A stretch of 64,000 nt of DNA, from assembly GCA_903871335.1 (NCBI GenBank), contig CAIQGE010000030.1, positions 62,001 through 126,000 on the forward strand, read 5' to 3'. Below the pieces are notes generated by a model that was not told the origin of the DNA, did not search any database, and was given only the letters and a program-made list of their open reading frames with translations. The DNA comes from an uncultured Actinomycetes bacterium. Lineage in GTDB: Bacteria; Actinomycetota; Acidimicrobiia; Acidimicrobiales; RAAP-2. How positions within the stretch are numbered: position 1 is the stretch's first letter; the number at the start of each line of letters is the position of its first letter. Of the stretch, positions 1 through 64,000 are shown piece by piece. Made by a program: the position numbers and the translations under genes.

Positions 1-582
1 CGTGCCGAGCGTGGCGCGGCAGTCGATCGGCACTCGGCGCATTTCGGTCGAGGGCAGACGCAGCGTGGCGAAGCCACCGTCCTTGGCGACCAGCTGGACA
101 CTCATGCCCGCGCTGCGCGCCATCTTGCCGCCGCCACCGGGACGAAGCTCCACGTTGTGCACGGTCGAACCGGTCGGGATGAATCGCATCGGCAACGCGT
201 TACCGGTCTTGATGTCCGCCTTCGGACCCGACTCGACGTAGTCGCCGACCTTCAGGCCATTCGGCGCAAGGATGTAGCGCTTCTCACCGTCGGCGTAGTG
301 CAACAGCGCAATACGGCAGGTGCGGTTCGGGTCGTACTCAATGGCCGCGACCTTCGCCGGAATGGCGTCCTTCTGGCGCTTGAAGTCGATGATGCGGTAC
401 TGCTGCTTGTGGCCACCGCCGCGGTGACGCGACGTCTTGCGACCATTGTTGTTGCGTCCACCCGTCTTGGGCTTCGGCGACAGCAGCGACTTCTCGGGCG
501 TGGTCTTGGTGATCTCGGCAAAGTCCGAGACCGTCTGGAAACGACGACCGGGGCTGGTGGGTTTGCGGTGACGCAGTGCCAT
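1..582 (-). CDS. rplB: 50S ribosomal protein L2 (partial, C-terminus outside window)
   Basis: Large-subunit protein uL2, needed for peptidyl-transferase centre assembly and subunit association. The visible 194 residues start [14 protein letters not shown] and include [26 protein letters not shown] and the [13 protein letters not shown] segment, all characteristic of L2. The family is about 275 residues, so roughly the last 80, including the conserved histidine loop, lie beyond the left edge. It is the last visible gene of the S10-type operon, 8 nt after rplW on the minus strand. Confidence 0.97.
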
Positions 583-590
583 ACCTGTCC

Positions 591-881
591 TTAGTTCTCG
601 AAGAGGTTGATCGAGTCACCCGACTTGAGGGTGACGATGGCGCGCTTGGTGTCGGGACGGGACCCGAGCTTGCCGGTGCGACGATTGCGCACCGACTTTC
701 CCTTGCGGTTCAGAGTGTTGACCTTGGTAACGGTCACGTTGAAGGCCTGCTCGACGGCGTGTCGCACGTCGATCTTGGTGGCCTTGGGGTCCACGATAAA
801 CACGTAGACGTTCTCGTCCATCAGCGCGTAGGTCTTCTCTGAGACCACCGGGCGGATGAGCACGTTCATCGCGTCACGCAT
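591..881 (-). CDS. rplW: 50S ribosomal protein L23
   Basis: uL23 binds 23S rRNA at the peptide exit tunnel and is the docking site for trigger factor and SRP. The 96-residue product starts [20 protein letters not shown] and carries the typical [20 protein letters not shown] core; length is normal. The ATG overlaps the rplD stop by one base (TAATG), so translation is probably coupled within the rplC-rplD-rplW-rplB run. Confidence 0.97.
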
Positions 882-1555
882 TACTTCGCCTCCTTGACGG
901 GCAGGGTCTCGTCGGTGAACAACACCCAGTCGGCGTCGAGGACGTCGTAGGCGTTGAGCTCACCGGCGGGGATCGTCTTGACGAACGGCAAGTTGCGGAA
1001 CGATCGCGTCGCGATGTCGTCGTCGTGTGTCACGACGACGAGAACCTTGCCGGACAAACCGAGGGCCTCGAGCGCGCTGACGGCGTCCTTGGTCTTCGGG
1101 GCTTCCCACGTGAAGGCGTCGACGAGCGCCACGCGCTCGATCGCCGCGCGGTCCGACAACGCGGACAGCAGCGCCAGGCGAATCATTTTCTTCGGCGTCT
1201 TCTGGTCGTACTTGCGAGGCTTCGGCCCGAGGGCGATACCACCGCCCGGGTAGTGCGGCGCACGAATGGTTCCCTGACGGGCGCCACCGGTGCCCTTCTG
1301 GTTGAACGGCTTCTTGCCACCACCGCGAACTTCCGAACGGGTCTTGGTCGACTGCGTGCCGGCGCGACGTGCGGCCAGTTGAGCGGTGACGACCTGATGG
1401 AGAACGGCGACATTGGGCTCGATGCCGAAAATCGTCGGTTCGAGTTCGACCGTGCCGAGTTCGGCACCGGTCACCGAACGGCGCGCGACGGAACGCTTCG
1501 CCGGCTCGGGACGATCCTTCTTTACGGGACCGCGCAGAGTGAACACGTCGCTCAT
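881..1555 (-). CDS. rplD: 50S ribosomal protein L4
   Basis: uL4 lines the exit tunnel; in some bacteria it also represses its own operon through the S10 leader. The 224-residue product contains the conserved tunnel-loop region around GTQSTKTRSEVRGGGKKPF and GTGGARQGTIRAPHYPGGG. It carries an N-terminal extension of about 25 residues ahead of the usual L4 start, which is common in high-GC actinobacteria. The start overlaps the rplC stop by 4 nt (ATGA). Confidence 0.97.
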   Translation of the reverse strand: MSDVFTLRGPVKKDRPEPAKRSVARRSVTGAELGTVELEPTIFGIEPNVAVLHQVVTAQLAARRAGTQSTKTRSEVRGGGKKPFNQKGTGGARQGTIRAPHYPGGGIALGPKPRKYDQKTPKKMIRLALLSALSDRAAIERVALVDAFTWEAPKTKDAVSALEALGLSGKVLVVVTHDDDIATRSFRNLPFVKTIPAGELNAYDVLDADWVLFTDETLPVKEAK

Positions 1556-2211
1556 CGCTTACCTCCGGCCTTCATCGGGTTCTTCACCGACGTGCGCAGA
1601 ACAACAACGCCGCCCCGCGGTCCGGGCACGGCGCCCTTGACCAGGACGAGATTGCGCTCGACGTCCACGCCGATCACTTCGAGATTCGTGGTGGTCACCT
1701 GGCTGCCACCCATGCGTCCGGCCATCTTCGTGCCCTTGAAAACACGACCCGGGGTCGCACACGCGCCGATGGAACCCGGCGCGCGGTGGTGCTTGTGGTT
1801 ACCGTGAGCGGCGCCCTGGCCCTTGAAGTTGTGACGCTTCATACCACCGGCGAAGCCCTTCCCCTTCGAGACGGCGATCGCGTCGATCTTTTCGCCCTTT
1901 TCCAAGACGTCGGCGGCGATCTCCTGGCCCACGCTGTAGCCGGAGACGTCATCGAGGCGAAGCTCGACGAGCTTCTTTCCCGGCGTCACGCCCGCCTTGT
2001 CGTAGTGGCCGAGTTCGGGCTTGGTCATCGTCGACACGCGACGAGTTCCCCAGGTCACCTGAAGGGCGCTGTAGCCCTCCTTCTCGGGAGTCTTTACTTG
2101 GACGACGCGCGCGGGGCTGATCTTCACCACCGTCACCGGGATGGCCCGGTTCTGGTCGTCCCAGACCTGGGTCATGCCCACCTTCTCGCCGACGATCGCT
2201 TTGGTCGCCAC
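1552..2211 (-). CDS. rplC: 50S ribosomal protein L3
   Basis: uL3 is an early assembly protein whose loop reaches the peptidyl-transferase centre. I chose the GTG at 2211 (product begins ATKAIVGEKVGMTQVW after the initiator, 219 aa) because it has a purine-rich ribosome binding site (GGAGAAGG) just upstream and matches the family's N-terminus. A longer in-frame reading back to 2334 would run through a perfect hairpin and is not L3-like. Motifs include GFAGGMKRHNFKGQGAAHGNH, the highly conserved L3 loop. It is the first gene after the hairpin-rich gap that separates it from rpsJ. Confidence 0.96.
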   Translation of the reverse strand: MATKAIVGEKVGMTQVWDDQNRAIPVTVVKISPARVVQVKTPEKEGYSALQVTWGTRRVSTMTKPELGHYDKAGVTPGKKLVELRLDDVSGYSVGQEIAADVLEKGEKIDAIAVSKGKGFAGGMKRHNFKGQGAAHGNHKHHRAPGSIGACATPGRVFKGTKMAGRMGGSQVTTTNLEVIGVDVERNLVLVKGAVPGPRGGVVVLRTSVKNPMKAGGKR

Positions 2212-2258
2212 GTTTCCTTCTCCTTCATCCCTGCGTATCGGTTCATCCGACACGCAGA

Positions 2259-2290
2259 CGCTCCGTTCGGGAACAAACCCGAACGGAGCG
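2259..2290 (-). terminator. 13-bp perfect hairpin upstream of rplC
   Basis: Arms 2259-2271 and 2278-2290 are exactly complementary (CGCTCCGTTCGGG and its reverse complement) around a 6-nt loop. It lies 48 nt upstream of the rplC start, inside what would be the rplC leader. There is no T-run after it on the minus strand. It could be a transcript-processing site, a regulatory leader element or a weak terminator. Confidence 0.55.
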
Positions 2291-2397
2291 CTCGACTTGT
2301 TCGGCCCAGCGTTCCCCGAGGGGCAACTGGGCACATCTGTTGTACGCGGTGAAAATCCACCACCACCCGCCGAAGCGGGCTACTTACCGTACACCAC

Positions 2398-2433
2398 AAG
2401 ACCCCGTGGACGCAAAGTCGCCCACGGGGTCTT
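2398..2433 (-). terminator. 12-bp perfect hairpin downstream of rpsJ
   Basis: Arms 2398-2409 and 2422-2433 are perfect complements (AAGACCCCGTGG and its reverse complement) with a 12-nt loop. It begins 9 nt after the rpsJ stop on the minus strand. Position fits a terminator or processing site ending the rpsL-to-rpsJ transcript, but no U-tract follows. A third, smaller hairpin with a UUCG loop lies at about 2365-2380. Together they fill the 230-nt rpsJ-rplC gap. Confidence 0.6.
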
Positions 2434-2441
2434 GGTGAGTA

Positions 2442-2765
2442 CTAACTCTGACGAATCTTGATCTCGATGTCCACGCCCGCCGGAAGGTCGAGACGCTGGA
2501 GCGAATCAACGGTCTTCGGGGTGTGGTCCACGATGTCCAGCAAACGCTTGTGCACGCGCATTTCGAAGTGCTCTCGCGAGTCCTTGTGCTTGTGCGGTCC
2601 GCGAACCACCGTGTAGCGGTGCTTCTCGGTCGGCAGCGGCACCGGGCCCTGAACGCGGGCGTTGGTGCGCTCGACCGTCTGCACGATCTTTGCGGTGGAC
2701 TGGTCCAAGACCTCGTGGTCAAAGGCCTTCAGCCGGATTCTGATCATTTGTCGGTTGTCGGCCAT
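2442..2765 (-). CDS. rpsJ: 30S ribosomal protein S10
   Basis: uS10 is part of the 30S head and, with NusB, a transcription antitermination factor. The 107-residue product starts [19 protein letters not shown] and contains the diagnostic [13 protein letters not shown]-type segment (here [17 protein letters not shown]) and ends [15 protein letters not shown]. Length is slightly above the usual 102. It follows tuf by 10 nt, so it probably belongs to the rpsL-rpsG-fusA-tuf transcript, with two strong hairpins after its stop. Confidence 0.97.
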
Positions 2766-2775
2766 GACGACTCTC

Positions 2776-3963
2776 CTACTTCAGGATCTTGACGACTCGA
2801 CCGGAACCCACGGTACGGCCACCCTCGCGGATGGAGAAGGTGAGACCCTCTTCCATGGCGATCGGCTTACCCAGGGTCACGGTCATTTCGGTGTTGTCAC
2901 CAGGCATGACCATTTCGGTGCCCGCGGGCAGCTCGATGGTACCGGTGACGTCCGTCGTACGGAAGTAGAACTGAGGACGGTAGTTCGCGAAGAACGGCTT
3001 GTGACGGCCGCCTTCTTCCTTGGTCAACACGTAGACCGAGGCCTCGAAGTCCGTGTGAGGCGTGATGGTTCCCGGCTTGCACAGCACCTGGCCGCGCTCG
3101 ACTTCTTCCTTCTTCGTACCACGAAGGAGGGCGCCCAGGTTGTCACCGGCCTGACCCTCGTCCAGCAACTTGCGGAACATCTCGATACCAGTGACGGTCG
3201 TCTTGGTCGTCGGGCGCAGGCCCACGATCTCGACTTCGTCGCCCACCTTGATGATGCCCTGCTCGACCTTGCCGGTCACGACGGTGCCACGACCGGTGAT
3301 GGACATGACGTCCTCGATGGACATGAGGAACGGCTTGTCGGTGGCGCGCTCCGGCTCCGGGATGTAGGAGTCGACGGCGGCCATGAGCTCCATGACCTTG
3401 TCGCCCCACTCGGCGTCGCCCTCGAGGGCCTTCAGCGCCGAGACGCGGACGATCGGGGTGTCGTCGCCCGGGAAGTCGTAGCTGTTCAGCAACTCGCGAA
3501 CTTCGAGCTCGACGAGCTCGAGGAGCTCTTCGTCTTCGACCATGTCGGACTTGTTGAGGGCGACCACGATGAAGGGCACGCCGACCTGACGGGCGAGCAG
3601 CACGTGCTCACGCGTCTGGGGCATGGGACCGTCAGTGGCGGACACCACGAGGATGGCGCCGTCCACCTGGGCGGCACCGGTGATCATGTTCTTCACGTAG
3701 TCGGCGTGACCGGGCATGTCGACGTGCGCGTAGTGACGGTTCTCCGTCTCGTATTCCACGTGGGCAATCGAGATGGTGATACCGCGCTGGCGCTCTTCGG
3801 GGGCCTTGTCGATCTGGTCGAACGCCGAGAAGGAGTTGCCAGGGACACGGTCGGTGAGGACCTTGGTGATCGCCGCGGTAAGAGTGGTCTTACCGTGGTC
3901 AATGTGACCCATCGTTCCGATGTTCACGTGCGGCTTGGTGCGCTCGAACTTCTGCTTTGCCAT
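2776..3963 (-). CDS. tuf: Elongation factor Tu
   Basis: GTPase that delivers aminoacyl-tRNA to the ribosome. At 395 residues it is normal length. Visible motifs are the P-loop GHIDHGKT, the switch-I threonine in [13 protein letters not shown], and NKSDMV (NKCD in many species). It is followed by the two beta-barrel domains, with the C-terminal [15 protein letters not shown]. It sits 115 nt downstream of fusA; a stem GACGGG/CCCGTC lies in that gap. Confidence 0.98.
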
Positions 3964-4078
3964 TGTCGGGGACTAGCTTTCTCTTGAGTTGACGGGCCCC
4001 CTTTGGACCCGTCGGGTTTTCCTGCGGCCCTCCCCGACGACGGTTTGGACCTTTGTCTGGTGCTGGTTTCCCAGCCCC

Positions 4079-6160
4079 TTACGCGCCTGTTGCCTTGGCG
4101 ACGATCTCCTTAGCGATCGCCTCGGGCACTTCAGCGTAAGAACTAAATTGCATGGTGTACGTCGCGCGCCCTTGGGTGCGAGAACGCAGGTCGGTAGCGT
4201 AGCCGAACATATCGGCCAGGGGCACCAGAGCGCGAATCGCCTGGCTATTTCCCCGCTGTTCCATACCTTCCACGCGACCACGGCGACTGGACAAGTCGCC
4301 AATCACGTCGCCCATGTAATCCTCGGGCGTGACGACCTCAACGGCCATGACGGGCTCCAAGAGCACCGGGCTGGCGATGCGGGCGCCCTTCTTGATCGCG
4401 ATCGAACCCGCGATTTTGAAGGCCATTTCCGAGGAGTCCACGTCGTGGTAGCTACCGAATGTCAAGCGGACCTTGATGTCCACCGTCGGGTAGCCCGCGA
4501 GAACACCGGAGGTCAAGGCTTCTTGAATACCCTGATTGACCGGCTGAATGTACTCACGGGGAATCACACCACCGGAGATCTCGTCGACGAATTCGTAACC
4601 GAGACCCGGGTTCGGCTCGATGGTCAACACGACGTGGCCGTACTGACCCTTACCACCGGTCTGCTTGATGTAACGCTCTTCAACCTTGGTCACCGTCTTG
4701 CGAATCGTCTCGCGGTAGGCGACCTGCGGCTTACCAACGTTGGCGTCCACGGCGAATTCGCGCAACATGCGGTCGACGAGGACTTCCAAGTGCAACTCAC
4801 CCATACCGGAGATAACGGTCTGACCGGTCTCTTCGTCGGTGCGAACACGGAACGTCGGGTCTTCTTCGGACAACGCGTACAGGGCCTTGGACAGCTTTTC
4901 CTGGTCCGCCTTGGTCTTCGGCTCGACGGCCACGTGGATGACGGGCTCGGGGAACTCGAGGGTTTCCAGCTGAATCGGGTGATCGGGGTCCGACAGCGTG
5001 TCACCGGTGTGGACCTGCTTAAGACCCACGGCGGCGACGATGTCGCCGGTGAAGATTTCGTCGCGGTCCTCGCGGTTGTTCGCGTGCATCTGCAGCAGAC
5101 GACCGAGGCGCTCCTTCTTGGAGTTCTCCGTCGTGTTGATGATCGTGTCACCCTTCTTCAGGGATCCCGAGTACACGCGCAGGTAGGTCAACTTACCGAC
5201 GTAGGGGTCGGTCATGATCTTGAACGCCAGGGCGCTGAAGGGCTCGTTGTCGTCCGGCTTGCGCTCGACGACCTCGTCCTTGCCCGGCTTGGTGCCCTGC
5301 GTGGGCGGCAAGTCGATCGGGCTGGGCAGGAAGTCCACGACGGCGTCGAGCATCGGCTGAACACCCTTGTTCTTGAACGCCGTTCCGTTGAGGATCGGCA
5401 CACAGTGGTTGTCCAAGGTACCCACGCGCAGGGCGCGACGGACGTCGGCCGTGGTGATCTCTTCGTCGCCGAGGACCTTTTCCATCAGATCGTCGTCGAA
5501 GGTGGTGAGAACGTCGAGCAACTTCGCGCGGTATTCGTCAGCCTGCGCCTTGTACTCGGCGGGGATGTCCACGACTTCGAGCTTCTCGCCCTTGTCGTCG
5601 TGGTAAATCGTCGCGGTCATCGAGCAGATGTCGATAATGCCGAGGTAGTCGCCCTCCGCACCGATCGGCAACTGAATGACGGCCGGCACGCAGTCGAGGC
5701 GGTCCTCAATCATGTCCACGCAACGGAAGAAGTCCGCACCAATGCGGTCCATCTTGTTCACGAAGCAGATGCGCGGCACGTGGTACTTGTTCGCCTGGCG
5801 CCAGACCGTCTCGGTCTGGGGCTCCACACCGGCCACGGCATCAAAGACCGCAACGGCGCCATCGAGCACGCGCAGCGAACGCTCGACTTCCACCGTGAAG
5901 TCCACGTGACCGGGGGTGTCGATGATGTTGATCTGGTGACCATTCCACTGGCAGGTTGTCGCCGCGGAGGTGATGGTGATACCGCGCTCCTGCTCCTGGA
6001 CCATCCAGTCCATGGTGGCGGCGCCTTCGTGCACTTCACCGATCTTGTAGTTCTTACCGGTGTAGAACAAAATGCGTTCGGTCGTCGTCGTCTTACCGGC
6101 GTCGATGTGCGCCATGATGCCGATATTGCGGACTTTGTCGAGGGGGAACTCGCGGGGCAT
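4079..6160 (-). CDS. fusA: Elongation factor G
   Basis: Translocation GTPase (693 aa, normal length). It starts [35 protein letters not shown]-like, with the G1 loop [10 protein letters not shown]3 DTPGHVDF, G4 [10 protein letters not shown], and domain IV/V sequences such as [10 protein letters not shown] and [12 protein letters not shown]. It sits 18 nt after rpsG in the str operon (rpsL-rpsG-fusA-tuf), the standard arrangement. Confidence 0.98.
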
Positions 6161-6178
6161 GGGTGTCTCTCTGCTCGA

Positions 6179-6649
6179 TTACCAGCGGTAGTGAGCGAAG
6201 GCCTTGTTGGACTCCGCCATCTTCTGCATGTCTTCGCGTCGCTTCACGGCGGCGCCGACACCGTTACTGGCGTCAATGATTTCGTTGGCGAGGCGCTCGG
6301 CCATCGTCTTCTCACGGCGGTTCTTCGCGAAATCGGTCAACCAACGCACGGCCAGGGTGGTGGCGCGACGGGGGCGGACTTCCATCGGGACCTGGTAGGT
6401 GGTTCCACCCACGCGGCGCGACTTGACTTCGAGTTCCGGGCGAATCTGCTCGAGGGCGCGCTTCAGCGTGGCGACGGGGTCCGTGCCGGTCTTCTGCTCA
6501 ACCTGCTCAAGGGCCGAGTACACAATGCGCTCAGCGATCGTGCGCTTGCCGCGCTCGAGAATCTTGTTGATGATCTGGGTAACGAGAACCGACTTGTAGA
6601 TCGGGTCCGGCGCGAGTTCGCGACGAGGTGCGGGGCCCTTACGAGGCAT
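6179..6649 (-). CDS. rpsG: 30S ribosomal protein S7
   Basis: uS7 nucleates assembly of the 30S head and can repress the str operon in some bacteria. The 156-residue product starts [18 protein letters not shown] and contains [17 protein letters not shown] and [16 protein letters not shown], then ends [18 protein letters not shown]. The ATG overlaps the rpsL stop by one base (TAATG), implying coupled translation. Confidence 0.98.
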
Positions 6650-7020
6650 TAGCTCTCCTTCTTGGCGCCGTAACGGCTACGGGCCTGCTTGCGGTCACGA
6701 ACACCCGAGGTGTCGAGCGCGCCGCGAATGATCTTGTAACGCACACCCGGGAGGTCCTTCACACGGCCGCCACGGACGAGCACGATGGAGTGCTCCTGGA
6801 GGTTGTGGCCGACACCGGGGATGTAGGCCGTGACCTCAACACCTGAGGTGAGGCGGACACGAGCGACCTTGCGAAGGGCCGAGTTCGGCTTCTTCGGGGT
6901 CACCGTGTGCACGCGGGTGCACACGCCGCGACGCTGCGGGGCCCCCTTGAGGGCCGGCGTCTTGGTCTTGGATATCTTGTCCTGCCGGCCCTTTCGGACC
7001 AGTTGTGCAATCGTGGGCAC
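6649..7020 (-). CDS. rpsL: 30S ribosomal protein S12
   Basis: uS12 sits in the decoding centre. The 123-residue product has the diagnostic [17 protein letters not shown] and [13 protein letters not shown] segments. The lysines whose replacement gives streptomycin resistance in other bacteria (in KKPNS and in VKDLPG) are wild type, so no resistance allele is visible. It is the first gene of the str operon; a promoter candidate lies 65-95 nt upstream. Confidence 0.98.
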
Positions 7021-7085
7021 GCGGAACCTCTTCTAGTTGTACGTCGTTTGGGTGCGGGCGTCGTGTGACGACACGCGGACTGTCA

Positions 7086-7115
7086 ATGTTAGGGCCGTAA
7101 GGACCTAAAGAGCAA
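7086..7115 (-). promoter_or_regulatory. Candidate promoter of the str operon
   Basis: On the minus strand a -35-like TTGCTC (7115-7110) and a -10-like TAACAT (7091-7086) are spaced 18 nt, between the rpoC terminator hairpin and rpsL. The fit to a primary-sigma promoter is moderate. A TTGACA at 7086-7081 has no convincing -10 partner. Confidence 0.4.
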
Positions 7116-7118
7116 GTC

Positions 7119-7144
7119 CGCCCCCGCCCGAGCGGGCGGGGGCG
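7119..7144 (-). terminator. Terminator hairpin after rpoC
   Basis: An almost pure G/C stem: arms 7119-7130 and 7133-7144 are perfect complements (CGCCCCCGCCCG and its reverse complement), probably closing as 11 bp with a 4-nt loop. It starts 7 nt beyond the rpoC stop, where a terminator is expected. The downstream T content is weak (CTTGCTCTTTA), as is common in high-GC actinobacteria. Confidence 0.7.
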
Positions 7145-7150
7145 TCTTAC

Positions 7151-11166
<4,016 letters not shown>

Positions 11167-11170
<4 letters not shown>

Positions 11171-14100
11171 GACAGTCTCCTCTCGGCAGCGCGCCGTGCG
11201 TCTTCTTCGTCGCTACCGCGCTCGGGTCGACTGATGTCGATGCCGAGTTCGCGGGTGACGGAGAAGAAGTCTTCTTCCGTGTCGGCAAGGTCCACGTTCG
11301 CTCCCGCGGCCGTGAGTACCTCGACGTTGAGACACAGTGACTGCATCTCCTTGATGAGAACCTTGAAGGATTCCGGGATACCCGGTTCCGGCAGGTTCTG
11401 GCCCTTGACGATCGACTCGTAGGCGCGTTCGCGACCCTTCATGTCGTCGCTCTTGACCGTGAGCAGTTCCTGGAGTGCGTAGGCCGCACCGTAGGCCTCG
11501 AGGGCCCACACTTCCATCTCACCAAAGCGCTGGCCACCGAACTGGGCTTTACCACCCAGGGGCTGCGCGGTGATCATGGAGTAGGGACCCGTCGAGCGAG
11601 CGTGAATCTTGTCGTCGACCATGTGGGCGAGCTTCAAGATGTACGCGTAACCAACCGAGATCGGGCTGTCGTAGGCCTCACCGGTACGTCCGTTGTACAA
11701 CACGAACTTTCCGTCATTGGCCTCACCGAGCTGGCGCTTTCCGTTGGCGCCATCGACGTTCATCGTCTGAAAGAGACTCTGAATCGTCGGCTTCGCCTTG
11801 GTCACACCCGACTCGTCCCAGTGCGCGCCGTCGAAGGCGGGCGTGGCGACGTAGACGGCGGGTTCCGTGCGCGGCCGCGTCTTGCGGTAGGGGGCGTTCG
11901 CCTCGAACTGGTCGTCGTGACCTGAGGTGCCGGCGACCGGACTGGTTTCGAGTCCCGTCCAACCGTGACGCGCCACGTAACCGAGGTGACTCTCGAGGAC
12001 CTGACCGACGTTCATTCGGCTCGGCACACCGAGGGGGCTCAGAATGATGTCCACCGGCGTTCCGTCCTCGAGGAACGGCATGTCCTCTTCCGGCAGGATC
12101 TTCGAGATAACACCCTTGTTACCGTGACGACCGGCCAACTTGTCACCCTCAGAAATCTTGCGTCGCTGGGCGACGTAGACCTTGACGAGTTCGTTGACAC
12201 CCGGCTGCATTTCGTGGTCTTCGTCACGGCGATACACCTTGACGTCGATGACCTTGCCCGACTCGCCGTGCGGCACCTTCAGTGAGGTGTCACGCACTTC
12301 GCGCGCCTTCTCACCGAAGATCGCGCGCAGGAGGCGCTCTTCGGGAGACTGCTCGGTCTCACCCTTCGGGGTGACCTTACCGACCAGGATGTCGCCGGCG
12401 CCCACTTCGGCACCGATGCGGACAATGCCGCGGTCGTCGAGGTCGGCGAGGATGTCGTCCGGCAGGTTCGGGATGTCGCGAGTGATTTCTTCCGGTCCGA
12501 GCTTCGTGTCACGCGCGTCGATCTCGTATTCCTTCACGTGGATGGAGGTGAGAACGTCGTCGCGAACGAGGCGCTCGTTCAGGATGATGGCGTCTTCGTA
12601 GTTGTAGCCCTCCCACGGCATGTACGCCACGAGAAGGTTCTTACCGAGCGCCAACTCACCACGTGAGGTGGACGTACCGTCAGCCAGCAGGTCGCCGGCC
12701 GTGACCGACTCGCCACCGAACACCAGAGGCTTCTGGTTGATCGAGGTGTCCTGGTTCGAGCGACGGAACTTGTTCAAGTTGTAGCGCTTGCGGCCCAGCT
12801 TGTTGCCGTAGCGGTCGACGACATCGGCGTTGTACTCCACGATGATGCGGTCACCCGAGACTTCAGCGACGGTACCGGTACCCTCGGCGACGAGAACGTC
12901 ACCGGAGTCAATGGCGGCGCGGCCCTCCATGCCGGTGCCCACGAAGGGTGCCTCCGGCACGATCAGCGGCACAGCCTGCTTCTGCATGTTCGCACCCATG
13001 AGTGCGCGCTGGGCGTCGTCGTGCTCGACGAAGGGAATCAACGAGGTCGCCACCGAAATGATCTGCTTGGTGGAGACGTCCATCAGCTCGACTTCCTTCG
13101 CGGGAACGAAGTCGATTTCTGACGTGGTGGAACCCGACTTGTTGGACGCACCCACGCGCAGTCCCGTACCGGTCGGACCACGACGGACCAACACGCGGTC
13201 GGCCTTGATCTTGCCCTTGTCGTCCAGTTCGGTGTTGGCCTGGGCGATAACGAACTTCTCTTCTTCGTCCGCGGTGTAGTAAACGATCTCGTCCACGACG
13301 GAGCCGTCACGAACCACGCGGTACGGCGTCTCAATGAAGCCGTACTCATTGATGCGTGCGTAACTCGCGAGGTAACCAATCAGACCCACGTTCGGGCCTT
13401 CCGGCGTCTCGATGGGGCACATGCGGCCGTAGTGCGAGGAGTGCACGTCTCGCACTTCGAGACCGGCACGCTCACGAGAGAGACCACCGGGCCCGAGCGC
13501 CGAGAGACGACGCTTGTGCGTCAGACCCGACAACGGGTTGTTCTGGTCCATGAACTGGCTGAGCTGCGACGTGGCGAAGAATTCCTTGATCGCCGACATC
13601 ACCGGACGGATGTTGATCAACGTCTGTGGCGCGATGGCCTCGACGTCTTGGGTGTTCATGCGCTCGCGCACGACACGCTCCATGCGGGACAGACCCGTAC
13701 GCAGAGCGTTCTGGATTAACTCGCCGACGCTGCGGATGCGGCGGTTGGCGAAGTGATCCTGGTCGTCGATGTGGTACGCCGTTTCTTTGGCCGTGCGGTC
13801 ACGGGCCAGGTTCAACAGGTACGTCGCGGTGGCGAGAACTTCGGCCTTGGACAGCACGTGCAGGTCTTCGTTGGGACCCTCCAAGATCGGGCCGAAAATC
13901 TCCAAGTTCTTGGCGACTTCGGTGCCGAGCTTGCGGTCCAACTTGTAGCGACCTACGCGCGAGAGGTCGTAGCGCTTCTCGGAGAAGAAGGCACCTTCGA
14001 AGTACTGACGGGCAGCCTCGATGGTCTGCACTTCACCGGGACGGGCGCGACGGTAGATCTCGAGCCACGCCGTTTCCTGGCTGGCGCGAGCAAAGCTCTC

Positions 14101-14847
14101 CGGGCTGTCTTCGTAGTTGTACTTGGTCATGTGCGCCGTGATCTCGCGCAACGCCTTCTTCCAGTCGTCGTGCCACTGGTCCTCGAGGAAATCGAAGTGC
14201 TCAACGAACTTCTCGAAGAAGGCCTCGTCCAACGCGCTGTCGAGAGCGCGAAGAAGGGTGAACAGACTGATACGACGCTTACGCGCGATGCGGGCACCGG
14301 CGTTCGCGGACTTGTTCTTCTTTTCTTCGAGGTCCACCTGCAGCCACTCACCGCGACTTGGGTGAATCGTGCCCTCGAAGGCCACCTTTTCGTCCTTGCC
14401 GGGCTGGAAGATCACACCGGGAGAGCGCACCAACTGGCTCACCACGACACGCTCAGTGCCGTTAATGATGAACGTCCCCTGCTCGGTCATGATCGGGAAG
14501 TCGCCCATGAAGACGGTCTGTTCCTTGATCTCACCCGTATTGGCGTTGAGGAATCGGGCGCGCACGAAGATCGGGGCCGAGTAGGTGGTCGCACGCTGGC
14601 GACACTCTTCGACGGTGAACTTCGGCGGGCTCTTCAGATCCGGATCATCCGGGTCGAACTCGAGTTCGAGCTGGAGATTTCCCGAGAAGTCGGTGATCGG
14701 CGTGATCGCATTGAACGCATCACGCAAACCCTCGCGCAGGAACCAGTCGAAACTGTCCCGCTGAATCTCGAGAAGGTTGGGCAGGGGGTGAGCTTCACCC
14801 AATGCCGAGAAGCTGAAGCGCTCGGGGCTAGTGGACCGTGACGTCAA
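11167..14847 (-). CDS. rpoB: DNA-directed RNA polymerase subunit beta
   Basis: RNA polymerase beta subunit (1226 aa). The rifampicin-binding cluster reads [15 protein letters not shown] then [14 protein letters not shown], with the usual Asp, His and Ser positions intact, so the allele looks rifampicin-sensitive. Other landmarks are the [17 protein letters not shown] and [25 protein letters not shown] segments and [24 protein letters not shown] near the C-terminus. It has its own promoter candidate and a leader of about 190 nt after the rplL terminator, and overlaps rpoC by 4 nt. Confidence 0.98.
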
Positions 14848-15042
14848 CGGTCAAACCTCCGTGTAAGTGGGTGGCTACTACAAATGGATACTGCGAGTGC
14901 AGACGTGGTTCGACCGCGCACAGGGCATGGCGAGGTCAACAACGAAGACACGGTCTTTCGACTCTAGTTGCTGCAAGGGGGGATGCGCAAGTGGCGCCCA
15001 CCGCTGCTGCGGCGAACGCTTGACGCAGGGCGTCGCCGGGTA

Positions 15043-15071
15043 ACCATAGGCACCCGACGGGTCGAGGTCAA
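15043..15071 (-). promoter_or_regulatory. Candidate promoter for rpoBC
   Basis: Minus-strand -35 TTGACC (15071-15066) and -10 TATGGT (15048-15043) with an ideal 17-nt spacer. It lies just after the rplL terminator and about 195 nt upstream of rpoB. A run of nine G (minus strand, 15083-15075) ends 3 nt before the -35. This would give rpoBC transcription independent of rplJL. Confidence 0.6.
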
Positions 15072-15089
15072 GCACCCCCCCCCACAAAG

Positions 15090-15129
15090 TCATACAGCCC
15101 CCGGTGCTACAGCACCGGGGGCTGTATGA
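15090..15129 (-). terminator. Terminator hairpin after rplL
   Basis: A 19-nt arm (15090-15108) is perfectly complementary to 15111-15129 around a 2-nt centre; in RNA it would close with a 4-6 nt loop. It begins 6 nt beyond the rplL stop. This is one of the longest perfect stems in the window and lies directly upstream of the rpoB promoter candidate. It may terminate, or attenuate, read-through from rplJL into rpoBC. Confidence 0.75.
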
Positions 15130-15135
15130 CAGGAA

Positions 15136-15531
15136 CTACTTGAGTTCGACGGTGGCGCCGGCGGCCTCGAGGGCAGCCTTGGCCTTGTCGGCGTCAGCCT
15201 TGGAGACCTTCTCCAGAACGGGCTTGGGGGCGCCGTCCACGAGGTCCTTGGCTTCCTTGAGGCCCAAGTTGGTCAGCGTACGGACTTCCTTGATGACCTG
15301 GATCTTCTTGTCGCCCGCGTCGGTGAGGATGACGTCGAAGTCCGACTTCTCCTCGCCCGCGCCCGCGTCAGCAGCGCCGCCGCCAGCAGCGGGGGCCGCG
15401 GCCACGGCCACGGGGGCCGCTGCGGTCACGCCAAACTTCTCTTCGAACTCCTTGAGCAGCTCGCTCAGTTCGATGACCGACAGCTCGGCGATGCCGTCGA
15501 GAATCTGCTCCTTGGTCAGGGTTCCAGCCAT
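15136..15531 (-). CDS. rplL: 50S ribosomal protein L7/L12
   Basis: bL12 forms the multimeric stalk that recruits translation factors. The 131-residue product has an N-terminal dimerisation region ([21 protein letters not shown]), an Ala/Gly-rich hinge, and the C-terminal factor-binding domain with [20 protein letters not shown] and ending GATVELK. It follows rplJ by 48 nt and is closed by a 19-bp hairpin. Confidence 0.98.
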
Positions 15532-15579
15532 GGTGCTTCCTTTCTTCCTTTTACGTCGTTGGTCTTGGTACTACTCGGG

Positions 15580-16299
15580 TTATTCGGCCGGTTCGCCTTC
15601 GGGGGCCTCAGCGGCCTCCTCGACGGTGTCGGTGTCGGCGGACGCCTCAGGCGCCGTCTCTTCCGCTTCCGAAGCGACGGGAGCCGCCTCGGTCTCGCTC
15701 GCTGCTTCCGCAGCGTCCGCGACCCCGGCCGGAGTCTCGGTGGCCTCGTCCGCAACCGGCGCCGGGGCGGCCTGAGGGCCACCCTTCGAGTCGATCAGGG
15801 CCGAGAGGCCGTAGGCGAAGTTTTGGGGCACAGCCTTCAAGAGGCCGGCCATCTGGCGCATCGGCGACGCGAGGAGACCCGCGAGCTGGGCGAGCAGGAC
15901 CTCGCGGCTCGGCAGATCCGCGAGGGCCTTCAGATCATTGGCCGACAGCGTCTTGCCGTCCAGCACGCCACCCTTGAGCACCAGCGTCGGGGTGGTCTTC
16001 GAGAAGTCGCGCAGGATCTTGGCGACCGCGGACACGTCGCCCTTGACCCAGGCAATCGCGGTCGGACCTTCGAGGAAGGCTCCGAGGGGCTCTGAGGGGG
16101 TTCCTTCGATGGCGCGACGGACCAGGGTGTTCTTCAAGACCTTGTACTCGGCGTCGGCCTTCTTCAGTTCCTTGCGGAGGCTCGAGATCTCGGCGACGGT
16201 CAACCCGCGGTACTCGGTGACCACGGCGGTCGAGGTGCTGTCCACGCGCTCTTTGACGGCGTCAACGGTGGCCACCTTCTGGGTGCGAACCTTGTTCAT
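15580..16299 (-). CDS. rplJ: 50S ribosomal protein L10 with long acidic tail
   Basis: uL10 anchors L7/L12 dimers to the ribosome and represses its operon by binding the leader RNA. Residues 1 to about 175 are a normal L10 (TEYRGLTVAEISSLRKELKK, KVLKNTLVRRAIEGT, ASPMRQMAGLLKAVPQNFAY). The remaining 60 or so residues form a low-complexity Ala/Glu/Pro/Thr tail ending EAPEGEPAE, absent from standard 165-180 residue L10 proteins. The start is supported by the preceding GGAG-type site and the L10 leader upstream. Confidence 0.96.
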   Translation of the reverse strand: MNKVRTQKVATVDAVKERVDSTSTAVVTEYRGLTVAEISSLRKELKKADAEYKVLKNTLVRRAIEGTPSEPLGAFLEGPTAIAWVKGDVSAVAKILRDFSKTTPTLVLKGGVLDGKTLSANDLKALADLPSREVLLAQLAGLLASPMRQMAGLLKAVPQNFAYGLSALIDSKGGPQAAPAPVADEATETPAGVADAAEAASETEAAPVASEAEETAPEASADTDTVEEAAEAPEGEPAE

Positions 16300-16364
16300 A
16301 CTGCTCCTTCACCGGATGCCGCCCGGTACGGGCTTTCGACATTCCAGTGAACGAGCCACACCCG

Positions 16365-16445
16365 GAGGCGGACTCGAACAACCTCGTCAGGCGGATCCTG
16401 CGGGATCCTTTACGTGGGTTTCCCCACACCGGATGTCTACGGCGT
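16365..16445 (-). ncRNA. L10 leader (ribosomal protein autoregulatory element)
   Basis: Read on the minus strand, the rplJ leader contains GTAGACATCCGGTG, then a small GTGGGG-AAA-CCCAC hairpin, a GGATCC-CGCA-GGATCC hairpin, then GCCTGACGAGGTTGT. This order and these conserved blocks match the bacterial L10 leader as I remember it (Rfam family L10_leader), which binds the L10(L12)4 complex. It sits between a promoter candidate and rplJ, so L10 feedback control is expected. Boundaries are approximate. Confidence 0.8.
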
Positions 16446-16480
16446 TCAATAAGTCTGTGGCACTTGCGTGCGGTCGGTAC

Positions 16481-16510
16481 AGCGTAGTGAGACGAGGCTC
16501 ACCGGGTCAA
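16481..16510 (-). promoter_or_regulatory. Candidate promoter for rplJL
   Basis: Minus-strand -35 TTGACC (16510-16505) and -10 TACGCT (16486-16481), spacer 18 nt. The -35 begins 2 nt after the rplA stop codon. It would start transcription just ahead of the L10 leader, giving rplJ-rplL a promoter separate from rplK-rplA. Confidence 0.55.
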
Positions 16511-16511
16511 T

Positions 16512-17228
16512 TCAGGCCGAGGCGAGGACGTCGTCGGTTTCACGTGCGCGCGCCGGGTCCAACTTGACGCCGGGTCCCATCGTCGACGAAATCGTCGCGC
16601 TGATGAGGTAGCGGCCCTTCGAGCTCGACGGCTTGACACGGTGCAACTCTTCGATGACGGCCTGGATGTTACGGATGAGGTCCTCACGCGAGAAGCTCGC
16701 CTTGCCGACGCGGATGTGAATGTTCCCGATCTTGTCGGTGCGGTATTCCACACGCCCGCCCTTGAATTCGGTCACGGCCTTGGCGACGTCCATGGTTACG
16801 GTGCCGGTCTTGGGGTTCGGCATGAGACCACGCGGTCCGAGCACGCGGCCCAGTCCACCGACCTGACCCATGAGGTCCGGCGTCGCGATCGCCACGTCGA
16901 AGTCCAAGAAGCCACCGGCCACCTTGGCGACGAGGTCGTCGGCTCCCACCACGTCAGCGCCCGCGTCACGCGCGGCCTGAGCGGCCTCACCTGCGGCAAA
17001 GACGGCGACCCGGTTGGTCTTACCAGTGCCCGCAGGCAACGACAAGGTGCCACGGACGATCTGGTCGGCCTTACGGGGGTCGACGCCGAGACGGCAGGCG
17101 AGCTCGATGGTCTCATCAAACTTCGCGGTGGCGAGGGCCTTCACCTTGTCGACGCCCTCGACGAGACCGAGTAGTTCTTCGCGGTCCACCTGGGCGGACG
17201 CGTTGTTGTACCTCTTGGTGTGCTTCAT
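16512..17228 (-). CDS. rplA: 50S ribosomal protein L1
   Basis: uL1 forms the mobile stalk near the E site and can repress rplKA translation. The 238-residue product shows [51 protein letters not shown] and [20 protein letters not shown], all canonical. It lies 11 nt after rplK. A -35-like hexamer for rplJ starts directly after its stop. Confidence 0.98.
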
Positions 17229-17239
17229 CTCTTCTTCTC

Positions 17240-17665
17240 CTAGCCCGCGACCGAGATGCCCATGGAGCGAGCGGTGCCCGCCACCTGCAACTTCGCCTGA
17301 GCGAGGTCGTCGGTGTTGAGGTCCTGCAACTTGGTCTTGGCGATTTCTTCGATCTGCGCGTCGGTGACCGAAGCGACGGTCTCACGACCGGCGAGCTTCG
17401 CACCCTTGTCCACGCCCGCGGCCTGGCGCAGGAGCACCGGCGTCGGCGGGGTCTTCAGAACGAACGTGAATGAGCGGTCTTCGTAGATCGAGATCTCGAC
17501 CGGAATGACCGTCCCACGCATGGCCTCGGTGGCCGCGTTGTACTGCTTACAGAATTCCATGGTCTGAATACCGTGGGGCCCGAGCGCCGTACCCACCGGC
17601 GGGGCCGGCGTTGCTCCACCGGCATCCAGCTGAATCTTGACTACGGCGGTGATCTTCTTCGCCAT
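17240..17665 (-). CDS. rplK: 50S ribosomal protein L11
   Basis: uL11 forms the GTPase-associated centre with 23S rRNA and is needed for RelA-type stringent signalling. The 141-residue product begins [25 protein letters not shown] with the expected proline-rich turn, and carries [19 protein letters not shown] and the C-terminal [12 protein letters not shown]. It is 27 nt after nusG. Confidence 0.98.
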
Positions 17666-17692
17666 GATGTGTCTCCTTAACCTGCGTTCTTC

Positions 17693-18361
17693 TTAGAGCT
17701 TCGTGACTTGGGTGAAATCGAGTTCCACCGGTGTTTCGCGACCAAAGATGTCCACGAGCACCTTGACCTTGAGTTGGTCCTCGTTGATCTCGGCCACGTG
17801 GCCGGAGAAGGTCGCAAAGGGACCCGTCTTGATCTGGACCGTGTCGTTGACTTCAAATTCGTGCTGCGGCAGACGACGCTTGACCGACTGCTGCTCGACA
17901 CCTTCGACCTGCGGACGAATGATGTTGTCGACTTCGCGACGCGTCAACGGCGTCGGCTTCGTCTTCTCGGGGCCCACGAATCCGGTCACGCCGGGCGTGG
18001 ACGCAATGACGTAGAAGAGCTCCGGATCCGGGTCACAACGCACGAGGACGTAACTCGGGAACATCCGCTTGGAGACGGTGACCTTCTTGCCACCCTTGAA
18101 TTCCGTGACGTCCTCTTCGGGCACGAAGATTTCGTAAATGCGGTCCGACAGTTCGCGCGACTTGATGATGTTGTTCAAACTGCCGAGAACCTTGGCCTCG
18201 TGGCCCGCGAAGGTGTGCACGACGTACCAACGACCGGGACGGTCGAAGGCGCTCTCGGCTTCGGGCTCTTCTTCGAACTCGTCGTCGATGATCGTGATGT
18301 CGTCGATCTCGACGATCTCGTCGTTCTCTTCGTGTTCGAGAGTGTTGTCAATGTCAGTCAT
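17693..18361 (-). CDS. nusG: Transcription termination/antitermination factor NusG
   Basis: NusG couples RNA polymerase to ribosomes or Rho. Of the 222 residues, about the first 43 form an acidic extension (EEND, IDDITIIDDEFEEEPEAE) frequent in actinobacteria. The NGN domain follows from RWYVVHTFAGHEAKV through FPSYVLVRCDPDPE. The C-terminal KOW motif is VNDTVQIKTGPFATFSGHVAEI. It is 9 nt after secE, the usual order secE-nusG-rplK-rplA. Confidence 0.97.
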   Translation of the reverse strand: MTDIDNTLEHEENDEIVEIDDITIIDDEFEEEPEAESAFDRPGRWYVVHTFAGHEAKVLGSLNNIIKSRELSDRIYEIFVPEEDVTEFKGGKKVTVSKRMFPSYVLVRCDPDPELFYVIASTPGVTGFVGPEKTKPTPLTRREVDNIIRPQVEGVEQQSVKRRLPQHEFEVNDTVQIKTGPFATFSGHVAEINEDQLKVKVLVDIFGRETPVELDFTQVTKL

Positions 18362-18370
18362 TATGAGGCC

Positions 18371-18670
18371 TTACTTACCGAAGAGGAAGTTGACGAACTT
18401 CGAGAAGCCGAAGCCCATGCCGAAGATGAGGGACGTCATAAAGACGAGAACGAACAAAACGATGGTCGTGTAATTGATCAACTCGGGACGAGTGGGCCAC
18501 GCGACTTGACGCATTTCTTCACGAACCTCGACGAAGTACTGCTTGATGCCGACGCGTTCACGTCGACGACGCTGCACGTCTTCCACCGTGGTGGGACGTC
18601 GCGAAGCCGGGGCGCCGTCGGCACCCACTTGACCTTGCTTCTGCATCATTCGCTTGGTTTCGCGATTCAT
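18371..18670 (-). CDS. secE: Preprotein translocase subunit SecE
   Basis: Small essential clamp of the SecYEG channel. It has 99 residues, with a basic cytoplasmic region, the conserved amphipathic stretch FVEVREEMRQVAWPTRPEL and one C-terminal membrane helix (TTIVLFVLVFMTSLIFGMGFG). The single-helix form is normal outside enterobacteria. It is preceded by tRNA-Trp and followed by nusG. Confidence 0.96.
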   Translation of the reverse strand: MNRETKRMMQKQGQVGADGAPASRRPTTVEDVQRRRRERVGIKQYFVEVREEMRQVAWPTRPELINYTTIVLFVLVFMTSLIFGMGFGFSKFVNFLFGK

Positions 18671-18727
18671 CTCACGTCTTCTTGTTCGTTACTACTGCGG
18701 TACGTCGTTACGAAGCGAGGCCTCGAG

Positions 18728-18800
18728 CAGGGCAGGAGGGACTCGAACCCCCAACCGCCGGTTTTGGAGACCGGTGCTCTACCAATTGAGCTACTGCCCT
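18728..18800 (-). tRNA. tRNA-Trp (CCA anticodon)
   Basis: A 73-nt cloverleaf on the minus strand, with acceptor AGGGCAG pairing with CTGCCCT. The anticodon arm is CCGGT-CTCCAAA-ACCGG, giving anticodon CCA. The T-arm loop is TTCGAGT and the discriminator is G. No 3' CCA is encoded. Its position just before secE-nusG is a widely conserved arrangement. Confidence 0.97.
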
Positions 18801-18876
18801 TCGCGACGCGAGGGCACCGGAGACAGCGACCGGGCGTCAGGGCAGAACATCCTACCACCCCACCGGGAGTGACTCT

Positions 18877-19041
18877 TTAGCGAGTCTCCTTGTGGACCGT
18901 GTGCTTGCGCTCCCATCGGCAGTACTTGTTCATCTCGATGCGCTCACGGTCATTGAGCTTGTTCTTCATCGTGATGTAATTGCGCCGCTTGCACTCCTCA
19001 CACGCCAGCGTCACCTGCACGCGCTTTTCGTTCTTCGCCAT
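18877..19041 (-). CDS. rpmG: 50S ribosomal protein L33
   Basis: bL33 is a 54-residue large-subunit protein, starting [21 protein letters not shown] and ending [15 protein letters not shown] CxxC pair (CEEC) and a later Cys suggest the zinc-binding form rather than the zinc-free paralogue. It lies between tRNA-Met and tRNA-Trp, in the expected rpmG-secE-nusG neighbourhood. The ATG has a purine-rich GGAGAGAG site ahead of it. Confidence 0.95.
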
Positions 19042-19103
19042 GACTCTCTCCTCGAAAACCCATTCTGGGTACTGCGGTACTTCTGGGGCCCGGAGGCCCC
19101 GCC

Positions 19104-19180
19104 TGGTAGCGGCGGCGGGAGTCGAACCCGCGACACCACGATTATGAGCCGTGTGCTCTAACCACCTGAGCTACGCCGCC
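19104..19180 (-). tRNA. tRNA-Met (CAT anticodon, elongator type)
   Basis: The minus-strand cloverleaf has a GGCGGCG acceptor and anticodon arm CACGG-CTCATAA-TCGTG, so the anticodon is CAT. The T-loop is TTCGACT and a 3' CCA is encoded (included here). The acceptor pairs fully, ending in a G1-U72 wobble. The first pair is not the C1/A72 mismatch of initiator tRNA, so elongator Met is the best call. A lysidine-modified tRNA-Ile2 cannot be fully excluded by eye. Confidence 0.9.
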
Positions 19181-19185
19181 TGGCG

Positions 19186-19257
<72 letters not shown>

Positions 19258-19342
19258 GCTACACCGCTTCGCGGCGCGAGGGCGAATCTTACTCTCACTC
19301 CCCGCCCGAGTTCCAACCGAGCAGCCACTACTCTTTTCTCCC

Positions 19343-19882
19343 ATGCACACCCGCTTGGTGGCGGTCGCCGACGCCCACGCGCTCATGGCGATCTATAACC
19401 CCGAGGTTATCGAGACCACCGTGACCTTCGATTTGGTCCCCCGCACCTACGACGATCAGGTGGAATGGATCGAGGAACACCGCACGACCCACCCCTGCAT
19501 CGTGGCGATCAACGACGACGACGATCTGGGTGAAGAAAGCGAAACGGGGGAAAGAATCCTTGGATTTGCCTCGGTTTCCCCCTTCCGGGGGCGCCCGGCG
19601 TACGCCACGACCGTCGAAAACTCGGTGTACGTGCACCGTGGCGCGCGGGGACGAGGCGTGGGCGTTCTTTTGCTGAGCCAATTGCAGGTTCTCGCGGCCG
19701 AATCGGGCTTCCACAGCCTCATCGCCCGGATCGTGGGCGAGAATCGTGGGAGCATTCTCCTGCACGAACGTTGTGGATTTTCCCTGGTGGGAACCGAAAT
19801 CGAGGTGGGGCGCAAGCACGGCAAGTGGCTCGACGTCGTTGAGTACCAGTACGTCTTGCCCGAAGCGGGCGGCGCTCGCTAG
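19343..19882 (+). CDS. GNAT-family N-acetyltransferase (phosphinothricin/MnaT-like)
   Basis: 179 residues. The N-terminal YNPEVIETTVTFDLVPRT region and the acetyl-CoA pyrophosphate loop RGARGRGVGVLLLSQL (about 95-110) are typical of the Pat/YncA subgroup. That subgroup N-acetylates small amino compounds such as phosphinothricin or methionine analogues. The C-terminal ENRGSILLHERCGFSLVGTE and GRKHGKWLDVVEYQ segments also fit. The true substrate cannot be read from sequence. Its stop overlaps the stop of the convergent mannosyltransferase gene by 4 nt (CTAG). Confidence 0.8.
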   Translation: MHTRLVAVADAHALMAIYNPEVIETTVTFDLVPRTYDDQVEWIEEHRTTHPCIVAINDDDDLGEESETGERILGFASVSPFRGRPAYATTVENSVYVHRGARGRGVGVLLLSQLQVLAAESGFHSLIARIVGENRGSILLHERCGFSLVGTEIEVGRKHGKWLDVVEYQYVLPEAGGAR

Positions 19883-21501
19883 CCAGCGTCAAGTGGGTGC
19901 TGTTCGCGAATCGTGACTTCTTGCCACGACCACTGCGTCCAGTCACCCATCGGAATCAAAATCGTGCTGAGCAGAATTGCCACACATCCAATCATGGCGG
20001 CCGCATTCAGATGAATGAGACCACGTAGCAGAGCCTGTCCGGCGGGGAGACCGAGAAAAGGACTCACGATGGTCAGGGCCAGGAGCCAGAAGTGCTCACG
20101 GCCCACGTACGACGCGGCCAGCAGCACCAGTCCCCACACGAGATACCACGGCTGCACCACGGGTCCGAGCACGACGAACAGGACCAGTGAGAGTCCGAGG
20201 GACCTCACCCATCCCCGCTGTTCGGCGTTCCAGAGGAGCCAGATCGAAATCAGGACCGCCGCAGCGAGCCCGACGAGTCGCGTGACAGTCAAGATCGGGG
20301 TCAGAGCGATCGAGATTCCGAAGGAATTAAGGAGCCAGTGAATCAACATCGCCGAACCCGTTGCCGGTGCCGACCACGAGCGCACGGTGCCCGGCGTGGC
20401 AAGATTCTTCACCCAGCCGAATCCGAATCCCGCGAGGGTCGTGAAGACAACCAAAATGACCCCGGTGATTGCTCCGGCCACGACCATCGGCCTGACTTTT
20501 TCCCGTACTCGGTGTCCGGGCCCGAGCCAGGTCCACGCGATGTAGATGATCCCAAGGGCGGCGGGCGCCTTAATGGCCGCGGCGGTGGCGCAGAAGACAA
20601 TGCCGAGGATCGGGCGTTTCTGCACCGCAAAAGCGATCCCGATCACCAAGAATCCCGCCATCAACGCGTCGTTATGGGCGCCACCAATCAAGGTGAGCAG
20701 CACCAAGGGATTGAGTGCACCGAGGACGAAAGCTTCACCCGGGTCGCGATTGAGAGCACGCGCGAGCATGACGAGTCCGACGCCCAAGAGGACCGTCGCG
20801 AGAACTTCCAAGACCCGAAGCCCCACCACGCTCCAGAGCTCGCGGTGTCCCGTTATACGAACGACCGAACTGTCGAGAAACAAGAAGAAGGGTCCGTAGG
20901 GGGCCGGGACATTGCCCCAGAGTGGGTCGACCGGAGTCACGAATGGCCCGGATCCGAGCGAAAAGGGTCCATTCAAATAGGGCGTGATGTGGCGAGCCGT
21001 CATTTCGCCCTGCGCGGCGTAACTAAAGACGTCGCGCGAGAACAACGGGGGCGCGATGATCATTGGAATGCTCCACAGCCCGAGGATTTTCCACATTGAC
21101 GACAGCGGTGCCCCTTGGTGCATTCGCATCACTTCGGCCAGCCGCAGCCACACTCGCATGAGTAAGAACAATCCCCCAAAGACGAGAACGATGCCGAGAA
21201 TCAGTGTCATCTCATTGGTCGGGGCGGCCACCTTGACGGGCTGAGTGGGGACGCCAAAGAACCAGGTGTGCGGCGTTTCGAGCTTGAAGGGAGAATTCGA
21301 AAAAGATGCGCCCGCCAAAATGGCGGTCAGGGCCACGAAACCGACGAGGGCCGGCTGCCACAGGAAACCCCATCCCTGAAAGGGTCCTGGCGAAAAACGA
21401 CCGAGGGGCGTGTAGCGCCGCTCGAGAAACTTGACCGATTCTTCTATCGAGTTCACCGAGCGCTCGTAGCCGCGGCGGAAGCGTGTCATCGACGTCGACA
21501 T
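19879..21501 (-). CDS. Polyprenol-phosphomannose-dependent alpha-1,6-mannosyltransferase (MptB-like)
   Basis: 540-residue polytopic membrane protein with about a dozen hydrophobic helices. Conserved pieces resemble the MptB/GT-C family of actinobacteria: SRDVFSYAAQGEMTARH with an acidic loop, PAPYGPFFLFLDSSVV, and GGAHNDALMAGFLVIG. Such enzymes transfer mannose from polyprenyl-phosphate-mannose to lipomannan-type glycans on the outer face of the membrane. I chose the ATG at 21501, preceded by GAGAGG, over a GTG 9 nt upstream. The exact acceptor is unknown. Confidence 0.8.
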   Translation of the reverse strand: MSTSMTRFRRGYERSVNSIEESVKFLERRYTPLGRFSPGPFQGWGFLWQPALVGFVALTAILAGASFSNSPFKLETPHTWFFGVPTQPVKVAAPTNEMTLILGIVLVFGGLFLLMRVWLRLAEVMRMHQGAPLSSMWKILGLWSIPMIIAPPLFSRDVFSYAAQGEMTARHITPYLNGPFSLGSGPFVTPVDPLWGNVPAPYGPFFLFLDSSVVRITGHRELWSVVGLRVLEVLATVLLGVGLVMLARALNRDPGEAFVLGALNPLVLLTLIGGAHNDALMAGFLVIGIAFAVQKRPILGIVFCATAAAIKAPAALGIIYIAWTWLGPGHRVREKVRPMVVAGAITGVILVVFTTLAGFGFGWVKNLATPGTVRSWSAPATGSAMLIHWLLNSFGISIALTPILTVTRLVGLAAAVLISIWLLWNAEQRGWVRSLGLSLVLFVVLGPVVQPWYLVWGLVLLAASYVGREHFWLLALTIVSPFLGLPAGQALLRGLIHLNAAAMIGCVAILLSTILIPMGDWTQWSWQEVTIREQHPLDAG

Positions 21502-21568
21502 CACAACCACCTCTCTTCATCGATGATCCCGCGACGACATCGTAACGATCACTTTGCCGTCGGGACGG

Positions 21569-21594
21569 CGTCAACTCAACGAATTGAGTTGACG
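21569..21594 (-). terminator. Terminator hairpin after tRNA-Tyr
   Basis: Arms 21569-21579 and 21584-21594 are perfect 11-bp complements (CGTCAACTCAA), closing a TTCG tetraloop on the minus strand. It abuts the encoded CCA end of tRNA-Tyr, so it probably ends that transcript or guides 3' processing. Confidence 0.7.
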
Positions 21595-21679
21595 TGGTGG
21601 GCCGGGAGGGATTTGAACCCCCGTAGGCTACGCCGTCTGGTTTACAGCCAGATCCCATTGGCCGCTCGGGCACCGACCC
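21595..21679 (-). tRNA. tRNA-Tyr (GTA anticodon)
   Basis: Minus-strand class II tRNA with acceptor GGGTCGG/CCGGCCC and anticodon arm TCTGG-CTGTAAA-CCAGA, giving GTA. It has a long variable arm, T-loop TTCAAAT and an encoded 3' CCA (included). It is an isolated gene between the mannosyltransferase and yajQ. Confidence 0.96.
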
Positions 21680-21909
21680 GTCGAAGAGCCTACTTGTTCG
21701 CGACCTCGTCCTCCAATCGGGACGAGACCACATCGCCCTAGTGGGAGGGACAGGCAATGACGTGGTCAAAGAGAGAGAAGAACGACGAGTTGCCCCCAGT
21801 GCTCGAAGGCGGTGGCAACGACACGCAGAGGTGTCGACGACCCACCGAAGTGATCACGCCCGTATCCCAGGCCCGCACCACGACGCGTGTCGTGGCCTAC
21901 GCTTTGTGC

Positions 21910-22398
21910 ATGCCGAGTTTTGACATTGTTTCTGAGGTCGACGTGCAAGAAGTTCGCAACGCCGTCGACCAAGCCAACCGGGAAGCGACCACTCGCTTTG
22001 ACTTCAAGGGCACCGATTCGGAGATTGAATTCACCGAGAAGGAACTGACGCTGTCGTCGTCGACCGAGGACCGCCTGCGCGCCCTCTATCAGGTGCTCGA
22101 AGAGAAATTGGTCAAGCGCTCCGTCTCACTCAAGACTCTCGACCCGGGCAAGATCGAAGAAGCGTCTCGCGGCGCAGCGCGTCAAAAGGTGGGCCTCAAG
22201 GCCGGCGTCACTCAGGACGTCGGCAAGCAGATCAACAAGATGATCAAGGACCTGGGCCTGAAGAATCTGCAGTCATCTATCCAGGGCGATCAGGTGCGGG
22301 TCACGGGAAAGAGTCGTGACGATCTCCAAGCGGTGATCGCGGCACTCAAGGAAGCGGACCTGTCGGTGCCGCTCCAGTTCACGAACTTTCGCGACTAG
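21910..22398 (+). CDS. yajQ: YajQ-family cyclic-di-GMP/nucleotide-binding protein
   Basis: 162 residues, the normal family length when started at the ATG at 21910 (MPSFDIVSEVDVQEV). The family signature ATTRFDFKGTDSEIEF and the C-terminal KDLGLKNLQSSIQGDQVRVTGKSRDDLQ are clear. YajQ proteins bind nucleotides, and one Xanthomonas member is a c-di-GMP effector; the role here is unknown. A longer reading upstream lacks family similarity. Its stop shares CTAG with the convergent gtrA-like gene. Confidence 0.93.
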   Translation: MPSFDIVSEVDVQEVRNAVDQANREATTRFDFKGTDSEIEFTEKELTLSSSTEDRLRALYQVLEEKLVKRSVSLKTLDPGKIEEASRGAARQKVGLKAGVTQDVGKQINKMIKDLGLKNLQSSIQGDQVRVTGKSRDDLQAVIAALKEADLSVPLQFTNFRD

Positions 22399-22922
22399 TT
22401 CGTCTCGGGTTCGTAGGGATCAAGCCCCGCCTCTTCACGCGAGAGGTGGTGATCCACTTCGGCTAGTTCGTCGACCTTGAAGATGCGGTTGAAGACCCAC
22501 ATTTTCAGGAACCAGAAGATGACGAAGGACATGACGTTCGCAAATGTCACCAACGCCGTGTTGAACAGGTGCGGCCAATGGTGGCTGTGAATCATGTGCT
22601 TGGCGACATTGGCGAGAATCGTCGAAAAGGCGATACCGATGAACGACATGCACCAGAACGGAACAATTTCTTTCCGGAAGTGTGATTTACCGGTCTTGCC
22701 CCAGGTCCACTTGCGGTTCAGGTTGTACGACGGGACGGTCGCGACCAAGTTTCCGAACACCGTCGCGTAGACCTCGTTCGGAATGATCTTGAGTCCGTAG
22801 ACCAAGATCAACACGACGTTCGAGACCACCGTCGAGATGACCGAGACGGACGTGAACCGGATGAACTTCTTACCCTGGTGCGTTTTTGACCACGCGAGGG
22901 CCTGGTCGAACCGTTGCTTCAC
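22395..22922 (-). CDS. GtrA-family membrane protein
   Basis: 175 residues with four predicted transmembrane helices (FTSVSVISTVVSNVVLILVYGL, EVYATVFGNLVATVPSYNLNR, WCMSFIGIAFSTILANVA, LVTFANVMSFVIFWFLKMWVF). The SYNLNRKWTWGKTG turn between helices 2 and 3 is the GtrA hallmark. GtrA-like proteins are thought to help flip or assemble polyprenyl-linked sugars. It starts at GTG. The 4-nt tail overlap with yajQ leaves no terminator space. Confidence 0.85.
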   Translation of the reverse strand: MKQRFDQALAWSKTHQGKKFIRFTSVSVISTVVSNVVLILVYGLKIIPNEVYATVFGNLVATVPSYNLNRKWTWGKTGKSHFRKEIVPFWCMSFIGIAFSTILANVAKHMIHSHHWPHLFNTALVTFANVMSFVIFWFLKMWVFNRIFKVDELAEVDHHLSREEAGLDPYEPETN

Positions 22923-22947
22923 GAGTTCTACCCTACTAACAGGCGTC

Positions 22948-24135
22948 TCACGCCCGAGGCGTCAACAATCCCTTGCGTGCGACGTCCCCGTACCAACGGG
23001 CCGACGGCTTGACGGTGCGCTCGAAAGTCGCGAGATCCACGTCCACAATGCCGAAGCGCTGCGAATAACCAAGCACCCACTCGAAATTGTCGAGCAAGGA
23101 CCACTGGAAGTATCCCCGCACGTCAATGCCGTCGGCAATCGTGCGATGCAGGCTCACCAGAGCTTCTTCGATGTAATCCCGGCGGCGCTCGTCATGCTGG
23201 GTGGAAATACCATTTTCGGTCACGATGATCGGGACGTTCGCGATCTCAGCGGCCCGACGCACCGTGTGCTCCACCACCTGCGGCCAGTACGGGTATCCCA
23301 TGTCCGTCAGTTCCACGCCCTCTTCATCCACCCGACCCTTTGGACCAATCTGCGTCTTCGAGTAGCACTGCACCCCAATGAAGTCGTCGTCACGCACCGC
23401 GCGAAGGTAGCCATCTTCCATCTGCTCGATGAGTGTCGCGAGTCGCTCCTCACCGCCGTTGACGGCGTGATATTCCGTCATCGACAAGGTCAACCCGATC
23501 GGGAACGAACCGGGGCCGGCCCGCAACGCGTCCCGCATCTCACGGTGAGCAGCGCGCATGGTGTCATTGACCGAGCAGAAACGATCCCACCCTCGAGCAT
23601 TCGGCGGGAACACTCCGTAGAGGTATCCCATCATCGCCACGATGTTGGGTTCGTTGATCGTGCACGCGAGCCCGATGCCGTCGCCCAGCGCCTCGCCCAC
23701 GCGCTCGGCGTAGCGACCGAGCCACGACGCCACGTCGGGGGCTTCGAAACTGCCGGCGTCGGCGACCCACTGGGGAAGCGTGAAGTGATGCAAGGTCACC
23801 ACGGGCACCAGTCCGCGTCGATGGCACGCTTCGATCACGCGGCGATAGTGATCGAGAGCGGCTCGAGAGAACTCGCCCGGGGCGGGTTCAACTCGTGCCC
23901 ACTCGACCGAAAACCGGTACGCGTTGAGACCCAGCGATTGAACGATGTCCAAGTCATCCTCGTAGCGGTGCCACGAGTCACACGCATCACCACTGGAGGT
24001 CTGGCACAAGGTGTCGGCTTGGTGTTCATATCGCCACCAGTCGCTATTGGTATTGCCGCCCTCGATTTGGTGGGCCGCTGTCGCGGTTCCCCAGTAGAAG
24101 TCACTCGGAAAAGAAAGGGATGGTTGCGTACTCAC
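22948..24135 (-). CDS. Glycoside hydrolase family 1 beta-glucosidase
   Basis: 395-residue (beta/alpha)8-barrel retaining glycosidase. It starts near FPSDFYWGTATAAHQIEGG, with the acid/base Glu162 in TINEPN and the nucleophile Glu307 in VTENG. Near the C-terminus it has WSLLDNFEWVLGYSQRFGIV, which contacts the sugar. It is somewhat shorter than the usual 440-450 residues. No signal peptide is seen, so it should act in the cytoplasm. Sugar specificity cannot be read reliably. It is divergent from tesB and has no visible sugar transporter beside it. Confidence 0.92.
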   Translation of the reverse strand: MSTQPSLSFPSDFYWGTATAAHQIEGGNTNSDWWRYEHQADTLCQTSSGDACDSWHRYEDDLDIVQSLGLNAYRFSVEWARVEPAPGEFSRAALDHYRRVIEACHRRGLVPVVTLHHFTLPQWVADAGSFEAPDVASWLGRYAERVGEALGDGIGLACTINEPNIVAMMGYLYGVFPPNARGWDRFCSVNDTMRAAHREMRDALRAGPGSFPIGLTLSMTEYHAVNGGEERLATLIEQMEDGYLRAVRDDDFIGVQCYSKTQIGPKGRVDEEGVELTDMGYPYWPQVVEHTVRRAAEIANVPIIVTENGISTQHDERRRDYIEEALVSLHRTIADGIDVRGYFQWSLLDNFEWVLGYSQRFGIVDVDLATFERTVKPSARWYGDVARKGLLTPRA

Positions 24136-24211
24136 GACTTGATCTTGTCATCTCTGTCGGTTTTCGGCGCGGCAGTTCGCATTGATCCCTCGCGTGCACC
24201 ACAATGGGAGT

Positions 24212-25054
24212 GTGTCCGAAGCTCTAGATTTCCTCGTCCGACTCCTCGACCTCGAGACCATCGAGGTCAATATGTTCCGTGGCATCCAACCCGATGAGGA
24301 GCGCCAGCGCGTCTTCGGTGGTCAGGTCGCCGCCCAGGCCCTGATGGCCGCCGGACGGACCGTCGAGCACGGCAACGTTCACTCACTCCACAGTTACTTC
24401 CTGCGCCCCGGTGATCCGAAAGTACCCATCCTCTACGAGGTGGACCGGATCCGTGACGGCAAGAGTTTCACGACGCGGCGCGTGGTCGCGATCCAACACG
24501 GTCGCGCGATCTACAACATGCAGGCGTCGTTTCACACCGAAGAGGACAGCCTCGAACACCAGTTCACGATGCCCGAGGTTCCCGCCCCCGAAACGCTGCT
24601 CTCGTTGCGCGAACGGGTTCTCGCCGAACAAGGTGAACTCGACGAATGGTTCAAGCGACCTCACCCGATCGAGCAGCGATTCATTGGGGAGTTGCCGTGG
24701 AGTCCTCAACGCAATCTGGAGCCGCGTCAGCAACTCTGGATCAAGTCCGACGGTCTGTTGCCCGACGGTCAACTCCTGCATAGTTGCGTGGCGACCTACG
24801 CGAGCGACATGAGCTTGTTCGACGCCATCCTGGCGCCGCACCGCGTTCGATGGGACGACGGACACTTCATGGGCGCGTCGCTGGATCACTGCATGTGGTT
24901 CCACCGTGAATTCCGCGCCGACGACTGGTTGCTCTACGACACCGACTCACCCATCGCGCACGGTGCCCGCGGACTGGCGCGCGGATTTCTCTACGACCGC
25001 TCGGGTCGACTCTGTGTCTCGTTGGTCCAAGAAGGACTTTGCCGGGTCATGTGA
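24212..25054 (+). CDS. tesB: Acyl-CoA thioesterase II
   Basis: Double-hotdog thioesterase hydrolysing acyl-CoA to free acid and CoA. The GTG at 24212 gives a 280-residue protein beginning SEALDFLVRLLDLETIEVNMFRG after the initiator, aligning with the TesB N-terminus. A TTG 30 nt upstream would also be open. The expected catalytic set is present: Asp in ASLDHCMWFH, Ser in TDSPIAHG and Gln in LVQEG. VFGGQVAAQAL and HSYFLRPGD are also typical. A hairpin overlaps its stop codon. Confidence 0.92.
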   Translation: MSEALDFLVRLLDLETIEVNMFRGIQPDEERQRVFGGQVAAQALMAAGRTVEHGNVHSLHSYFLRPGDPKVPILYEVDRIRDGKSFTTRRVVAIQHGRAIYNMQASFHTEEDSLEHQFTMPEVPAPETLLSLRERVLAEQGELDEWFKRPHPIEQRFIGELPWSPQRNLEPRQQLWIKSDGLLPDGQLLHSCVATYASDMSLFDAILAPHRVRWDDGHFMGASLDHCMWFHREFRADDWLLYDTDSPIAHGARGLARGFLYDRSGRLCVSLVQEGLCRVM

Positions 25055-25065
25055 CCCGGCAAAGT
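25036..25065. terminator. Bidirectional terminator between tesB and gltA
   Basis: Perfect 14-bp inverted repeat (arms 25036-25049 and 25052-25065, ACTTTGCCGGGTCA and its complement). It spans the tesB stop codon and ends 23 nt before the gltA stop. Located between two convergent genes, it can serve both. Confidence 0.65.
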
Positions 25066-25088
25066 TCCTTCGTACTATCGACCGCGAG

Positions 25089-26357
25089 TTATCGCTGTTC
25101 AATACCCACGTAGTCGCGGGCGCCGACGCCGGTGTATAGCTGGCGCGGGCGAGCAATCTTCATGTCCTGGTTCAGCAGTTCCTGGTAGTGCGCCAGCCAG
25201 CCCGACGTGCGCGGAATGGCGAAGAGCACCGTGAACATCTCCATGGGGAAGCCCATGGCCTGATAGATCAAACCGGAGTAGAAGTCGACGTTCGGGTAGA
25301 GGCGACGTGAGATGAAGTAGTCATCCTTCAACGCCACTTCTTCCAACTTCAGTGCAATGTCGAGCAGCGGGTTCTTGCCCGTCACTTCGAACACCTGGTC
25401 GGCCGTCTTCTTGATGATCGTGGCCCGGGGGTCAAAGTTCTTGTACACGCGGTGACCAAAACCTTGCAGGAGAACCTTGCCCGCCTTCACGGCCTCGATG
25501 TACCCCGGCACGTTGTCGATCGAGCCGATCTCCGTGAGCATCTTGATCACGGCTTCATTGGCACCACCGTGACGAGGTCCGTACAGAGCAGCGGTCGCCG
25601 CGGCGGTCGCCGAGTACGGGTCCGCGTGCGCGCTGCCGACCGTCCGCATCGCCGTCGTGCCGCAGTTCTGTTCGTGGTCGGCGTGCAGAATAAACAACAC
25701 GTCGAGAGCCTTCGCGAGAATCGGGTCGGCCTCGTAGCGGGGCTCGGCAACCTTCCACATCATCGAGAGGAAGTTTTCGGTGTAGCTCAGTGAATTGTCG
25801 GGGTAGACGAAGGGCATGCCGACGCTGAAACGGTGGGCGGCGGCGGCCAATGTCGGCATCTTCGCGATCAGTCGAACCACCTGCTTGTGCAAGACGGCCG
25901 GGTCGTGAATGTTCTTGGCGTCCGCGTAGTACGTGGACAACGCCGCGACCGCAGAGACGAGCATGCCCATCGGGTGCGCGTCGTAGTTAAAGCCCTCCAA
26001 GAAGCGCTTGCGGACGTTCTCGTGAATGAAGGTGTGGTACGTGACGTCACGCTGCCACTTGGCTGACTCCTCAGTCGTCGGCAACTCGCCGTGGATGAGA
26101 AGGTACGCGACCTCGAGATAATTCGAGTGCTCGGCGAGTTGTTCAATCGGATACCCGCGGTAGCGCAGGATCCCCGCGTCACCATCAAGGAAGGTGATCG
26201 AACTCTCCGCCGCGGCCGTTGACATGAAGGCGGGGTCGTAAAACCACACCCCCGGTAGCAACTTCGAGAACTGACTCGCGGCCACGCCGCCGTTCACGAT
26301 CGGAATTTCAATGGACTGTCCCGACCGATTGTCGGTGACGGTAATGGACTCAGACAC
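25089..26357 (-). CDS. gltA: Citrate synthase
   Basis: First enzyme of the TCA cycle, condensing acetyl-CoA and oxaloacetate. The GTG at 26357 has GAGGA 5 nt upstream and gives 422 residues. An ATG at 26390 without a clear ribosome site would add 11. Catalytic residues are visible as His in ILHADHEQNCGT, His in GFGHRVYKNFDPR and Asp in YPNVDFYSG. The N-terminal extension with a small beta domain marks the type II (hexameric, gram-negative/actinobacterial) form. Confidence 0.96.
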   Translation of the reverse strand: MSESITVTDNRSGQSIEIPIVNGGVAASQFSKLLPGVWFYDPAFMSTAAAESSITFLDGDAGILRYRGYPIEQLAEHSNYLEVAYLLIHGELPTTEESAKWQRDVTYHTFIHENVRKRFLEGFNYDAHPMGMLVSAVAALSTYYADAKNIHDPAVLHKQVVRLIAKMPTLAAAAHRFSVGMPFVYPDNSLSYTENFLSMMWKVAEPRYEADPILAKALDVLFILHADHEQNCGTTAMRTVGSAHADPYSATAAATAALYGPRHGGANEAVIKMLTEIGSIDNVPGYIEAVKAGKVLLQGFGHRVYKNFDPRATIIKKTADQVFEVTGKNPLLDIALKLEEVALKDDYFISRRLYPNVDFYSGLIYQAMGFPMEMFTVLFAIPRTSGWLAHYQELLNQDMKIARPRQLYTGVGARDYVGIEQR

Positions 26358-26421
26358 AGCATCCTCGCTTGCGATAGGAACCACTCCCATCGTAGGCGAC
26401 TGACGCCACGACCTCTCCGCC

Positions 26422-27453
26422 TCAGCCCGCCGGCGAAGTCGACACGACGAGCTGGTACCGCTTCTGGTCCCCGCCGTTCAAGGTCACGCCCGCGCCGCTC
26501 ACCTGAATAGTGACGATCGCCCGCTCACCGGGGAGCACCGTGATGGTGTCCGGGAGGACGGCGTAACTCGCCGACGGTCCGAGATTCCCCGAAAACGTCT
26601 GAAGAAACGCCCCGCCACCACCGGACGTAGGTCGCACCGACACCGACACGGCGTAGGGCTGCAGAACGTAAGCCTCGTTGGTGACCGTCACGCCGAGGGT
26701 AAAGGAGGTCACCGGCGGCAGGACCAATTGCCCCACGGCCGCCGGAAAAGGTGACGGCTGAACCGCGACGGCGGAGATCGTGATGCTGCGTTGGAGTTGG
26801 AGATTGGCAGCTTGACTCACGTTCGATAGCGCCGTCCCCAGGGCGTAGTTCGACAAAGGGAAGACGCTGTCCACCAAATGGACGTGGCCGGGTTCGCCCA
26901 ACAAGACACTTTGAGCCGCCAACCAACGACGATCCGACTCGCGCGACAAGTTCACGATCGCCGCGGGCGACGAGGCCGGGACACCCGTGAGCACCGGCAG
27001 TGCCAGCGACGTCGACAAGACAGCCGCCACTTGCTCGATCGTGGCCGTCCTTTCCAGCAGCACCGCACGAACTCGTTCTTGCTCATTGGCCGCGATGACG
27101 GGGGTGCTCAGAGCGGTCGCGTGCTCCTCAAGATTCTGCGCCGACACGACGAGTGCATTGATCTGTGAGCCGAGCCACAGTCTCGACTTCGACGGAGCTT
27201 CGTTCAAGGTCAGAACCAATTGCTGTCCCAAGGCGTCGCTCTGGGTCACCATCGCGTTGGCGATGGCGGCGAAATTAGTGTTTTGAATTGTTCGCGACTG
27301 CGGGTCTGCGTGAGCGGCGCGCGTGATGTCATGACCGACCACAACCACCAGAACCGTGACGACGAGCGCCACCGCGAAGCGGTAGCGGCGACGCCGCAAC
27401 TTCGATCGGGGGAAGGCCACGAGTAAGAAACTTAGGTCAGCAACCTCTGGCAA
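26422..27453 (-). CDS. Predicted membrane-anchored extracellular protein of unknown function
   Basis: I do not recognise a family. The 343-residue product has a basic cytoplasmic start (RSKLRRRRYRF), one hydrophobic anchor (VALVVTVLVVVVG), and a mostly helical extracellular region to about residue 210. A C-terminal beta-rich segment, with PPVTSFTLGVTVTNEAYVLQPYAVSV then PGERAIVTIQVSG, looks like an immunoglobulin- or CARDB-type sandwich. It starts at TTG directly after the rmuC stop codon, with no good ribosome site; a GTG further in could be the true start. It is probably co-transcribed with rmuC. Confidence 0.6.
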   Translation of the reverse strand: MPEVADLSFLLVAFPRSKLRRRRYRFAVALVVTVLVVVVGHDITRAAHADPQSRTIQNTNFAAIANAMVTQSDALGQQLVLTLNEAPSKSRLWLGSQINALVVSAQNLEEHATALSTPVIAANEQERVRAVLLERTATIEQVAAVLSTSLALPVLTGVPASSPAAIVNLSRESDRRWLAAQSVLLGEPGHVHLVDSVFPLSNYALGTALSNVSQAANLQLQRSITISAVAVQPSPFPAAVGQLVLPPVTSFTLGVTVTNEAYVLQPYAVSVSVRPTSGGGGAFLQTFSGNLGPSASYAVLPDTITVLPGERAIVTIQVSGAGVTLNGGDQKRYQLVVSTSPAG

Positions 27454-28854
27454 CTACTCGTCGTACGAGATATCCGCATTTTCGATTGGTCCCGCGATCT
27501 CACTCACGATGACGGCCTCCACCGTCACGGGTTCCTCGGGGGCCGGCAGGGGCCAGCGATTCGACTCGAGCGGTCGCGGGAACTGTCCCAACGGCTCGGC
27601 CGCCTCAATTTCCTTCTGACCTCGAACGCCCTTGCGCTGAATATCACGCACGGTGACGAGTAATTGGGTCTCGAGTGAACCAACCATCCCGTTGTAGTTC
27701 TTGACCGACTGATCAATGGACTTACCCAACTTGTTGGCGTGGTCGTACAAGGTCGCGGTGCGGTCCACCAAACGAACCGCGAGGTCCCGGATCTCCTCAA
27801 TGTTCTCAACCGCTTCAAATTGACTCCAACCGAGCCACGTCGACCACAGCAGCCCGAGCAGCGTGGTGGGACCCGCGATCAGAACCTGTGATTTGAGCGC
27901 GTATTCCAAGAGTCCGGCGTCGGCGTCGTACGCGGCGGACAACAAGTGGTCGCTCGGCACGAAGCAGACCGTAAAACTCGGTGACACCTTCAGCGCCTGC
28001 CAATATCCCTTGCGGCTGAGGTCCTGGACGTGCTGGCGCATGGCCGCGGCGTATTCCTTGAGCGCCGACTCCCGGTCGGCGTCATTCGTGGTGCTGCTAG
28101 CCCGATCAAACGCGTCGAAGGGAACCTTCGAATCAATCGCAATTTCGGCGCCCTGCGGAAGACGCAGAATCACGTCGGGACGTTGACGAGCGTCGGACCC
28201 TGACGTCACTGTTTCCTGCGGATAGAAATCGACGTACTTCGTCATTCCCGCAATTTCGAGAATCCGTTGGAGTTGAATCTCTCCCCATCGACCTCGCGCG
28301 GAGCTGCGACCAAGAATCGTGTTGAGCTTCTTGGTTTCTTCCGTCACCGCATTTTGAGCGAGCAGCAGTTGGGCCGCCACGGCATTGACGTCGGCGAAGC
28401 TCTTCTCCCGATTGAGTTCGAGCGCCTCGACCTTCTGGTTGTACTGCTTCAGGAGGTCGCCCAATGGTGTGAGGCGCTCGTCCAGCTTTGCTTCGCGCTG
28501 TTCGAGAACTTGTATCTGCCCGTCGTGAAACTGCTGGACGACGTTCTTCAAGGTGTCGTCCGCGAGCGCGCGGAAGCGATCCGCCAAATTGGCCAGGGCT
28601 AACTCGTGCTGCGCGCGTTCACGCTCAACCGTCTCCTGCAGATCGCGCACCCGTTGCTCGGCCATGGCCTGGGCGGCGTCCCGCGCCTGATCGGCCGACG
28701 CAACCTTTTCTCTCAGCGCGCCCACCTCGTTGGCGGCCGCCGACTGGTGACGCTGCGCCAGCAACCACCCAATGAGTCCGCCCAGCAGTGCCCCGATGAC
28801 CATCCCTACGACGACTCCGACCACGTACGCCTCTCCTCCACTGATTTTCGCCAT
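27454..28854 (-). CDS. rmuC: RmuC-family DNA recombination protein
   Basis: RmuC proteins limit inversions at short inverted repeats and carry a PD-(D/E)XK-like nuclease fold. This 466-residue protein has an N-terminal membrane helix (VVGVVVGMVIGALLGGLIGWLLA) and a long coiled coil to about residue 190. The conserved core is LGRSSARGRWGEIQLQRILE, RPDVILRLPQGAEIAIDSKVPFDAF and VCFVPSDHLLSAAYDADAGLLEYA. The ATG at 28854 is preferred over the adjacent GTG. It is divergent from phoU. Confidence 0.92.
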   Translation of the reverse strand: MAKISGGEAYVVGVVVGMVIGALLGGLIGWLLAQRHQSAAANEVGALREKVASADQARDAAQAMAEQRVRDLQETVERERAQHELALANLADRFRALADDTLKNVVQQFHDGQIQVLEQREAKLDERLTPLGDLLKQYNQKVEALELNREKSFADVNAVAAQLLLAQNAVTEETKKLNTILGRSSARGRWGEIQLQRILEIAGMTKYVDFYPQETVTSGSDARQRPDVILRLPQGAEIAIDSKVPFDAFDRASSTTNDADRESALKEYAAAMRQHVQDLSRKGYWQALKVSPSFTVCFVPSDHLLSAAYDADAGLLEYALKSQVLIAGPTTLLGLLWSTWLGWSQFEAVENIEEIRDLAVRLVDRTATLYDHANKLGKSIDQSVKNYNGMVGSLETQLLVTVRDIQRKGVRGQKEIEAAEPLGQFPRPLESNRWPLPAPEEPVTVEAVIVSEIAGPIENADISYDE

Positions 28855-28915
28855 CACACCCTAGGAACACCATGTCACTTCGGCTGGAACATGACGGAAC
28901 CGTTAGCCTTTCGCC

Positions 28916-29578
28916 ATGGCTCCTCGACTCTTCGCCCCACGCGTCGTGGTGCCGTCACCAGCCATGGACACAGTGCTGGACGAGGAACTTCGCGCCCAGA
29001 TCGTTCACCTCTTCGCCCTAGTGGGCGAGGCCATCGCCGAAGCCACGCACGCGCTCCTCGCGGGAGATCGTGAATTAGCGAAGCGCGTCGTGCAGCAGGA
29101 CGCGGAAATTGACAACATTGTCAATTCGCTCGTGGACCGAGCGGAAGCCGCCATGACGGGCGTGCACCCACCCTCGCGCGAGGATCGTGAAACGCTCCTC
29201 ACCCTGCTGCGCATCCTGCCCGAGATTGAGCGCAACGGCGACTTGGCCGAACACGTGGCGCGCCGCGCCGCGCGCGGACTGGGTTCAGAAATGTCCCCTC
29301 GATCGCGCGGTCTCGTGGAGCGAATGGGTGAAGTAGCGGCCACAATCTGGCGCGCCGCCACCGACGCGATTGTCGACGGTCATGAGGGCGCCGTGGGCGT
29401 GATCGAAGACATCGATGACGAACTCGACGATCTCCACGTCTCGCTCACCGCAGAACTCGTGTCCGGTTCCATGGCTGTCCCGGTCGCCGTGGAAGTCGCG
29501 ATGATCGCCAGGTTCTACGAACGATTCGGTGACCACTGCGTCAACTTGGCGCGACGACAAGTCTCCCGCGGCGACTGA
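28916..29578 (+). CDS. phoU: PhoU-like phosphate signalling regulator
   Basis: 220 residues made of two three-helix PhoU repeats. The metal-binding pattern Exx(x)D appears in EIERNGDLAEHVARRAA and again in ARFYERFGDHCVNLARR. PhoU links the Pst phosphate transporter to the PhoR kinase and represses the Pho regulon at high phosphate. No pst or phoR genes are beside it. The start could also be the ATG at 28964. It ends one base before the convergent asd gene. Confidence 0.85.
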   Translation: MAPRLFAPRVVVPSPAMDTVLDEELRAQIVHLFALVGEAIAEATHALLAGDRELAKRVVQQDAEIDNIVNSLVDRAEAAMTGVHPPSREDRETLLTLLRILPEIERNGDLAEHVARRAARGLGSEMSPRSRGLVERMGEVAATIWRAATDAIVDGHEGAVGVIEDIDDELDDLHVSLTAELVSGSMAVPVAVEVAMIARFYERFGDHCVNLARRQVSRGD

Positions 29579-30613
<1,035 letters not shown>

Positions 30614-31837
30614 CTAGGAGGAGACCGCGTCGAGTCCGAATGCCGTGTGCAGTGCGATCACGGCCTCCTCGACCCGATCGGCGCGAACGACACAGGAAAT
30701 GCGGATGGAACTCGTCGAGATCATCTCAATGTTGATGCCGCGATTCGACAACGTCTCGAACATGAGTGCGGTCACTCCGGGATTGGATTTCATGCCCGCA
30801 CCCACAATCGTCACGCGCCCAATGCCGGCGTCGGCGGACACCTTGGTGGCGCCCAATTCCTCACGCACGGCCTCACACGCGCGGTGGGCGTCGTCGATGT
30901 CGGTCTTCGCCACGGTGAAGGAGATGTCGGTCAGGCCATTCTCACTGGTGTTCTGCACGATCATGTCGAGGTTGATACCCCGATCGGCGAGCTCGCGAAA
31001 CAGGCGGGCGGCGACCCCCGGGTGGTCCGGGACGCCGCCGACGGTAATTTTTGCCTCCGACGTATCGTCGGTCACTGCTGAGACCACTGCGTCTTCCATG
31101 GTGGCATCCTCCTCCACAATCCACGTGCCCGGCTCCCAGGTGAAACTGGAACGCACGTGCAACGGCACGCCGTGGCGGCGCGCGAATTCAACCGAACGAA
31201 GCATGAGGACTCGACCACCCGTGGCGGCCATTTCCATCATTTCGTCGAACGACACCCGGTTGAGGCGTCGAGCTTTGCTGACGACGCGCGGGTCGGCAGA
31301 AAACACGCCGGTCACGTCGGTATAGATCTCGCACACGTCAGCCCCGAGAGCGGCGGCCAAGGCGACCGCGGTGACGTCCGATCCCCCACGTCCAAGCGTG
31401 GTGATGTCGCGTGTGGTGGAAACTCCCTGAAAACCAGCGACGACGGGGGTCAAACCCGCGTCGAGAGCCTCACGGATGCGCGTGGGGCGCATTTCGAGAA
31501 TCTTGGCGCGAGTGTGGTCCGCGTCCGTGATGATGCCGGCCTGACTACCCGTAAACGACGCCGCTTCGACGCCGCGTCCCGCCAACGCCATGCAGACGAG
31601 AGCCATCGAAATTCGCTCACCGGCCGTGAGCAGCATGTCCAATTCGCGAGGCGGGCGTACCGGGGACACGTCATCGGCCAGTCGCAGCAGGTCATCGGTC
31701 GACTTACCCATGGCGGACACCACGACGACGACCTGATCGCCACCGCGACGAGTTCGGGCCACGTGATCAGCGACGGCGCGGATGCGCTCGGCGTCTCCAA
31801 CGGACGTGCCGCCGAATTTCTGAACAACGAGGGCCAT
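30614..31837 (-). CDS. lysC: Aspartate kinase
   Basis: Phosphorylates aspartate to open the aspartate-family pathway. At 407 residues it has the kinase signature [34 protein letters not shown], and two C-terminal ACT domains (from about residue 265) for feedback control. ACT residues include [26 protein letters not shown] and [24 protein letters not shown]. In many actinobacteria an internal start makes a separate beta subunit; no strong internal site was verified here. It is followed by asd. Confidence 0.95.
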
Positions 31838-31897
31838 GCGAACAAGTTAGTGGCGCGCGCCACGGGCCTTCGAAGCCGGTTCGGTAGGATCGCGTCC

Positions 31898-32725
31898 GTG
31901 CCTACAGAAAAGCGTGCCCGTCAAAAAGCCGCCCGCCGGGAGAAGCTCGAAGCCCAGCGTCGCGCGGCCAAGCGTCAAAAGAACATCCGGACCGGCGTCA
32001 TCGTGGTCGTCATCGCAGCCGTCGTGATCACGTCGGTCGCGCTGCTCGTCAACAGCAACCCGTCCAAGTCGGCCTCCACCACGACGAGTTCGACGACGAC
32101 AACCACTCTCCCGGCGTCAGCCGCGCAGAAGGCCGCCGACGCCATTGCCGTCGCCTACGGCTGTCCGTCCAGCGTGACGACGACGGTGAACATGCCGAAT
32201 TGGACCACGCCACCGAAGTACACGCTGGACGTCACGAAGAATTACTACGCGACGTTCAAGACCACGGCGGGAACTTTCGTCGAGAAGTTGAACAACAACA
32301 CGACCAAGGTCAATACGAACAACTTCATCTTCCTGGCCGAGCACAATTACTACAAGTGCTCAATTTTTGGTCGAGTGATCACCGGCTTCGTCGATCAGGG
32401 TGGATATTCCAACGCCACCACGCAAGGCAGCGTGAGTTACAACGTTCCGGCCGACGAATACCCAGCGGCTGCGGCTAACCCGAAGAAGCAGTACGCCTAC
32501 GGTGAGTTGGCCATGGCCAATACCGGTCAAGCAGGTTCCAACGGCAGCCAGTTCTTCATCGTCGCCGGACCGAGTGGTGAAGCTCTTCCGAATACGTACA
32601 CGGACTTCGGCCAGCTCGTCTCCGGCGCGAACGTGATCGCCGCGATCAACAACCAGGGTTCCTCGGGCGGTACGCCAACGGTGTACAACCGCATTTTGAA
32701 CGTCACCATCTCCAACACGAAATAA
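31898..32725 (+). CDS. Membrane-anchored cyclophilin-type peptidyl-prolyl isomerase
   Basis: 275 residues from the GTG at 31898, which has AGGA 8 nt upstream. A basic, helical cytoplasmic start (EKRARQKAARREKLEAQRRA) is followed by one membrane helix (GVIVVVIAAVVITSVALLV) and a Ser/Thr-rich linker. A cyclophilin barrel (NNFIFLAEHNYYKCSIFGRVI, then NTGQAGSNGSQFFI) completes it. It should fold secreted proteins outside the membrane. The canonical catalytic Arg after FHR is represented by FGRVI here. It is co-directional with a soluble paralogue 21 nt downstream. Confidence 0.88.
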   Translation: MPTEKRARQKAARREKLEAQRRAAKRQKNIRTGVIVVVIAAVVITSVALLVNSNPSKSASTTTSSTTTTTLPASAAQKAADAIAVAYGCPSSVTTTVNMPNWTTPPKYTLDVTKNYYATFKTTAGTFVEKLNNNTTKVNTNNFIFLAEHNYYKCSIFGRVITGFVDQGGYSNATTQGSVSYNVPADEYPAAAANPKKQYAYGELAMANTGQAGSNGSQFFIVAGPSGEALPNTYTDFGQLVSGANVIAAINNQGSSGGTPTVYNRILNVTISNTK

Positions 32726-32746
32726 GTAACAGAAAGCAGATCGATC

Positions 32747-33301
32747 ATGGCCACGCCCGACGCACCGAATCCTGACGGTTCCAGTCCGAAGACGCAGAAG
32801 TTCGCCGGCGAACCGCCGATGATCATCGATCCGTCAAAGACCTATAACGCGACCATGGTCACCTCGAAGGGAACCCTCGAGATCCTGCTCGACCCGCTGG
32901 GTGCACCCACGACGGTGAACAACTTCGTCTTTCTGGCCCGCTGGCACTACTACGACGGCATCATCTTCCACCGCGTCATTCCGGGCTTCGTGCTGCAGGG
33001 CGGCGACCCGACGGGCACCGGTACTGGTGGTCCGGGGTACCGCTTCGATGACGAATTGCCCAAGGCGGGACGCTACGAGGTCGGCTCGCTGGCCATGGCT
33101 AACGCCGGTCCGAACACGAACGGCAGTCAGTTCTTCGTGATCTCTGGTCCCGACGGAGTTCGTTTGCCGCCGCTGTACGCACTGTTCGGCAAGGTCGTCA
33201 AGGGTCTTGATGTCGTCGCCGCCATCGACGCGATCGGTACGGGCTCGGGTAAGCCCACCGAACAAGTCGTCATCGAATCAGTCACGATCACCGAGAGTTG
33301 A
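32747..33301 (+). CDS. ppiB: Cytoplasmic cyclophilin-type peptidyl-prolyl isomerase
   Basis: 184 residues without a signal peptide. The barrel includes VNNFVFLARWHYYDGIIFHRVIPGFVLQGGD, with the catalytic Arg in FHRV, and MANAGPNTNGSQFFVI. It probably isomerises Xaa-Pro bonds in the cytoplasm. It forms an operon with the membrane-anchored paralogue and overlaps the convergent S51-like gene by 14 nt. Confidence 0.93.
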   Translation: MATPDAPNPDGSSPKTQKFAGEPPMIIDPSKTYNATMVTSKGTLEILLDPLGAPTTVNNFVFLARWHYYDGIIFHRVIPGFVLQGGDPTGTGTGGPGYRFDDELPKAGRYEVGSLAMANAGPNTNGSQFFVISGPDGVRLPPLYALFGKVVKGLDVVAAIDAIGTGSGKPTEQVVIESVTITES

Positions 33302-33923
33302 GCGTGATGTCGACGCCGGCTCGGCTGGCGTAGACATCCGACGCACTCAGAGCGAGCCAGTCACCGTTGTCGTTCGCGACAATGCCAAGAGGACCGAGTT
33401 CAATCAATACTTCGCCGTTGGCGAGTAGGTCTCGCGATCTCTGTCGTTGCTCGGAACTGGTCAGCGTGGTTACCACGGCCCCGGGTCGATAGTTCAGTCC
33501 GGTCGTCGGCGCACCCCCGCGGGGGTCGATCATGTGCTCTCCGAGCACCGTGGTGGATTCGCCGATGACGACGAGCACGGAAGCTGCTCGTAGGGCTTCG
33601 CCCAAGGGTGTGTCGCGCCAGGTCGAGCGAGCGTGCAGGGCGGAACCATCCGTCACGACAATCGCCGCCGCGTCGCAGGCCCGTTGCGCGAAATACGGTT
33701 CGTTCGCTGAGGCGCGATCGGTCACCATGAGGGCTTCCACCACGTGTCCAGCCTGCTCGATGGCGGTGCTCGTGGCGACGGCGGCTTCGGTAGCGCCGGT
33801 GAACGCTGCGGCAGTCGGCAGGATGACCACGTCACTGCCGCGAGGAAGGAGGAGCGGCGAGTGGTCGCTGAAGAGCGCGGGCAATACCGCCAGAGAACCT
33901 AGGAAGAACGTGCGCGTCGTCAT
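33288..33923 (-). CDS. Peptidase S51/cyanophycinase-like protein, catalytic Ser not evident
   Basis: 211 residues from the ATG at 33923. The fold-level pattern resembles cyanophycinase and type-1 glutamine-amidotransferase-like proteins. An N-terminal strand LPRGSDVVILPTAAAFTG is followed by EALMVTDRASANEP. A central segment IVVTDGSALHARSTWRDTPLGEALRAA then VVIGESTTVLGEHMIDPRGG aligns with the family's TPL...GTSAGA...M region. The usual nucleophile elbow GTSAGA reads GESTTV here, so peptidase activity is doubtful. Function unknown. It is divergent from hbd across a palindrome. Confidence 0.55.
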   Translation of the reverse strand: MTTRTFFLGSLAVLPALFSDHSPLLLPRGSDVVILPTAAAFTGATEAAVATSTAIEQAGHVVEALMVTDRASANEPYFAQRACDAAAIVVTDGSALHARSTWRDTPLGEALRAASVLVVIGESTTVLGEHMIDPRGGAPTTGLNYRPGAVVTTLTSSEQRQRSRDLLANGEVLIELGPLGIVANDNGDWLALSASDVYASRAGVDITLNSR

Positions 33924-33951
33924 CTGGTCAGTCTCCCACTCGAACACTGAG

Positions 33952-33965
33952 TTACTCCTGAGTAA
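33952..33965. promoter_or_regulatory. Palindromic operator candidate upstream of hbd
   Basis: TTACTC-CT-GAGTAA is a perfect 14-nt palindrome, 9 nt before the hbd ATG and 28 nt before the divergent S51-like start. Location and size fit a TetR- or FadR-type binding site. A TetR gene lies 5 kb away in the same metabolic cluster, but a link is only inferred. Confidence 0.4.
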
Positions 33966-33974
33966 GGTTGGGCC

Positions 33975-34829
33975 ATGACTATTGACAAAGTTGGCGTTCT
34001 TGGTTCCGGCATCATGGGCAGCGGCATCGCAGAGGTAGCGGCCACCGCCGGTGCCCACGTGATCGTGCGCAGCCGTTCAGAGGCCACCGCCGACGGGATG
34101 CTCGTCGGTCTCGACAAGCTCCTCGCCAAGCAGGTCGAACGTGGCAAGAAGACCCAGGACGAGGCCGACGCCATTCGCTCGCGCGTGACCGCCACCACCT
34201 CGCTTGCCGACCTCGCCGACTGCGACTTGATTATTGAGTCAGTCGTAGAAGATCTCGCGGTCAAGAAGCACCTCTTTGCCGAATTGGACCGCGTGGTCAA
34301 GCACGGTGCCATCATCGCGACGAACACCTCCACTCTCCCGGTCATCGAACTGGCCATGGAGACTTCTCGTCCCGACGCGGTCTGCGGTGTGCACTTCTTC
34401 AATCCGGCGCCCGCGATGTCGTTGGTCGAGATTGTTCGTCCGCTGACGGCGTCCGATGAGACCATCGCGACCGTGACGGCGTTCGCCACCGCCTGTGGCA
34501 AGGAACCCGTCGAGGTCAAGGACCAGGCGGGTTTCATCGTTAACGCCCTGTTGTTCCCGTACCTCAACAACGCCATCCGCATTCTCGAGCAGGGTGTCGC
34601 GACCAAGGAAGGCATCGACACCGCCATGAAGGGCGGCTGTGGTTTCCCGATGGGTCCTTTCGCCCTGCTGGACCTCGTGGGTCTGGACACCTCGCTCGCC
34701 ATCTTGGAAGCGCTGTACGCCGAGTTCGCTGATCCGAACTACTCGCCCGTTCCGTTGCTCCGCCGCATGGTCGCCGCCGGCACACTCGGTCGCAAGACGG
34801 GCAGCGGCTTTTACGATTACCGTCGCTAG
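33975..34829 (+). CDS. hbd: 3-hydroxybutyryl-CoA dehydrogenase
   Basis: 284 residues, normal length for the single-function enzyme interconverting acetoacetyl-CoA and 3-hydroxybutyryl-CoA. The Rossmann motif is GVLGSGIMGSGIAE. The active-site segment is VCGVHFFNPAPAMSLVEIV, with catalytic His and nearby Asn. The C-terminal domain has GFIVNALLFPYLNNAIR. It lies 23 nt ahead of ecm, so the two are probably co-transcribed and supply and rearrange C4 acyl-CoAs. Confidence 0.94.
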   Translation: MTIDKVGVLGSGIMGSGIAEVAATAGAHVIVRSRSEATADGMLVGLDKLLAKQVERGKKTQDEADAIRSRVTATTSLADLADCDLIIESVVEDLAVKKHLFAELDRVVKHGAIIATNTSTLPVIELAMETSRPDAVCGVHFFNPAPAMSLVEIVRPLTASDETIATVTAFATACGKEPVEVKDQAGFIVNALLFPYLNNAIRILEQGVATKEGIDTAMKGGCGFPMGPFALLDLVGLDTSLAILEALYAEFADPNYSPVPLLRRMVAAGTLGRKTGSGFYDYRR

Positions 34830-34852
34830 ACGTACCCAACAAAGGAGCCCTC

Positions 34853-36820
34853 GTGGCTGAACGCTCGAAGCCCTGGGTGATGCGGACCTATTCCGGTCAC
34901 TCCTCTGCCGCCAAGTCCAACGAGTTGTATCGAACGAACCTCGCCAAGGGTCAAACGGGTCTCTCGATTGCCTTCGACCTGCCCACCCAAACCGGCTACG
35001 ACCCCGATAGTCCGGCCGCCGCGGGCGAAGTGGGCAAGGTGGGCGTGCCGGTTGCTCACCTAGGGCACATGCGCCAGCTCCTCGACCAGATTCCCGTTGG
35101 GGACATGAACACGTCGATGACCATCAACGCTACCGCCGCGTGGCTGTGGGGCTTGTACCTCGCCTACGCCGAGGAGCAGGGTGTTGATCCCCGCGTCCTC
35201 CAGGGCACCACGCAGAACGACATCATCAAGGAGTACCTCTCGCGCGGCACCTACATCTACGCGCCCGAGCCGTCCAAGCGCCTGATCGTGGACATGATCG
35301 CCTACGGCATCAACAACGTGCCCAAGTGGAACCCGATCAACGTGTGCAGCTACCACTTGCAGGAAGCCGGCGCGACCACGGTCCAGGAGATCGCCTACGC
35401 CCTGGCTACCGCCATTGACGTCCTCGACGCCGTGCGGGACTCGGGAAAGATCGAGCCCGATCAAGTGGGACATCTCGTGGGCCGCATTTCGTTCTTCGTG
35501 AACGCGGGAATTCGCTTCGTGGAAGAAATCGCCAAGATGCGGGCCTTTACCGCGATGTGGGACCGCATTTGTCGCGAAAGGTATGGCGTCGATGACCCCG
35601 CGCAACGTCGCTTCCGTTACGGCGTCCAGGTGAACTCCCTCGGACTCACCGAACAGCAGCCCGAGAACAACGTGCAGCGCATCGTTCTCGAAATGCTCGG
35701 TGTCACCATGTCGGCGGACGCCCGAGCTCGAGCCGTGCAGTTGCCCGCGTGGAACGAAGCCCTCGGACTTCCCCGGCCGTGGGACCAGCAGTGGAGCTTG
35801 CGCCTGCAGCAGGTGCTGGCCTTCGAAACCGACCTCTTGGAATACCCCGACATCTTCGCCGGCAGCCACGTGATGGAAGCCAAGACCCAACAGCTCATTG
35901 ACGAGGCCACGACGGAACTCGAGGACGTGCTCGCCATGGGTGGCGCCTTTAACGCCATTGAAGAGTTGAAGAGTCGCTTGGTCGCGAGTCAGGCGGCGCG
36001 GTTAGCGCGCATCGAATCCGGCGAGCAGATCGTCGTGGGTGTCAACAAGTTCACCGAGACCGCCGTGTCTCCCCTGACCGACGGCGACTCGCTCGACGCC
36101 ATCCTCACCGTCGACCCGAAGGTCGAGAGCGAAATGATTGCCGACGTTGTCGCGTGGCGCGCGAAGCGTGATGAGGGCGCCGTGGCATCGGCGCTCAGCG
36201 AGCTCGAACGCGTGGCCCGTTCTTCCAGCTCGGCGGACAACATCATGATCCCGACCATCGCGCTCGCCAAGGCCGGCGGGACGACGGGTGAGTGGGCCAA
36301 CACGTTGCGCAACGTCTTTGGCGAATACCGCGCTCCCACGGGCGTGCGCGCGGGCGTGAGTCCCCGTGGTGACGCGTTCGCCGGACTCGTGGCGCGTTCC
36401 AAGTCAGTGGCCGAAAAGCGTGGGGCGCCGCCCAAGTTGCTCGTCGCGAAGCCCGGCCTCGACGGACACTCCAACGGCGCCGAACAGATCGCCGTGGCCG
36501 CGCGCGACGCGGGTTTCGAGGTGGTCTACCAGGGTATCCGTCTCTCGCCGGAGGAAATTGTGGCCGCGGCGCGAGACGAAGACGTTGACGTCATTGGCAT
36601 TTCGATTCTCTCGGGCTCGCACTTGTCGCTCGTTCCGCGTGTGGTCGACGGTCTCGTCGCGGCGGGTGTCGAAGCGCGAGTGGTTGTCGGTGGGATCATT
36701 CCGGACGACGACGCGCGTGAGTTACTGGCTCGTGGAGTGACGGCGGTCTACACGCCCAAAGACTTCGAACTACACGCCATCATGGACGACCTGCTCGACC
36801 TCATCGAGGCGTCCCTCTAA
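34853..36820 (+). CDS. ecm: Ethylmalonyl-CoA mutase (coenzyme B12-dependent)
   Basis: 655 residues combining the substrate TIM barrel and the cobalamin domain in one chain. The N-terminus (RTYSGHSSAAKSNELYRTN), VPKWNPINVCSYHLQEAGAT and the C-terminal B12 motif PGLDGHSNGAEQIA (base-off His in DxHxxG) are very close to remembered MeaA/Ecm sequences of Streptomyces. They are less like the large subunit of methylmalonyl-CoA mutase. It converts (2R)-ethylmalonyl-CoA to methylsuccinyl-CoA. The GTG start has AAAGGAG upstream. With ccr and mce nearby the assignment is strong. Confidence 0.9.
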   Translation: MAERSKPWVMRTYSGHSSAAKSNELYRTNLAKGQTGLSIAFDLPTQTGYDPDSPAAAGEVGKVGVPVAHLGHMRQLLDQIPVGDMNTSMTINATAAWLWGLYLAYAEEQGVDPRVLQGTTQNDIIKEYLSRGTYIYAPEPSKRLIVDMIAYGINNVPKWNPINVCSYHLQEAGATTVQEIAYALATAIDVLDAVRDSGKIEPDQVGHLVGRISFFVNAGIRFVEEIAKMRAFTAMWDRICRERYGVDDPAQRRFRYGVQVNSLGLTEQQPENNVQRIVLEMLGVTMSADARARAVQLPAWNEALGLPRPWDQQWSLRLQQVLAFETDLLEYPDIFAGSHVMEAKTQQLIDEATTELEDVLAMGGAFNAIEELKSRLVASQAARLARIESGEQIVVGVNKFTETAVSPLTDGDSLDAILTVDPKVESEMIADVVAWRAKRDEGAVASALSELERVARSSSSADNIMIPTIALAKAGGTTGEWANTLRNVFGEYRAPTGVRAGVSPRGDAFAGLVARSKSVAEKRGAPPKLLVAKPGLDGHSNGAEQIAVAARDAGFEVVYQGIRLSPEEIVAAARDEDVDVIGISILSGSHLSLVPRVVDGLVAAGVEARVVVGGIIPDDDARELLARGVTAVYTPKDFELHAIMDDLLDLIEASL

Positions 36821-36849
36821 AACGTCGTCGGTGTCGGCGACGACTCCGG

Positions 36850-37032
36850 TCAGGGACGACGAAGAGATGAGAACGGGTGAGCGGCGAACCATCGCCCGCT
36901 GAACCGCCACGCAGGAACATCATCGACCTGTGTGGGTGCCGGCGCCGCGGTGAGCAGGAGTTCCGCGGCGGCCAACACGGCCGCCATCTCCTCCGGTGGC
37001 AACTCAGGGCGAGGTGCGAGTCCGTGGCTCAC
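36850..37032 (-). CDS. accE: Acyl-CoA carboxylase epsilon subunit
   Basis: 60 residues. [19 protein letters not shown] followed by a short linker and [15 protein letters not shown] matches the small epsilon subunits of actinobacterial acyl-CoA carboxylases, which stabilise the alpha-beta complex. The ATG overlaps the pccB stop by 4 nt (ATGA), so coupled translation with the beta subunit supports the call. It ends 30 nt from the convergent ecm stop. Confidence 0.8.
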
Positions 37033-38585
37033 AGGGGCACATTCCCGTGCTTGCGCTTCGGCAGTTCTTCGCGCTTCGTTCGCAGGACGTCGAGTGCACG
37101 AACAAGAACACGACGGGTCTCCGCGGGGTCAATCACGTCATCGACGAACCCGCGCTCGGCGGCCAGGTACGGATTCACGAAGCGCTCCTGATATTCGTCA
37201 ATGAGTTCGGCGCGACGTGTCGCGGGGTCCGCGGCGTCGGCGAGTTCGCGACGGTAGACAATCTCGACTGCGCCGGAAGAACCCATGACCGCAAGTTCTG
37301 CCGTCGGCCACGCGAATGCGAGGTCGGCGCCGATGGACTTGGAGTTCATGACGACGTACGCACCGCCGTACGCCTTGCGCGTGATGATCTGCACGCGAGG
37401 AACGGTTGCTTCGCAGAACGCGTAGAGCAACTTGGCGCCGTGGCGAATGATGCCGTTGTATTCCTGATCGGTTCCGGGCATGAAGCCCGGCACGTCCACG
37501 AAGGACACGATGGGAATGTTGAACGCGTCGCAGGTGCGCACGAATCGAGCGGCCTTCTCGGACGACTCGATGTCCAAGACACCGGCCAGCACGGCCGGCT
37601 GATTGCCCACGATACCGATGGCGTGCCCGTCAATGCGTGCGAAGCCACACGTGATTTGCTGCGCGTAGTTCGCGTGGACTTCGAGATACTCGCCGTCGTC
37701 AACGACCGACGAGATGACTTTCTTCATGTCGTATGGCTGATTGGGTGAGGCAGGCAGGACCGAGCGAAGGTCCTCGCACAGTCGCGTGGGGTCGTCGTTG
37801 GTCGCAAGCCGCGGGGTCAATTCCATGTTGTTGGCGGGAAGGAACGACAGAAGGTAGCGCACTTCGTCGAGGCAGCTCTGTTCGTCGTTCAACACGAAGT
37901 TCGACACGCCGGACTTACTGGCGTGCGTCATGGCGCCGCCCAATTGCTCGAGGGTGACTTCCTCACCCGTCACCGTCTTGACGACGTCGGGACCGGTGAT
38001 GAACATGTGCGATGTCTCTTTCACCATGAAGATGAAGTCCGTCATCGCCGGCGAATAGACGGCGCCACCAGCGCAGGGTCCGAGGATCACCGAGATCTGC
38101 GGGATAACGCCCGAGGCTTGCACGTTGCGGTGGAAGATGCCGCCGTAGGAGTGCAGGGACACGACTCCCTCTTGGATACGGGCCCCGGCACCGTCGTTGA
38201 GTCCAATCATCGGTAGTCCGAGCGAGATCGCGAGGTCCATGATCTTGTGAATCTTCTCGGCGAACACCTCACCGAGCGCGCCACCGAAGACCGTGAAATC
38301 CTGTGAGAACACGCACACCTTGCGCCCGTCCACCGTGCCGAAGCCCGTGATGACGCCGTCGGTGTAGGGGCGGTTGTCCTCAAGGCCCATGCCGTGAGCC
38401 CGGTGTCGACTCAGCATGTCGAGTTCTTGGAAGGATCCTTCGTCGAGGAAATACTCGATTCGCTCGCGAGCGGTCATCTTGCCCTTGGCGTGATGGCGCT
38501 CAATGGCGCGCTCGCCTCCGGCCAGACGAGCTTCCGCCTTGCGCGATTCCAGCTCCTGCAAACGTTCCGCCATCGTGTGTTCCAT
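37029..38585 (-). CDS. pccB: Propionyl-CoA carboxylase beta chain (carboxyltransferase)
   Basis: 518 residues from the ATG at 38585. This is the carboxyltransferase subunit, moving CO2 from biotin to an acyl-CoA. Two crotonase-like halves are visible, with oxyanion-hole sequences [29 protein letters not shown] and GGIFHRN, then [29 protein letters not shown] and [17 protein letters not shown]. The residue after GGAY, Asp in several propionyl-specific enzymes, is Val here, so acyl preference may be broader. No biotin carboxylase alpha subunit is in the window. It follows tetR and overlaps accE. Confidence 0.9.
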
Positions 38586-38660
38586 GGCTTGCAGGCTACC
38601 GAACCGGCCGGTCACGACGAACACGTCGTCCGCCTCGGTGCCGAGGGCGAAAGTGACCGA

Positions 38661-39308
38661 CTACTCGAGCCGGAACAGCGACAGAGTCGAAAGTTCAGCC
38701 AGTCGGTACCACTCCTGGTCGGAAATCGGCGTGAGGTCGTAGTCGCCGACGACACGGCCCCACAGGACCGCTCGAAGAGCGGAGGCCATCGCGCGCGGGG
38801 TCACGCCTTCAGCCAGCCAGCCTCGGTCGTAGATGACCTGACAGAACGACGTGACGTCGTCGATGATGTGGGTGACCTCGGACTGGATGAGATGCTCCAG
38901 TCCGGGTCGCGTGATACCCGCGGCCATCAGCTCCACTTTGCGACGACGCTCCTCGGACAGATACTCGCCGACTTCAGACCCGATGACGGCAACCAACTCG
39001 TACGCGAAACTGCGTGCGTCCTCGTCAACGTGATGTTGCTGGCGAAACTTCTCGAACAGGCGACCGAGAGACGTCGAACTCACGCGTCGAATGGCCCGGG
39101 CCTGGACTGCTTGGATCAGGCCTTCGCGATCATTGAAGTGGTAGTAGAGCGTCGACGTGGACACGCCCGACTCGCGAGCAATGTTCATGATGCGAAGACC
39201 GTGTTCACCGCTTGCTTCAAGGTGGCGCTCCGTCACGTCGAGAATCACGTGCAACTTGTCGTGTTCCTTGGTGGTTAATTCGTCACGAACGGGGAGTTCC
39301 GCCAACAT
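38661..39308 (-). CDS. TetR-family transcriptional regulator
   Basis: 215 residues with an N-terminal DNA-binding domain. The helix-turn-helix reads IMNIARESGVSTSTLYYHFNDREGLI (about residues 40-65), the classic TetR form, followed by a variable helical ligand domain. It sits inside the minus-strand series ccr-mce-tetR-pccB-accE, so it is a good candidate to regulate the acyl-CoA carboxylation cluster, perhaps sensing an acyl-CoA. Targets are not proven. Confidence 0.85.
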   Translation of the reverse strand: MLAELPVRDELTTKEHDKLHVILDVTERHLEASGEHGLRIMNIARESGVSTSTLYYHFNDREGLIQAVQARAIRRVSSTSLGRLFEKFRQQHHVDEDARSFAYELVAVIGSEVGEYLSEERRRKVELMAAGITRPGLEHLIQSEVTHIIDDVTSFCQVIYDRGWLAEGVTPRAMASALRAVLWGRVVGDYDLTPISDQEWYRLAELSTLSLFRLE

Positions 39309-39353
39309 GAATGCGTCCCAATTTCTTCACCGGCGTGATAACTGAGCACCCTC

Positions 39354-39434
39354 ACGTCAGCCCAAGAAAATCTCGGGCTGACGTTATTATCCACCAAGAT
39401 GCGTCGAAGAGTCTCGGAAAAGTTTTTTCGACGC
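39354..39434. promoter_or_regulatory. Two inverted repeats between mce and tetR
   Basis: The 158-nt gap 39309-39466 holds a 10-bp inverted repeat (39354-39363 and 39375-39384, ACGTCAGCCC and its complement) and an 8-bp one (39401-39408 and 39427-39434, GCGTCGAA and its complement). The second follows mce by about 30 nt on the minus strand and may terminate ccr-mce. The first, 46 nt before tetR, could be a terminator arm or an operator for autoregulation. Confidence 0.45.
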
Positions 39435-39466
39435 GAAAAGAGTTCTTCACCCCTGCCGTCGGCGGC

Positions 39467-39889
39467 TCAGTGACCGACGCCGTTATCCTGCACGAGTTCA
39501 ATCAACGTACCGAAGGACGTCTTCGGGTGCACGAAGGCCACGGTCGTACCGCGAGAGCCCGGGCGAGGGAATTCGTCGATCACGCGACCGCCCGCGGCCT
39601 TGACCGCCTCGAGCGCGACGGCGCAGTCGGCCACGCGGTAGCCGACGTGGTGCAGGCCCTCACCCTTGTTCGCCAGGTACTTGGCGACCGGCGAATCATC
39701 GCGGGTGGGCGTGAGCAACTGCACGTAGGAGTCCGCCACGCGCAAGAGGGCTTCGGCCACGCCGTCCGAGTCGACCACTTCGCGGTGTTCGACGGTGGCT
39801 CCGAAGACGCTCTCGTACCACGCGATGGCGGCGTCGAGATCGTTGACGGCAATGGCCACGTGGTCGATTTCAGTCAAGAGGTTGTCCAT
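39467..39889 (-). CDS. mce: Methylmalonyl-CoA/ethylmalonyl-CoA epimerase
   Basis: 140 residues from the ATG at 39889, which has AGGAG 5 nt upstream. It is a small VOC-fold epimerase that interconverts 2R and 2S forms of methylmalonyl- and ethylmalonyl-CoA. Metal ligands are visible as His in EIDHVAIAV, His in GLHHVGYRV and Glu in TLIELVQ. It follows ccr by 8 nt, and the ribosome binding site overlaps the ccr stop, so the two form an operon. It supplies both Ecm and the propionyl-CoA branch. Confidence 0.93.
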   Translation of the reverse strand: MDNLLTEIDHVAIAVNDLDAAIAWYESVFGATVEHREVVDSDGVAEALLRVADSYVQLLTPTRDDSPVAKYLANKGEGLHHVGYRVADCAVALEAVKAAGGRVIDEFPRPGSRGTTVAFVHPKTSFGTLIELVQDNGVGH

Positions 39890-39897
39890 GGTCACTC

Positions 39898-41235
39898 CTA
39901 GTTGTGTCGACGGAAAATAGTCAGACGGTCTTCGCCCACCTTGGCGCGCAGTTCGGGGTCAGTGACACCAAGACCTTCGCGATCGGCGGCGCACAGCACG
40001 CCGATCTTTCCCTCGTGACGATTGTGATGCACCTGATAGGCGGCCTCTCCGGTGTTCTCGAGCGCAAAAACGGCGGACAACGGGGGCACGATCTTGCCGT
40101 CACAGATCAGCTGGTTGGCGGCCCACGCTTCGCGGTAGTTCGAGAAGTGCGATCCCTTGATGGTCTTGAGTTTCATCCACAGGTGTCGGTTGTCGTATTC
40201 GATCATGTAGCCGCTCGTCGCCGCGCAGGTCACGATCGTGCCGCCGCGACGCGCCACGAACACGCTCGCGCCCATCGTGGATCGACCCGGGTGCTCAAAG
40301 ACAATGTCCGGGTCATCACCCACGAGGCCGCGAATGTCCTTGCCGAGACGACGCCACTCCGCTTCGTTCTGCGTGTGGGGGTCCGACCAGAACTGGTAAT
40401 TCTTCTCTCGACGATCAATCACGTGTTCGCAACCCAGTTCGCGAAGCAGTTCGGCCTTCTCGGGAGAGGACACGACGCCAATGGGTGTGCCACCCGAGTT
40501 GAGGACGTACTGGACGGCGTATGAACCAATGCCGCCGGAGGCCCCCCAGATGAGGACGCGGTCTCCCTGGGTCACCGGTGCTCCGTTACGCGAGACAATC
40601 ATGCGATATGAGGTGGAGTTACAAAGACCATTGACGGCCGCTTCTTCCCACGTGAGGTGTCCGGCCTTGGGCATGAGCTGATTCGCCTTGACCACGGCGA
40701 TGTCGGCGAGGCCGCCGAAGTTGGTCTCGAAACCCCAGATTCTCTGGTTGGACGCGAGCATCGAGTCATCGTGCGCGCTCGGGTCCTGATCGTCCACGTA
40801 GTTGCACTGGACCGTGACGACGTCTCCCACTTTCCAGTTCCGCACCGCGCTACCGACGCGCAACACCACGCCCGCGGCGTCAGAACCGACCACGTGATAA
40901 TCGAGCGCGTGGCGCTTGCCCCACGCCGATTCCTTGCCCAAGCGATCAAGGAATCCAAACGTCGACAGCGGCTCAAAGATCGAGGTCCACACCGTGTTGA
41001 AGTTGATGGAGGACGCCATGACCGCGACGAAAGCCTCATCCGGTGCGAGCTCGGGCAAGGGGACCTCACCGACGTGCAGCGACTGGCGCGGGTCCTTGTC
41101 GTTACTCTCCATGCCTTCGAACATGTTCTGTTCGTCCCGGCGCACGAAGACCGCGCGGGTCGTCTCCGGCATTGGGGCCGCAGCCAACTCTTCAGCCGGC
41201 GCGCCGGCCCTGACGAGGTCGAGGATGTCACTCAT
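39898..41235 (-). CDS. ccr: Crotonyl-CoA carboxylase/reductase
   Basis: 445 residues from the ATG at 41235 (MSDILDLVRAGAPAEEL); a much longer in-frame extension upstream is not credible. This medium-chain dehydrogenase/reductase enzyme reduces crotonyl-CoA with NADPH while fixing CO2 to give ethylmalonyl-CoA. Seen are SSINFNTVWTSIFEP, IWGFETNFGG (with the Phe-Glu pair reported to position CO2), the nucleotide motif IWGASGGIGSYAVQYVLNSG, and KTIKGSHFSNY with the conserved His. It is the defining enzyme of the ethylmalonyl-CoA pathway. Confidence 0.94.
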   Translation of the reverse strand: MSDILDLVRAGAPAEELAAAPMPETTRAVFVRRDEQNMFEGMESNDKDPRQSLHVGEVPLPELAPDEAFVAVMASSINFNTVWTSIFEPLSTFGFLDRLGKESAWGKRHALDYHVVGSDAAGVVLRVGSAVRNWKVGDVVTVQCNYVDDQDPSAHDDSMLASNQRIWGFETNFGGLADIAVVKANQLMPKAGHLTWEEAAVNGLCNSTSYRMIVSRNGAPVTQGDRVLIWGASGGIGSYAVQYVLNSGGTPIGVVSSPEKAELLRELGCEHVIDRREKNYQFWSDPHTQNEAEWRRLGKDIRGLVGDDPDIVFEHPGRSTMGASVFVARRGGTIVTCAATSGYMIEYDNRHLWMKLKTIKGSHFSNYREAWAANQLICDGKIVPPLSAVFALENTGEAAYQVHHNRHEGKIGVLCAADREGLGVTDPELRAKVGEDRLTIFRRHN

Positions 41236-41251
41236 GGGGGCGAGGTTACCC

Positions 41252-41266
41252 TTCGGTAATACCGAA
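41252..41266. promoter_or_regulatory. Palindromic operator candidate in the ccr/phaA intergenic region
   Basis: TTCGGTA-A-TACCGAA is a perfect palindrome (7-1-7), 16 nt upstream of ccr and about 60 nt upstream of the divergent phaA. It is well placed for a repressor acting on ccr and possibly phaA. The clustered TetR protein is one candidate ligand. Confidence 0.45.
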
Positions 41267-41325
41267 CGCGTCACTCGTCTATCGTCAGAGGAGTGCCGTA
41301 GGGCCGTAACTGTTAAGGAGTCACC

Positions 41326-42504
41326 ATGTCGCGCAGTGTCATCGTCTCTGGAGCCCGCACGCCGATTGGCAAGTTGGCCGGCGTTTTCGCCTCTCTGAGT
41401 GCCCAGGACCTTGGTGGCGTCGCCATCAAGGCCGCGCTCGAGCGCGCCGGCATCGCCCCGGAATTGGTGGACGCGGTCCTCATGGGTCAGGTCATCCAGG
41501 CCGGTCAAGGTCAGATCACGGCACGTCAGGCCGCCGTCAAGGGTGGTGTCCCGATGACCGTGAACGCGACAACGATTAACAAGGTGTGCCTCTCGGGTCT
41601 GCAGACCATCTACTTGGCGGATCTCATGATCCGCGCCGGCGAAGCCGACATCGTGATCGCCGGTGGCATGGAGTCCATGACGAATGCTCCCTACCTGCTC
41701 CCCGGAGCCCGCGCCGGTTACCGCATTGGTGACCAGAGCGTTGTCGACTCGATGATGTTCGACGGACTCACCTGCGCCTTCGACCACTGCGCGATGGGAC
41801 TGGCCACCGAGCGGTACAACGGAGGCACCATCTCGCGTGCTCGTCAGGACGAGTTCTCCGCTCGTAGTCACCAGTTGGCCGCCGCCGCCATTGCCGCCGG
41901 CAAGTTCGACGCCGAGATCGCCGGTGTCCCGGTGCCGCAGCGCAAGGGTGACCCGGTCATCGTCACGACCGACGAAGGCGTCCGCGGTGAGACCACCGCC
42001 GAGTCCCTTGGCGCCCTGCGCCCGGCGTTCGAAAAGGACGGCACGATCACTGCGGGCAATGCCTCACAGATTTCCGACGGCGGCGGCGCCATCTTGATCA
42101 TGTCCGAGGAGAAGGCCGCCGAACTGGGTCTCACGCCCATTGGTGAGCTCGTCAGCTACGGCATGGTCGCCGGTCCCGACGCCTCACTGCTCCACCAGCC
42201 GGCCAACGCCATCGCGAAGGCGGCCCACAAGGCGGGCCTCGACCCGAAGAGTTTCGACATCTACGAAATCAACGAAGCCTTCGCGGCCGTGGGCTTGGCG
42301 TCCTCGGACCAGCTCGGTCTCGATGAGTCAAAGGTGAACGTCAACGGCGGCGCGGTCGCCCTTGGACACCCGGTCGGCATGTCGGGCACGCGCCTCGCGA
42401 TCACGGCTCTCATGGAACTTCAGCGTCGCGGTGGTGGCACGGCAGCCGTCGCGCTCTGTGGTGGTGGCGGTCAGGGTGACGGCGCGATCCTGCGTACCCT
42501 CTAG
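41326..42504 (+). CDS. phaA: Acetyl-CoA C-acetyltransferase (acetoacetyl-CoA thiolase)
   Basis: 392 residues, normal thiolase. It condenses two acetyl-CoA to acetoacetyl-CoA. Cys88 in NKVCLSG is the acylated nucleophile, and His348 (ALGHPVG) and Cys378 (ALCGGGGQG) complete the set at positions matching well-studied thiolases. The start is supported by AAGGAG. It is divergent from ccr. With Hbd it feeds the route to crotonyl-CoA. Its stop shares CTAG with the convergent sixA. Confidence 0.93.
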   Translation: MSRSVIVSGARTPIGKLAGVFASLSAQDLGGVAIKAALERAGIAPELVDAVLMGQVIQAGQGQITARQAAVKGGVPMTVNATTINKVCLSGLQTIYLADLMIRAGEADIVIAGGMESMTNAPYLLPGARAGYRIGDQSVVDSMMFDGLTCAFDHCAMGLATERYNGGTISRARQDEFSARSHQLAAAAIAAGKFDAEIAGVPVPQRKGDPVIVTTDEGVRGETTAESLGALRPAFEKDGTITAGNASQISDGGGAILIMSEEKAAELGLTPIGELVSYGMVAGPDASLLHQPANAIAKAAHKAGLDPKSFDIYEINEAFAAVGLASSDQLGLDESKVNVNGGAVALGHPVGMSGTRLAITALMELQRRGGGTAAVALCGGGGQGDGAILRTL

Positions 42505-43016
42505 ACCTTCGGGATAAAGCGGTCCACAAGCTCGTAGCGCCGAAGTCCCACGGGCTCATCCTTGAGCCGGAAGACGAAGGCGCCACACAACGGATACTTA
42601 CCTTCGGCGAGTTCTTCGACGTCGGACTTGCTCAGCAAAGTGACCAGGTCGTACACGGTGGGATTGTGGGCGACGACGAGCAGTGACTCGCTAACCGGAT
42701 CGATAGCGGCGAGTTCGACCAAGACGTCGTGCGCGCTCACGTCCCGCCGTCCGTTGTAGATGAGTTCACTCGTCTCGACCGCGTGCACGAAGGGCGTACC
42801 CGCGAAAGCGAGCGCGTAGGTTTCACGCGTACGCGCGGCCGCACTCACGAGAGCGGTCGCGGGACCATACGCCCCGAGCGTCTCCGGATCACAGGCCCAC
42901 TGTCGAAGAATCTCCGCCTGCGCTCGACCTTTCTCGGTGAGAACTCGATCGAAATCATTGACGCCACCTTCAGCGGGGACGGCTTTGGCGTGACGAACCA
43001 CGGTGAGAAAGCGCAT
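42501..43016 (-). CDS. sixA: SixA-like phosphohistidine phosphatase
   Basis: 171-residue histidine-phosphatase-superfamily protein with the RHG-type motif VVRHAKA (Arg8, His9), a second arginine in SAAARTRETY and the C-terminal catalytic His in VVAHNPTVYDLV. SixA enzymes dephosphorylate phosphohistidine on signalling or PTS proteins. The partner here is unknown, and no histidine kinase is nearby. Confidence 0.82.
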   Translation of the reverse strand: MRFLTVVRHAKAVPAEGGVNDFDRVLTEKGRAQAEILRQWACDPETLGAYGPATALVSAAARTRETYALAFAGTPFVHAVETSELIYNGRRDVSAHDVLVELAAIDPVSESLLVVAHNPTVYDLVTLLSKSDVEELAEGKYPLCGAFVFRLKDEPVGLRRYELVDRFIPKV

Positions 43017-43086
43017 GCCGCCATATTGCCCTTAGTCAATCCTGAATTCCAAACGAGCAACCCTCGCTCTCGCTTAGCGTGGGGAC

Positions 43087-43980
43087 GTGCATTCCACCAT
43101 TTCGTTCTTTCAGGCCATCGTGCTCGGGTTGACCCAAGGTGTGACCGAGCTCTTCCCCATATCCAGCCTCGGCCACGGGGTCTTACTGCCCGCCCTGTTC
43201 GGGTGGCACAACTTGGTGGGGGCGGAAACCCAAAAGACTGGTTTCTACCTCGCGTTTCTCGTCGGACTCCACGTCGGGACCGCAGTCGGTCTGCTTGTGT
43301 TTTACCGTCGCACCTGGTTCAAACTGTTCGGCGGCCTCGGTCGACAGGCGAAATCGCCCGGTGGCCTGAAGCGTTTTGCCGCCCTGAATGATCCCTCCAC
43401 CGACAAGGACTACCGACTTCTCGCCCTGCTCGTGATCGGGACGATCCCCGTCGGCATTATCGGTCTGGTGTTCGAAAAGAAGCTGCGCGAGCTGTTCACG
43501 AAGCCGCTGGCCGCCGCTATCTTCCTCACCATCAATGGTGTGATCTTGCTCGGGGGCGAGTTCCTCCGCCGTCGCACGCAGACGAAGGCGACGAAGGCGT
43601 CCCTCGACACGTTGTCCTCGACCAGCGCCCTGACCGTCGGCTCGAGCCAAATTCTCGCCCTGTTCGCGGGTATTTCCCGCAGTGGTGTCACCATCGTCGC
43701 GGGCCTTCTGCGTGGTCTGGACCACGAGGATTCGGCGAACTTTGCGTTCCTTTTGGCGACGCCGGTGATCCTGCTCGCGGGCCTCTACGAACTTCCCAAA
43801 TTGCTCGGACCGACGGGCGACGGCATTCGCGTTCAGAGCGTCGTTGGAGCAGTGTTCGCCGGCGTGGCGTCGTATCTCTCCGCTCGTTTCCTCACGCGCT
43901 GGTTCCACTCCCACACGTTGTGGCCCTTTGCGATCTACTCGTTGGTCTTCGGCGCGGGGTGCGTCGCGTACTTCGCCTAA
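43087..43980 (+). CDS. uppP: Undecaprenyl-diphosphatase (BacA/UppP)
   Basis: Recycles the undecaprenyl carrier for peptidoglycan by removing one phosphate; its abundance affects bacitracin tolerance. 297 residues with about eight membrane helices. The catalytic motifs are QGVTELFPISSLGHG (usually QGxTExxPISSSGH, with Glu21 and the Ser/His) and LFAGISRSGVTI. The start is GTG. The central loop KSPGGLKRFAALNDPSTDKDY is longer than in E. coli. It abuts the convergent recR with no gap. Confidence 0.92.
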   Translation: MHSTISFFQAIVLGLTQGVTELFPISSLGHGVLLPALFGWHNLVGAETQKTGFYLAFLVGLHVGTAVGLLVFYRRTWFKLFGGLGRQAKSPGGLKRFAALNDPSTDKDYRLLALLVIGTIPVGIIGLVFEKKLRELFTKPLAAAIFLTINGVILLGGEFLRRRTQTKATKASLDTLSSTSALTVGSSQILALFAGISRSGVTIVAGLLRGLDHEDSANFAFLLATPVILLAGLYELPKLLGPTGDGIRVQSVVGAVFAGVASYLSARFLTRWFHSHTLWPFAIYSLVFGAGCVAYFA

Positions 43981-44583
43981 CTACGCGCTGAGCAAGCGAC
44001 GACCGTCAATCGCTCGTCCGAGCGTCAGGTCGTCAGTGAATTCCAAATCTCCACCCACCGGCAGTCCGCTGGCGGGTTGCGAGAAAACTAGTCCGGGAAT
44101 CTGCAACAACTTGGTGAGATACAGCGTGGTCGCTTCGCCTTCGACCGTCGGGTTGAGACAGAAGATCACCTCGGTGACCTCACCGTGGAGTCGGGCCACG
44201 AGCTCTTTGATCTTGAGCCGATCCGGTGTGACGCCCTCGAGAGGATTGAGGACACCGTGCAGCACGTGGTAGGTCCCGTGAAAGGCCCCCGAACGTTCCA
44301 CGGCCGCAACGTCACGAGGATCTTCCACCACGCAAATGATGGACGGGTCACGTCGCGTGTCAGCGCAGATGGGACACAGACCGCCGGTCTCGGCCACGTT
44401 GCAACAGTTTTCGCAAAAGGACAACTTGGTCTTCATGTCCGCCAATGCTTCGGACAGTCGTGTGACGTCCTCAGTCGGCTGACGCATGAGCCAAAAGGCA
44501 ATGCGCTGTGCCGACTTCGGTCCCACGCCCGGGAATCGACCAAGTTCATCAACGACGGCTTGGAGCGAGGGTGGATAGTTCAT
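43981..44583 (-). CDS. recR: Recombination mediator RecR
   Basis: 200 residues, acting with RecO/RecF to load RecA at gaps. It has an N-terminal helix-hairpin-helix (RFPGVGPKSAQRIAFWL), a Cys4 zinc finger (CENC at 57-60 and CPIC at 70-73), and a Toprim domain (VVEDPRDVAAVERSG, FCLNPTVEGEATTLYL). It overlaps dnaX by 4 nt. The ybaB gene that usually sits between dnaX and recR is absent here. Confidence 0.96.
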   Translation of the reverse strand: MNYPPSLQAVVDELGRFPGVGPKSAQRIAFWLMRQPTEDVTRLSEALADMKTKLSFCENCCNVAETGGLCPICADTRRDPSIICVVEDPRDVAAVERSGAFHGTYHVLHGVLNPLEGVTPDRLKIKELVARLHGEVTEVIFCLNPTVEGEATTLYLTKLLQIPGLVFSQPASGLPVGGDLEFTDDLTLGRAIDGRRLLSA

Positions 44584-46355
44584 TCGACTTCCTCTGCGCC
44601 GGGGAACGCTTCAGAGATCAGCATCGACGCCACCGACGTCGCGTTCAGATCGTCACTTTCGGCGATCTCTTCATCGTTCATATCGACGACATCCTCGTCG
44701 CGAGACGGCGCGGGACGAGGAGGAGGTGCCGTCGGATCGGCGATGGCGGTCCCACCTCGCTCCATCGACACGTCGACGATCCACGACACTTGCATCGTTT
44801 GGCGAAACTCGTGCTCGAGCGCGCTACGTAGACCACTTTGGATCTTGTCGCTGCTGGCTCGCATCGCCTCGCTGGGGACGGCGATGGTCAAGGTGCTGCC
44901 CGCGAAGGAGCGCACTTGTGAAGTGGCGAGGAAAATGGAGGCACTACGCGACAGGCGAGGAACGACGCGGGTCAAGAATCGCTCGGCGACCTCGTCGAAG
45001 GAAAGATCGTCACTCGACGTCTCGGCCGGCTCGGGCGTTGTGACGACGGGGGCAGGTTCGGGTGCGGATGGTTGTTCGGTGACGGGTGTGTCTTTTGTCG
45101 CCGGTGCCGTGTTCGCGATCTCACGCCGCGCCGCGGACGCGGGAGTGGACTGCGCCTTCGCGGCGGGCCGAGCGAGATTCGTAATGGGTTCGCGTGGCGC
45201 CGGTGGCGCCGCGGGTGCGGGAGCAATCGCGCCTTGAGCAACCGATCGCTCCAAGCGGGTGAGGCGTTCGTCGAGCGCGGACACGGAGTCATCCAGCTCG
45301 GGGCGTGATAGTCGCACGAGGGCGACTTCCAACATGATTGACGGCACCGGGGACGACTTCATTTCTCGCAAGGTCCGCCCAACGGTCTCGAGCGAGCGAA
45401 CGGTGCGTGGCAAACCCAACTGACGTCCCCATTCGGTCAACCGCTCGCGGTCCACGTCCAGAGCATCGGAGACTTCGGGGGCTACGAGCAACAAGAAAAT
45501 TTGACGCAACTCGCCGGCGAAGGATTCCGCCAACTGTTCCGCGTCCCAACCCAGACGGGCCAATTCTGACAGTGCCGTCAACGTCTGAACCGCATCGGCG
45601 TTCACGAGAGTGCCCAAAAGATCGTCAAAGGGCGGGGTGGCGTCGCCGAGCGACCCGGTCGCGAGAACTTGATCGAGGGCGCTCAGTGCGTCACGAGCAG
45701 ACCCTCGACCCATCCGCACCGCCGCCGCCAGAGTTTCGTCGTCGAGATCGAGGTGCGCGGCGTCACGCACCTCGCCCAAAAGGTTCTGGAGAGTTTCGGC
45801 CGACAAGAGTCGGAATTCCAGATGCTGCGTGCGCGACCTGATGGTGGCCACCACCTTGTGCGGATCGGTCGTCGCCAAGACGAAGACCACGTGCGGCGGA
45901 GGTTCTTCCAGCGTCTTGAGGAACGCCGCTTCGGCGGCCTTCGACAGCATGTGAACCTCGTCGACGATGTAGACCTTCCAGCGTCCCGGCGTCCCGTGCC
46001 ACGCTCCGGCAATGATCTCGCGAATGTCGTCGACGCCGTTATTAGACGCCGCGTCGAGTTCGACGACGTCCAACGAGGTGCCGCGGGTGATGGCAATACA
46101 GCTACTGCAGCGATTGCAGGCGTCGCCGTCCTCGGGGTTTTCGCAGTTGAGGGCCTTGGCCAAGATCCGTGCGGTCGTGGTCTTTCCGGTGCCGCGCGGA
46201 CCACTGAAGAGGTAGGCGTGGACGACGCGGTCATTCGACACGGCCCCCTGAAGGGCGCGCACAATGTGCTCTTGACCCCTCATCTCGGAGAATCGACCGG
46301 GTCGGAACCGTCGGTACAAAGAGGCGACGTTTTCGTTGGCGACGCGATCACTCAT
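44580..46355 (-). CDS. dnaX: DNA polymerase III subunit gamma/tau
   Basis: Clamp-loader ATPase (591 aa). Walker A GPRGTGKT at 52-59, zinc module Cys71, Cys80, Cys83 and Cys86, Walker B VDEVHML near 131-137, sensor 1 VLATTDPHKV and sensor 2 GSARDALSALDQ are all seen. A Pro/Ala-rich linker (about 390-450) leads to the tau C-terminal domain. Whether a shorter gamma form is made by frameshifting was not evident. Co-transcribed with recR; SRP RNA and tRNA-Ser lie upstream. Confidence 0.96.
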   Translation of the reverse strand: MSDRVANENVASLYRRFRPGRFSEMRGQEHIVRALQGAVSNDRVVHAYLFSGPRGTGKTTTARILAKALNCENPEDGDACNRCSSCIAITRGTSLDVVELDAASNNGVDDIREIIAGAWHGTPGRWKVYIVDEVHMLSKAAEAAFLKTLEEPPPHVVFVLATTDPHKVVATIRSRTQHLEFRLLSAETLQNLLGEVRDAAHLDLDDETLAAAVRMGRGSARDALSALDQVLATGSLGDATPPFDDLLGTLVNADAVQTLTALSELARLGWDAEQLAESFAGELRQIFLLLVAPEVSDALDVDRERLTEWGRQLGLPRTVRSLETVGRTLREMKSSPVPSIMLEVALVRLSRPELDDSVSALDERLTRLERSVAQGAIAPAPAAPPAPREPITNLARPAAKAQSTPASAARREIANTAPATKDTPVTEQPSAPEPAPVVTTPEPAETSSDDLSFDEVAERFLTRVVPRLSRSASIFLATSQVRSFAGSTLTIAVPSEAMRASSDKIQSGLRSALEHEFRQTMQVSWIVDVSMERGGTAIADPTAPPPRPAPSRDEDVVDMNDEEIAESDDLNATSVASMLISEAFPGAEEVE

Positions 46356-46381
46356 GGCGCGATGCTACCGGCGCACTGTGA

Positions 46382-46519
46382 GACGCCGAGGTCCACAGCG
46401 ATGGCCAGGCTATCCGCGGCACCCGTCACAACCTGCTGAGAGCTGCTGGCTTCCGCCCCTGACTCGGTTCACAAGCGGACGTCGCGCGGGACCCGACCAC
46501 CGCTGTGGACCTCGGCGTC
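46382..46519 (-). ncRNA. ffs: Signal recognition particle RNA (small bacterial type)
   Basis: The ends 46382-46400 and 46501-46519 are perfectly complementary over 19 nt, forming a rod. Read on the minus strand, the apical part is GTCAGGGGC-GGAA-GCCAGCAGC, the helix-8 GGAA tetraloop with the conserved UCAGG and AGCAG internal-loop sides that bind Ffh. It is next to dnaX, as in many actinobacteria. A promoter candidate sits immediately upstream, so the mature 5' end may be a few nt inside. Confidence 0.9.
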
Positions 46520-46522
46520 AGA

Positions 46523-46551
46523 ACTTTACCCGTGCGAGGGGGGGTCGCCAA
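46523..46551 (-). promoter_or_regulatory. Promoter candidate of SRP RNA
   Basis: Minus-strand -35 TTGGCG (46551-46546) and -10 TAAAGT (46528-46523), with a 17-nt spacer. The start site would fall at about 46516-46518, coinciding with the first base pairs of the SRP RNA rod. Confidence 0.6.
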
Positions 46552-46597
46552 CTCGGGTAGCCTCGCTCCCGGTGTTCGTCGCGAGACGAAGACTCCT

Positions 46598-46685
46598 GGA
46601 GGAGTGCGAGAGCGGCCGAATCGGCACGATTGGAAATCGTGTGTGGGGAAACTCACCGTGGGTTCAAATCCCACCTCCTCCGCCA
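46598..46685 (+). tRNA. tRNA-Ser (GGA anticodon)
   Basis: Class II tRNA with acceptor GGAGGAG/CTCCTCC, anticodon arm CACGA-TTGGAAA-TCGTG (GGA), a long variable arm, T-loop TTCAAAT, discriminator G and an encoded CCA. The accessory island begins only a few nt after its 3' end, so the tRNA is the probable landmark for integration. Confidence 0.97.
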
Positions 46686-46690
46686 CCAGG

Positions 46691-46703
46691 CAAATACAGA
46701 AGT
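46691..46703 (+). repeat. Left 13-bp inverted repeat of the island
   Basis: CAAATACAGAAGT. The surrounding CGCCACnnGGCAAATACAGAAnTAG and following TTCGGA and CAAAAGTCCG blocks recur in direct orientation at 53289-53339, marking this as the left end of an element present twice. Confidence 0.6.
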
Positions 46704-46823
46704 AGACGGTTCGGAGATACAAAAGTCCGAATCTGATCAATTTCCGCGAGTTCGATGGGTTGGATCTCCAACTTCGTCGAGTGAGCGCGGTGCAGTGGTG
46801 CCGTTGTAGGTGTCGAAGACGTG

Positions 46824-46865
46824 AAAGAACCCCGCTGGGCCGTGAAAGGTCCAGCGGGGTTCTTT
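46824..46865. terminator. 15-bp hairpin between tRNA-Ser and the transposase
   Basis: Perfect arms 46824-46838 and 46851-46865 (AAAGAACCCCGCTGG and its complement) with a 12-nt loop, followed on the plus strand by GTTTC. It can terminate the transposase transcript (minus) and any tRNA-Ser read-through (plus). The loop GGCCGTGAAAGGTCC recurs nearly unchanged in the second copy at 53431-53470. Confidence 0.7.
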
Positions 46866-46887
46866 GTTTCTTGGGAGCGAGAGGTCG

Positions 46888-48480
46888 CTAGGTCGTCAGA
46901 GGGTGCAGCACGACGAGCTGGCCGTTGACGGTGTGCGTAATGCGCGTCAAACGGTGGTGGTAGGGCTCGCGCTTGACCAGCTTGCGCTTGCGGACCTTGG
47001 GAAGAGGACCGCTGAATCGGTCCCACGCGATTGCGAAGCGTCGGTTAGTTGTTGCTACAGCCGCGGCCACCATCAGGCCGGTCTTGACGATGCCGCGCAT
47101 ACGAACCTTGCCGCGCGCGAAACCAGCGACCGACTCGTCCTTCAGGGCGCCGAAGTGCGGCTCGACGCCGGTGCCACGACGCGAGTAGCTCTTGCGCCAG
47201 GCGGTGGATCCGTAGACGTCGCGCTGGTAGAGCGGCACATCGGTCGCCAGGTCAAAGGTCTTGTAGCGCGTGGCGCACACCGAGTGCGCGAGCACGATCT
47301 TCGGGTGCGTGTTGATGGGCAAGATGCCCGGACGGGGTGTGACCTTTGGGGGCTGGAGGGCGCACGAGAGTTTGCCGGCGGCTCCGGGGCACTGCATCAC
47401 GAGGCGAAGATCGACGCCGATCTTGCCGTGCGGCACCATGGCGTAGATCTCGCGCAGGGCGATCTTCTTTTCGTACTCGGCAATTTCTGACGGGTTGGGG
47501 CGATAGATGTTCGTGCCCTTGGAACGAGGGGGCTGCAAGTTGCGGAGGTTCTTCGGGATTGAGGGCGAGTAGGGGCGCCCGTCAATGATGATCGCCCCGT
47601 GGACGGTCTTGCTCGTTCCGATCTGGTTCTCGCGCAGGTCAAAGACGGGCTCGCCGCCGAGGACACGAACGGGGAGCACGAAGGCCTGGCCATCGTTTGA
47701 CGAGGTGTAGCCACGGTCCACGAGAACGTCGCCGAGTTCGCCCTGGCGCGCTTTGACTTCGACGAGAGCCGAGAGCGCCACCTGGCGGGGGTCGGACTTC
47801 GAGGTGGGGCGAAAGCGTGCCGCCTTGGCGGCCTTCGGGACTGCCGGGCCACCAATGTCAGCGACCGCGGTGGCGAGCGTCAGCTCGTAGCCAAAGAAGG
47901 GCTTCTTATTGTCCTCGTTCTTGCTCGGGCGCACGCCGGCATCGACATCGGTGACCTTCTTCACGCGTGTGTAGCGCCCAGCGACCCTCTCGTACACGGA
48001 CTGGGTGCGCGCCCAGGTCGCAATGTCCGAGCCGTCAATGGCCACCGAGAGCGAATCCCCCGACGCTTCGTGACAGCCGGCAGTAGCAATGGCCGAGAAG
48101 ATGGCGTCGAAGTCCTGGTAGCGCTCGGCGTCGTCCAGCGTGGTGTTGTTGATTCGAGGGCGCAGCGAACTGTCAATGCGCGAGATGAGGTACTGCACCT
48201 GGCGCCAGGTGATGGTGTGGCCGTAGATACCAAGGGTGCGCTTGGTAGAGGCCGACAGGCCATTCAAAATGGCGGGGATTTCTTGAATGAAGTAGTCGCC
48301 ACTAATCGACGCCAGATGAATACCAACGAGCAGAGCGCGTGCGGTGAGGACTCGAGGGCGTCCCTTGCGCTTGCTCGCGAGCTGCAACATACGGTCGATG
48401 TGTTCGTAGGCCTTGGCCGCGTCGACCAGGGCGAGAATTTCCGTCTCGACGACGGCGAGTTCGGCGGAGTTCAAGATCAT
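46888..48480 (-). CDS. DDE-type transposase
   Basis: 530 residues. A DDE triad is suggested by Asp149 (VAIDGSD), Asp255 (DVLVDRGYTS) and Glu440 (SRRGTGVEPHFGALKDE), the last resembling the E-signature of IS4/IS5/IS1182-type enzymes. The N-terminal 100 residues are helical with a probable helix-turn-helix (LSASTKRTLGIYGHTITWRQ). The family was not pinned down. Its start overlaps the stop of the recombinase-like gene by 4 nt, so both are coupled. A truncated relative of its C-terminus lies at 53496-53590. Confidence 0.75.
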   Translation of the reverse strand: MILNSAELAVVETEILALVDAAKAYEHIDRMLQLASKRKGRPRVLTARALLVGIHLASISGDYFIQEIPAILNGLSASTKRTLGIYGHTITWRQVQYLISRIDSSLRPRINNTTLDDAERYQDFDAIFSAIATAGCHEASGDSLSVAIDGSDIATWARTQSVYERVAGRYTRVKKVTDVDAGVRPSKNEDNKKPFFGYELTLATAVADIGGPAVPKAAKAARFRPTSKSDPRQVALSALVEVKARQGELGDVLVDRGYTSSNDGQAFVLPVRVLGGEPVFDLRENQIGTSKTVHGAIIIDGRPYSPSIPKNLRNLQPPRSKGTNIYRPNPSEIAEYEKKIALREIYAMVPHGKIGVDLRLVMQCPGAAGKLSCALQPPKVTPRPGILPINTHPKIVLAHSVCATRYKTFDLATDVPLYQRDVYGSTAWRKSYSRRGTGVEPHFGALKDESVAGFARGKVRMRGIVKTGLMVAAAVATTNRRFAIAWDRFSGPLPKVRKRKLVKREPYHHRLTRITHTVNGQLVVLHPLTT

Positions 48481-49466
48481 TGCTTGTCCTTGTTGCTAGT
48501 GGCGCAGGTGCGCACGATTTCGAGGTGGGTGAGATAGCCGTCGAAGGCTTCAGCACTTTGGAGGCCCGACCAGGCCAAAAGCTCAAGGAGGCCGGTGCCC
48601 TCGTTGAGCTGGGCGCAGATGTAGGCGGCGCGGAGTTGGTCGACAAAGAGCGTCGGGACACCCGGCATAGAGCTCAACCACTCGCGCGACTTTTCGACCA
48701 CGCGGTCGGCGGAGAGTTGACCGCGCAACTGACCGCTCGGGCGAGCCGCCGCGAGTTCGAGCAGGGGCTCGATGAAGTCGACGCGCACCTTGGCGCAACG
48801 TCCATCGGCGGCGACGAAGAGCTCGGCGTCGTGGTAGTGGAGGCTGTCTGCCGTCACGAAGGCGGCTGCCTGGCGAACAATGCCGCAGCCAGCACCGAGA
48901 AGCAACACGGCGGTGGCGCTGAGGCGACGGTTCTCGGTCGAGAGGCTTTCGGCGGCGCGCAGCAGCGCGGCGATCTCGTTGTCCGTGTAGGGGGTCGTGT
49001 ACGAAGGACGAGGCGTGCCGACGGGCATCGCGTCGTCGACGGAGTAGCCGTGCTCTTTTGCGAGGCGAACCAAACGACCGAGGTCGTTGCGCGAGAGCTT
49101 GGTGGCCTTGGCGTAGGCGGTGAGTACATCGAGGCGAAGCACGAACGACACGTCGAGGTCTTGGCCCCGCGCGTTGATGTACATCGCGAGGCGAACGAGC
49201 GCGCGCAGAAACGATACGAGTGAACCAGCCGACAGGTGGTTGAGCGGGGCGATGGCTTCGAGAACGCAGGGACGAATGACAGCCCACTCGTCGGGCGAGA
49301 CGATGGCGGGGCGACCCTTGGCGGGGTTGTAGCGCTCGGGGTAGGGGACCGAGGCGGGAGTATTGGGTGACTTCATGAGGCTTAGGGTGTCAATACTCAA
49401 CCGACGCGCAATCCCCGTCACGGTTTCCCCCGCTTCGCCGGCTGTGGGGGTCTTCGAGGACTTCAT
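48477..49466 (-). CDS. Degenerate tyrosine-recombinase-like protein
   Basis: 329 residues from the first ATG; a second ATG at 49376 gives 299. The C-terminal half resembles phage integrases in layout: YTDNEIAALLRAAESL, then a core helix with Arg198 (GCGIVRQAAAF), DQLRAAYICAQLNEG (276-290) at the HxxR position, and ELLAWSGLQSAEAFDGYL with Trp299 and Tyr311 at the His/Trp and Tyr positions. The first His of HxLR is Asp, so activity is uncertain. It overlaps the transposase by 4 nt and may target or regulate it. I do not know a named family. Confidence 0.5.
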   Translation of the reverse strand: MKSSKTPTAGEAGETVTGIARRLSIDTLSLMKSPNTPASVPYPERYNPAKGRPAIVSPDEWAVIRPCVLEAIAPLNHLSAGSLVSFLRALVRLAMYINARGQDLDVSFVLRLDVLTAYAKATKLSRNDLGRLVRLAKEHGYSVDDAMPVGTPRPSYTTPYTDNEIAALLRAAESLSTENRRLSATAVLLLGAGCGIVRQAAAFVTADSLHYHDAELFVAADGRCAKVRVDFIEPLLELAAARPSGQLRGQLSADRVVEKSREWLSSMPGVPTLFVDQLRAAYICAQLNEGTGLLELLAWSGLQSAEAFDGYLTHLEIVRTCATSNKDKQ

Positions 49467-49660
49467 GGATTCATGGTGTCCGTCATCAGCACCCGGGCAC
49501 TTACCGGGGATCGCCTTGGTTCAGCGCTCACGGACTCGTCTTCTCTGAACAGCTACGCGTACCCCGGGGATCGTTGGTCATTCTCAACGTGGAGCCCACG
49601 TAGAGACCCATCGCCATAGTCGATTCGTGTCACTGCCGTTGTTAGTTTTGGATGCAGGCA

Positions 49661-49697
49661 TTGGCACGGTTGAGCGTGACCATATAGATGCGCTCAA
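49661..49697 (+). promoter_or_regulatory. Promoter with operator-like inverted repeat upstream of the methyltransferase
   Basis: -35 TTGGCA (49661-49666) and -10 TATAGA (49683-49688), spacer 16 nt, 28 nt before the methyltransferase ATG. TTGAGCG (49670-49676) and CGCTCAA (49691-49697) form a 7-bp inverted repeat with 14 nt between, exactly bracketing the -10. That is a suitable place for autorepression. The rest of the 249-nt gap (49467-49660) shows only minor stems. Confidence 0.5.
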
Positions 49698-49715
49698 TCA
49701 CGAGGAAGGATCAAG

Positions 49716-50867
49716 ATGGCCAATAGCAACCTTGGTAAGGCAAAGGCTGCAAAGAACGACGAGTTCTACACGCAGTACGCCGACATCGAAAAAGAGATGA
49801 ACGCCTACTTGGACTTTGACGCTGATGTCTTCCGCGACAAGGTGGTGCTGCTCCCTTGCGACGACCCGGAGTGGTCGAACTTCACCAAGTACTTTGCCCA
49901 GAACTTCGACAAGCTCGGGCTAAAGAAACTCATCAGCACGAGCTACGCCCCGGACGCAAAGCCCAAGGAACTCAACCTGCAGATGTCCCTGTTCGAGCAA
50001 GAGAGCCCCAAGTTCGACAAGAAGAAGGCGCGGACGAATGGACGCGTCTTCACTCTCGAGCGTGACCGTAACGGCGACAAGAAGATCAACTTTGACGACA
50101 TCGAATGGGACTATCTCAAAGGCGATGGGGACTTCCGTAGTGACGAGGTGAGGGCGCTCCGTGACCAAGCTGACATCATCGTGACGAACCCCCCGTTCTC
50201 GCTTTTCAGAGAGTTTCTCGCGTGGATTTTGGAATCTGACAAGAAGTTTGTGATTATTGGCAACCAGAATGCGATTACTTACAAAGACGTCTTTCCTTTA
50301 ATCAAGGAAAACAAGATCTGGCTAGGGAACGGCTTCACTCGAAACATGGCGCACTTTTACACCCCGTACGTTCCATACAGCAAGTGGATTGAGCAAGAGG
50401 GCGAAAACGTTGTGCGCGTCGCTGGCGTGCAGTGGTTTACCAACATCGACCACGGCAAGCGACACCAACCGCTTCAGTTGATGACTAAGGCTGACAACAA
50501 GAAGTTCAGCAAGCACAAGGAAGTGAAGGGCGTTGGTTACCAAAAGTACGACAACTACGACGCCATTGAAGTGCCGTTCACCGATGCGATTCCAAGCGAT
50601 CACAAGGGTGTGATGGGTGTGCCGATCAGCTTCCTAAGCAAGTACAACCCCGAGCAGTTTGAAATCATTGGTATGTGCGAGAACCAAGATCTGTATGGAC
50701 TTAAGACTAAAAAGTACGCATCTACTGAGTGCAAGGCTGCATACACAGCGAAGTTCGGAAAACCAGGAACGTATGACTTGAACGCTTCAGGAGTTGTGAC
50801 GATTGGGGGAATCCAAGAGAAGGTCTATCAAAGGATTCTGATCCGCCACAGGAAGGTAGCCAAATGA
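49716..50867 (+). CDS. Adenine-specific DNA methyltransferase, M.EcoRI family
   Basis: 383 residues closely following remembered M.Eco[18 protein letters not shown] at the start, [53 protein letters not shown] with catalytic motif NPPF (158-161), and [22 protein letters not shown]. It should methylate adenine N6 using S-adenosylmethionine. The target may or may not be GAATTC. A strong AGGAAGGA site precedes the ATG. No R.EcoRI-like gene is next to it. Instead the next gene, overlapping by 4 nt, is a DUF262-HNH nuclease. Codon use is A/T-richer than in neighbours. Confidence 0.88.
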
Positions 50868-52024
50868 GAACTGAACTTGAGCACTACACCGTCCGCGACA
50901 TCGTCGAGGACTTCACCTACAACGAGCTCGAGGGCAAGGGTCTCTACGGGCTCGCCGGCAATCTCACGATCCAGCCCGAGTACCAGCGCAACTACATCTA
51001 CGTCGAAAAGGGCCGTGATGCTGCAGTTATTGACTCTCTCTTGAAGGGCTACCCGCTGGGGTTGATCTACTTTAACCAGGCCCCCAACGGACAGCTCGAA
51101 GTCCTCGACGGCCAGCAGCGCATCACCAGCTTTGGTCGTTTCGTAAAGGGCCAGTTCGCGGTCATCAATGATAAGGACATGCCGATGTACTTCTCGAGCT
51201 TGCCCCAAGATCAACAAGACCTCATCTTGGACTCGGAGATCTTGGTCTACGTCTGCACTGGTACTGAGTCAGAGATCAAGTCCTGGTTCAAGACCATCAA
51301 CATCGCCGGCGTGCCCCTGAACGACCAAGAACTACTCAACGCGGTCTACTCCGGCCCCTTCGTCACCGCGGGCAAGGCGGAGTTCTCCAACACTCAGAAC
51401 GCCAACGTCCAGAAGTGGAGTGCGTACGTTGCGGGGTCGGTCAATCGACAGGACTTCTGGGAGTGCGCACTTGACTGGGTGAGCCAAGGCGACATTCAGG
51501 GCTATATGGCCAAGCACCGCAACGACAAGGACATCAAGGCCGTCAAGACCTACTTCACGACCGTCATCGACTGGGTGTCATCCGTCTTTACCGAGGTCGA
51601 AAAGGAGATGCGCGGCCTGCCCTGGGGGCGGCTCTACGAGACCTACCACTCCAACTCCTACGACTCCAAGAAGATTGCCAAGCGGGTCAAGGATCTGTAC
51701 GGCGACGAGTGCGTGACCAGTCACAAGGGAATCTTTGAGTATGTCCTCGGTGGCGAGAAGGACAAGAGACTGCTCGAAATCCGCCTCTTCGATGACCGCA
51801 CGAAGCGCGTTGCCTATGAGAAGCAGACCACAGAGGCGGCTGAGAAGGGCGCTTCGAACTGTTCAGTGTGCGCATCGGTGCAGAACGCCAACCAGGAAAG
51901 GATCTGGAAGCTGTCTGAGATGGACGCGGACCACGTGACTGCGTGGAGCAAGGGCGGCTCGACGGCAGCCAGCAACTGCGAGATGCTGTGCCGGGCTCAC
52001 AACCAGGCCAAGGGCAACAAATAA
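50864..52024 (+). CDS. DUF262 (ParB-like/GmrS-type) protein with C-terminal HNH nuclease
   Basis: 386 residues. The N-terminal domain has the DUF262 hallmarks [10 protein letters not shown] (37-46) and DGQQR (82-86), a ParB/Srx-like NTP-binding fold found in modification-dependent nucleases such as GmrSD. The C-terminus is an HNH domain with zinc Cys333 and Cys336 plus Cys372 and Cys376, and catalytic His357 (DADHV), Asn371 and His379. The ATGA overlap with the methyltransferase indicates a single operon, so it is the likely restriction partner. Substrate is inferred, not known. Confidence 0.82.
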
Positions 52025-52065
52025 GTGCTTAGCGGAGAGACGTTTACGCTGCAAAGCTTCCCTGC

Positions 52066-52093
52066 TTGACATTTCGACAGGTCCTGGTACAGT
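52066..52093 (+). promoter_or_regulatory. Promoter of the Abi_2 transcript
   Basis: Consensus -35 TTGACA (52066-52071) and -10 TACAGT (52088-52093) with a 16-nt spacer. Transcription would begin near 52100, directly before the 40-nt hairpin and 55 nt before the Abi_2 start. This is among the best sigma-70-like promoters in the window. Confidence 0.65.
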
Positions 52094-52105
52094 TGTTCGT
52101 ACTAC

Positions 52106-52145
52106 GACCCGTCCCGTCGGCACCTTCGAGGTGCGGGGGCGGGTC
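52106..52145 (+). ncRNA. Structured leader RNA upstream of the Abi_2 gene (abiF-RNA-like candidate)
   Basis: A 40-nt hairpin: GACCCG (52106-52111) pairs with CGGGTC (52140-52145), CCC (52113-52115) with GGG, and an inner GCACC (52120-52124) with GGTGC (52130-52134) around TTCGA. It starts a few nt after the predicted transcription start and ends 9 nt before the Abi_2 ATG. Structured RNAs are known upstream of some abiF genes (Rfam has an abiF RNA motif). Membership here needs a covariance search. Confidence 0.5.
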
Positions 52146-52154
52146 ATCTTGTCT

Positions 52155-53126
52155 ATGAGCACCTATTCAAAACCCTGGCTATCAGTTGCTGATCAAATCG
52201 CGCACCTCCAAGCGCGGGGCATGCACATCCCGAACGTCGACCGTGCCAAGAGGTACCTCACAACTGCTGGCTACTACCACCTCAGCGGTTACTGGTACCC
52301 AATGCGCAGCAGCGGTGTTGTTAACGGCCAGAGAGTAGTGCTTGACAGCTTCTTGCCACTTGTGTCATTCGACCACGTAGTGGCCATGTTCCAGTTCGAC
52401 AAGGAGTTGAGGACATTACTTCTCGAGGCAATCACTCGAATCGAGCAGGCCCTGAAGGTTGATTTAGCCCATCACCTTGGCAAGGAGGACACTTTTGCCC
52501 ATCTGCACGCGCGGCACTTCAGCCCTGGTTTTGTGAATCCCCAGCCAAAGCTTCTCAAGAACGGTGCTACTCGAACACCAGTGAGCCACGCAGACTGGAT
52601 CATTTCTCACAACAAGAAGTTGACCCGCCCGAACGAGTTCGTGAAGCACCATCAGCGTAAGTACGGCCCGGAGTTGCCAATCTGGGTGGCCATTGAGGTC
52701 ATGGATTTTGGAGACGTGCTTTACCTAATCGACGGGTTGAGGCAGAAGTGGCGGGCGCCTATGGCGGTTCGATTCGGGCTTCCCGATGAGAGTCGCTTCT
52801 CAAGCTGGTTGGGAGCGTTACGAAGTCTTCGCAACCTCTGTGCGCACCACGGGAGAGTTTGGAACCACGCATCGCCTGCAATCCCGGCAACTGTTTCACT
52901 GAAAGAACTTCCTCAGTTCTCGAGCCTTCACGGCCCACCGTCGCTGTGGAACAAGCCCTACGCCACATTCATGATTGTGGCTTACCTGAATAAGCAAGTG
53001 GTTCCAGCAAGCCGTTGGCAACAGCGCTTTGCGGCAGCCTTGGCAACCATCCCTGCTGCTCCTGGGATCGACATTAAGTACGCTGGTGCTCCAGCCAACT
53101 GGGCCACAGATCCGACGTGGCTCTAA
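52155..53126 (+). CDS. Abi_2 (AbiD/AbiF-like) abortive infection protein
   Basis: 323 residues from the ATG at 52155; no clear ribosome site is visible, as the leader hairpin occupies it. Family marks include KPWLSVADQIAHLQARGM, YYHLSGYWYPM, FDKELRTLLLEAITRIEQALK and a HEPN-type RxxxxH motif (Arg226 to His231 in LRNLCAHHGRVWN). That motif is the probable RNase active site. Such proteins act as phage-triggered toxins. It stands alone behind its own promoter, after the methyltransferase-nuclease operon. Confidence 0.85.
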   Translation: MSTYSKPWLSVADQIAHLQARGMHIPNVDRAKRYLTTAGYYHLSGYWYPMRSSGVVNGQRVVLDSFLPLVSFDHVVAMFQFDKELRTLLLEAITRIEQALKVDLAHHLGKEDTFAHLHARHFSPGFVNPQPKLLKNGATRTPVSHADWIISHNKKLTRPNEFVKHHQRKYGPELPIWVAIEVMDFGDVLYLIDGLRQKWRAPMAVRFGLPDESRFSSWLGALRSLRNLCAHHGRVWNHASPAIPATVSLKELPQFSSLHGPPSLWNKPYATFMIVAYLNKQVVPASRWQQRFAAALATIPAAPGIDIKYAGAPANWATDPTWL

Positions 53127-53270
53127 CCGCTCACTACCGACAAGAAGCGCGGTTGGTCTCAAATGTCATTGTTTGTCCGGTTTCTGCCCCATCAATTGAA
53201 AAATCTGACGCGTAGCTCTGAAAAGTGGTTTCCCTACTCTGAGAAGTACCGACGCCACTTGGGATCTGGA

Positions 53271-53283
53271 CTTCTGTATTTGG
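53271..53283 (-). repeat. Right 13-bp inverted repeat of the island
   Basis: Reverse complement of CAAATACAGAAGT, 145 nt after the Abi_2 stop. Fourteen nt further, the left-end sequence of a second element copy begins, forming an 11-bp inverted repeat pair at 53273-53283 and 53297-53307. The stretch 53127-53270 shows no gene. Confidence 0.6.
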
Positions 53284-53288
53284 CTCGC

Positions 53289-53600
53289 CACGCGGCAAAT
53301 ACAGAAATAGGCAATTCGGAAGTGCAAAAGTCCGGATTTACGACTTCTTGATGCCACGTTCGACTGGCAAGTGCCAGTGGAACGTGATGTGAGGGCTGCA
53401 CCTGCTGTCCGAGCATCATCGAAGACGAAGAGAACCCCCGCAGGGCCGTGACAGGTCCCACGGGGGTTCTTCGTTTCGTTCGACCAGCGTTTGGGTCAGG
53501 TCAAAAGTGGGTGCAAGACCTCGGTACGACTGCCCACCTGACGCGTGATGCGAGTGAGACGGTGGTGGTAGGAGTCGCGAGGGTTTTCCTTGGGTGCGGG
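53289..53600 (+). mobile_element. Decayed second copy of the island left end
   Basis: The order of parts repeats 46685-46970: the CGCCAC-GGCAAATACAGAA block, TTCGGA and CAAAAGTCCG, an intervening hairpin (53355-53386), a terminator hairpin (53431-53440 with 53461-53470, loop GGCCGTGACAGGTCC), then the 3' end of a transposase gene on the minus strand. Similarity is clear but interrupted by many substitutions, so this copy is old. It lies in the 623-nt space between the Abi_2 and SGNH hydrolase genes; nothing else recognisable was seen in that space. Confidence 0.6.
53496..53590 (-). pseudogene. C-terminal remnant of a transposase
   Basis: The minus-strand translation reads RDSYHHRLTRIT, then a diverged stretch, then VLHPLLT and a stop. 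The intact transposase ends REPYHHRLTRITHTVNG then VLHPLTT. Nine residues (YHHRLTRIT) are identical. Nothing upstream of about 53600 continues the reading frame convincingly, so only about the last 30 codons remain. Confidence 0.75.
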
Positions 53601-53749
53601 CGACGCAGGTGCAACCTGCTTTCAAAAATCTCGATTCTGCGACGTCGCGTCTGATCACCTCGCTGCGCAACTAAACCCCTCAGGCCCGACTGCATCGCCC
53701 TCGGGTGAACGACCTACGATGTGTCGAGTTCATGTCAGGGGAGTTGTTC

Positions 53750-54646
53750 ATGTCACGCGTCGCGTTTCGAAATGTGGTTCTGTCATTGTCGTTAGTCGCT
53801 GGGGCGGCCGCGGTCACCGTGGCCCCGTCCGCTGGTGCGGCCAAGAAGACCACGATGTACTACGTCAACCTCGGTGACTCCTACGCCGCGGGCTATCAGT
53901 ACGGTGGTCAACCGGCCACTACCGAGTTGCACGGGTACGCGAACCAACTGGACGCCGCTCTCGCGAAGAAGCACCCGATGACCCTCGAAAACTTCGGTTG
54001 CGGTGGTGCGACCACCGATTCGCTGCTCAACACCGTCAACTGTCCGGATCCCACCACTAATGGGCCCACGTACACCACGACCTCGCAGGAAGCCGCCGCT
54101 CTCGCCTTCATCGCCGCGCACCCCGGTCAGATCGGCCTCATCACGATCTCCATTGGTGGCAATGACTTCGACGGCTGTGTCGGCGGATCCAACCCGGCGA
54201 CGTGCGTGCTCGACGCCATGCCGACCATGAAAGCCAACGTCGAGAAATTGTCCAGCGATCTGCGCACGGCCGTGGGCAGCGGTGTGCCGATCATCGGTAT
54301 CACCTACCCCGACGTCGTGCTCGGTGAATGGCTCCAGGGTACGAACGGCAAGAGCCTCGCGTCGTTGTCGGTGACCGCGTTCAAGGCGATCATCAACCCG
54401 ACCTTGGCCGCCGCGTACGCCACGCAAAACGTGAGCTTCGTTGACGTGACGACCGCCACCGGGGCCTACACGCCGTGGTCGAAGATGACCAAGCTCAAGC
54501 CCTACGGCAAGATTCCGGTCGCCGTGGCCAACGTGTGCGAGTTGACGTGGTTCTGCTCAATCGCCGGGGACATTCACCCGAAGACGGCCGGCTACAAGGT
54601 GATCGCGGGTCTGTTGCAGAAGCAGTACAACACGCTCGTCCACTAA
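53750..54646 (+). CDS. Secreted SGNH-family lipase/esterase
   Basis: 298 residues from the ATG at 53750, which has GGGGAG 7 nt upstream. A signal peptide (LSLSLVAGAAAVTVAPSAGA) is cleaved near residue 30. SGNH blocks are GDSY (Ser44), the glycine-rich ENFGCGGATT, IGGND (Asn138) and the C-terminal GDIHPKTAGY with Asp and His. It resembles secreted actinobacterial SGNH esterases. Substrate unknown. Confidence 0.88.
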   Translation: MSRVAFRNVVLSLSLVAGAAAVTVAPSAGAAKKTTMYYVNLGDSYAAGYQYGGQPATTELHGYANQLDAALAKKHPMTLENFGCGGATTDSLLNTVNCPDPTTNGPTYTTTSQEAAALAFIAAHPGQIGLITISIGGNDFDGCVGGSNPATCVLDAMPTMKANVEKLSSDLRTAVGSGVPIIGITYPDVVLGEWLQGTNGKSLASLSVTAFKAIINPTLAAAYATQNVSFVDVTTATGAYTPWSKMTKLKPYGKIPVAVANVCELTWFCSIAGDIHPKTAGYKVIAGLLQKQYNTLVH

Positions 54647-54680
54647 TGACTCGCTCGACATCCGCTGAGGTGTCGGCCCC

Positions 54681-55136
54681 GTGAGCGGTGACCACGATAC
54701 CGAGCGCATGCGCGAGGCTCTCGCGCTGGCGCGCACCGCGGCGTCTCACGGGGACGTCCCGGTGGGATGTCTGGTGGAAGTCGACGGTGTCGTCATCGGT
54801 CGGGGTGAAAATCGACGGGAAGTGGACGCGGACCCCACGGCGCACGCCGAGATTCTCGCCCTGCGAGCCGCGGCGACGCACCTCGGTCGTTGGCGCCTCG
54901 ATACCGCGACGATCTACGTGACGTTAGAGCCGTGCGTGATGTGCGCCGGCGCGCTGCTCAACGCACGAGTGTCCCGTGTCGTGTTGGGAGCGACCGACGA
55001 AAAGGCCGGGGCCGTCGGATCGCGGTACAACGTGCTCGCGGATCCTCGACTCCTCCATGAAGTTGATATCGAAGTGGGCGTTGAAGCCGAAGCGTCAGCC
55101 ACCCTCTTGCGAGAGTTTTTTGAACAGCGCCGTTAG
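54681..55136 (+). CDS. tadA: tRNA-specific adenosine deaminase
   Basis: Deaminates A34 to inosine in tRNA-Arg(ACG). 151 residues from a GTG, with the zinc site HAE (in PTAHAEILAL) and PCVMC (in TLEPCVMCAGAL), and the proton-shuttling Glu in HAE. GDVPVGCLVEVDG and GSRYNVLADPRLLHEV are typical. Its stop overlaps the convergent SGNH gene stop by 4 nt. Confidence 0.94.
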   Translation: MSGDHDTERMREALALARTAASHGDVPVGCLVEVDGVVIGRGENRREVDADPTAHAEILALRAAATHLGRWRLDTATIYVTLEPCVMCAGALLNARVSRVVLGATDEKAGAVGSRYNVLADPRLLHEVDIEVGVEAEASATLLREFFEQRR

Positions 55137-56095
55137 GACTTCAGAATCTTTTGCACGACGGCGCCGAACACCGTCGACAGATACTCCGCGTACGTAGCAG
55201 AGACGTGGCCGGCGTTGAAGTACGCGGCGAAACGTCCGACGACCGGGGAACACACTTTCGGTGCGCACAACCACGGGTTGGTCTCGATGAACTTCGCACC
55301 TGACGCTTTGGCCGCAGTACGTTCAGCCTGATAGTGATTCGTGATCTGCTTGTTGGGGTTGCCCGCCGCGCACTTTTGCACTGACGTCGGATACACGGCC
55401 AGACATTCGGGCAGCGGCTTGTTGAACGTGACGATGTCACCAATCACCGCGACGGACGTGTGAGGACCCGCCAACGCCGAGATTGTTGCTTCCAATCCGT
55501 TGGTCCACGCGATGTCCGTGGTGGGTTGGGCGTTGCCGTCGAGAATTCCGGTCGTGCGACCCGCGAGCAGCACGAGAGATGGAGCGAGCGCGTGAATTTG
55601 CGTCAGAGAATTAGAACGCCACGTGTTGCACGCCGTGTCGGGACCGAGGGTGGTGCCCGTCCAGACGGTGATCGATGCGGCGGGGCAACCAGGACGCCAC
55701 ACGAGAACGATCTTGTAACCCAGCTTCTGCGCGATCGGTACGAGAGCCGGGAGCCACATCTGCGCGTGCGAATCCCCGAAAAGAACAATGGTCTTCTTGG
55801 AGGTCGTACTCGCAAAGACGCAACTCGTCGTTCCGTCGCACTCCTTGTCAGAAAGTGGGTAGTAGAGACCCGAGGAATCGGTTGCGACGGCCGACAGGTT
55901 CGGGTAGAGACCCGACGGAAGAGCATTCACGTTGGGCGACGCGGCAACCAAGGCCTGCACCTGCGCGGCGGTCCCCGGAGTGGGCAGTGCGGGAGCCGAC
56001 GAATCAACCGCGGCGGCGGCTGAACTCGCCGCGAGCACGATGCTGGCGACGAGGACGCCGATGCGGCGCGCGGAGCTCGAGGCGTGCTTCAACAT
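55133..56095 (-). CDS. Secreted SGNH-domain protein (acyltransferase partner)
   Basis: 320 residues from the ATG at 56095 with GGACGGG upstream. A signal peptide (RIGVLVASIVLAASSAAAA) precedes the mature domain. The domain has KKTIVLFGDSHAQMWLPAL (Ser109, GDSH form), VLWRPGC-like LVWRPGCPAA, LVLLAGR and, near the end, a His in NAGHVSATYAEYL. This SGNH type usually forms the C-terminal half of OafA/OatA O-acyltransferases. Here it is a separate gene 85 nt downstream of the acyltransferase-3 gene, so both probably act together on an envelope glycan. Confidence 0.82.
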   Translation of the reverse strand: MLKHASSSARRIGVLVASIVLAASSAAAAVDSSAPALPTPGTAAQVQALVAASPNVNALPSGLYPNLSAVATDSSGLYYPLSDKECDGTTSCVFASTTSKKTIVLFGDSHAQMWLPALVPIAQKLGYKIVLVWRPGCPAASITVWTGTTLGPDTACNTWRSNSLTQIHALAPSLVLLAGRTTGILDGNAQPTTDIAWTNGLEATISALAGPHTSVAVIGDIVTFNKPLPECLAVYPTSVQKCAAGNPNKQITNHYQAERTAAKASGAKFIETNPWLCAPKVCSPVVGRFAAYFNAGHVSATYAEYLSTVFGAVVQKILKS

Positions 56096-56180
56096 CCCGT
56101 CCACTGTAGACAGTGGCCGAGCCACTTTTGCTTCGCGCACGAGATCGTGATCATTTCGCAACATGGGCACGAATTCTTGA

Positions 56181-57425
56181 TTACACCAGGGGAACGTGGA
56201 TGCACGAGGCGACGATCAACGCCACGCCGATCCACGCGGCACCGAGGATGAGGGTGATCACGGGACGTCGAGCTAACCAGGACGATCGGCGCACCGGACG
56301 TTCCAGCACGTAGTACATGAGGTAGGCCCCGGCCAAGGTGGCGGCCGAAATCCACAGCGCGTCACTCACCGGGATGTAGTGGCCCTCGTAGATGATGCCG
56401 ATGGCCAGAATCATGGGCGGCCAGTGCAGCAAGTACCACCCGTAGGAAACGCGACCCACCGAGCGCACCGGGGCGAAGGCGAGGAAGTGACCCGCCCCAA
56501 TACCCGACGCCCCGCCCACGATGACCGCCACCGCGCCGAGCACCGGCACGAGAGCCGGCCAACCGGGATAGTTATCCGCCTGATGTCCTTGGAAGACCGC
56601 CGCCCACACAATCGCGAGAAGTCCGACCCAGGCGATGACGGCGCCGGTGACCTTGGGCATGCGTGCGGCCTCCGCGGCGAGACACGCGGCGACGGCACCC
56701 AGTCCGAGTTCCCACGCTCGGGTGAACGGAGAGTAGAACGCCCACGTCGGACTCGCGGTCACTTCGTGAAGTGCCCATATAAAAGAGGTGACGACAATGA
56801 CCGACGAGGCCACCAGCACCTTCCACCGGTGCGACCAACGTCGGGCCAGAACACCGAGAAGAAGCACGAGCAAGGGCCAGACGAGATAGAACTGCTCCTC
56901 GACCGCGAGCGACCAGAAGTGGCGAAGCGGCGAGGGTTCTGAACCCATGTTGAAGTAGGAACTCAACTGCGACATGCGCCAGTTCGCCGCGAAGAGTGAC
57001 GAGTACTTCGCGTCGCCAGCGGTGACGGTGTACGTGATGATGTTCTGGATGTAATACGCCGCAACCGTCGTACCAATGATGACGAGTATCGCGGCGGGAA
57101 GGATCCGGCGAACGCGTCGCGCGTAGAAGCCCAAAATCGAGATGCGGCCTCGCGTATCACGCTCACGAAGCAACAGGCCGGTGATCAGGAAACCCGAGAT
57201 GACAAAGAACACGTCGACACCGATGTACCCGCCGGCGAGTTGGGACAGACCAGCGTGAAAGAGCACCACGACGACCACGGCGACCGCACGAAGTCCTTCG
57301 ATATCGGGCCGGAACCGTAGCTCCAAGCCACCAGGCGTGTCTTCGGGCGGCGCGGCGTCATTGTGAGCGTCGAGGGTCGAGATCGCCGTCGCCGTTGGCT
57401 GGGACTCCTCGTTACTCGTCGGCAC
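56181..57425 (-). CDS. Acyltransferase-3 family membrane protein (OafA-like)
   Basis: 414 residues from the GTG at 57425, preceded by GGAGGGAG; an in-frame ATG upstream lacks a ribosome site. After a disordered N-terminus come RFRPDIEGLRAVAVVVVVLFHAG (catalytic His region), GVDVFFVISGFLITGLL, FYARRVRRILPA, and HFWSLAVEEQFYLVWPLLVLL, with ten or so membrane helices. Such proteins move acetyl or other acyl groups onto surface sugars. The extracytoplasmic SGNH half is encoded by the next gene. Confidence 0.88.
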   Translation of the reverse strand: MPTSNEESQPTATAISTLDAHNDAAPPEDTPGGLELRFRPDIEGLRAVAVVVVVLFHAGLSQLAGGYIGVDVFFVISGFLITGLLLRERDTRGRISILGFYARRVRRILPAAILVIIGTTVAAYYIQNIITYTVTAGDAKYSSLFAANWRMSQLSSYFNMGSEPSPLRHFWSLAVEEQFYLVWPLLVLLLGVLARRWSHRWKVLVASSVIVVTSFIWALHEVTASPTWAFYSPFTRAWELGLGAVAACLAAEAARMPKVTGAVIAWVGLLAIVWAAVFQGHQADNYPGWPALVPVLGAVAVIVGGASGIGAGHFLAFAPVRSVGRVSYGWYLLHWPPMILAIGIIYEGHYIPVSDALWISAATLAGAYLMYYVLERPVRRSSWLARRPVITLILGAAWIGVALIVASCIHVPLV

Positions 57426-57577
57426 GTCACTCCCTCCGCCGCGCGCATCGCGCGCTGACCCCGAATTCCTAGCACGGAAGTCATGAATTTCCGGAAATTG
57501 CACAACGACGATTCAATGAACTCTGTGACACGCCCGCACCTTTGGTGACCTAGAGGGTCCTGAGTAGACTCGACCCC

Positions 57578-57662
57578 GGAGGAGTGCGAGAGCGGCCGAA
57601 TCGGACGGTCTCGAAAACCGTTGTGTCTACGGGCACCGTGGGTTCAAATCCCACCTCCTCCG
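57578..57662 (+). tRNA. tRNA-Ser (CGA anticodon)
   Basis: Class II tRNA with acceptor GGAGGAG/CTCCTCC, anticodon arm ACGGT-CTCGAAA-ACCGT (CGA), long variable arm, T-loop TTCAAAT and discriminator G. No CCA is encoded. Its acceptor, D and T arms are the same as in tRNA-Ser(GGA) at 46598, but there is no island next to it. Confidence 0.96.
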
Positions 57663-57667
57663 CGGTG

Positions 57668-57699
57668 ACGAAGCGGGCGGCGCGAGCCGCCCGCTTCGT
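57668..57699 (+). terminator. Terminator hairpin after tRNA-Ser(CGA)
   Basis: Perfect 14-bp stem, arms 57668-57681 and 57686-57699 (ACGAAGCGGGCGGC and its complement), GCGA loop, starting 6 nt after the tRNA. Confidence 0.75.
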
Positions 57700-57784
57700 G
57701 CTGTATGGGCCACAATCACCGAAACCACCGTGACGGTACGCTGGTTCTACTTCTCGGATGACCGAGTGAAGGAAAGGACCTGAC

Positions 57785-59122
57785 GTGGACACCACCGTTC
57801 AGACGACCATTGGCAACCAGCGCAAGGTAGTGACCCCGCTGCCCGGACCCAAGTCGACCGAACTCCACGCCCGACGTCAAAAGGTCGTCAGTGCGGGTCT
57901 CACCAATGGATTCCCGGTGTATATCGATCGCGCCGAAGGCGCGATCTTGGTGGACGTTGACGGTAACCACCTCCTGGACCTCGGTTCTGGCATCGCGGTG
58001 ACTTCCATTGGTCACGCCGTGCCCGCACTCATCAACGCGGTGAGCGAACAAGTTGCCGCCTTTACGCACACGTGCTTTATGGTCACCCCCTACGAGGCCT
58101 ACATCCACGTGTGTGAGGAGTTGGCGGCTCTCACCCCCGGCGATCACGCCAAGACGTCCGCCCTGTTCAATTCGGGCGCCGAGGCGGTGGAGAACGCAGT
58201 CAAGATCGCTCGTCTCGCGACCGGTCGTCCGGCGGTCATCGTGGTCGACCACGCGTACCACGGTCGCACCAACCTCACGATGGCTCTCACGGCCAAGAAC
58301 ATGCCGTACAAGGATCGCTTCGGTCCCTTCGCCCCGGAGATCTACCGCGTTCCCACGAGCTATCCCTACCGCGATGGCCTCAGTGGACCCGAGGCGGCGG
58401 CCCGCGCCATTGCCGAGATCGAAGGATCCGTGGGTGCTCACAACGTCGCCGCCATCGTCATCGAGCCCATTCAGGGTGAAGGTGGCTTCATCGTTCCCGC
58501 CGAGGGTTTCCTGCCGGCGTTGTCCGCGTGGACGACGGCCAACGGTGCGCTGTTCATCGCCGACGAGATTCAATCGGGCTTCTGTCGCACCGGCAAGTGG
58601 TTCGCCGTCGACCACGAGGGCGTCATCCCCGACATCGTCACCACCGCCAAGGGTCTCGCCGGTGGCATGCCCCTGGCCGGAGTCACGGGCCGTGCCGAGA
58701 TCATGAACCAGGTCCACGAAGGGGGCCTCGGTGGCACCTACGGTGGCAACCCGGTTGCCGCCGTGGCGGCGCTCGCAACCATCGCCACGATGCGCGAGCA
58801 GAACCTGGCCGCTCGCGCCGAACACATTGGTGACGTCGCCTTCGCCGCGCTGCGAGCCCTCCAGCAGGATTCACCGATCATCGGTGACGTGCGCGGACGT
58901 GGCGCGATGATCGCCATGGAATTCGTCGAACCCGGAACAACGACACCGAACGCGGCGGCGGCCAAGGCCATCGTGAGCTACTGCAATCAGCAGGGAGTGA
59001 TCGCGATTTCGTGTGGCACGTACGGCAATGTCGTTCGACTCCTGCCGCCACTGGTCATCACTGACGAACAGCTCGCCGACGGACTCGAGGTCCTTTCCGC
59101 CGCCGTGCGTTCTCTTCGTTAG
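57785..59122 (+). CDS. gabT: 4-aminobutyrate aminotransferase
   Basis: Class III PLP aminotransferase of 445 residues, starting at GTG with AAGGA upstream. It moves the amino group of GABA (or a similar omega-amino acid) to 2-oxoglutarate. Seen are LFNSGAEAVENAVKIAR (PLP phosphate), VVDHAYHGRTNLTMALTAKN, IEPIQGEGGF, IADEIQSGFCRTGKWFA (Asp to the pyridine N) and the Schiff-base Lys in TTAKGLAGG. Its stop overlaps the marP stop by 4 nt. No gabD is adjacent; the aldehyde dehydrogenase at 61392 is a possible but weak partner. Confidence 0.9.
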   Translation: MDTTVQTTIGNQRKVVTPLPGPKSTELHARRQKVVSAGLTNGFPVYIDRAEGAILVDVDGNHLLDLGSGIAVTSIGHAVPALINAVSEQVAAFTHTCFMVTPYEAYIHVCEELAALTPGDHAKTSALFNSGAEAVENAVKIARLATGRPAVIVVDHAYHGRTNLTMALTAKNMPYKDRFGPFAPEIYRVPTSYPYRDGLSGPEAAARAIAEIEGSVGAHNVAAIVIEPIQGEGGFIVPAEGFLPALSAWTTANGALFIADEIQSGFCRTGKWFAVDHEGVIPDIVTTAKGLAGGMPLAGVTGRAEIMNQVHEGGLGGTYGGNPVAAVAALATIATMREQNLAARAEHIGDVAFAALRALQQDSPIIGDVRGRGAMIAMEFVEPGTTTPNAAAAKAIVSYCNQQGVIAISCGTYGNVVRLLPPLVITDEQLADGLEVLSAAVRSLR

Positions 59123-60273
59123 TTCGTCACGCACGCCCCGGTCGTCGCGGTGACCGGGGACGTCGCGCGCGAGAGATCGCTTTCCACGACCGCGGCGGGC
59201 ACGCCGTAGGCGACGTTGTCCTGCACCACAGATTTCGAGAACACCAGGGCGGCGACGCGTCCGTTCACGAGCAGCGGACTACCCGAGTTGCCCGGCTCGA
59301 CGTTGGCGGAAATCACCATTAGCGAGCGCGTCACCAACTCATTGTCATAAATATCACGGCCGAGGGCGCTGAGGGTTCCCGCCACCGCCGCCGCGGTCAC
59401 CCGACGACCGCCGTTTTGCGGGTAGCCCACGACGGCGGCGGGTGTTCCGACACCGGGCGGGGACGAGACGAAGGCGATGGGCGACACGCGAGTGTGTACT
59501 TGGAGAATGGCGACGTCGTTGTTCTTGTCGAAGAACAGAACACGCGCCACCACACCGTTCACGAGTACGCGACGCGCGCCGGCGATGACGTGAGCGGCCG
59601 TCACAAATCGACCACCACTGACCGCAAAGGCCGTGCCTTCGTGATCGATACCACACGCATTGAGTGACGTGACTTTGAGAACCGACGGCGGGGCGCCGTC
59701 CGCGGCGCGTGCGGTGGTGGCCCCGTCGGGCGTCGTCACGGGCGTGACCGACGGGGCCACCACTTCCGCAAACACGCTCGGGAAGTCGGCGGTGCGAAAG
59801 AGTGCCTGCACCTTGGCTTCGACGCTCGGCACCGGTGGCATCACCACGTCCATGACATCCAAGATTCGCGAATTCGCAATCTCACTCGAGAACGACGCGA
59901 ACGACGCGTTAACGAGAAGACCAGCGACGAGCCAGCACGCGACCAGTGCACCGACGGCGCTGAGCGCCGCTCCGCCCACGCGGTCGACCGAGCCCAATTT
60001 CAATCGACGCAGTGACAGATTCGCCGCCGCCCCAACGGCCCCGCCAAGGGCCCCGCCCGTGCCCGCGGCGACGATCACGATCGCGATCGCGATCAGGGGT
60101 CGCCAGGTCGACGCGTGCACGTGAGAAGCGAGAGCGGGCGCCACCATGGTGCCCACGACGAAGCCCGTCACGAAGCCAATCACCGCGCCCAATTGCCGCA
60201 GTGCACCCACCGTGATGCCGCGATACGTAGCCAGCACCACGACGACCACAATGACGACGTCGGCCCAACTCAC
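59119..60273 (-). CDS. marP: MarP-like membrane serine protease (CvpA plus trypsin domains)
   Basis: 384 residues, GTG start. Four hydrophobic helices in the first 125 residues form a CvpA-type domain (MSWADVVIVVVVVLATYRG, GALRQLGAVIGFVTG). After a linker comes a periplasmic trypsin-fold domain with His228 (AAHV), Asp253 (NNDVAIL) and Ser330 (GNSGSP). Cys207 and Cys381 are placed like the disulfide reported to control MarP of mycobacteria, which is needed for acid and oxidative resistance. The substrate here is unknown. Confidence 0.85.
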   Translation of the reverse strand: MSWADVVIVVVVVLATYRGITVGALRQLGAVIGFVTGFVVGTMVAPALASHVHASTWRPLIAIAIVIVAAGTGGALGGAVGAAANLSLRRLKLGSVDRVGGAALSAVGALVACWLVAGLLVNASFASFSSEIANSRILDVMDVVMPPVPSVEAKVQALFRTADFPSVFAEVVAPSVTPVTTPDGATTARAADGAPPSVLKVTSLNACGIDHEGTAFAVSGGRFVTAAHVIAGARRVLVNGVVARVLFFDKNNDVAILQVHTRVSPIAFVSSPPGVGTPAAVVGYPQNGGRRVTAAAVAGTLSALGRDIYDNELVTRSLMVISANVEPGNSGSPLLVNGRVAALVFSKSVVQDNVAYGVPAAVVESDLSRATSPVTATTGACVTN

Positions 60274-60326
60274 CTTGCCGAGGGTAGACCGAGTACGACG
60301 TCACTGCAGAACTACGCTCAACTCTC

Positions 60327-61391
60327 GTGCGCCGAATCCTCCCCGCGACCTTCGCCATGTTCGCGGGCGCCCTGCTGCTCGCCGCGTGCGGATCGAGTAC
60401 GTCATCGGGCGTCGTCGTCAGCGGCACCCCGTCGCTCAGCCTCTCGGTGCCGCTGACGTCGGTGGGCTGCACCACGAATGACACGTGTTACGCCGTCGGG
60501 ACGACGGGAGTTGATTCCCGCGTAACCACCGCTGCTCAATACAGCGACAGCGGTCACGCCTGGCACGCCGTGGCGGCTCCTCCGGCTCCTTTGTCATCCA
60601 TTACCGCTTCGTCGTGCTGGAGCACCGGGTGTCTCTTTGGCGGAACCAACGAGAATGGCGCCGATTTGCTCTGGAGTGTCGCGGATCACGGATCCGTCAC
60701 CACCGTGGCCTCACCCGCGCTAGGTGCCGGCGTCCTCAGTATCTCCTGTTACGCCACCGCCACCTGTACGGTGCTCGACCAGGGAGCAGACGGAAGTGCG
60801 CGGCTGTCGGCCACCACGAACGCCGGGGCGACGTGGAGTACCCCGACGGTCATCCATTTTGCCGCACCGTCGGATGGTTCGTCCGGCTCTCCCGCAACTG
60901 CACTGGGATTCACCGCGCTGTCGGGCTCGTGTCTCTCGTCACTCAATTGCGTGGTGGCCGGTTCGTGGAATGCGACGGGAACGGTGAGTGTCGAGATCAC
61001 CGAGGACGGTGGCGTGACGTGGATGCCGGGCGCGGCGACCACGTGGACTTCTCTCTCCGACTTGCGCTGTCAGTCAAACTGGTGTGTCGCTCGTGCGGTC
61101 GGTAGCGGCGGACAGGGTGTGCTCGTGACGTCGTCGACCGACGGCGAGTCGTGGACGACGCCCTCGTCGCAAGACGGTCACTCCTTGCAATCTCTCGCGT
61201 GCGTCAGCGTTCACCGCTGCGCGGCGATCACCGAGAACGGTGGGCCCTCGTCGCGTCTGGCGATCAGTTCCAAAAAGGCGTGGTCCGACGTGACGTTGCG
61301 CTACGTGCCCAATGCTCTCGTGAGCATCGCTTGCGGCGACCAAGTGTGCGCAGCTGTGAGCGCACAAAGCGTCGTCAGTATCGGCGTCTGA
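60327..61391 (+). CDS. Predicted lipoprotein with sialidase/BNR-like repeats
   Basis: 354 residues from a GTG. A lipoprotein signal ends at LLLAAC (Cys21). The rest is made of repeating beta-strand units, with Cys pairs (VGCTTNDTCYAVG, ISCYATATCTVL, SSLNCVVAG, LRCQSNWCVAR, LACVSVHRCAAI) and Asp-box-like turns (DGGVTWMPG, NAGATWSTP). The pattern suggests a beta-propeller stabilised by disulfides. No catalytic role could be assigned. Confidence 0.7.
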   Translation: MRRILPATFAMFAGALLLAACGSSTSSGVVVSGTPSLSLSVPLTSVGCTTNDTCYAVGTTGVDSRVTTAAQYSDSGHAWHAVAAPPAPLSSITASSCWSTGCLFGGTNENGADLLWSVADHGSVTTVASPALGAGVLSISCYATATCTVLDQGADGSARLSATTNAGATWSTPTVIHFAAPSDGSSGSPATALGFTALSGSCLSSLNCVVAGSWNATGTVSVEITEDGGVTWMPGAATTWTSLSDLRCQSNWCVARAVGSGGQGVLVTSSTDGESWTTPSSQDGHSLQSLACVSVHRCAAITENGGPSSRLAISSKKAWSDVTLRYVPNALVSIACGDQVCAAVSAQSVVSIGV

Positions 61392-63080
61392 TTAGCTCTT
61401 CATCGCTGCGGCGAGCAGCCCGGGAAGCTTCAGCCAGGAGGGACGTGCCTCAAAGGCCAGCAATTTGCGCATGGTGACCGCCGCCTTGGTATTGGTCGCG
61501 AACCACGGTGGGGCCGGTGACGCACGGAAGGGCCCACGCACAACCGATTTCTGGGGACGCGCGAAGAGGTACGCATTGCCCACGAATCCGGAGCCGGACT
61601 GAATATCGGTGATGTGGTGACCCGGGTACGCGCCCCACACGGTGGTCGCAAAGGCGAATGACATGGCGTGCCACAAGTTGACGCCGATTGATCCGTATCG
61701 CAAGTCGGCAATGGCGCGCTCGATCGCCGGACCGGTCAACGGATCCTTCAGTGACGTCGGGTGGGCAATCAGCGTCATCGAGAGGGTTCCCCACACCACG
61801 TCGTTACAGAATGCGGTGGCCTTGTCGACAAAGTCCGCCGGCGACGAGGCGATGAGCGCGGTCTCACTCATCAGAGAGCAGAAGGCCTCCACGTTGAGGC
61901 ACACGTCATCACCACGACCAGGCTCGACGCCGCGAATGAGCGTCCACGGCAAGTGGTCTCCTTCAGCCGCACCGAGTTGGTGCGCGTCGGGGTGGGCGGT
62001 GAGGAAGGTCTCGTAGCGTTCACGGGCGCCCGGGTAGTACGCCTTCCTGGTCGGCAGAGCCGCCAGCGTGGACTCGAGAGCGGTCAAGAACTCGTCGCGT
62101 TGCTTCCAACCGGCGTGCGTGATCAGCACGCGAGGCGTCAAGCAATTGAATCCGGCGTTGTTCGTGAGCATGGTCGCCACGTGCGCGGCTTGGAAGGCAA
62201 TGTCCTTTGCGTCCCACTCCCCCGGCACGATCACGACGGGTGACACATTGCCCAACTCGCAACTGACGGGCTTCGTAATGACGGGATCATTCGCCGCCTT
62301 GCGTCGCGCCCCTTCATCACCGACACCAAACACGATGGCGTCGTGGGTCTTGTCAGATCCCGTGACGTGGATATCCGCCACCGCTGGGTGCTTCGTCAAA
62401 TATTCGCCCACTTGGGCTCCGCCACTGACAATGCGCAGGAAGCCCGGTTCGATGAGCGCCGACAGTGCCTTGTTCCAATGGGGCACGAGGTAGTCGTTCA
62501 CGGGGTTCGCCTTCAGCACGACGACCTTGCCTTCGGCGAACATTTTGGTCAGAACGTCGCGCGGCCCGAGACTCGCGACGTTGCCCGCCCCGAGAACGAG
62601 GGACACGCCGCGGTGCGCCATGGGGTCCTTGTAGGCCTCGGCCTGCGTGGCCTGCACCTCGGCCTCCGTCACGCCCGGTTCCATCCAGACTTCGCCGGTG
62701 ATGCCGTTGTAGAGGATCTTGTCGAAGCCGGCCGCTGGGACAACCTGAATCGCGATGCGGTTGCCGGGCTTGTGGACGACCGGGCCGGGGTACTGCGGGC
62801 GACCCTTGTCGGCGATATCGAGAAGCGAGCGTCGAAAGGTCTGCGCCATCCGCAAGAAGGTCCCGATACCGCTGAAGAGTTCCTCGCCACCCTCTGGAGA
62901 ATCGGGGTCGAGACCCTTGGCGCGACAGGCGTCCTGCGTCCACGCCTCCGAGACCGCGTAGGTATCGGCGACGACTCGCTCGAGAAGGTCCGCTCGCTCG
63001 CGCGGTGACGTCATCGCCCACCGGTCCGCCGTGGCGGCCACGGCCTCGACGACCGCGTCCAACGTTTCGGTATTCACCAT
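61392..63080 (-). CDS. Aldehyde dehydrogenase family protein
   Basis: 562 residues from the ATG at 63080. The aldehyde dehydrogenase fold is recognisable, with general base Glu275 (VSCELGNVSP) and nucleophile Cys313 (NNAGFNCLTP). LGAGNVASLGPRDVLTKMF and VVLKANPVNDYL are seen in the cofactor region, and VTGSDKTHDAIVFG precedes Glu275. It is longer and more divergent than the usual 480-500 residues, with extra C-terminal sequence. Substrate unknown. Confidence 0.8.
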   Translation of the reverse strand: MVNTETLDAVVEAVAATADRWAMTSPRERADLLERVVADTYAVSEAWTQDACRAKGLDPDSPEGGEELFSGIGTFLRMAQTFRRSLLDIADKGRPQYPGPVVHKPGNRIAIQVVPAAGFDKILYNGITGEVWMEPGVTEAEVQATQAEAYKDPMAHRGVSLVLGAGNVASLGPRDVLTKMFAEGKVVVLKANPVNDYLVPHWNKALSALIEPGFLRIVSGGAQVGEYLTKHPAVADIHVTGSDKTHDAIVFGVGDEGARRKAANDPVITKPVSCELGNVSPVVIVPGEWDAKDIAFQAAHVATMLTNNAGFNCLTPRVLITHAGWKQRDEFLTALESTLAALPTRKAYYPGARERYETFLTAHPDAHQLGAAEGDHLPWTLIRGVEPGRGDDVCLNVEAFCSLMSETALIASSPADFVDKATAFCNDVVWGTLSMTLIAHPTSLKDPLTGPAIERAIADLRYGSIGVNLWHAMSFAFATTVWGAYPGHHITDIQSGSGFVGNAYLFARPQKSVVRGPFRASPAPPWFATNTKAAVTMRKLLAFEARPSWLKLPGLLAAAMKS

Positions 63081-63340
63081 GACCTGGTCCTGCGTCCCTG
63101 AGGTCGGGCCGGCTGCGCCGCGTTGCACCATCAGATCCCCCCGTGCGATGTGTTCTGTCGCGAGGCTATCGCCGCCGCACCCAAAACGGCGCTCGAGGGC
63201 ACGCGAGGAGAACGTCGGGGTCCTTTTTCCGCAGGAATGTCGTCGCCCTCACCGAGGCTCACTTCGCACCAACGAAGGCCCGGGAAACGTAGGATGGCCC
63301 GCGGACGCGAATCGCGTCGACAATTCAAAAGGAGTGACAC

Positions 63341-63904
63341 ATGGCGTACGAAGAATGGGGCCCGCTGGCCGGTTTGATCGGCACATGGGAAGGTGACCAG
63401 GGAGTCGACGTTTCGTACCACAACGAAGAGGGCAAGATCGGCGAGACGCCGTATTTCGAAAAGACCACCTTCAAGCCCTTCGGCCCCGTGGAGAACGGTC
63501 CTCAGGTTCTCTACGGCCTCGACTACCGCACCGCGGCGACGCGCAAGGGCGAGGACATGCCCTTCCACACCGAAGTGGGCTACTGGATGTGGGACGCAGC
63601 GAACAAGCAGGTGATGCGTTGCTTCATGGTCCCGCGCGCGTCGACGTTGATCGCCGGTGCGACGGTGGAGGCCGACGCCACCACCTTCAAGCTCGAGTCC
63701 GAGTTGGGGTCCAACACCTACGGCATCCTGTCGAACAAGTACCTCGACGAGGTCGCCAAGACCACGCGCTTTGACGTCACCATCACGGTGGACGGCGACA
63801 CGTTCTCCTACGACGAGACGACCGTCGTTGAGCACCAGCGCACCAACGGTGTCATCATGCACACCGACAAGAACACCCTGAAGCGCACGAGCTGGGAGGC
63901 GTAA
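63341..63904 (+). CDS. Nitrobindin-like heme-binding beta-barrel protein (THAP4/DUF1794 type)
   Basis: 187 residues, ATG with AAAAGGAG upstream. The lipocalin-like GLIGTWEGDQGVDV motif opens the barrel, with further strands HTEVGYWMWDAANKQVMRCFMVPRA. The family binds ferric heme and may sense or isomerise nitrogen oxides. It lies 2 nt ahead of an acyl-CoA dehydrogenase gene. The 260 nt upstream (63081-63340) hold no other gene that I can support. Confidence 0.78.
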   Translation: MAYEEWGPLAGLIGTWEGDQGVDVSYHNEEGKIGETPYFEKTTFKPFGPVENGPQVLYGLDYRTAATRKGEDMPFHTEVGYWMWDAANKQVMRCFMVPRASTLIAGATVEADATTFKLESELGSNTYGILSNKYLDEVAKTTRFDVTITVDGDTFSYDETTVVEHQRTNGVIMHTDKNTLKRTSWEA

Positions 63905-63906
63905 CC

Positions 63907-64000
63907 ATGTACGAGTGGTCCGAAGAACACCAGGCCATCGCGGACGTCGTGCGACGATTCGTCGATGAAGAGATCCGACCCAACCTGGACGACCTCGAGT
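63907..64000 (+). CDS. Acyl-CoA dehydrogenase (partial, N-terminus only)
   Basis: The first 31 residues (MYEWSEEHQAIADVVRRFVDEEIRP then NLDDLE) match the N-terminal helical domain of acyl-CoA dehydrogenases. The window ends before the catalytic region, so substrate class cannot be told. It follows the nitrobindin-like gene by 2 nt and is probably co-transcribed with it. Confidence 0.75.
   Translation, partial: MYEWSEEHQAIADVVRRFVDEEIRPNLDDLE

Follow-up and report, generated by a model that had tools for sequence, protein, structure and literature searches.

The stretch of actinobacterial DNA analysed here (64,000 nt, the window) carries a 6.6-kb, five-gene element at a tRNA-Ser gene (46687–53286) that likely represents a non-Tn7 transposon of an apparently undescribed family in which a dead integrase serves as target selector; this selector role is inferred and is not supported by any experiment. 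The transposition module consists of a DDE transposase gene and an integrase-like gene that overlap by 4 nt, and the cargo lies between this module and the far end of the element. The features are:

46598–46685, plus strand: tRNA-Ser(gga), the target gene (ARAGORN), undamaged by the insertion
46682–46686, plus strand: left target-site duplication GCCAC, tRNA positions 73–77
46687–46702, plus strand: left terminal inverted repeat CAGGCAAATACAGAAG, 14/16 match to the right end
46694–46703, plus strand: subterminal direct repeat copy 1, ATACAGAAGT, read from the sequence; relatives have the two-copy layout
46717–46726, plus strand: subterminal direct repeat copy 2, ATACAAAAGT, 23 bp from copy 1, read from the sequence
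46888–48480, minus strand: DDE transposase, 530 aa, predicted Tn5-like fold, D149/D255/E440
48477–49466, minus strand: integrase-fold protein (predicted) without the catalytic set, 329 aa; proposed target selector
49716–50867, plus strand: cargo, EcoRI-type adenine methyltransferase, type II (Pfam PF13651, E 7e-128; PADLOC MTase_II, E 2e-92)
50864–52024, plus strand: cargo, GmrSD_N-HNH protein (Pfam), a type II restriction enzyme by PADLOC (REase_II, E 3.5e-94)
52131–53126, plus strand: cargo, AbiD/Abi_2 abortive-infection protein (Pfam PF07751, E 6e-47; PADLOC AbiD, E 1e-53)
53271–53286, minus strand: right terminal inverted repeat, reverse complement GAGCCAAATACAGAAG
53287–53291, plus strand: right target-site duplication GCCAC
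53292–53591, minus strand: older decayed element of the same family (left end plus transposase C-terminal remnant) behind the intact copy

The decayed copy is recognized by a match to the transposase tail at 53499–53591 (E 5e-4) and by repeats (D2, D3), and no far end of it was located. The defence cassette (49716–53126) is compact, the methyltransferase and GmrSD_N-HNH genes overlapping by 4 nt and being followed by AbiD, and is oriented divergently from the transposition genes. A first-pass annotation, made from the sequence alone, had placed two genes with a 4-nt overlap at 46888–49466, which held, both reading frames (530 and 329 aa) lying on the minus strand. It recognized neither the target nor the ends of the element, and it mentioned neither the defence cargo nor the older copy behind it.

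The pair is a conserved unit across Actinomycetota. An integrase-like gene lies immediately upstream of the transposase gene in 57 of 63 loci with a full-length transposase; over the 63 loci the spacing is exactly a 4-nt overlap in 32 and between −4 and +7 nt in 54, and nine loci have two integrase-like genes. With the window transposase as query, relatives were found in 16 of 396 genomes of the phylum, and a profile search found them in 28 of these 396 and in 59 of 298 genomes of the order. A broad alignment offered no conserved stretch usable as a query and a narrower one served to scan named genomes, yielding 53 loci that include Streptomyces, Corynebacterium, Actinomadura, Thermomonospora, Pseudoclavibacter, Microbacterium and Acidimicrobiaceae. 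A loci search seeded with the single window proteins gave no match in genome or viral contigs. No relatives were found in viral contigs or phage records, and a phage origin of the pair was dropped for this reason. Plasmid matches were all actinobacterial, the chromosomes of other phyla being covered by the named-genome scan only; those annotated plasmid records that were examined contain the pair too, under no other label than hypothetical proteins. Family members on large Streptomyces and Rhodococcus plasmids (L216, L217, L026, L027) have no tRNA gene within the stretches checked, and such tRNA-less members may possibly spread horizontally by way of a different target.

The 530-aa protein is a DDE transposase with an invariant catalytic triad and an RNase-H-like, Tn5-like fold, the latter predicted by model. 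The triad claimed in the first-pass annotation (Asp149, Asp255, Glu440) held and is invariant in an alignment of 28 transposases. The structural model (pLDDT 73) includes an N-terminal helical region and matches Tn5 transposase with Z 16.4 over 292 residues (rmsd 4.5); retroviral integrase cores match too. Taken alone, neither the 530-aa nor the 329-aa protein scores above any Pfam or NCBIfam cut-off. The transposase has weak IS1182/DDE_Tnp_1_6 similarity near its C-terminus, around the glutamate, and fails IS1182 membership at 21.4 bits against the NCBIfam NF033551 cut-off of 270, as it does DDE_Tnp_1_6 (PF13751) at 19 bits against a cut-off of 25.

The 329-aa partner is predicted to have the CB plus CAT fold of tyrosine recombinases, and its family profile agrees, so that the earlier claim of a phage-integrase-like protein held. 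An AlphaFold model from 33 sequences (pLDDT 80, with low confidence for residues 1–44) contains a helical N-terminal domain at 58–138 and a CAT-like domain at 162–324. Matches to XerH (Z 14.5, 265 residues, rmsd 4.8), the Tn1549 integrase (Z 14.2, 250 residues, rmsd 4.8) and Cre (Z about 14) span both domains, and further matches are lambda integrase and the phage regulators YopR, MrpR and SroF. Independently of structure, the family profile matches an XerC-like recombinase (E 2e-12) and XerA (E 4e-7), and PF00589 matches 9 of the 33 family members. A weak HD-CE match of the 329-aa protein (E 0.04, below cut-off) was dismissed as chance.

The family of 33 aligned sequences fails the criterion of a complete tyrosine recombinase set of R, HxxR, H/W and Y. 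Arg-II is the sole invariant catalytic residue (33/33; R279 in the window), the Arg-I column holds R in 13 sequences and D in 16 (V197 in the window), and the column of the catalytic tyrosine, occupied by Y311 in the window, holds Tyr in 15. Because catalytic residues are lost across the family, the family as a whole cannot depend on recombinase chemistry. Of the assignments made for this protein beforehand, Arg198 as catalytic arginine failed; DQLR at 276–279 corresponds to the HxxR position, in which the His position is never His; Tyr311 was placed in the right column, but that column is far from invariant; and the claimed loss of the HxxR histidine held and extends to every sequence (His in 0/33).

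A rival explanation is that the partner is an active tyrosine recombinase, either a resolvase as in Tn4430 (TnpI plus TnpA) or a true integrase with the tRNA gene as attB. In its favor, the fold is right, a tyrosine stands in the expected column in about half of the family and the first arginine in 13 of 33; also, tRNA 3′ ends are classic attB sites. Against it, the HxxR histidine is missing throughout, 18 of 33 sequences have Ile, Val or Leu in place of the tyrosine, and the 5-bp duplications with inverted repeats described below are a DDE-type product and not a longer tRNA 3′ segment. We regard this explanation as very unlikely and retain an inactive partner.

Some members carry more than one copy of the partner. 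The upstream protein of L101 is double-length and matches the integrase-like profile twice, and in L171–L174 (Corynebacterium), L027 and L106 two successive integrase-like genes, one more divergent, lie upstream of the transposase gene. The role of the second gene is unexplained; a heterodimeric selector is one possibility.

At most loci a tRNA or tmRNA gene is located just beyond the transposase stop, on the opposite strand and with its 3′ end toward the element. Such a facing gene (Ser, Leu, Gly, Tyr, Val, Met, Cys, Ala or tmRNA) was found at 34 of 54 loci from the genome search, the remainder including several truncated by contig ends or representing weak matches, and at 33 of the 41 named loci with at least 700 nt downstream (Leu, Glu, Val, Pro); only two other tRNA genes occur in the 566 kb of the named loci. 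The orientation was identical in every case found. Beyond these 33, L143, L148 and L155 adjoin a partial tRNA 3′ half that ARAGORN did not call. At L143 and L148 the element abuts the 3′ half of a tRNA (T-arm, acceptor) whose 5′ half is absent or altered, which might reflect a later rearrangement at the target. In the window's own genome, broken transposase copies on two other contigs (L030 on C10 and L031 on C16) lie beside tRNA-Ser(tga) and tRNA-Arg(tct), arranged as in the family generally. As a control, 24 generic PF13751 transposases from the same order were examined, after two family members, a probable remnant (L205) and three truncated loci had been set aside; none of the 24 showed the tRNA arrangement within 600 nt, and none had an integrase-like partner.

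Nine elements could be delimited at both ends, and all have inverted repeats and 5-bp duplications, at tRNA-Ser, Met, Val, Leu and Glu genes and at tmRNA. An inverted repeat of at least 13/16 together with an exact 5-bp duplication at the tRNA end was found at 8 of 51 loci compared with 1 of 450 random positions. The duplication starts 19 nt after the T-loop TTCRA in eight of the nine (window, L101, L105, L106, L114, L117, L144, L151) and 20 nt after it in L107, where an ambiguous 7-bp match includes 19; by tRNA numbering the start is nucleotide 73, with a 1-nt ambiguity in that one element. An apparent scatter of duplication positions arises from ARAGORN's placement of the gene end (CCA encoded or absent) and vanishes on counting from the T-loop. 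The far ends of about 40 loci remain undetermined, many having only 6 kb upstream available or lying on cut contigs. In relatives, the sequence following the tRNA contains the terminal motif, which recurs in direct orientation about 20 nt further along. The tRNA-Ser(gga) site is empty in a sister genome, whose similarity stops at window position 46686 and whose sequence then continues with no element.

The smallest elements found, L144 and L151, are about 3 kb and have no genes besides the pair. They share 78% identity in the transposase and 65% in the partner, and they occupy tRNA-Leu and tRNA-Glu; the idea of one tRNA type per element was rejected because relatives with partners this similar sit at these two different tRNAs. 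Cargo in other elements comprises type I restriction-modification genes (L105, L106) and an OLD/AAA-type ATPase (L107). L106 has a DUF488 gene (1310–1807) on its tmRNA side, between that end of the element and the transposase gene, so cargo is possible there too. At three loci (window, L101, L114) another element end starts directly after the right duplication, and therefore the site has been re-used and copies stack. Cargo, stacking and a constant tRNA position and orientation are thus seen directly in these elements, and insertion at a fixed tRNA position in one orientation is very likely the pattern of the family.

It could be argued that insertion is unspecific and that tRNA flanks are merely safe sites where copies persist. 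tRNA flanks are indeed hotspots of genomic islands. Against this explanation, which is very unlikely, the orientation is fixed in all cases, a single exact nucleotide is used across unrelated tRNAs and tmRNA, and the tRNA arrangement is absent in the related PF13751 transposases. A second alternative, unlikely though less readily set aside, is that the transposase alone recognizes the tRNA gene 3′ end and that the partner is a regulator or assembly factor like YopR, MrpR and SroF. These DNA-binding phage regulators are among the partner's fold matches, and the N-terminal helical region of the transposase, whose role is untested, could serve such recognition. Against transposase-only recognition, the 24 partnerless PF13751 transposases include none at tRNA ends, and the tight gene coupling in most members suggests that both proteins act jointly. 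We therefore favor a selector role for the partner.

In the mechanism we propose, the DDE transposase would cut and join the element ends, giving rise to the 5-bp target duplication, and the partner, which retains the tyrosine-recombinase fold but not the chemistry, would act as the target selector. At the DNA level it would bind the 3′ part of the tRNA or tmRNA gene, comprising the T-arm and acceptor stem, and would direct the transposase in one orientation, with joining at a 5-nt stagger at tRNA positions 73–77. The duplication would restore the tRNA 3′ end; because that end is regenerated, the tRNA would survive and the site would be reusable, allowing tandem stacks. The distance from the T-loop to position 73 is equal in tRNA and tmRNA, and a protein reading that block would, we infer, explain the whole target range. 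The function of the partner as DNA-recognition subunit, its contact with the transposase and the reading of the T-arm/acceptor block are all inferred only. The first-pass annotation had suggested that the partner might not be a catalyst but a subunit for DNA binding or targeting, a suggestion that is supported and fits all the evidence, the targeting role itself being an inference; it would have been refuted had there been no integrase fold or had the pair seldom been adjacent elsewhere, and neither applies, as the fold was matched and the pair recurs in the great majority of loci (57/63).

Several points count against the selector reading. Target recognition could reside in the transposase itself, and the absence of a partner is not the only feature that sets the control transposases apart. 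Some family copies, e.g., the checked Streptomyces and Rhodococcus plasmid ones, have no adjoining tRNA. The far end has been located for only nine elements, and the second integrase-like gene of some members is without explanation. A bolder reading, toward which we lean only slightly, is that these elements form a new class of Tn7-independent site-directed bacterial transposon in which a single DDE transposase would be guided by a dead integrase that reads the T-arm plus acceptor stem common to tRNA and tmRNA. Insertion would occur at nucleotide 73 irrespective of the tRNA and without an ATPase, and in the absence of visible target immunity, elements with defence genes would build up in tandem.

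The pairing of these two enzyme classes, which had been annotated as non-standard, needs a qualifier, as target selection in the Tn7-like Tn6022 relies on TnsF, an inactive tyrosine recombinase (PMC10293859). The likeness is that an inactivated tyrosine-recombinase-fold protein picks a fixed chromosomal target for a DDE transposon, which for the new family is said by analogy. Tn6022, however, requires TnsA, TnsB, TnsC and TniQ and targets comM, whereas the new family has one transposase, no ATPase, no TniQ and a tRNA/tmRNA target; by domain layout, without direct sequence comparison, TnsF combines zinc fingers at its N-terminus with two CB domains and an incomplete CAT, whereas the 329-aa protein has one CB plus CAT. 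No Tn7-like genes (TnsC ATPase, TniQ and related) were found by Pfam among the five genes of the window element, and the elements of about 3 kb have room for the pair only and hence not for such genes. The TnsD-type CAST I-B2 and I-D systems home to tRNA genes (PMC10293859), a protein-guided tRNA-gene insertion as in the new family, but do so with Tn7 machinery including TniQ/TnsD and without an integrase-fold selector. IS1182/DDE_Tnp_1_6 (PF13751) elements share a distant likeness in the transposase C-terminus, but those examined have neither partner nor tRNA target. Tn4430, of the Tn3 family, pairs the DDE transposase TnpA with the tyrosine-recombinase-family protein TnpI; in that element, unlike the new family, TnpI is a catalytically active resolvase, the transposase is of the Tn3 type and there is no tRNA targeting. 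YopR, MrpR and SroF use the recombinase fold for DNA binding or regulation, as their PDB titles indicate, and are catalytically inactive, but they are phage regulators and not transposon parts. No description of this two-gene family was found in the literature searched, which did not cover subscription journals or preprints; it is apparently a new transposon family and may well be a new class of transposon.

If this reading is correct, two proteins would suffice to insert cargo at an exact nucleotide beside several tRNA genes without harm to them, placing these elements among the simplest protein-guided site-specific DDE transposons, and recombinase-fold proteins would have become target selectors outside the Tn7 world too. 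The family accounts for a class of tRNA-adjoining islands in Actinomycetota, including Streptomyces and Corynebacterium, some of which carry defence genes, and its elements can transport anti-phage genes.
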